From the IMG/VR virus record IMGVR_UViG_3300025769_000861, positions 1 to 23,539 of that record: 23,539 bases of DNA, one strand, 5' to 3'. Each line of letters starts with the position of its first letter. Within the stretch, counting starts at the first letter, position 1. The notes beneath the pieces are model-generated. The model had not been told where the DNA came from. It saw nothing but the letters and a program-made list of their open reading frames with translations, and searched no databases. The DNA is from a virus. The translations under genes were made by a program, and so were the position numbers. Positions 1-23,539 of the stretch are shown in pieces.

Positions 1-1
1 A

Positions 2-414
2 GAGTGGATCGACATGGAAACCTATCTCGCTGACTTTTGGCCTAACGCTCATAAAATTATGGCGATACTCTTCCGTCCTGTTACCTATGAATATAAAGAC
101 AAGTACGAAATAGAGAAGTACAACGCCAAAGAGGATGCTTCAGTTTTTGAAGGTGTACCCGCTGACTTAGTTTCGGGGACGTTGCTTTTTTTTTGGAATA
201 CCAGAAACGAACTGCTTCTCGATATGAAGTCCTCTTTACTGGAGGCGGCGAAAAAAGCGATCCAATCGGCGAAAAATGGGGATGGTATCACGTCCTCTAC
301 TCCCTCGCGGAAGGAAACCTCCTCAATATGGACAAGATTACGGAACTACCTGTCAACGTCGTTTTCCAACACCTCAGTTACCTAAAAGATAAGTCCGCAC
401 ATGATCACGTTTAA
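2..414 (+). CDS. Tail assembly chaperone-like protein, joined by a probable -1 frameshift; 5' partial
   Basis: Two overlapping frames look like one product. Frame 2 is open from the window edge and has an ATG at 14. It reads convincingly up to about 256 (motifs FRPVTYEY and LLFFWNTRNELL), then turns Ser/Thr-rich and stops at 383-385. Frame 1 becomes protein-like just there (GEKWGWYHVLYSLAEGN, then LSYLKDK) and stops at 412-414. Slipping back one base on the A6 run at 251-256 joins them as EAAKK-SDPIGEKWGWYH. Both halves resemble small proteins I recall from Bacteroidota phage tail clusters. A short/long pair made by frameshifting is typical of lambda gpG/gpGT tail chaperones. Residues before Met14 (EWID) suggest the true start is outside the window. 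The gene overlaps the next ORF by 14 nt. The frameshift could instead be a sequencing indel. The chaperone role is inferred. Confidence 0.6.
251..257 (+). promoter_or_regulatory. Candidate -1 ribosomal frameshift site (A6G)
   Basis: The heptamer AAAAAAG lies where coding character moves from frame 2 to frame 1. In the incoming frame the codons are AAA (251-253) AAA (254-256) GCG, so this is not the canonical X XXY YYZ phasing. A Lys-tRNA on 254-256 can still re-pair perfectly one base back on 253-255. A weak 4-bp hairpin (CGAT/ATCG, loop CCA) follows at 258-268. No strong stimulator is visible. Confidence 0.45.
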
Positions 415-3400
415 TAACATCGTCGAACGCTTCGAGATATTCGCGGAGAATCATTTCTTCATCCAGACCTTTTCTTTCGGTTCTCCCGATGATGTAGACC
501 TCACTAAGTTTACCAACTTCCCGCTTATGCACCTCGTTTATACGGGTGCCACATACGACGCGGGGACGAAGACCTACAACCTCGAGGTGTATATCTTGGA
601 CGTACCAGCCGACAAGAACCAAAAGGTAGAGAGACAAAAAGAAGTGGTCTCCGACGCGGAACAATGCGCGGAAGATATCATCGCCGACATTAAGAACGGA
701 GGGAATATCTTTCTGTTTGCACAAGATTACGAGGTAGTAAACGCCACGACGACACCACTTGAAGAAGAGACAAAGAACGTACTTAGCGGAGTTCTCTTAG
801 ACTTATCGGTCGCTATCCCTTACGAGTGGGACGCTTGTAATGCACCTATCGACGGAGTAGAACCAGGAGGTACGGAAGTAACTTACGCGCGTCGCGGGGT
901 GCTTCGTATGCTTACCCTTGACGGAGCGACTGACGTTCCATCCGTTCGAACTATCAAGGTAACCAACGGCACGCTAACAGATAACGGGGACGGCGTAGTT
1001 ACTTTAGATACGGGAGGAGTGGATACGCTTGCGGGCTTGACTGATGTAGACGTGACCGGAGTAACTGACGGGCAAGTGTTGAAGTATGACGACGCTTCGG
1101 GCGAATGGCTACCGGGTAACGATCAAAGCGCGACGAGCCTCGGAAACCTCGACGACGTTTCGCTCGTCACTCCCGCTAACCGTGAATCCCTCATATACGA
1201 CGGCGATAACTGGGTAAATGATAACGTAACGAAGGCAGACGTTGGACTCGGGAATGTAGAAAATACCAGCGACGCAGATAAGCCCGTCTCTACGGCTACG
1301 CAGACGGCACTTAATTTAAAAGCAAATACCGCCGACGTACCGACCGAGCTCAACGACTTGAGCGATGTATCTCTTACGACTCCGACGGCGAATCAAGCAC
1401 TCATATATAACACGGCGGCGAGTGCTTTCCAAGCCTTGCCTAGTTATACGAACCGCTTCCAAGACGAAGCCGAACAGGCATCGAATACAGCGGTAACGGG
1501 AACCACGTTATTTATTGAGCGTTATTATTCAGCGAAGGCAGACGGCGACGGGATCTTCATAGACGCACAAAGCGACACGCCCAGCGCGGGAAAAAAGATT
1601 GAACGAAAGATTTATCAAATCGCCGGGGGACTCGATGATTCTACCATTACGGGATGGACGTTAATTCATACGTTCGCAGATGATACCGCTTATTCTGCCA
1701 CGACGAGTACATTCGAAGGATTTAGAGACGGCGATACTTACGGAACGCCTCCTTTCTCTTTGGCGCAAACGTGGGAGGAGGTAACATCCGCGCCCTCCTT
1801 TACGGGTCTCTTAAATGAGAGCTACGGAAGCGGAGCGGAGGCGGCGTACTCCACCCGTCGATTGAATGGAAATTACTCAGGCGATTGTATGACCATTCGC
1901 AGAGCGTCGGACGGCACAACGCAAAGCATTGGATTCGTAGGGGAAGAAATTGATGAATCCGCCATCGAGACCTTTTGCACGGGCACAACGTGCACGGTTC
2001 AAGTTTGGCGCGACCAGTCGGGAAATGGTTACGACGCAACCCAAACCACGGCAGCGAATCAACCCACTATTTACACGGGCGGACAGCTTGTGAAGGATGG
2101 CGGGCGTTTGGCGGTTAATTTTGATGGCAGCAATGATTTTTATAACACATCATTGAATCAAGGCACTTTAACAGGATTTTTCTACACTGCTGTTGTCGCG
2201 CCAACAACAACAACGGCTCTGCAATCAATAGTAGATTTACGCGACGCAAATGATGATGGCACGCGAATGCTATTTATTAATGATGGAAGAGTATTTACAA
2301 GTACCGACGCGGCAGATGCATCGGCAAATTACGCGGCTACTCAACAAATCGTAACGGGAGAATACGACGGAACAAATTTAACAACTTACATTGATGGAGT
2401 AGGCGGGACATCTGTTAGCGGAACAAACACAACAGCAACCGCCAACGCTTTAATTGGAGTTCAATTAGGTGCTTCATCGTTCCATATGAACGGCACGATG
2501 CAAGAACTAATAATGTACTTCACTGACAAATCTGCTAACCGAACAGACATCGAAGGCAATATCTCCGCGTACTTCCAAAGCGCGAAACTCTTAGATGAAC
2601 AATTCGGAGAGGGTGCAGAAGCGGCTTACTCGACTCGCCAACTGCGACGGGATCAAACAGACTGCATGGTTATTCGCAGGGCATCGGATTCGACGACTCA
2701 AACCATAGGCTTTGACTCAAACGGCAATATCGACGAGGCAGCCATTGAAACCTTCTGTTCGGGCACTACGTGCACGGTGTATCAATGGCTTGACCAATCA
2801 GGAAACGGGAACACAGCGACGGCACCGAGTACGGGAGACGAACCGACGATTTACACAGGTGGCGCGTTGGTGAAGGAGAACGGGAAAGTGGCGGTAAATT
2901 ATGGCACGGCCTCGGATAGTTATTATTTGGAGCTTGCTTCATATACATCGCTGAGCTATCAATCTATTTCCACAATTACCGTCGGCTCAAATTCTAAAGC
3001 TTTTAATGCAGAAGGAAGTATTTCGTTTACGATGTTAGGACTTAATACTTCGCCGCGTTATTATCAGAACATAGGGTTAACGGGTGGTCTTTATTTTTCA
3101 TATGACGCGTTAGAAGCTATACAGCTATCAAGCACGTCGCAAAACTCTCAATATCTAAGCACGGTTTACGCTAACAATTCCACCGCGTCCGCTTATTTCA
3201 ACGGAACGAGTAAAGGCAGCGTTACAAGCGTGTCGGGAAATTCGGCTTATATAGCTTTAGGGTATAACGGTGGGACTTCATACCATAACGGAAATATTCA
3301 AGAAATTATTCTTTACGGTACAGACAAATCCAGCGACCGCACCTCTATCGAATCCAACATCGGCGACTACTTCACCCAAAACACGCCACTCCTCGACACG

Positions 3401-4198
3401 TACTCAGGGGCGGCGGCTGCTTATTCACTTCGCAAGCTATCAAGTTCGTACAGTGGAAGCGCGGTAGAAGTTTACAACGGCTCGAGTTATGCGGACATCG
3501 GCTTCAACGTATTCGGCGAATTGGATACGGTTGCACTTGCGGCGCATTGCGGAAGTAACGACGGGTTCGTAAGTACTTGGTACGACCAAGCAGGCTCGAA
3601 CGACGCCACGCAAACGACTACTGCGAGTATGCCGAAGATTTACGACGGGACGACGGGCGTGATTACGGAGAACGGGAAGCCTGCGGTGAATTTTGACGGT
3701 AGTGATGACTTCTTAGAGGATGTAAGTAAATCGGCATCACTTACTGGACATACGTTGATTACTGTTGTGAAAACAAACACGACAGCCGTAGAGCAAAGGT
3801 TCTTGTCCAATCCTAACGGAGGTGCAAATATTTTGAACCTATCGTCGGGAAATTATATGCTTCAAGATTATGAACTCTCGCCAACACTTCTAACACAAGC
3901 GACAATAAGCGCCGACACAACACAATCACTTTTGGTTGGCTCTATCAACTCAACTGATAAAATTGCAAAGATTTGGAAAAACGGAACTCAAGGAACAAAT
4001 GGAGCGACGTTGACCAAAACACTGCAACTTTTAAACACTGCTGAAACAGACATGAAAGTCGGGGCTAATCGAATTGCAAGCGCAAATTTTGTTGATGGTT
4101 ATATTCAAGAAATGATATATTACCCGACTGACCAAGACGACGCAGGCAACCGCACAGGCATCGAGGACAATATAAACACCTTTTATAGCATCTACTGA
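401..4198 (+). CDS. Tail fibre / receptor-binding protein with three tandem concanavalin-like modules
   Basis: This 1265-residue protein is mosaic. Residues 1 to about 165 (starting MITFNNIVERFEIFAENH, ending AIPYEWDACNAP) match a stand-alone virion protein family I recall from Bacteroidota phages. A beta-rich linker follows, with motifs TLTDNGDGVVTLD and GQVLKYDDASGEW, and then the common fibre motif VGLGNVENTSDADKP near residues 280-300. From about residue 470 there are three tandem modules of some 260-270 residues. Each opens with AYSxRxL and contains an IGF...DxxAxxxxC segment, W.DQSGNGxDAT or a variant, and VNFDGSxDF or a variant. This pattern belongs to the concanavalin A/laminin-G-like fold seen near arabinofuranosidase-B-type domains. 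The role is presumably adhesion to a surface glycan. The N-terminal domain would attach it to the tail. Its stop overlaps the next ATG by one base. Confidence 0.8.
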   Translation: MITFNNIVERFEIFAENHFFIQTFSFGSPDDVDLTKFTNFPLMHLVYTGATYDAGTKTYNLEVYILDVPADKNQKVERQKEVVSDAEQCAEDIIADIKNGGNIFLFAQDYEVVNATTTPLEEETKNVLSGVLLDLSVAIPYEWDACNAPIDGVEPGGTEVTYARRGVLRMLTLDGATDVPSVRTIKVTNGTLTDNGDGVVTLDTGGVDTLAGLTDVDVTGVTDGQVLKYDDASGEWLPGNDQSATSLGNLDDVSLVTPANRESLIYDGDNWVNDNVTKADVGLGNVENTSDADKPVSTATQTALNLKANTADVPTELNDLSDVSLTTPTANQALIYNTAASAFQALPSYTNRFQDEAEQASNTAVTGTTLFIERYYSAKADGDGIFIDAQSDTPSAGKKIERKIYQIAGGLDDSTITGWTLIHTFADDTAYSATTSTFEGFRDGDTYGTPPFSLAQTWEEVTSAPSFTGLLNESYGSGAEAAYSTRRLNGNYSGDCMTIRRASDGTTQSIGFVGEEIDESAIETFCTGTTCTVQVWRDQSGNGYDATQTTAANQPTIYTGGQLVKDGGRLAVNFDGSNDFYNTSLNQGTLTGFFYTAVVAPTTTTALQSIVDLRDANDDGTRMLFINDGRVFTSTDAADASANYAATQQIVTGEYDGTNLTTYIDGVGGTSVSGTNTTATANALIGVQLGASSFHMNGTMQELIMYFTDKSANRTDIEGNISAYFQSAKLLDEQFGEGAEAAYSTRQLRRDQTDCMVIRRASDSTTQTIGFDSNGNIDEAAIETFCSGTTCTVYQWLDQSGNGNTATAPSTGDEPTIYTGGALVKENGKVAVNYGTASDSYYLELASYTSLSYQSISTITVGSNSKAFNAEGSISFTMLGLNTSPRYYQNIGLTGGLYFSYDALEAIQLSSTSQNSQYLSTVYANNSTASAYFNGTSKGSVTSVSGNSAYIALGYNGGTSYHNGNIQEIILYGTDKSSDRTSIESNIGDYFTQNTPLLDTYSGAAAAYSLRKLSSSYSGSAVEVYNGSSYADIGFNVFGELDTVALAAHCGSNDGFVSTWYDQAGSNDATQTTTASMPKIYDGTTGVITENGKPAVNFDGSDDFLEDVSKSASLTGHTLITVVKTNTTAVEQRFLSNPNGGANILNLSSGNYMLQDYELSPTLLTQATISADTTQSLLVGSINSTDKIAKIWKNGTQGTNGATLTKTLQLLNTAETDMKVGANRIASANFVDGYIQEMIYYPTDQDDAGNRTGIEDNINTFYSIY
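1807..4195 (+). repeat. Three tandem lectin-like modules within the fibre gene
   Basis: The modules span roughly 1807-2587, 2588-3388 and 3389-4195. Each starts with a conserved segment (AYSTRRL, AYSTRQL, AYSLRKL, later YDQ or DQSG and a VNFDGS-like stretch) and ends with a divergent core closing in a DR/NR-T-IE-NI motif (residues near 715, 980 and 1250). Modules 1 and 2 share Cys pairs (DCM...FCTGTTC, DCM...FCSGTTC); module 3 has mostly lost them. The heads are GC-rich and the cores AT-rich. The pattern suggests duplication followed by exchange of cores. Confidence 0.8.
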
Positions 4199-4596
4199 TG
4201 AACGGATATATCATCGTACTTCCAACCGCCACGCAGACAAGCGAAGCACGGGCAAAGCAAATCACGCGAGAACTCTATAACATCTCACGACCCGTTCTCA
4301 TTCAGGCAGAAGGCGAAGCGGCGTCCACCGTCTTTGGGGTTGTATCTCATCCAGATGAGACACAATACGCGCTTCAAGTCGACACGGATTATGTTATCCA
4401 AGTACACCCAGCTGCTATCTTAGAAAAGCTCGTGGCGTGCTTTCCTGAGTTGAGCAACGATGAACGTTTCGCCCTTTCGGCCTTCGTTCAAACAAACGCG
4501 AAGTTTCCATTCGGATACATCATTCCCTCAACTACGACCATTCGAGACTATCAATATATGGTTGATAACGGGTGGTTCCCTGAAGATCCCGAGTAA
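4198..4596 (+). CDS. Conserved-looking hypothetical phage protein
   Basis: This 132-residue protein directly follows the fibre gene (TGATG junction). It begins MNGYIIVLPTATQTSEARA, has a predicted alpha/beta character and ends in acidic residues. No signal peptide, membrane segment or motif is recognised. The downstream start overlaps its stop (TAATG), so it is probably translated coupled with its neighbours. By position it could be a fibre assembly factor or a small virion protein, but nothing in the sequence proves this. Confidence 0.7.
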   Translation: MNGYIIVLPTATQTSEARAKQITRELYNISRPVLIQAEGEAASTVFGVVSHPDETQYALQVDTDYVIQVHPAAILEKLVACFPELSNDERFALSAFVQTNAKFPFGYIIPSTTTIRDYQYMVDNGWFPEDPE

Positions 4597-4730
4597 TGGC
4601 AAAGAAGCAAGTCGAAATTAAGAGAGAAGAATCGATCATCTCTCGCCCTGGAGTCCACGCCAAGACGAAGACTTCCAAAAACAAGAAATCTAAAAACTAT
4701 AAGAAACCCTATAAAGGACAAGGACGATGA
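4596..4730 (+). CDS. Small basic conserved protein (44 aa)
   Basis: This short ORF starts at the ATG inside TAATG and stops within ATGA of the next gene. It encodes MAKKQVEIKREESIISRPGV followed by a Lys/Ser/Asn-rich tail ending YKGQGR. It fills the gap between two good genes exactly, with coupled junctions on both sides. I recall similar small basic proteins carrying an ISRPGVH-like motif next to tail genes in Bacteroidota phages. Function is unknown; the composition suggests nucleic-acid or acidic-protein binding. Confidence 0.65.
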   Translation: MAKKQVEIKREESIISRPGVHAKTKTSKNKKSKNYKKPYKGQGR

Positions 4731-5095
4731 TACACAAAATATTCAAAGCACTCATTTTAACGGCTCTCGCACTTATAGCAATTCCATTCGGAATCGTGTT
4801 CACGGTTATCGAGACCCTTCTCTTCACGGCTCAAAACCTCTTTAGAAACATTTGGAGCCTCGTTCGCGGCTTCTTTTATTCTTTGAGTAAGATAGTGTCG
4901 GTTGCCTCTGGAAAGTTCCTTACACGGCTTCTAACGATTCAAGGCGTTCCGTTTGGCACGCATTCAATTTCAGCGGTACTCGGTGCCAACCTTCGCGAAC
5001 GATCACTCTCGAAAACGGGTGAGTGGGTCGTTATGATGCTTGACAGTATCGAGGAGAATCACTGTTCAAGAGCGGCTGAGAAGGCGGGGATATGA
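4727..5095 (+). CDS. Small membrane-associated conserved protein
   Basis: The product has 122 residues. Residues 5-35 are strongly hydrophobic (ALILTALALIAIPFGIVFTV) and a second amphipathic hydrophobic stretch follows near residues 45-60. The C-terminal half carries a motif set (KFLTRLL, PFGTHSISAVLG, LSKTGEWV, then HCSRA) that I recall from a conserved family in Bacteroidota phage tail regions. The ATGA overlaps with the gene on each side indicate translational coupling. The role is unknown: it could be a membrane-active entry factor or a second holin-like protein, and the sequence does not decide between them. Confidence 0.65.
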   Translation: MIHKIFKALILTALALIAIPFGIVFTVIETLLFTAQNLFRNIWSLVRGFFYSLSKIVSVASGKFLTRLLTIQGVPFGTHSISAVLGANLRERSLSKTGEWVVMMLDSIEENHCSRAAEKAGI

Positions 5096-5652
5096 AGTAT
5101 ATCAACGAGGTTCTCATATTCTTCGCCGATGAGGTTATCAAGTCAGCGAAGCGGCACCTCGGAAGGCGTAAGATAGGGAGGAATAAAAGTTACGGAGTCG
5201 CCACCGGAACGCTTCGAAGATCACTCAACTATCGAATCAGGGTTCGAGGCGAAGAGATTAGAGAGATAAAATTCGGAGCAAAAGGCAAGGCAGATAAATA
5301 CGCTTCATTCATTCATTGGGGCGTAGATGGAACTCAGAAGAGTCAGAAATCGCCGTTCTTTAAATTCAGAAAGCAACCCCCTTCTTCAGTATTTCGAAAG
5401 TGGATGAAGCAAAAGGGAATCCGATTAAGAGACGAAAAAGGACGCTTCAAGAAACAAAGCGAAGCCAATCTAAATTCGGCGGCGTTCCTTATGGCTCGAA
5501 GCGTCAAACGTAAGGGAATCGTAGGTCTTCGGTTCTATGAGAAAGCGTTCGTTTCGGTTCAAGCTCGCTTCGCGAAGAAGGTACCCGACGCGATAGTTCA
5601 AGACGTACAAGAAAAGTTTAAACTCCAGTTAGGGAATATCAAGGTGAAATAA
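5092..5652 (+). CDS. HK97 gp10-like tail completion / neck protein candidate
   Basis: The product is a very basic 186-residue protein. It has an N-terminal helix, then a TGTLRRSLNYRI motif, FGAKGKADKYASFIHWGVDGT, and later RFYEKAF. The order of a TGxLRxS element, a W/HWG turn and a late FxxxAF helix matches HK97 gp10-like proteins, which close the tail tube or join it to the head. The Lys/Arg-rich middle may be an insertion relative to short family members (about 110-150 residues). It overlaps both neighbours. A minor tail role elsewhere is possible. Confidence 0.55.
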   Translation: MKYINEVLIFFADEVIKSAKRHLGRRKIGRNKSYGVATGTLRRSLNYRIRVRGEEIREIKFGAKGKADKYASFIHWGVDGTQKSQKSPFFKFRKQPPSSVFRKWMKQKGIRLRDEKGRFKKQSEANLNSAAFLMARSVKRKGIVGLRFYEKAFVSVQARFAKKVPDAIVQDVQEKFKLQLGNIKVK

Positions 5653-6905
5653 TGGCGGTATCATTTGCAAGCACACCCACCGACGCGATAACGGTAGCAG
5701 ATCAACACCTTATCTATCAGGTCTCCGAAAGTACTTCCCCGCTCTCGGATGACTTCCGTTTTGTTATTACCGTATATGATGGAACGACTACGGGCGCAAC
5801 CCTCTTAAATAAATTGTACCTAACTCCCAACACCAACGAAGACGCATTCTTCAATTTAGGCGAAGTAGTTCGAGGGCTTGTAATAGTGGATGACCGTAAT
5901 TATCAAGGGACTACCGTTCTTCATTCTTATTCGGCGAATTATTTTACAAGGAGCAATGGAGGGATCCGGGCGTTTACGGTAGGGGTGGGAAGCTGGAACG
6001 GAACGACGGAAACGCTAAACACCGCAACTTCTACTATTTATCTAGTCGACGGGCACTTTCAAATATCACAAGGTTTTGACCCCTCCTTTACAGATTACTA
6101 CGGCACAACAAGCACAAAAAAATATTGGTTAACTGATCGCGTTCCGGTTTCAAACGTTATTGAAATTACAGCCGCTGAAGAAGATGAAGGAATCGCGTCT
6201 TTTATTAACGAAGACAGCGTATCCGATGCCACCGCTATTTGGGCACAAGCCTTTAATTCGGCGGGTACATTCCTCGGAGGAACGACCATTTTAATAAACG
6301 CAACGAACGGAAGCCAAGACCCGACAGATACAACGGTCGACGGGTACTTAACTCACATGGGGGCTTTTCCTGTCAATATAGAAGCGACAACGAGTCTACT
6401 CTCTTCTCATCCTACTTGGGCATATTATGAACTTCAACCAAGAGAAGGATTTCCAACCAAAGGAATGAAATACAGATTTATAAAAGACTGTCGCCCGGTA
6501 AAGCATTCGCCCGTCCAACTCGCTTGGGCAAATACGGTAGGAGGATGGGATTACCTACGCTTCGACGGAAAGAAACAAAAGACAGTCACCAGAGAGGAGA
6601 AGTCTTATCGGAAGATAGTGGGAGACTACGACGCTTCTTCTTTCTCGTTTACTTCATTCGATAGAGAGACCCAACCCTATCACGTAGAAGCCAAAGAGCA
6701 GTATGTACTCAACGGAATTCTCACGATTGAGGAACTCACGCTTCTTCAGTATTGCATGAGATCAAAAAACGTAATGGCACGAATCGACGGTTCTTGGGTT
6801 CCTGTCATCATACAAAGTAACTCTATGCAGATAGAAGAAGAAACCGTCTCCAAGATATTTATGACCTCGTTTAACGTTGAACTCGCTCAATATATCCGAT
6901 GCTAA
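5652..6905 (+). CDS. Probable baseplate / distal tail protein
   Basis: This 417-residue, Thr/Ser-rich, beta-rich protein sits directly before the Tal-like gene. The C-terminal part (VQLAWANTVGGWDYLRFDGK, then a YxKIVGDYD stretch and a closing IEELTLLQYCMRS element) is familiar from Bacteroidota phage tail proteins encoded next to tape measure and baseplate genes. In siphophages the gene beside the tail-associated protein is usually the distal tail protein, a hexameric ring at the tube end, and I infer that role from context. No enzymatic motif is visible. Its stop overlaps the next gene's start by 7 nt. Confidence 0.6.
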   Translation: MAVSFASTPTDAITVADQHLIYQVSESTSPLSDDFRFVITVYDGTTTGATLLNKLYLTPNTNEDAFFNLGEVVRGLVIVDDRNYQGTTVLHSYSANYFTRSNGGIRAFTVGVGSWNGTTETLNTATSTIYLVDGHFQISQGFDPSFTDYYGTTSTKKYWLTDRVPVSNVIEITAAEEDEGIASFINEDSVSDATAIWAQAFNSAGTFLGGTTILINATNGSQDPTDTTVDGYLTHMGAFPVNIEATTSLLSSHPTWAYYELQPREGFPTKGMKYRFIKDCRPVKHSPVQLAWANTVGGWDYLRFDGKKQKTVTREEKSYRKIVGDYDASSFSFTSFDRETQPYHVEAKEQYVLNGILTIEELTLLQYCMRSKNVMARIDGSWVPVIIQSNSMQIEEETVSKIFMTSFNVELAQYIRC

Positions 6906-9184
6906 GACTTACGATCGACGGAAACGAGATTGAACTCTACGAGAACGAGCCTGTCAACCTCTCGTATCAATTCTCCAACCTCCAAGAGATTAATACCTCG
7001 TCTTCGAGTTTCTCGCAGACCTTCCGCGTACCGCTCACCAAAAAGAACCAAGAGTATTTTGGGGCGGTCAATGAATTTGGACTTGTCCCTACGTGGAATC
7101 CAAAGGCGAAGGTAGACGCGGAACTCACTTACAACACCATTCCATTGATGCGGGGCTTTATTCAAGTCAAAGCCTTTTACGTTCAAAAAGGGAGGTATGC
7201 AGACGTGGAACTCGTCTTCTTTGGTGAGACCGCTAACCTCTCGAGGGATATAGGAGACGCGATGCTTACCGACCTCGACCTTTCAGCGTATGATCACACG
7301 CTAAACGCCACAAATATTGTAGCTAGTTGGGGCGGCACTTTGTCAAGCGGTGCGATACGGTACGGGCTTCCGGACAAAGGACAAAATTGGTTCGCAAATC
7401 AAACCGACAATATCTGGAGCACTACGAACCCACTCGAACACGGAGACTTTACCCCTTATTTTAGGGTTTCGAAATTGCTTGAGGAGATACTCGACGCGGC
7501 GGGATATACGTTCGACTCGGATTTCTTTAGCGGTGCGACGGGCTTCGAAGAGATTCCCGACCTCTACCTTCTTCTCTATAACGGGAACCGTTCCGTCTTG
7601 GGGTATGATGATTCGGGAGCAACTGATGAAGAAATACCTCCACAACGAGAGACTATGACCGTCGGACTCGCTACCGATTTAACGGGACTCACGGCTCACC
7701 CAAGCTATACAGCGATAACGGCATGGAGAGAGGCTACCCCGTTTTTTGATACGGGCGGCAACTTCAACGATACGGGAACGGGAGGGAGTACATATACCGC
7801 TCCTTTTAGGTCTTTCTATACGTTTCGATTTAATTTATACGGAAGGACGACGGACACCTCTCACGCCTTTTCGATGAGGTTAAGAAATACGACGACCTCA
7901 ACAACGGAATATCAAATCCTCGACGCTTACCCTGGGTCTTTATTTAACGACCAAGTTCATACTTTCACGACAGACCCCATACTCTTAAACAAAGACGATC
8001 AAGTTCGGATTGAGTATGTGATGAACGATAGTAGCGACGAACTCGAATTAGACGGAGACAACACGATTTCGCCTCAATCGACTTGGTGGCAAGTTATAAA
8101 TATCTCTTATCCTACTTCAGGCCATGTGATAGACGTAGAGGCGAATATGCCCGAAATGAAGCAAATCGATTTCGTATCGGGCTTACAAAAGATGTTTAAC
8201 CTCGTTTTCGTAGCTGACAAGAACAACCCGAAACATCTTTATATTGAGCCGCTCGGTTATTATTATGAAAGCGGAACAAAGAAAGATTGGACTAATAAGG
8301 TAGACCTTTCGAAAGACATTCAAATCGAACCGACTACCGATATCCAGTCGCGTAAATATGAATGGACTCACTCAGAAGGGAAAGATCTTGTTAACGAGTT
8401 AGTGTTCAAAAATGCTTCGCGGGTATATGGTCGTTATCGGGTAGATGATCCTGAAAACGATTTCGCCTCGGGAACGAGAGAAATTAAAACCCCTTTTTCA
8501 CCTCATCCCGTTTCGTATATACCGGGCACCGCTTACGCAATACACCGTCTTCTTGTGGACACGGATCAAGAAGACAAGACGATTAAAGACCCGCTCCCGC
8601 GCTTAGCTTTTTGGAACGGCCTCGAATCCGGAACGCTTTATTATTACAACGACGCAAATACCGCAACCACTACGAGCACGACTTACCCAGCCTTTTCGCA
8701 ATTTTCCGACCTCGAGGCAACGGTAACCGATGAAGACTTATCGTTCGGGTTTGAACGCCCGTTTCATATCGTAGAAGCAAACCCAGTAAATACCTTGTAT
8801 TTCAAATACTGGAGGCCGTGGGTCAACGAACTCTATTCTCAAGACGCTCGAAAATTGACGGCCTTTTTTCGGTTGACTCGTGCCGACCTCGCTTCGTTTG
8901 AGTTCTCGGATAAGATATATATCAAAGACACGTACTGGAGAATCATCTCCATTAAATTCGACGCTACTTCCGAGGGGCTCACGCAAATCGAGCTCTTAAA
9001 GGTTTTAGGAGACATTCGAGATTGTTCCTTTATTCCAAACGGTATAGATAAGGCAAACGGTCGAATCCAATTCGAAAACGCTTCAGGGTCGAACGTTTAT
9101 CAAGTCTCTCGCCAGTGTTGCGAGCGATATGGATACGTTTACAATAACACCACTTCATATTGTTATCAACCTTTCGAGCAATGA
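6899..9184 (+). CDS. Probable tail-associated (Tal-like) baseplate protein
   Basis: The product has 761 residues. It begins MLRLTIDGNEIELYENEPVN, followed by an SSSSFSQTFRVPLTKKNQEYFG motif. That is the typical N-terminus of a conserved tail protein of Bacteroidota phages. A central beta-rich region follows, then a segment on finding values in a local frame (KQIDFVSGLQKMFNLVFVAD). The extreme C-terminus is Cys-rich (QCCERYGYVYNN, then a further SYCYQ), which could form disulfides or bind metal. Length, position before the tape measure and domain style fit a baseplate hub protein. The stop lies inside the ATGA of the next gene. Confidence 0.65.
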   Translation: MLRLTIDGNEIELYENEPVNLSYQFSNLQEINTSSSSFSQTFRVPLTKKNQEYFGAVNEFGLVPTWNPKAKVDAELTYNTIPLMRGFIQVKAFYVQKGRYADVELVFFGETANLSRDIGDAMLTDLDLSAYDHTLNATNIVASWGGTLSSGAIRYGLPDKGQNWFANQTDNIWSTTNPLEHGDFTPYFRVSKLLEEILDAAGYTFDSDFFSGATGFEEIPDLYLLLYNGNRSVLGYDDSGATDEEIPPQRETMTVGLATDLTGLTAHPSYTAITAWREATPFFDTGGNFNDTGTGGSTYTAPFRSFYTFRFNLYGRTTDTSHAFSMRLRNTTTSTTEYQILDAYPGSLFNDQVHTFTTDPILLNKDDQVRIEYVMNDSSDELELDGDNTISPQSTWWQVINISYPTSGHVIDVEANMPEMKQIDFVSGLQKMFNLVFVADKNNPKHLYIEPLGYYYESGTKKDWTNKVDLSKDIQIEPTTDIQSRKYEWTHSEGKDLVNELVFKNASRVYGRYRVDDPENDFASGTREIKTPFSPHPVSYIPGTAYAIHRLLVDTDQEDKTIKDPLPRLAFWNGLESGTLYYYNDANTATTTSTTYPAFSQFSDLEATVTDEDLSFGFERPFHIVEANPVNTLYFKYWRPWVNELYSQDARKLTAFFRLTRADLASFEFSDKIYIKDTYWRIISIKFDATSEGLTQIELLKVLGDIRDCSFIPNGIDKANGRIQFENASGSNVYQVSRQCCERYGYVYNNTTSYCYQPFEQ

Positions 9185-9357
9185 GGAATCTAGACAATCA
9201 CCGTTATATAGGAGAAGCGATTCAACTCTTACAAGCCAAAGGGGACAAGATCAAGGTTCCTTTTTGGTGGAAGGTGCTTGATTGGTTAATTGTCGCTCTC
9301 ATTGTTTCAATACCCGTAACTCTCTTAATATGGCTCGTGAGGACACTTATATATTAA
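9181..9357 (+). CDS. Small single-span membrane protein (58 aa)
   Basis: I start this at the ATG in the ATGA overlap with the preceding gene; an in-frame ATG at 9160 is less consistent with the spacing of other junctions. The product has a charged N-terminal half (residues 1-28) and one hydrophobic segment near residues 32-54 (VLDWLIVALIVSIPVTLLIW). The last 28 nt overlap the start of the tape measure gene. Function is unknown. Small membrane proteins near the tape measure might act in DNA entry. Confidence 0.55.
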   Translation: MRNLDNHRYIGEAIQLLQAKGDKIKVPFWWKVLDWLIVALIVSIPVTLLIWLVRTLIY

Positions 9358-10961
9358 AAATTGAAGCGGAGACAGGTCAAGTAGACCGGGCAATCCAAAA
9401 GACTTCGACTCAATTAGACGGGCTAGGTAAGTCGGGTGATTCCGCGATGAATCTCCTTAATCAAGCAACGGGAGGAGCAACGGGTAAACTCGACTCTCTT
9501 TTTAAAGGATTCAAACAAGCTCAAACGGGAGTCAAGGGATTCAACTTAGGGCTCAAGGGAACTAAGGCGGCGATCGTTTCGACGGGTATCGGTGCCCTTG
9601 TCGTTTTGTTGGGTGAGTTAATAGCGAACTGGGACTCTATCACCAAAGCCATTAATAGCGCGTCGGAAGAGACGAATAACCTCGTAGAGACCTCTAAAGA
9701 ACTCGTAAAGCAATCAGCCGACGAATACGAGAATCACTTATTAAACGAAAATTCTCTAAGACTTCAAGGGAAGACAGAAAGAGAAATCCTCATGTTGAGG
9801 ATGGAGAAGACGGCACAGCAAATCATAGCGCACAAAATCGAGCTCGACAATTTAAGGACAAGAGCGAACGAAGAAATTAAAAACGCTCAAAGGACGGAAG
9901 AGGCTTTTCGGGCTGTTATTGTAGCGATGCGAGCTCCCTTTGTTGCGCTCGCCCAAATGATCGACTTTACTTCTGAGGGATTGGTAGCGATTGGGTTATT
10001 AGATGCTCCGACTCAGCTCGCAAAAAAGGCTCAAGACTTAGTTCAGACGGAATCCGATTTCATGACAAACCTCTTAGGGCTACAAGCTCAAGACGTTATG
10101 GATACCAACGCTGAATTAATAGCCGAATCAGATAAAATGCTCAAAGATCTTGAGAGCCGTCGAGATGGATTTCAATTAAGGCTTAACGAGATAGACACGG
10201 AAGGGAAAGAAACAAGAACGAAGAACACCAAGGAGGCTTTAGATAACGAGCTGGAACTTGAGGAAGATTTCGACGAAGAATTGGAGTCTTTAGCTATGAA
10301 TGACTTCCGTCGAGATCAAGCCATTGTTGACGCTAAGAAGCAAAGATTCGAAGAAGAGAAGGATGCGTTTTCTAAAATGATGGACGAATTACAAGCGGAA
10401 AAAGACGCCGCTTTAGCAAAAGATGAAGAGGATGAAAAAAGGAGAAGGGAGCTTATATCCATAACGAATGACATGAGGGTCGCGATGGCGGCTCAATCAT
10501 TCCAAGCGATTGAAGCCCTCGGAAAAGCGTTCGGATCGCAAGATGAGAAAGACGCGAAAAAATCGTTCAAGGTTCAAAAGGCTTTAAGTCTTGCAAGTGC
10601 TAGTATGTCGGCAACCGAGGCCGTGATTCAAGCGTATAAGAGCGCGAAAGCAAATCCGCTCACTGGCGCAATTCCTGGATATGCCGGAATACAAGCCGCA
10701 ATCGCCGCCGCCTTTGGGGTTGCACAAGTCGCGACAATCGCACGAACACAATACCAAGCACCAACACAACCCAACGCCGGGGGAGCTAGTCGAGGAGGGG
10801 GAACAGCTTCAGCCCCTGGAGTATCGCCTCAACTCGATTTAAGTTTCTTAGGAGCGGGAGCCGGACAAACGGGGTTCCGAAGTTATGTGATAGCCTCCGA
10901 AGTCTCGAATAGCCAACAAGCCAATCAACGTATAAACGACCAAGCCTCACTTGTAGGATGA
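9330..10961 (+). CDS. Tape measure protein
   Basis: The start is taken at MAREDTYILKIEAETGQVDR (9330), because an upstream in-frame ATG at 9282 would add 16 implausible residues. The product has 543 residues. It has an N-terminal head, a hydrophobic segment (TKAAIVSTGIGALVVLLGEL, about residues 75-105) typical of tape measure proteins, and long charged coiled-coil stretches (about residues 130-190 and 270-370). A C-terminal Ala/Gly-rich hydrophobic region includes ASASMSATEAVIQAYKSA and AGIQAAIAAAFGVAQVATIA. In siphophages this protein sets tail length and contacts the membrane during DNA entry. With about 0.15 nm per residue, 543 residues imply a fairly short tail near 80 nm. The stop overlaps the protease start. 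Confidence 0.85.
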   Translation: MAREDTYILKIEAETGQVDRAIQKTSTQLDGLGKSGDSAMNLLNQATGGATGKLDSLFKGFKQAQTGVKGFNLGLKGTKAAIVSTGIGALVVLLGELIANWDSITKAINSASEETNNLVETSKELVKQSADEYENHLLNENSLRLQGKTEREILMLRMEKTAQQIIAHKIELDNLRTRANEEIKNAQRTEEAFRAVIVAMRAPFVALAQMIDFTSEGLVAIGLLDAPTQLAKKAQDLVQTESDFMTNLLGLQAQDVMDTNAELIAESDKMLKDLESRRDGFQLRLNEIDTEGKETRTKNTKEALDNELELEEDFDEELESLAMNDFRRDQAIVDAKKQRFEEEKDAFSKMMDELQAEKDAALAKDEEDEKRRRELISITNDMRVAMAAQSFQAIEALGKAFGSQDEKDAKKSFKVQKALSLASASMSATEAVIQAYKSAKANPLTGAIPGYAGIQAAIAAAFGVAQVATIARTQYQAPTQPNAGGASRGGGTASAPGVSPQLDLSFLGAGAGQTGFRSYVIASEVSNSQQANQRINDQASLVG

Positions 10962-11899
10962 ACATTTTAGAACTCATAATAGACGAAGAAGCGGAACTTT
11001 ACGGAATCGACGCTATCTCACTCGTCGAAGCCCCAGCGATTGAATCGGATTTCATCGCTATGAAGTCGCAACTCTTAGAATTTAAGACGCAAGACCAAGA
11101 GAAACGGATCGTAATGGGTGCGGCACTCATTCCGGATAAGCCTATCTATCGTAAGACAGGAGAAGAAGAATATTACGTCTACTTCTCAAAGAATACCGTC
11201 CGGCGAGCGATGGAGCTCTACTTTAAGAATGGCAACCAAGCGAACGCGACCCTAGAACACGAACACAAGATAAACGGTCTCCATGTAGTTGAGAGTTGGA
11301 TCGTAGAAGGAGAACAAGATAAATCTCGTATGTACGGGCTTGATGTTCCGGTTGGCACTTGGATGGTCTCGATGAAAGTAGAGAACGACGCTATATGGGA
11401 GAAGTTTGTAAAAGAGGGCACGGTGAAAGGGTTTTCAATCGAGGGCTATTTCGCGAATAAGTACGATTTCGCAAAGGCTACCATAAAAGAAGACAAGCGA
11501 TATAAAGCCGGGCAACGGGTCGACATGGAGTCGTATAGCGATTATCCCGACGGAGTAAAGAACAACGCGAAGAAGGCGTTAGAATGGGCTGAAAAGAACG
11601 GTTGGGGCTCATGTGGGACGGACGTAGGTAAACAACGAGCGAACCAACTCGCAAAAGGAGAAGCTATATCAGTCGAGACCATTAAGCGAATGCGGTCGTA
11701 TTTGATTCGACATGAAGGCGACCTGGATTCTTCGAGTTCATTTTCTGACGGGTGCGGGTATCTCATGTATCAGGCTTGGGGGGGAAAAGCGGGTCTTCGA
11801 TGGGCGGAATCCAAACTAAAGGAATTAGAGCTCCTTTCAGCCGTCGAAATTGAGCTTGGTATAGATTACCTCGAAAAAAAGATTCGGAGTAAGGAATGA
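10958..11899 (+). CDS. Prohead protease (XkdF-like, peptidase S78_2) with extra C-terminal domain
   Basis: The product has 313 residues. The protease part (about 1-170) shows SLVEAPAIESDF, ALIPDKPIYR, EEYYVYFSKNTVRR, the His motif LEHEHKING (His101/His103), ESWIVEG, the GTWM motif, and GFSIEG with the probable nucleophile Ser160. These match XkdF-type self-cleaving capsid maturation proteases. Residues near 185-295 form a separate domain (NNAKKALEWAEKNG, then a GKQRANQLAKGEAISVETIK stretch, RMRSYLIRHEGD, CGYLMYQAWGGKAGLRWAES). I recall this domain in Bacteroidota phage capsid genes, but its function is not known to me. The gene precedes scaffold and capsid genes, as expected for maturation. 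A 38-nt gap follows. Confidence 0.85.
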   Translation: MNILELIIDEEAELYGIDAISLVEAPAIESDFIAMKSQLLEFKTQDQEKRIVMGAALIPDKPIYRKTGEEEYYVYFSKNTVRRAMELYFKNGNQANATLEHEHKINGLHVVESWIVEGEQDKSRMYGLDVPVGTWMVSMKVENDAIWEKFVKEGTVKGFSIEGYFANKYDFAKATIKEDKRYKAGQRVDMESYSDYPDGVKNNAKKALEWAEKNGWGSCGTDVGKQRANQLAKGEAISVETIKRMRSYLIRHEGDLDSSSSFSDGCGYLMYQAWGGKAGLRWAESKLKELELLSAVEIELGIDYLEKKIRSKE

Positions 11900-11937
11900 C
11901 CCCTTAAAATCGTTATTACAGCAAATCCCTTTTTAAA

Positions 11938-12501
11938 ATGAGTTTAAAACAACGCATCTCCGACTTGTTCGCTGAGTATTCCGTAGCCCTCGAGGTGGAA
12001 GAAAAGAAGGACGAAGAAAAGGAGGTAAAAATGGCAACCGCTACCCTCGACAGCGGTCAAGAAATCTCAACCGACGCGGAAGCCTTCGCGGTCGGTGTTG
12101 CTGTCTTCGTAGTAAATGACGAAGGCGAACAAATCCCTCTCCCTGATGGAGATTACACACTCGCCGACGGCGTTGTGTTCGTAGTCGCTGAAGGCTTGAT
12201 CACTGAAATCAAAGAACCAGAAGCGGAAGCGGTAGAAGAAGCCCCCGTCGCTGAAGTGGTCGAGGAGGTGGCAATGAGCCGTGAAGAAGTCGTTTCTTTA
12301 ATTGCTAAAGCGGTAGCCGAAGCGAAGAAAGAATTCTCTTCACAAATCGCGAAGCGAGACGCAAAAATTACGGAGTTGAGCAAGCAAGCTACACCAAGCA
12401 TCTCACGCGCTCCGAAAATGACCCCACAGCCTAAAGTGGATTTATCAAAATTATCAACTAAGGAACGCGTTGCCGCGATCCAAAATCAATTCTCTAAATA
12501 A
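11938..12501 (+). CDS. Scaffold-like protein
   Basis: The product is a highly acidic 187-residue protein lying between protease and capsid genes. Residues about 33-95 form a beta-rich domain (DSGQEISTDAEAFAVGVAVF, LPDGDYTLADG, VVAEGLITEI). A Glu/Ala/Val-rich segment follows, then a coiled-coil stretch (MSREEVVSLIAKAVAEAKKE), and a basic C-terminus. An acidic, helical protein cut from the prohead by the protease is the usual form of a scaffold. The position and the TAATG coupling to the capsid gene support this. The start may be the second Met (12030, MATATLDS), but the longer form uses the first ATG after the gap. Confidence 0.75.
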   Translation: MSLKQRISDLFAEYSVALEVEEKKDEEKEVKMATATLDSGQEISTDAEAFAVGVAVFVVNDEGEQIPLPDGDYTLADGVVFVVAEGLITEIKEPEAEAVEEAPVAEVVEEVAMSREEVVSLIAKAVAEAKKEFSSQIAKRDAKITELSKQATPSISRAPKMTPQPKVDLSKLSTKERVAAIQNQFSK

Positions 12502-13430
12502 TGGCTAACGCTACTATTTCTTCAAATTACGTCGGGCAACGAGCTCTCCCTTACGTTGCACCGGCTATCTTAGCCGCCGACACTATCGCGAACAACTACG
12601 TGTCCGTTCTTGATAACGTCCGCTATAAAGCTAACCTCCGTAAGTTTAACGACGCAGCAATCGCCGCCGCTACTTGCGAATTTACTACTCCTTCGTCTGG
12701 TCAAATGACTTTGAGTGACGTGGTTTTGACTACGACTGCTCTTCAAGTCAATGAGCAAATTTGTAACAAAGACCTTCGTACTGCTTGGGAAGCTGAACAA
12801 ATGCGAGGACAATCTTCTAACTCTCCAGCCGACTTCCAGTCATACGCGGCTCAATACGTCGCTGCTCGTGTTGCTGAATCAGTAGAGTACAACTTGTGGC
12901 AAGGTAATTACGACGCGGACGGCTCGGGTTCTGGAACCGCCGCGCATACTTTGTTCAACGGTATTTGCAAGTTGATTGTCGACGCTTCTCCAACGTATGA
13001 AACGGAATTGACAGCGGCAATCGATTCTTCAAGCATCATTGGTAACTTGACTTCATTGGTAAATACTTCTCCTGACGCTTTGAAAGGAGACCCAGAAGCT
13101 AAAATCTACATGAGCCGAAAGTCTGCTCACTTGTACTATCAAGCTCTAGCGGGTACTTATCAAATCCAATTCTTGAATGATGGCTTAGTCTCTCGCTTTA
13201 TGGGTTATAACATCATCACTCCGGCGGGTATGCCTGACGATACTTTGGTGTTGAGCCGACCTGAGAACTTGTACTTCGGAACGGACTTGTTGACAGATCA
13301 CATTGAAGCGGCTGTCTTGAACTTGATGGGTGTAACTGGTGACGACGTTACTCGAGTTATCATGAAGTTCAGCGGAGGTACTGCAATCGTTGATCACGAT
13401 TCTTACTCTGTCGTTCGTCGCGTATCCTAA
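12501..13430 (+). CDS. Major capsid protein
   Basis: The product has 309 residues and begins MANATISSNYVGQRALPYVA. It carries a CEFTTPSSGQMTLSDVVLTT stretch, VNEQICNKDLRTAW, a long central helix region (AAQYVAARVAESVEYNLWQG) and a late KFSGGTAIVDHDSYSV segment. This layout is that of HK97-fold major capsid proteins of Bacteroidota phages. No delta domain precedes it, because the separate scaffold gene lies just upstream. Codon use differs from its neighbours: Leu is mostly TTG here but CTC or CTT elsewhere, as expected for the most highly expressed gene. An intrinsic terminator follows the stop by 7 nt. Confidence 0.85.
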   Translation: MANATISSNYVGQRALPYVAPAILAADTIANNYVSVLDNVRYKANLRKFNDAAIAAATCEFTTPSSGQMTLSDVVLTTTALQVNEQICNKDLRTAWEAEQMRGQSSNSPADFQSYAAQYVAARVAESVEYNLWQGNYDADGSGSGTAAHTLFNGICKLIVDASPTYETELTAAIDSSSIIGNLTSLVNTSPDALKGDPEAKIYMSRKSAHLYYQALAGTYQIQFLNDGLVSRFMGYNIITPAGMPDDTLVLSRPENLYFGTDLLTDHIEAAVLNLMGVTGDDVTRVIMKFSGGTAIVDHDSYSVVRRVS

Positions 13431-13437
13431 TTGAATC

Positions 13438-13466
13438 GGGGAGGGGCTTAAAATCCCTCCCCTTTA
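13438..13466 (+). terminator. Intrinsic terminator after the capsid gene
   Basis: A perfect 8-bp stem, GGGGAGGG (13438-13445) with CCCTCCCC (13455-13462), has a 9-nt loop and is followed by TTTAAA. The U-tract is short, so it may be leaky and act to step down expression toward the next genes. Confidence 0.75.
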
Positions 13467-13479
13467 AACCCTCTCAAAC

Positions 13480-14001
13480 ATGGCTTGTAGCATAACTATT
13501 AACGGCAGGGCGTTTCCCTGTAAGGATAAAATCGGAGGGATCAAGCGCGTATGGATTAAGTCCTTCGACGCGGCTGATTGGGGTTCTGTTTCTTCTGGAG
13601 CTATTTCTGACGCGGCTTCCGCTATCACGGTATATGGTTTTGAATTGACTAAGAACTCAGGTTCATTCCAACAAACAGTCACCGCTTCAGTTGAGAACGG
13701 TACAGTGTTCTTCTCTCAAGTTGTAGAGTTGACTTTACCGAATCTCTCAGGTGGCGATAGTGCGGAAATCTATGATCTCTTGAAGTCTCGTTTGTGTGTT
13801 ATCGTTCAAGATAATAACGATAATTATATGATTATGGGACACACTACCGGAGCGGAAGCAACGGGAGGCACCATCGGAACGGGAACGGCTAAAGGCGACA
13901 TGAACGGATATCAAATCCAACTTACCGCTGAAGAAGCAATCCCAGCTCCTTTCTTGACTACTACTTCTGGAGGTAACATCACGTTCACCGCCGGATCGTA
14001 A
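13480..14001 (+). CDS. Probable major tail (tube) protein
   Basis: The product has 173 residues and begins MACSITINGRAFPCKDKIGG. The middle contains GFELTKNSGSFQQTVTASVE, NGTVFFSQVVELTLPNLSGG and a CVIVQDNNDNYMIMGHTTGA element. It is beta-rich and lacks membrane or catalytic motifs. The QDNNDNYMIMG turn and the GTAKGDMNGYQIQL region resemble tail tube proteins of Bacteroidota phages. It shares the TTG-rich Leu codon bias of the capsid gene and is bracketed by two terminators, as expected for an abundant virion protein. A decoration protein is the main alternative. Confidence 0.65.
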   Translation: MACSITINGRAFPCKDKIGGIKRVWIKSFDAADWGSVSSGAISDAASAITVYGFELTKNSGSFQQTVTASVENGTVFFSQVVELTLPNLSGGDSAEIYDLLKSRLCVIVQDNNDNYMIMGHTTGAEATGGTIGTGTAKGDMNGYQIQLTAEEAIPAPFLTTTSGGNITFTAGS

Positions 14002-14033
14002 TTCTTTCCTTTTTGGTTTTAGGTTAACAGGAC

Positions 14034-14066
14034 GGGGGAGGGCGAAAGTCCTCCCTTTTCTTTTTT
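14034..14066 (+). terminator. Strong intrinsic terminator with GNRA-type loop
   Basis: GGGAGG (14036-14041) pairs with CCTCCC (14050-14055). The stem extends inward by a G-T and a C-G pair and closes on a GAAA tetraloop (14044-14047). It is followed by TTTTCTTTTTT. This stem is stronger than the one after the capsid gene. Confidence 0.85.
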
Positions 14067-14069
14067 GAC

Positions 14070-14474
14070 ATGATTACACTTACTCCAAACAGCTCAAGCG
14101 AACAATTCTTCTATCTTACGCTTCAAGAAGCGAAGAAAGACTTCGATTCGTTTACCGACTATCTCATTCTTTTTCAAAGCATGGCCTCGAAAGAGAAATA
14201 CTATTTCATCGCAGACGTGGCAACCGACAACGCTCGTTATACAAAGATTTCCATTCAGACCGACGTAAGCCAACCGACAGCCGGGCATATCTTGCTCGAA
14301 GAGTCGGGACTCTATTTCTACAAAGTATGGGGTCAAAACTCGACGACCAACCTCGACCCCGAGAACGCTTCGGTAGTGGCATTGATTGAAGAGGGCTCTT
14401 TAAACGTTACGGGTGAGACAGGTTACACGATTCCAGAAATCACGATACCGGATAATATTATCTACTACGAATAA
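14070..14474 (+). CDS. Conserved hypothetical virion-associated protein
   Basis: The product has 134 residues. It begins MITLTPNSSSEQFFYLTLQE and continues with a YYFIADVATDNARYTKISIQ stretch, then SGLYFYKVWGQNSTTNLDPE and VALIEEGSLNV. The order (Phe/Tyr-rich strand, NxRYxxxxI, GLYxYxxWxQ, a closing EEGxLxV) is a beta-sandwich-like pattern I recall from Bacteroidota phage structural clusters. Function is unknown. It may be a capsid decoration or neck protein, given its position between tube and portal genes. It lies 3 nt after the U-tract of the upstream terminator and is coupled to the portal gene (TAATG). Confidence 0.65.
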   Translation: MITLTPNSSSEQFFYLTLQEAKKDFDSFTDYLILFQSMASKEKYYFIADVATDNARYTKISIQTDVSQPTAGHILLEESGLYFYKVWGQNSTTNLDPENASVVALIEEGSLNVTGETGYTIPEITIPDNIIYYE

Positions 14475-16087
14475 TGGATATACTAAAACTGAATAAATAC
14501 GAGGAACGGTCTTACAGGGAGACACCGAACTCACAGGGCTTCGTAAATTACGGAGACGACAACCTCTTCCCTCAATACCTCGTCGACCTCTTTCATTCTT
14601 CGGCAACGCATAACGCCCTCTCGACGACCATCGCCATGATGATATTTGGAGATGGTTTCGACGCTTCCGATTTAGAGGGTCGCCTTGCTTTCGATCAATG
14701 GAACTTGAATGACGAGCTTAGAAAGGCTTGCCTCGACTTTAAGATTCAAGGAGGCTTCGCCCTCGAAGTGAACTGGAGTATCGACCGGACGACTATCGCC
14801 AACGTCTCACACCTTCCATTTGAGAATATCCGTTCGGGCTTCTGTAACGAAGACGAGAAAGTCGAGTATTATTATTATTCGAAAGACTGGGAAGATAGAA
14901 AAGAGGAGCCCGTCGAGATATGTTCTTTCAACGTAGAGAAGAAGATCGACCATCCTACTCAAATTCTCTATGTAAAGCCGTTCTCTCCTGGGTCGTTCTA
15001 TTATCCAAAACCGGATTATGTCGGTTCAATCAACTACATAGAACTGGATAAAGAGATTTCGATTTACCACATTAACAATATCCAGAACGGGATGAGCCCT
15101 TCGTTCTCGATTCACTTTAAGAACGGCATCCCGCCCGAAGAGGAAAGGAACCGCATTCGGATGGACATCGAGAGACAGTTGAGCGGAGCAAGCAACGCGG
15201 GCAAGTTCATCGTTACGTATTCCGATGATCCCGACAGGAAGCCCGACTTCGAGCCGTTCCAACTTTCGGACGCACATAATCAATACCAATTTTTAAGCGA
15301 AGAGGTAACGGCAAAGATTATGGTCGGACACCGTGTCACGTCGCCTCAGATGTTCGGGGTAGCGGTACCGGGTAAGTTAGGAGGCGGAGGAGAGCTTGCG
15401 GAGTCCTCAGAGCTCTTCGAACGTAACGTAATTAATCCAGCTAGGCAAGTAGTCGAGGAGGCCGTTAAAACGCTTCTAAACGCTTCGGGACTGCCTTCGC
15501 AGTTGATTACCTTATCGAGCGAAGAAATCAACCTCGACGGCTGTATGAATTACCTCGAAGAAGTAGGGGAAGAGATGGGAGAAGAATGGGAACTCATCGA
15601 CGAGGTAGAAGTCGACTACGACCTCGAAACAGCCCGCGACGCGATGTGGGCATTTGCCCGCGTCCCGAGTTCCAAACCCCAAGCCGGATCGGAACAAGAT
15701 ACCGAGATTATTAAAGTTCGTTACGCTTACGCTCCCGAGACGACTTCAAGCGATTCAAGAGAGTTTTGTAAAAAGATGGTTTCTTCGAAGCGCGTATATA
15801 GAAAAGAAGACATTGAAGCGGCTTCGGGACGTGCTGTAAACCCTGGTTTCGGCCCGAATGGTTCGGATACTTACGACCTCTTTTTGTTTAAAGGCGGGCC
15901 TCGATGCCGCCATTTCTGGAAGCGACAAACGTACCTCCGAAGAAATAACGAACGTATCTCCGTAAATCAAGCGAAAAAACTCATTCGAGAGGCGGGAGTC
16001 GATGCAAAGCGACTCGAAGAAAACGACCGCCGCGTAGCTACCCGCCCCGTAGATATGCCGAACCAAGGCTTTTTAAATCCCCAATAA
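14474..16087 (+). CDS. Portal protein with C-terminal Cys/His domain
   Basis: The product has 537 residues. It begins MDILKLNKYEERSYRETPNS and continues YGDDNLFPQYLVDLFHSSAT, then IMVGHRVTSPQMFGVAVPGK (about residues 278-298). That phrase in particular fits portal proteins, which form the dodecameric ring through which DNA is packaged. Residues about 415-537 form an added domain with SREFCKKM (about 427), a YRKEDIEAASGRAVNPGFGP stretch and FLFKGGPRCRHFWKRQTYL (about 472-490). I recall this domain in Bacteroidota phages; it resembles the Cys/His end of Mu gpF-type minor head proteins, so portal and minor head functions may be fused. No separate minor head gene is seen. Confidence 0.75.
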   Translation: MDILKLNKYEERSYRETPNSQGFVNYGDDNLFPQYLVDLFHSSATHNALSTTIAMMIFGDGFDASDLEGRLAFDQWNLNDELRKACLDFKIQGGFALEVNWSIDRTTIANVSHLPFENIRSGFCNEDEKVEYYYYSKDWEDRKEEPVEICSFNVEKKIDHPTQILYVKPFSPGSFYYPKPDYVGSINYIELDKEISIYHINNIQNGMSPSFSIHFKNGIPPEEERNRIRMDIERQLSGASNAGKFIVTYSDDPDRKPDFEPFQLSDAHNQYQFLSEEVTAKIMVGHRVTSPQMFGVAVPGKLGGGGELAESSELFERNVINPARQVVEEAVKTLLNASGLPSQLITLSSEEINLDGCMNYLEEVGEEMGEEWELIDEVEVDYDLETARDAMWAFARVPSSKPQAGSEQDTEIIKVRYAYAPETTSSDSREFCKKMVSSKRVYRKEDIEAASGRAVNPGFGPNGSDTYDLFLFKGGPRCRHFWKRQTYLRRNNERISVNQAKKLIREAGVDAKRLEENDRRVATRPVDMPNQGFLNPQ

Positions 16088-16651
16088 ATGGCACTCACCG
16101 CAGAAGTACTCTTTGTGAATCCCGACTATCTAAAGCGGATCACCAATATCAACGGAAGTATAGAAGACTCGTATCTCGTGCCCTCTATCATCCTTGCACA
16201 AGACAAATACATCCAACTCTATTTGGGGACGGACTTACTCAACAAATTAAAGAGCGATATCTCAGGAGGTACCCTGACAGGAGATTATGCGACGTTGATG
16301 GATTCCTACGTTCGTAAGGCGTGCCTTTGGTGGACGATGGTTGAACTTATCCCGTCTCTTTACGTGAAGATGGATAACGGCTCTTTGGTTATTCGTGTGT
16401 CAGAAGATACGACCTCGATCTCTCCTGACGATTTACATAGGGAGGTTGAGCGAGCACGACAGAACGCGCAATTCTATACATACCGCCTTTATGACTATCT
16501 CTGTAATAACTCGTCTCTCTTTCCTGAATACTCTTCGAATACGGGAGCCGATATGATACCGCAACCCGCCGACTATTACCAAAGCGGGATGAGTATCTCA
16601 GGACAAACGAGATACCCGCGCCTTGTAGATTTAAGAGCCTTTTTTGGATGA
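16088..16651 (+). CDS. Head-tail connector / adaptor protein
   Basis: The product has 187 residues and begins MALTAEVLFVNPDYLKRITN. It continues with SIEDSYLVPSIILAQDKYIQ, YLGTDLLNKL and a conserved C-terminal helix (REVERARQNAQFYTYRLYDY). Long amphipathic helices and a position after the portal match head-tail adaptor proteins of the gp6/gp15 type (DUF6712-like in Bacteroidota phages, from memory). It would extend the portal ring to receive the tail. It starts one base after the portal stop and ends in an ATGA overlap. Confidence 0.7.
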   Translation: MALTAEVLFVNPDYLKRITNINGSIEDSYLVPSIILAQDKYIQLYLGTDLLNKLKSDISGGTLTGDYATLMDSYVRKACLWWTMVELIPSLYVKMDNGSLVIRVSEDTTSISPDDLHREVERARQNAQFYTYRLYDYLCNNSSLFPEYSSNTGADMIPQPADYYQSGMSISGQTRYPRLVDLRAFFG

Positions 16652-16776
16652 GAAAAAATAGAAAGACTAACATAACCTTGTTGAAAAAATTCCTCGATGA
16701 GCTCGACCGAAATAATACTAACCATTCTCCCAAGCCTACTGTCAATCGTAGCGGTCTGGGTAAACCTCAACCGTGA
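16648..16776 (+). CDS. Possible small basic protein (42 aa)
   Basis: This ORF starts in an ATGA overlap with the connector gene and reads MRKNRKTNITLLKKFLDELD, ending GLGKPQP. It is short, basic and largely overlaps the next gene in another frame. The coupled start favours expression, but the composition gives no strong coding signal and no function is visible. The alternative is a non-coding 45-nt spacer before the 16697 gene. Confidence 0.35.
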   Translation: MRKNRKTNITLLKKFLDELDRNNTNHSPKPTVNRSGLGKPQP

Positions 16777-16897
16777 GATAGAAAAGCTCAAGGGAAGAAT
16801 CATTCGAGTTGAGTCCGACAAAGACGAACTCAAGGACATGATGAAAGAGGTCGTTAAGGCCGTCCATAAAATTGAATTAATGCTTGCCGAAAGATGA
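16697..16897 (+). CDS. Small membrane-anchored coiled-coil protein, lysis-associated
   Basis: The product has 66 residues. The N-terminus is hydrophobic (about residues 4-24, IILTILPSLLSIVAVWVNLN). A charged coiled-coil region follows (REIEKLKGRIIRVESDKDEL) to the end. This resembles XhlA-type membrane proteins that lie next to phage endolysins, or a holin/spanin partner. It overlaps the endolysin start by 4 nt, which supports a lysis role. I cannot tell holin from accessory protein. Confidence 0.6.
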   Translation: MSSTEIILTILPSLLSIVAVWVNLNREIEKLKGRIIRVESDKDELKDMMKEVVKAVHKIELMLAER

Positions 16898-17286
16898 AAG
16901 ATTTAAAATTGAGATACTTTACTTTGGATGAGTTCGATTCTCCCGATAGGCCGGGATCGGGCGAGATGATGGATCGCGATTTCTTGCTCTTGCTAGATGA
17001 AGCCCGCGACATTGCCGGAATTCCTTTCCGTATAGGTTCGGGATTTCGTACCCCAGAATGGCACGCAAATTTGACGCGACGAGGATACAAGACGGCGAAG
17101 AACTCTCCGCACCTCTTAGGGCTTGCGGCGGATATAAGCGTCTCAAATTCTCGTGAACGTTGGCTTGTATTGGATGCGCTCTTAACCGTTGGTATAGTTC
17201 GCCTTGGTATTGGTGAGAACTTTATACATTGCGATATTGACGATCATCCAAAGAAAAGCCAGCATATTATATGGACTTACTATTAA
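16894..17286 (+). CDS. Endolysin, peptidase M15 family
   Basis: The product has 130 residues and shows the M15_3-type core. After FRIGSGFRTPEWHANL comes the zinc motif HxxxxxxD (SPHLLGLAAD, His73 and Asp80), and near the end FIHCDID supplies the third zinc ligand (His112). Such enzymes cut the peptide stems of peptidoglycan as D-Ala-D-Ala or L-Ala-D-Glu type peptidases. The length is that of a single catalytic domain without a cell-wall binding domain, usual for phages of Gram-negative hosts. There is no signal peptide, so release would need a holin. It overlaps genes on both sides. Confidence 0.8.
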   Translation: MKDLKLRYFTLDEFDSPDRPGSGEMMDRDFLLLLDEARDIAGIPFRIGSGFRTPEWHANLTRRGYKTAKNSPHLLGLAADISVSNSRERWLVLDALLTVGIVRLGIGENFIHCDIDDHPKKSQHIIWTYY

Positions 17287-18116
17287 AAGACAGAGACATC
17301 CACGTCCTACCCTTGTCGTTTGAAAAGGCGGCAGACGTGAGAAGTATCTACCTCCTTTCTGACGTTCACTTCGATTCAATTAAGTGCGACCGTCGCCTCT
17401 TCTTCAAACATCTCGACATGGCTAAAGAAGAAGGCGCGGCTGTCTTTATCCTTGGTGACCTTTACGATTTAATGAATATGCGCGAAGACCCAAGAGGGAA
17501 TTATGATTCTCTTCGACCGGAACTCAAAGCCATGGCTTATATCGATGAGGTCATAAAGGACTGTACTTCGAAACTCGAACCCTATAAAGACGTGATCAAA
17601 CTTATCTCTCAAGGAAATCACGAAACCAATATCACGAAGAGACATGGAGTCGATCCAATACAAAGGACGGTCGGCATCTTAAACGATAAGGGCGCGAAGA
17701 TAGTCGCGGGGTATTATGCGGGCTGGGTGATATTAAAGTGCGATATTCAAGGAAAGGGTCGCCGGAAGAGTTACCCTTTACATTACCATCACGGTTGGGG
17801 GGGCAACTCTCGACGTTCGAAAGGCGTTCTCAATATCGACTTGGACATGAAAGATTATCCTCAAGCGCGAATCATAGCGCGGGGACATACTCACCAGAAA
17901 TGGTATCATCCCGTGATGAGGGACTATCTAACTAATAACTTCAATCACGCACAAGAAACCGTTCACGTAGTACAGACGGGATCATACAAAAAGAAAGACC
18001 GCTCGATTGGTTGGGAAGTCGAAAAGAATTTCTCGACTCCTCGCCTCGGTGGATGGAAATTTACAATAAAGCCGCAAGGCTCTGAATACGAAATACAATG
18101 TCACGAACTCCACTAA
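17271..18116 (+). CDS. Calcineurin-like metallophosphatase
   Basis: The product has 281 residues. The metal-binding motifs appear in order: LLSDVH (Asp31, His33), GDLYD (Asp63), GNHE (Asn116, His117), HYHHGWGG (His171-174) and GHTH (His206, His208). These are the five motifs of the metallophosphoesterase superfamily, so it is likely an active enzyme needing Mn or Fe. The substrate is unknown: nucleic acids, cyclic nucleotides or phosphoproteins are all possible. It starts 16 nt inside the endolysin gene and overlaps the holin-like gene by 19 nt, so it is co-expressed with lysis genes. Confidence 0.75.
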   Translation: MDLLLKDRDIHVLPLSFEKAADVRSIYLLSDVHFDSIKCDRRLFFKHLDMAKEEGAAVFILGDLYDLMNMREDPRGNYDSLRPELKAMAYIDEVIKDCTSKLEPYKDVIKLISQGNHETNITKRHGVDPIQRTVGILNDKGAKIVAGYYAGWVILKCDIQGKGRRKSYPLHYHHGWGGNSRRSKGVLNIDLDMKDYPQARIIARGHTHQKWYHPVMRDYLTNNFNHAQETVHVVQTGSYKKKDRSIGWEVEKNFSTPRLGGWKFTIKPQGSEYEIQCHELH

Positions 18117-18550
18117 GAGACAAGATAAAAGACACAAGGCTCGGTCAATGGTTTAGGGAGAAATCTCCGGACGTATTAGAAGCCGTTGGGGAACTAGTCC
18201 CAGGGGGTGAGATACTCAAAGCCCTTGGCGTTTTAATTGACCGCTCGACGGAAAGCGAAGAAGAAAAGAAACGAGCGCGGCTTATGCTTGAAGAGTTAGT
18301 GATTCGCGACAGAGAAAGCGCGAGGAATAGAGAGATAGAAGTCACGAAGGCGACGGGAAAGCGCGACTATATGCAAGCGTTTGTTGGGGTTGCCGCTATG
18401 CTTATCGGAATTACAATGGTCGTTTGGGCAAAGAACGGAGTCGAAGACAAAGAAATATTTTTTCATATACTAGGATTCGCAGAGGGAACCCTCGTCGGGC
18501 AAGTGGTAAACTATTATTTCGGTTCTAGTAAAAAAGACGTATCTTCGTAA
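18098..18550 (+). CDS. Holin-like protein
   Basis: The product has 150 residues. A charged cytoplasmic part (about 1-88) contains an acidic helix (STESEEEKKRARLMLEELVI). Two hydrophobic segments follow: about residues 90-112 (AFVGVAAMLIGITMVVWAKN) and 118-143 (IFFHILGFAEGTLVGQVVNY, then YFGSS). The motif EGTLVGQVVNYYFGSS is familiar from holins of Bacteroidota phages. It is the last gene before the terminator of the late unit. The long N-terminal part could hold a regulator-binding function. Confidence 0.65.
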   Translation: MSRTPLRDKIKDTRLGQWFREKSPDVLEAVGELVPGGEILKALGVLIDRSTESEEEKKRARLMLEELVIRDRESARNREIEVTKATGKRDYMQAFVGVAAMLIGITMVVWAKNGVEDKEIFFHILGFAEGTLVGQVVNYYFGSSKKDVSS

Positions 18551-18573
18551 CTAACGGGGTAACCTTGCTGCTC

Positions 18574-18606
18574 GAATCATACCAACCGCATCGCGGAGCT
18601 TGATTC
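18574..18606 (+). other. Bipartite hairpin in the 3' UTR after the holin-like gene
   Basis: GAATCA (18574-18579) pairs with TGATTC (18601-18606). Inside, CCGC (18586-18589) pairs with GCGG (18593-18596) around an ATC loop. The structure is close to a terminator but has no U-tract, so it may be a processing or protein-binding site. The 180 nt between 18551 and 18730 hold no ORF I can support. Confidence 0.45.
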
Positions 18607-18630
18607 ATGTTTCTGTTTGTTTGTTTCAGG

Positions 18631-18661
18631 GAAGGGGGCTTAACGGCCTCCTTCTTTTTTT
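18631..18661 (+). terminator. Strong intrinsic terminator closing the late operon
   Basis: A 9-bp stem, GAAGGGGGC (18631-18639) with GCCTCCTTC (18646-18654 with one G-T pair), has a 6-nt loop and is followed by a run of T to 18661. It ends the lysis unit. Confidence 0.85.
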
Positions 18662-18688
18662 CACAATTTGGAAGAAGGTTTCTATAAT
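18660..18688 (+). promoter_or_regulatory. Near-consensus sigma70-type promoter for the early operon
   Basis: TTCACA (18660-18665, one mismatch to TTGACA) is followed 17 nt later by TATAAT (18683-18688), a perfect -10. The start would be near 18695, giving a leader of about 36 nt before the ATG at 18731. TATAATTG also fits a Bacteroidota -7 element (TAnnTTTG) with one mismatch, so a host sigma of either style could use it. The -35 begins in the U-tract of the terminator. Confidence 0.65.
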
Positions 18689-18730
18689 TGGAAATTTTGT
18701 TCTACATTAGCACCGTTAAACAAACAAACT

Positions 18731-18970
18731 ATGGAACAATTTTCAATTCAATTAGACGGTAACGTCTTCCTAGAAATCGACTACGAGATCATAGGAGGCG
18801 AACCAGGAACCTACGACACGCCCCCGAGCCCTTCGGATTATTCAATTCAAAGAATTTGGATAGTGAGCGGCTTAAACGTGATTGACATCACAGAAGTAGA
18901 CCCCTCCTTTATTGAGGTCAACATGGATAAAATCGATTGGGAACTAGAGCAACACTTACTCAATGGATGA
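18731..18970 (+). CDS. First early protein, conserved hypothetical
   Basis: The start is the ATG after the AAAC-rich leader. A TTG-based reading from 18668 would put the start before the promoter's -10 and add 21 implausible residues. The product has 79 residues, is acidic, and begins MEQFSIQLDGNVFLEIDYEI with a central GTYDTPPSPSDYSIQRIWI. I recall proteins with GTxDTPPxP motifs in Bacteroidota phage early regions; their function is unknown. Being first after the promoter, it is probably made soon after infection. Confidence 0.65.
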   Translation: MEQFSIQLDGNVFLEIDYEIIGGEPGTYDTPPSPSDYSIQRIWIVSGLNVIDITEVDPSFIEVNMDKIDWELEQHLLNG

Positions 18971-19142
18971 AATCAAAGACGACGTTCTCAAGTATTGGAC
19001 TTGGGCACAAAAAGAATTCGAAGGGGAGGATATTGACCGCCTCCTCTTCGAAGTACAATCCTCGATCATTAACCTAAACAGATACATTAATGCAGAATTC
19101 AAAAAGAAAGCCCTTGGGAAGGACAATGGTTTGCGTTCGTAG
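18963..19142 (+). CDS. Small hypothetical protein (59 aa)
   Basis: It starts 8 nt before the end of the previous gene (an ATG at 18967 is out of frame) and stops at TAG 19140-19142. The sequence MDEIKDDVLKYWTWAQKEFE, followed by an acidic-then-basic helical stretch, looks protein-like. It fills an otherwise uncovered 120-nt gap. It overlaps the next gene by 17 nt. Function is unknown. Confidence 0.55.
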   Translation: MDEIKDDVLKYWTWAQKEFEGEDIDRLLFEVQSSIINLNRYINAEFKKKALGKDNGLRS

Positions 19143-19284
19143 TAGCGTAAACGTCAACCCAGCAAAATCATTCAACGAATGGACTCAATACCTAGCGGAC
19201 GAAGAAGCCCGATTCGATAGGATATGGAACCAATTTAAACAGTCCATCATTCAAGCGAGAACTATTAACCCTAAAACCAAATAA
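19126..19284 (+). CDS. Small hypothetical protein (52 aa)
   Basis: I use the ATG at 19126 rather than 19090. That gives MVCVRSSVNVNPAKSFNEWT and a helical remainder with KSFNEWTQYL and RFDRIWNQFK. The overlap with the previous gene is short (17 nt), and the next gene starts two bases after its stop. Function is unknown. Confidence 0.5.
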   Translation: MVCVRSSVNVNPAKSFNEWTQYLADEEARFDRIWNQFKQSIIQARTINPKTK

Positions 19285-19285
19285 A

Positions 19286-19663
19286 ATGGGACAATCAAAA
19301 ATCAAGACCATTCAAGCAAATGGCACTTATGAAAGCCAAGTCGGCTTATTGTATAAGTTCAATATCGAACTCGAAGACGGATCGGGCGGAGAAGTATCGG
19401 CAAAGACCGAAGACCGCTGGAACGTTGGCGACGAGGTAGAGTATGAAATAACTCCTACTAAATGGGGAGATAAGATGAAGCTCACGAAACCGGGTCAAAA
19501 CCGTTCGGGCGGGTATTATAAAGAAGACCCAGAGAAAACAAAACGAATCACGGCCTCTTGGGCTATCGCTCTAGCTCTTCAAGAAGAAAGCGATCATGAG
19601 AAGATACTTGAAAGGGCGGAGTACCTGGTGAACCTTCGTGATTCCTTAATGTCGAAGCTATGA
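19286..19663 (+). CDS. OB-fold-like protein, possible ssDNA-binding
   Basis: The product has 125 residues. Residues 1-75 show repeated beta strands (SKIKTIQANGTYESQVGLLY, FNIELEDGSGGEVSAK, GDEVEYEITPT, KMKLTKPG), a pattern seen in small OB-fold proteins of phage replication regions. The C-terminal half (about 80-125) is helical and charged (KTKRITASWAIALALQEESD). The position before two HTH genes and the replication initiator fits a single-strand DNA or recombination accessory role, but no decisive residue motif is visible. Confidence 0.5.
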   Translation: MGQSKIKTIQANGTYESQVGLLYKFNIELEDGSGGEVSAKTEDRWNVGDEVEYEITPTKWGDKMKLTKPGQNRSGGYYKEDPEKTKRITASWAIALALQEESDHEKILERAEYLVNLRDSLMSKL

Positions 19664-20172
19664 AGGGCCAGTATAACACCCGGGTTGGTTGGACGACTCA
19701 AGAAGAAGAAGACCTTTTAACACGAATAAATAAAAATCTGTACTCTTCGGGGAATGTGTGTTGGATGGGAGTCAAAAAAATCAAAGGACGCACTCTTTTA
19801 AGTATGCAGTCTCACTGGAAAGTAATGAGGAAGGTATATGTCTTTGACGGTCAGAGATGGCTGAAAAATGATGAAGAAATAAAAGAGGCTCCAAGAATGA
19901 ACGAAGCTAGAACGGTAAAGGAACAAGTGAAGGAATTCCTTGAAACGTACCCAAACGCGGACAATAATACCGCCGCTCAATTTATAGGGTGCACGTCTCA
20001 ATATGTGAGCCGGTTAAGGAAAGAGAATAATTTACCAAGATCTAACCCTTACAAACCAAAGGAAACAATTCAGAAAACGCCTGAAGTAAAGCGACAAGAA
20101 ACTTTGAAGAAAAGAGTCAAGGTGAAGAAATCGTTTTTGTGGGGTGCCTATACATTTGAACGTTATGAATAA
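19660..20172 (+). CDS. DNA-binding protein with Myb/SANT-like and HTH regions
   Basis: The product is a basic 170-residue protein. Residues about 8-60 (WTTQEEEDLLTRI, later MQSHWKVMRK) resemble a Myb/SANT-type domain. Residues about 90-125 (VKEFLETYPNADNNTAAQFI, then SQYVSRLRKENN) form a helix-turn-helix. The C-terminus is Lys-rich. It is probably a regulator or replication factor. It starts in ATGA overlap with the OB-like gene and is followed with overlap by another HTH protein. Confidence 0.55.
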   Translation: MKGQYNTRVGWTTQEEEDLLTRINKNLYSSGNVCWMGVKKIKGRTLLSMQSHWKVMRKVYVFDGQRWLKNDEEIKEAPRMNEARTVKEQVKEFLETYPNADNNTAAQFIGCTSQYVSRLRKENNLPRSNPYKPKETIQKTPEVKRQETLKKRVKVKKSFLWGAYTFERYE

Positions 20173-20380
20173 TATTAAATTGTTTTTATTGAGGAACTAC
20201 AAGAGTCTCGATAAAGCGGCTGAGACGCTCAATGTAACGCAGAGAACCATTACGAATTGGTGTAGCCGTTCTCCGCGAAATATGCTTAAACACATCCCGG
20301 AAATCTCGAAAACTTGCGGAGCTCCCTTCGCCGAAATCATTGAAGAGGTGTTGATATGTGAAAGGGAGGGGGTCGAATGA
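20165..20380 (+). CDS. Small HTH protein (Cro/CI-like)
   Basis: I take the ATG at 20165, giving MNNIKLFLLRNYKSLDKAAE and 71 residues; an upstream in-frame ATG at 20144 would overlap more. The HTH is LDKAAETLNVTQRTITNWC (about residues 15-35), with a helical rest. It is likely a repressor-like or origin-binding regulator. The terminator that follows starts inside the coding region, so it is the last gene of its transcript. Confidence 0.6.
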   Translation: MNNIKLFLLRNYKSLDKAAETLNVTQRTITNWCSRSPRNMLKHIPEISKTCGAPFAEIIEEVLICEREGVE

Positions 20381-20395
20381 CTCCCTCTTTTTTTT
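20366..20395 (+). terminator. Intrinsic terminator overlapping the HTH gene stop
   Basis: GAGGGGGTC (20366-20374) pairs with GACTCCCTC (20379-20387), with one G-T pair and a GAAT loop, followed by eight T. Its left arm is in the coding sequence and the stop codon is in the loop/stem. Confidence 0.8.
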
Positions 20396-20407
20396 AATAT
20401 TTGAAAC

Positions 20408-21088
20408 ATGGACAGAGAATTCAAAGGGGTATGGATCGACCGAGATATTTGGTTGAACCCTGACCTTTCACTTATTGAAAAGGCTTTACTAGCTGAAATC
20501 GATTCATTTACTGGAGACGGAAAGAGCTTCTATAAATCAAACGAAACCATTCAAGAAGAGTACAAGATTTCAAGACCAACGATTTCCAGAGCGTTGAAAA
20601 AACTTGAGGGGCTTGGTTTCATAAAAATCGAATTCGATGGACGCATGAGGAAAGTAACTTATCAGGCAGACCGTAAAATATTTACGGGCAGACCGAAAAA
20701 AATGATCGGGCAGGGGGAAAAAAATGATCGGGCAGACCGATCAAATGATACCTCTATTAATACAATTAAAGAACAAGTTAAAGAACAATCTAAAAAAGAA
20801 CAGGAGATTCACCTTCCTTGGGATTCAAAAACCTTTTATCATATTTGGAGCGAATGGAAAGAAGACCGCAAAGAACGAAAAATCAAAAACTACACTACTC
20901 GCGGTGAACTCGCCGCGCTTCACAAACTATACAACGAAACAAATGGAAACGAACAACACGCAATCGAAGCAATCCAACAAGCTATCGCGAACCAGTGGCA
21001 AGGAATATTCCCTCGAGCAAAGAAGGCAGATCCAAAGCCTCCAGACCGAGAACAGCTTGAACGCTATCTCCGCACCGGGTCTCTTTAA
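20408..21088 (+). CDS. Replication initiator-like winged-helix protein
   Basis: The product has 226 residues. Residues about 1-80 form a winged helix (LSLIEKALLAEIDSF, then NETIQEEYKISRPTISRALK and KLEGLGFIKIEF). A disordered polar linker follows (about 86-140). The C-terminal domain (about 140-215, FYHIWSEWKEDRKERK, a LAALHKLYNETNGNEQHAIE helix, NQWQGIFP) looks like a helicase-loader-type tail. The layout resembles lambda O-type initiators and DnaD-like proteins. The linker region of the gene holds four tandem 22-bp repeats plus an A+T-rich run, so it probably also carries the origin. It starts 12 nt after the terminator, so its own promoter would lie upstream, or read-through is needed. Confidence 0.7.
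   Translation: MDREFKGVWIDRDIWLNPDLSLIEKALLAEIDSFTGDGKSFYKSNETIQEEYKISRPTISRALKKLEGLGFIKIEFDGRMRKVTYQADRKIFTGRPKKMIGQGEKNDRADRSNDTSINTIKEQVKEQSKKEQEIHLPWDSKTFYHIWSEWKEDRKERKIKNYTTRGELAALHKLYNETNGNEQHAIEAIQQAIANQWQGIFPRAKKADPKPPDREQLERYLRTGSL
20664..20751 (+). repeat. Four tandem 22-bp repeats: candidate origin iterons
   Basis: Units start at 20664, 20686, 20708 and 20730, each exactly 22 nt. All carry a GGCAG core. Units 1, 2 and 4 extend it to GGCAGACCG, and unit 3 has GGGG in place of ACCG. Units 2 and 3 share an 18-nt identity (seven A then TGATCGGGCAG). Unit 1 has TAAAATATTTAC instead. Since 22 is not a multiple of three, the encoded peptide is not repeated. Confidence 0.8.
20752..20800 (+). 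other. A+T-rich stretch next to the repeats, candidate DNA unwinding element
   Basis: 39 of 49 bases are A or T by hand count. It contains two copies of TTAAAGAACAA at 20766-20776 and 20778-20788 (period 12, so partly explained by the IKEQVKEQ peptide repeat). Its position directly after the repeats matches the layout of phage origins. Confidence 0.55.
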
Positions 21089-21572
21089 GTACACGCCCGA
21101 AGAGGCTTGGCACGAAGGAACAAACATAAAGACCGCGCTTCGATGTTATCCGGAAAAGACGCGAACCGAAATAATAGAGCTCATTAAAAAGACGGTTGAT
21201 TTCATCGACGCAAAGAAGACGCTCCATAGCTTCGAAGATGTAGCCCTCTGCGCTGAGATGATATTCGAGGTTTTCCCCGTTTTGAAATTGGAAGAGTTTA
21301 GATTAGTTTGCGACCGAATGAAGCAAGGGCATTACGGCAAGTTCTACGAACGTCTCAAGATTCAAGAATTTAGAGAGTGCTTAATCAAGCACGAAGAGGA
21401 ACGCGCCCCGATACTCGAGCGACAACATCAACAAGTTTTAAGAGGAACGGACGATCCAACGAACGTCCCACAATACGACGCAGAAGCGGCAAAGCTCGCT
21501 TGGAGACTTAAGAACAATCCTTTTTTGATACCTGGAAAGAATGGGAATAGCGAAGACGAAAGCGAAACTTGA
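20943..21572 (+). CDS. Hypothetical protein of the replication region; start uncertain
   Basis: Downstream of about 21080 the frame is clearly coding: FKYTPEEAWHEGTNIKTALR, FIDAKKTLHSFEDVAL, FRLVCDRMKQGHYGKFYERL and KHEEERAPILER. I recall similar helical proteins after replication initiators in Bacteroidota phages; function is unknown. The start is unclear. An ATG at 20943 would overlap the initiator gene by 146 nt and gives 209 residues. A TTG at 21057 gives 172 residues and a 32-nt overlap. The frame upstream of 20943 is a shadow of the initiator. The protein ends in an overlap with the NinG-like gene. Confidence 0.65.
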   Translation: METNNTQSKQSNKLSRTSGKEYSLEQRRQIQSLQTENSLNAISAPGLFKYTPEEAWHEGTNIKTALRCYPEKTRTEIIELIKKTVDFIDAKKTLHSFEDVALCAEMIFEVFPVLKLEEFRLVCDRMKQGHYGKFYERLKIQEFRECLIKHEEERAPILERQHQQVLRGTDDPTNVPQYDAEAAKLAWRLKNNPFLIPGKNGNSEDESET

Positions 21573-21939
21573 TTCTATCTTTTCTCAATTCATTCGCCTT
21601 CGTGGGTGTAACGAAGAAGGGTGGGGAGAGTGCTTCACTTGCGGACGCTTACGGCACTGGAAAGAAGTAGATTGTGGGCACTTCATCACGCGGGCAAAAT
21701 TAGCGACTCGTTGGCTCGAAGAGAACTGTCAGTTCCAATGTAAACAGTGTAACATGAACGGCGGGCAACAATACGTCTTTGGAAAGAATCTAGATGCGCA
21801 ATATGGAGAAGGAACGGCGGAGAGGATTCTTCTTGAAAGCAACCAAAATAAGAAATGGACGGTCGCAGAGTTAGAAGAGAAGGTTCGTTACTATCGTCAA
21901 AAGGTCAATGAAATTAAAGCACAAAGAGGACTGGAATGA
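21541..21939 (+). CDS. NinG/Rap-like recombination protein
   Basis: The product has 132 residues. The order LDSIFSQFIRLR, CFTCGR (Cys31, Cys34), DCGHFITR (Cys45, His47), TRWLEENCQFQCKQCN (Cys67, Cys70) and QYVFG is the NinG/Rap pattern of lambda: a treble-clef-like zinc site with an HNH-related fold. Rap cleaves Holliday junctions and recombination intermediates. The basic helices at the C-terminus (about 110-130) fit DNA binding. It overlaps both neighbours. Confidence 0.75.
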   Translation: MGIAKTKAKLDSIFSQFIRLRGCNEEGWGECFTCGRLRHWKEVDCGHFITRAKLATRWLEENCQFQCKQCNMNGGQQYVFGKNLDAQYGEGTAERILLESNQNKKWTVAELEEKVRYYRQKVNEIKAQRGLE

Positions 21940-22393
21940 GTTCTTGACAAAGAACTATTCAAAACTCGTTCGTATCGCGAAGCGGTGGACGGACGATCCT
22001 TCCGACCTTGTGCACCATGTTTATTTGAGATGCATCGACAAACGATTCCCGAACAAAGAAGGTGAGACGGCTATGGGATACTTTGTGAAGGCGATGTACT
22101 TCGAAGCGACAAGAGGACAATTCAAAGAAATCTATAAAATAATTGATCAAGAACCCGATGAAGCAACAACCGAAAACGATTGGACAAAAGCCGTCCGACG
22201 GGAACAAATGCAACTCGTCCTCGACCGTCTCTCCTGGTTCGATAGAACGCTGTTCTCTCTGTACTTGCAAGGATGGAATATGGCTGACTTATCTCGACGG
22301 TCTGGGATTGGAGAATCAACCCTATATCGCTCACTACACATCACCCGAAAAACCTTAAAAGATGTTCTTCGTAACAGGGCAAAAGCGGACTGA
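21908..22393 (+). CDS. Sigma-70-like (ECF-type) factor
   Basis: The product has 161 residues. Residues about 8-75 resemble sigma region 2 (LTKNYSKLVRIAKRW, DPSDLVHHVYLRC, GYFVKAMYFEATRG). Residues about 100-155 carry a region 4 HTH (LDRLSWFDRTLFSLYLQGWN, MADLSRRSGIGESTLYRSLH). The size equals an ECF sigma factor. It may redirect host RNA polymerase to late genes. It could also be a small regulator without promoter recognition. It overlaps NinG and the next gene. Confidence 0.65.
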   Translation: MKLKHKEDWNEFLTKNYSKLVRIAKRWTDDPSDLVHHVYLRCIDKRFPNKEGETAMGYFVKAMYFEATRGQFKEIYKIIDQEPDEATTENDWTKAVRREQMQLVLDRLSWFDRTLFSLYLQGWNMADLSRRSGIGESTLYRSLHITRKTLKDVLRNRAKAD

Positions 22394-22745
22394 TCGCCTC
22401 AATATCTGTAAAGGTTGCGAGCACTTCGTCAAGTCGACGATGAGTTGTGGAGACCTCGTAACGGAAGCCTTCACCGATTCGAAGTTGTGCGGTTGCCATA
22501 TGCCCACGAAGACGCGTCTGAAGGTAGCCTCGTGCCCTTTGGCAAAATGGGAAGCAGAAATCAAAGAGACCGACTTAACCGAGATTCGAAACTTACTTAA
22601 AAACCCAAAACAAGCAACTAACGGAGACCTCGCCCGCATCTATTCAAAAGCAACGGGCACAAACACCAAGCCTTCCCAGTGTTCCAGTTGTAACCGAAGG
22701 ATGTTAGGCGAGCTCCAGAAACTACTAAACGACGCAAACAAATGA
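22362..22745 (+). CDS. Cys-rich zinc-binding protein
   Basis: The product has 127 residues. Cysteines Cys16, Cys19, Cys29, Cys43, Cys45 and Cys58 occur in the order CKGC, MSCG, LCGC, SCPL. A further pair (QCSSC, Cys107/Cys110) lies near the C-terminus, so two zinc sites are likely. It starts 32 nt inside the sigma-like gene. The partner position suggests a transcription or DNA-binding accessory protein. I know no family name. Confidence 0.6.
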   Translation: MFFVTGQKRTDRLNICKGCEHFVKSTMSCGDLVTEAFTDSKLCGCHMPTKTRLKVASCPLAKWEAEIKETDLTEIRNLLKNPKQATNGDLARIYSKATGTNTKPSQCSSCNRRMLGELQKLLNDANK

Positions 22746-22945
22746 GTTACACAAAAGAAGAACGCGAAGAAATCGCAAGGAACATCCGTAAGTTTATGGA
22801 GCAACCCAAGAAAGACAAATTCGAAGAGGTCTCTTACGGAGGAATGAAGGTACTCCATCGAAGACAGTTAAATATGTCTCATTATGATCGCGACTGGCTC
22901 GAAACCGTCGCCCGAGACGTGGAAGGGAAAATCATACACGGATGA
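22742..22945 (+). CDS. Small hypothetical protein (67 aa)
   Basis: The start overlaps the preceding stop (ATGA). The product is charged and helical, beginning MSYTKEEREEIARNIRKFME, with a RRQLNMSHYDRDWLETVARD stretch near the end. No motif is recognised. It is coupled to the next small gene (ATGA at 22942). Confidence 0.6.
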   Translation: MSYTKEEREEIARNIRKFMEQPKKDKFEEVSYGGMKVLHRRQLNMSHYDRDWLETVARDVEGKIIHG

Positions 22946-23079
22946 CAGATCAACTTGGAATCGCGATAGCTTCCTTTTTATTGCTTGGAATCTTGCTTAT
23001 TTTGCGAACAAAAAAACATGAGAGCCGCGAGAAAAGCCCTCCTCCACGCGAAGAACTACCTTCTAATAACAGAGAATAG
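22942..23079 (+). CDS. Small single-span membrane protein (45 aa)
   Basis: It starts in ATGA overlap. The N-terminus is hydrophobic (GIAIASFLLLGILLILR, about residues 6-22), followed by a charged, Pro-rich tail with HESREKSPPPREELPSN. One membrane pass with a basic/proline cytoplasmic tail is typical of small phage membrane peptides. Part of it overlaps the next gene in another frame. It could be a superinfection or spanin-like factor, but nothing proves it. Confidence 0.45.
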   Translation: MTDQLGIAIASFLLLGILLILRTKKHESREKSPPPREELPSNNRE

Positions 23080-23239
23080 CCAAGTTATTCGAATGCACAT
23101 GGGAGAAGACCCCGCAACCCTCCTCCTCACTTTAGCCGTACATAATGCCGAATTCCTCCACACCCTCGAAGCCGTCATCGTTCAAGCTCACGAAGCTCTC
23201 GGAGATTCGGGAGAACCCGAACAACCCTCGGACAATTAA
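23018..23239 (+). CDS. Small hypothetical protein (73 aa)
   Basis: I take the ATG at 23018 (MRAARKALLHAKNYLLITEN); 22985 would overlap more. The product is helical, with a TLLLTLAVHNAEFLHTLEAV segment and an acidic end. It overlaps the small membrane protein by 62 nt and the ParB-like gene by 95 nt. Dense overlap suggests one or two of these three frames may be less important, but the helical pattern is plausible. Function is unknown. Confidence 0.5.
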   Translation: MRAARKALLHAKNYLLITENSQVIRMHMGEDPATLLLTLAVHNAEFLHTLEAVIVQAHEALGDSGEPEQPSDN

Positions 23240-23539
23240 AGAAGACAAGTTCGAGAAACTCGTGAGAAGTATCCAGGAATTCCCCGAGATGCTCGAAGCG
23301 CGTCCCATCGTAGTCAACCCCGATATGATTGTACTCGGGGGTAATATGCGCCTCAAGGCTTGCAAGGCCGCAGGACTGACCGAGGCACCCGTTTACATCG
23401 CTTCGTGGGAAGAAGCCAAAGCGAACGCATTTATCATTAAGGATAACGTCGGCTTCGGTGAATGGGATTGGGACATCCTCGCGAATGAATGGGATGCAAC
23501 CGAACTAGAAGAATGGGGGTTGGATGTTTGGCAACCAGA
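23145..23539 (+). CDS. ParB/Srx-like N-terminal domain protein, possibly DNA methylase; 3' partial
   Basis: An open frame from ATG 23145 runs to the window end (131 residues). After a short linker it reads KLSEIRENPNNPRTIKEDKF, the NPxNPR motif of ParB/Srx-type nuclease domains. Then come SIQEFPEMLEARPIVV, the GGNMRLKACKAAG motif, and KDNVGFGEWDWD. This is the typical N-terminus of phage ParB-domain proteins, often fused to DNA methyltransferases in Bacteroidota phages. Whether a methylase follows cannot be seen. The overlap of 95 nt with the preceding gene is unusual, but the start fits the family pattern, with about 18 residues before LxEIxxNPxNPR. Confidence 0.8.
   Translation, partial: MPNSSTPSKPSSFKLTKLSEIRENPNNPRTIKEDKFEKLVRSIQEFPEMLEARPIVVNPDMIVLGGNMRLKACKAAGLTEAPVYIASWEEAKANAFIIKDNVGFGEWDWDILANEWDATELEEWGLDVWQP

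Follow-up and report, generated by a model that had tools for sequence, protein, structure and literature searches.

A probable lambda-type replication origin inside the initiator gene of a phage fragment

Does a phage replication initiator gene carry, within its own coding sequence, the site at which its product starts replication? The question is raised by the IMG/VR virus fragment IMGVR_UViG_3300025769_000861 (23,539 bases; hereafter the window), for which a candidate in-gene origin had been proposed from the DNA letters. The gene concerned lies at 20408..21088 on the plus strand and encodes a protein of 226 aa with a winged-helix N-domain, a disordered linker and a helical C-domain, as assigned by PHROG, Pfam and AlphaFold2 (AF2). 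The protein matches the replication-initiation PHROGs 678 (O-like, E 2.6e-15), 270, 428 and 186 (DnaD-like), and Pfam HTH_36 above the cut-off; the O-like matches agree with the original prediction that this is a replication initiator gene. An AF2 model was built from 31 homologues and used for the domain layout only (mean pLDDT 67, pTM 0.34). The model placed the winged helix at approximately residues 12-85 and the helical domain at 141-195, with pLDDT >80. Residues 88-132 had pLDDT <50 and form a predicted disordered linker, encoded by nt 20669-20803 and nearly coincident with the iterons and A+T-rich run described below.

Iterons, dyads and the A+T-rich run

The sequence, Tandem Repeats Finder (TRF) and shuffle statistics revealed four tandem 22-bp iterons, arranged head-to-tail at 20664..20751 on the plus strand. 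The units occupy 20664-20685, 20686-20707, 20708-20729 and 20730-20751, and the first bases of their GGCAG cores are at 20665, 20687, 20709 and 20731. TRF reported a period of 22, 3.6 copies, 75% matches and zero indels, bearing out the claim of four units of exactly 22 nt with GGCAG cores in the linker of a winged-helix gene. The array begins 257 bases into the initiator gene, a mid-gene position. Units 2 and 3 are almost identical and contain the A7 tracts that had been noticed earlier; units 1 and 4 are divergent. A scan of the window for further iteron copies or a second origin found no comparable ones elsewhere, and an Rfam search gave no match. Cumulative GC skew across the 23,539-base fragment had no turn at the array, the fragment being too partial for the skew to inform.

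Each unit is built as an arm of 7 bp, 3 bp, a second arm of 7 bp and 5 bp (GCAGA), giving a 7-3-7 bp dyad. The array is better described as three full 17-bp dyads followed by a left half-site at 20737-20743. From the sequence and from statistics on 117 units, the arms are perfect in dyad 1 (CCGTAAA-ATA-TTTACGG, 20671..20687), partly matched in dyad 2 (CCGAAAA-AAA-TGATCGG, 20693..20709) and weak in dyad 3 (GGGAAAA-AAA-TGATCGG, 20715..20731). Perfect 7-bp arms also flank a core in TGATCGG-GCAGA-CCGATCA (20725..20743), the right arm of which is the terminal half-site of the array; neither this feature nor the dyads are assigned a strand. Arm complementarity was 75% in 117 pooled full units compared to a mean of 45% after exchange of the right arms (maximum 53% in 500 trials), so the arms change together between classes. 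The arm pairs by class are CCGTAAA/TTTACGG, TCCCCA/TGGGGA, TCGCCA/TGACGG and GGTCA/TGACC. Within classes the excess was small (0.75 vs 0.71, maximum 0.74). When tested gene by gene, dyad symmetry was significant in the window (0/100) and not in every class, and it is therefore claimed for pooled units only. Inverted-repeat iterons, a trait of lambda-type origins, are accordingly found on the pooled units, unit 3 of the window being weak.

The iterons are followed on the plus strand by an A+T-rich run at 20752..20800, presumed from its composition to be an unwinding element, with codon-level constraint extending to 20797. The predicted composition of this 49-nt run, 39/49 A/T, was recovered exactly. 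The run contains a conserved ATTAATACA element adjoining the last iteron (20756..20764, plus strand), defined by homologue comparison with motif and codon counts. Three 12-mers, AATACAATTAAA, GAACAAGTTAAA and GAACAATCTAAA, lie at 20759..20794 on the same strand (individually 20759-20770, 20771-20782 and 20783-20794) and were detected by TRF at period 12 and by lag 12 in homologues; the conserved TAATACA heads these repeats. An A+T element directly beside the iterons is a second lambda-type trait present here, its unwinding role being presumed.

Constraint on the DNA in homologous genes

Homologues were fetched using peptide patterns located outside the array, and persistence of the repeats was therefore not built into the sample. 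Among 62 distinct, sufficiently long homologous genes, the best lag was 22 in 57, 12 in four and 25 in one. The 22-bp period persisted in homologues at 40-50% identity while the sequence of the unit changed. From a codon alignment of 53 genes, the 32 with <90% mutual identity were compared. Where two sequences shared an amino acid, the probability that they also shared its codon was 0.75-0.93 over nt 20663-20797, compared to 0.31-0.56 across the N-domain and 0.40-0.60 over most of the C-domain. A smaller second rise at ~21050-21070, at the 3' end, is consistent with the next gene, whose start at 21057 overlaps the initiator gene. Gene length varied with unit number in steps of 22 bp plus 1-2 bases, which preserves the reading frame (24 nt between the four-core class A and shorter classes; 45 nt between homologues L091 and L088), as would be expected if the DNA period rather than the peptide is kept. 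The alignment of homologues had been put forward with the original prediction as a check. The repeats were not lacking and were conserved as DNA at the codon level, with peptide and unit sequence drifting, in line with the claim that conservation acts on DNA over peptide. In a distant relative (L097, 4278-4402; 32% identity), 25-bp dyad units (GTCGTGACCCC...TCACGACA) take the place of the 22-bp ones at the same location.

Linker-coding DNA readily gains tandem repeats, and the array might be a product of chance or of neutral tandem duplication. The best 44-base self-match of the initiator gene at lag 22 was 36. Synonymous shuffles that kept the protein and the codon set gave a mean of 23.9 and a maximum of 32, with 0/1000 reaching 36, and codon-order shuffles reached at most 29 at any lag of 10-40. 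These results argue against chance, and the homologue comparison, with persistence at 40-50% identity and codon-level constraint, refutes it; we regard its probability as negligible. The repeat could also be due to constraint acting at the level of the peptide or the mRNA fold, and not on duplex DNA. The strand folds better than its shuffles (z -5.4), as would that of any dyad array. Against a peptide constraint, 22 is not a multiple of three and the linker is predicted to be disordered. The rise in codon conservation coincides exactly with the array and with the A+T run, which is unstructured, and unit sequence varies among classes while the period and dyads stay, making a constraint on either peptide or mRNA very improbable.

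The A+T element carries its own signs of constraint. Across homologues, lag 12 was the strongest short period in the A+T stretch, and in most of the distant relatives the element likewise begins with TAATACA-like repeats of 12 or 15 nt. In the GC-rich Pseudomonas-type group, Thr after Asn or Ser was coded by ACA in 56% of cases in the element compared to 6% elsewhere in the genes (Fisher p 1.6e-18); the same trend was seen in the other two groups, the three groups differing in base composition, and the p-values overstate independence, as the sequences are related. This ACA bias is a DNA-level constraint on the A+T element. Since the TAATACA-led 12- or 15-nt repeat is kept beside very different iterons and in distant hosts, it is conceivable, as a tentative suggestion, that the unwinding element is read by sequence and that one common factor recognises it, which could be either the initiator itself or host DnaA acting on single strands in the way it does at DnaA-trios. 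The conservation of TAATACA points to a possible sequence-specific unwinding step; if true, a sequence-read unwinding element and the pairing of helix and iteron described below would make up a modular, predictable phage-origin code. The initiator-gene linker of another homologue (L142) has an A+T element followed by seven TAG-type triplets (GTAGTAGTAGTAGTAGTAGTAG), a DnaA-trio-like run.

Iteron classes and the two protein domains

Four iteron classes, assigned by simple motif counts, pair with four recognition-helix types in 53/53 genes. The helix types are SRPT in class A, S(R/K)NT in class B, (A/T)(P/S)(R/K)T in class C and S(R/K)ST in class D. In the window, the recognition helix (SRPTISRALKKL, type A) comprises residues 55-66, encoded at 20570..20605 on the plus strand; it was placed by an AF2 helix at 56-69 and by the match to iteron class. 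Iteron distance correlated with N-domain distance when the C-domain was controlled for (partial r 0.57), but not with C-domain distance when the N-domain was controlled for (partial r 0.05). On an N-domain tree built with the recognition-helix residues removed, iteron class changed 3 times, the minimum for four classes, compared to 8 changes for two C-domain types. Coinheritance of N-domain and iteron type is partly linkage, the N-domain adjoining the array, yet the C-domain, at a similar distance beyond the array, undergoes free exchange. Because iteron class follows the N-domain and not the comparably close C-domain, the pattern lends support, as judged from sequence comparison, to the N-domain as the part that recognises the iterons. 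As each of the four natural iteron types has its own recognition-helix type, initiator specificity is testable by exchange.

The C-domain (window 20798-21088; homologues L011, L048, L069-L093) occurs in two forms that look unrelated, and these associate freely with iteron classes A, B and C. On the N-domain tree this shuffling amounts to at least 8 changes; it suggests a recombination junction immediately after the origin, and would mark where phage replication modules recombine.

Comparison with known origins and a proposed mechanism

In phage lambda, the central part of gene O contains four inverted-repeat iterons followed by an A+T tract, and Stx-phage relatives are alike (PMC7466680). The window has the same arrangement in the middle of its initiator gene. 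The annotated lambda iterons (ATCCCTCAAAACGAGGGA and relatives) are likewise built as arm-AAA-arm and are similar to class B of the window family, but they start 20, 24 and 23 bp apart, whereas the spacing in the window is exactly 22. PHROG 678 is common to lambda O and the window protein, although a direct profile comparison of the two gave nothing, and the Pfam model of the window initiator is HTH_36. Downstream, a gene for a NinG/Rap-like DNA-junction endonuclease (21541..21939, plus strand; PHROG 5034, E 3.6e-26; Pfam NinG) is part of a lambda-like gene order. No recognised helicase-loader gene (a lambda P relative) was found; the gene that follows the initiator (21057..21572, plus strand), which overlaps it, has a TTG start and matches DUF6633 below the Pfam cut-off only. 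Its start sits within the initiator gene in most relatives, and by position it is a helicase-loader candidate.

In the Bacillus phage SPP1, oriL lies in gene 38 and comprises direct repeats and an A+T unwinding element, bound by the gene product (PMC6316719). Direct repeats and an A+T element within an initiator gene are shared with the window; SPP1 differs in that it has another origin, oriR, besides oriL and that its loader and helicase genes (gp39/gp40) are known; no counterpart of these was recognised in the window fragment. The plasmid pSK41 has a proven in-gene origin of four Rep boxes placed centrally in rep and bound by the winged-helix N-domain of Rep, the origin encoding a linker that is followed by a separate C-domain (PMC5703833). 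The window shares with such RepA_N plasmids a winged-helix N-domain, central boxes, an origin-encoded linker and a separate C-domain. The linker is dispensable in pSK41-type initiators, and the likeness of the window linker lies in its central position and predicted disorder. Unlike these plasmids, the window holds a phage module, and its initiator had no sequence match to RepA_N (PF06970) in a Pfam scan at E up to 1. A natural chimera, pPR9, relies for replication on a phage-derived initiator whose HTH_36 N-domain is of phage type (PMC5703833). When folds were compared with VIA-align, the top rows for the N-domain, which included pSK41-type Rep, were 4pql, 4pt7, 5kbj and 4pta (Z 8.4-9.8), with a small margin of pSK41-type Rep over other winged helices. 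Plasmid initiators came on top with VIA-align only, Foldseek alone ranking generic winged helices, all at E 0.01 or above, and a sequence search of solved structures gave weak regulator hits only. The modelled match to pSK41-type Rep is a likeness of fold, not proof of descent.

Many winged-helix proteins of this fold are repressors, and dimeric regulators suit dyad-shaped sites; the array might accordingly be no origin but a set of operators, at which the protein would act as a transcriptional regulator of its own gene or of those that follow. However, the array is located within the gene, 257 bases in, and is always followed by the conserved A+T 12-mer element, and the homologous families are initiators with in-gene origins, making a purely regulatory array improbable, although operator and origin roles could coexist. 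Plasmid partition systems also have iteron arrays bound by winged-helix proteins, and TubR is among the fold matches, as would fit a segregation (centromere-like) site, or a DNA-packaging site, that fell by chance in an initiator gene. The ORF list, PHROG and Pfam revealed no adjacent partner NTPase gene, and the A+T 12-mer element and DnaD/O-like families point to initiation, leaving such a site highly unlikely.

Collectively, these results suggest that 20664-20797 is very probably a theta-type phage replication origin inside the coding sequence of its own initiator, of the lambda/SPP1-oriL type and bound by the N-domain of that protein. Both origin activity and protein binding are what we infer from the sequence comparisons; the original prediction of an in-gene origin is supported by repeats that persist at 22 bp, the O-like PHROG match and DNA-level constraint. 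Based on the anatomy of the array and on lambda, SPP1 and pSK41, the winged-helix N-domain would bind each 22-bp iteron, probably as two protomers on the arms of a dyad. Units spaced about two helical turns apart would stack the protein on one face of the DNA, with A-tract bending helping, and the stacked protein may then melt the adjoining A+T-rich 12-mers. Recruitment of the replicative helicase or primase would fall to the helical C-domain, possibly together with the product of the overlapping downstream gene. In-gene, lambda-like origins are already known as a kind; what the analysis adds is the comparative pattern and the conserved motif of the unwinding element. A textbook in-gene origin thereby becomes a comparative system, in which the pairing of protein and start site is directly testable.

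The arrangement is found well beyond the window. A further 91 distinct genes came from scans with three queries, two of them distant relatives; 77 of these genes had a significant in-gene period of 15-30 bp (65 at 22 or 23). A few of the patterns used in the scans lay in the linker, and the fraction of 77/91 may be slightly inflated. Among named phages, the in-gene units are 22 bp in Skulduggery, 22-23 in Cruim01, about 22 in LspM-01 and 23 in both GJ44 and IME1323_01. In these five, as in the window, the initiator gene contains units of 22-23 bp and then an A+T element, but their unit sequences are unrelated or nearly so to those of the window, and their C-domains and neighbouring genes differ. 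In phage HU1 the units are visible with a period that is not significant (6/100), Bacteroides phage C3_41T2LP has a short HTH gene with no array, and the 22-bp period was not significant in plasmid-borne relatives (pAT5, Paraclostridium). One scan of bacterial genomes found no relatives. Full-text searches of freely available literature yielded no paper on the origins of this initiator family, and the in-gene array is unannotated in the records examined, lambda excepted. In total, >100 metagenomic phage sequences showed the in-gene origin layout, as did named phages of Pseudomonas, Lysinibacillus, Oceanospirillum and Staphylococcus.

Two other regions of the window gave minor observations. Beside the replication genes, 21908-22393 has a weak match to the RNA polymerase sigma-factor PHROG 1740 (E 3.7e-6). 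At the other end, 401-4198 encodes a large tail-fibre or virion protein (PHROG 10356, 35419) with repeated segments of the type AYSTRxLxxxYSG.
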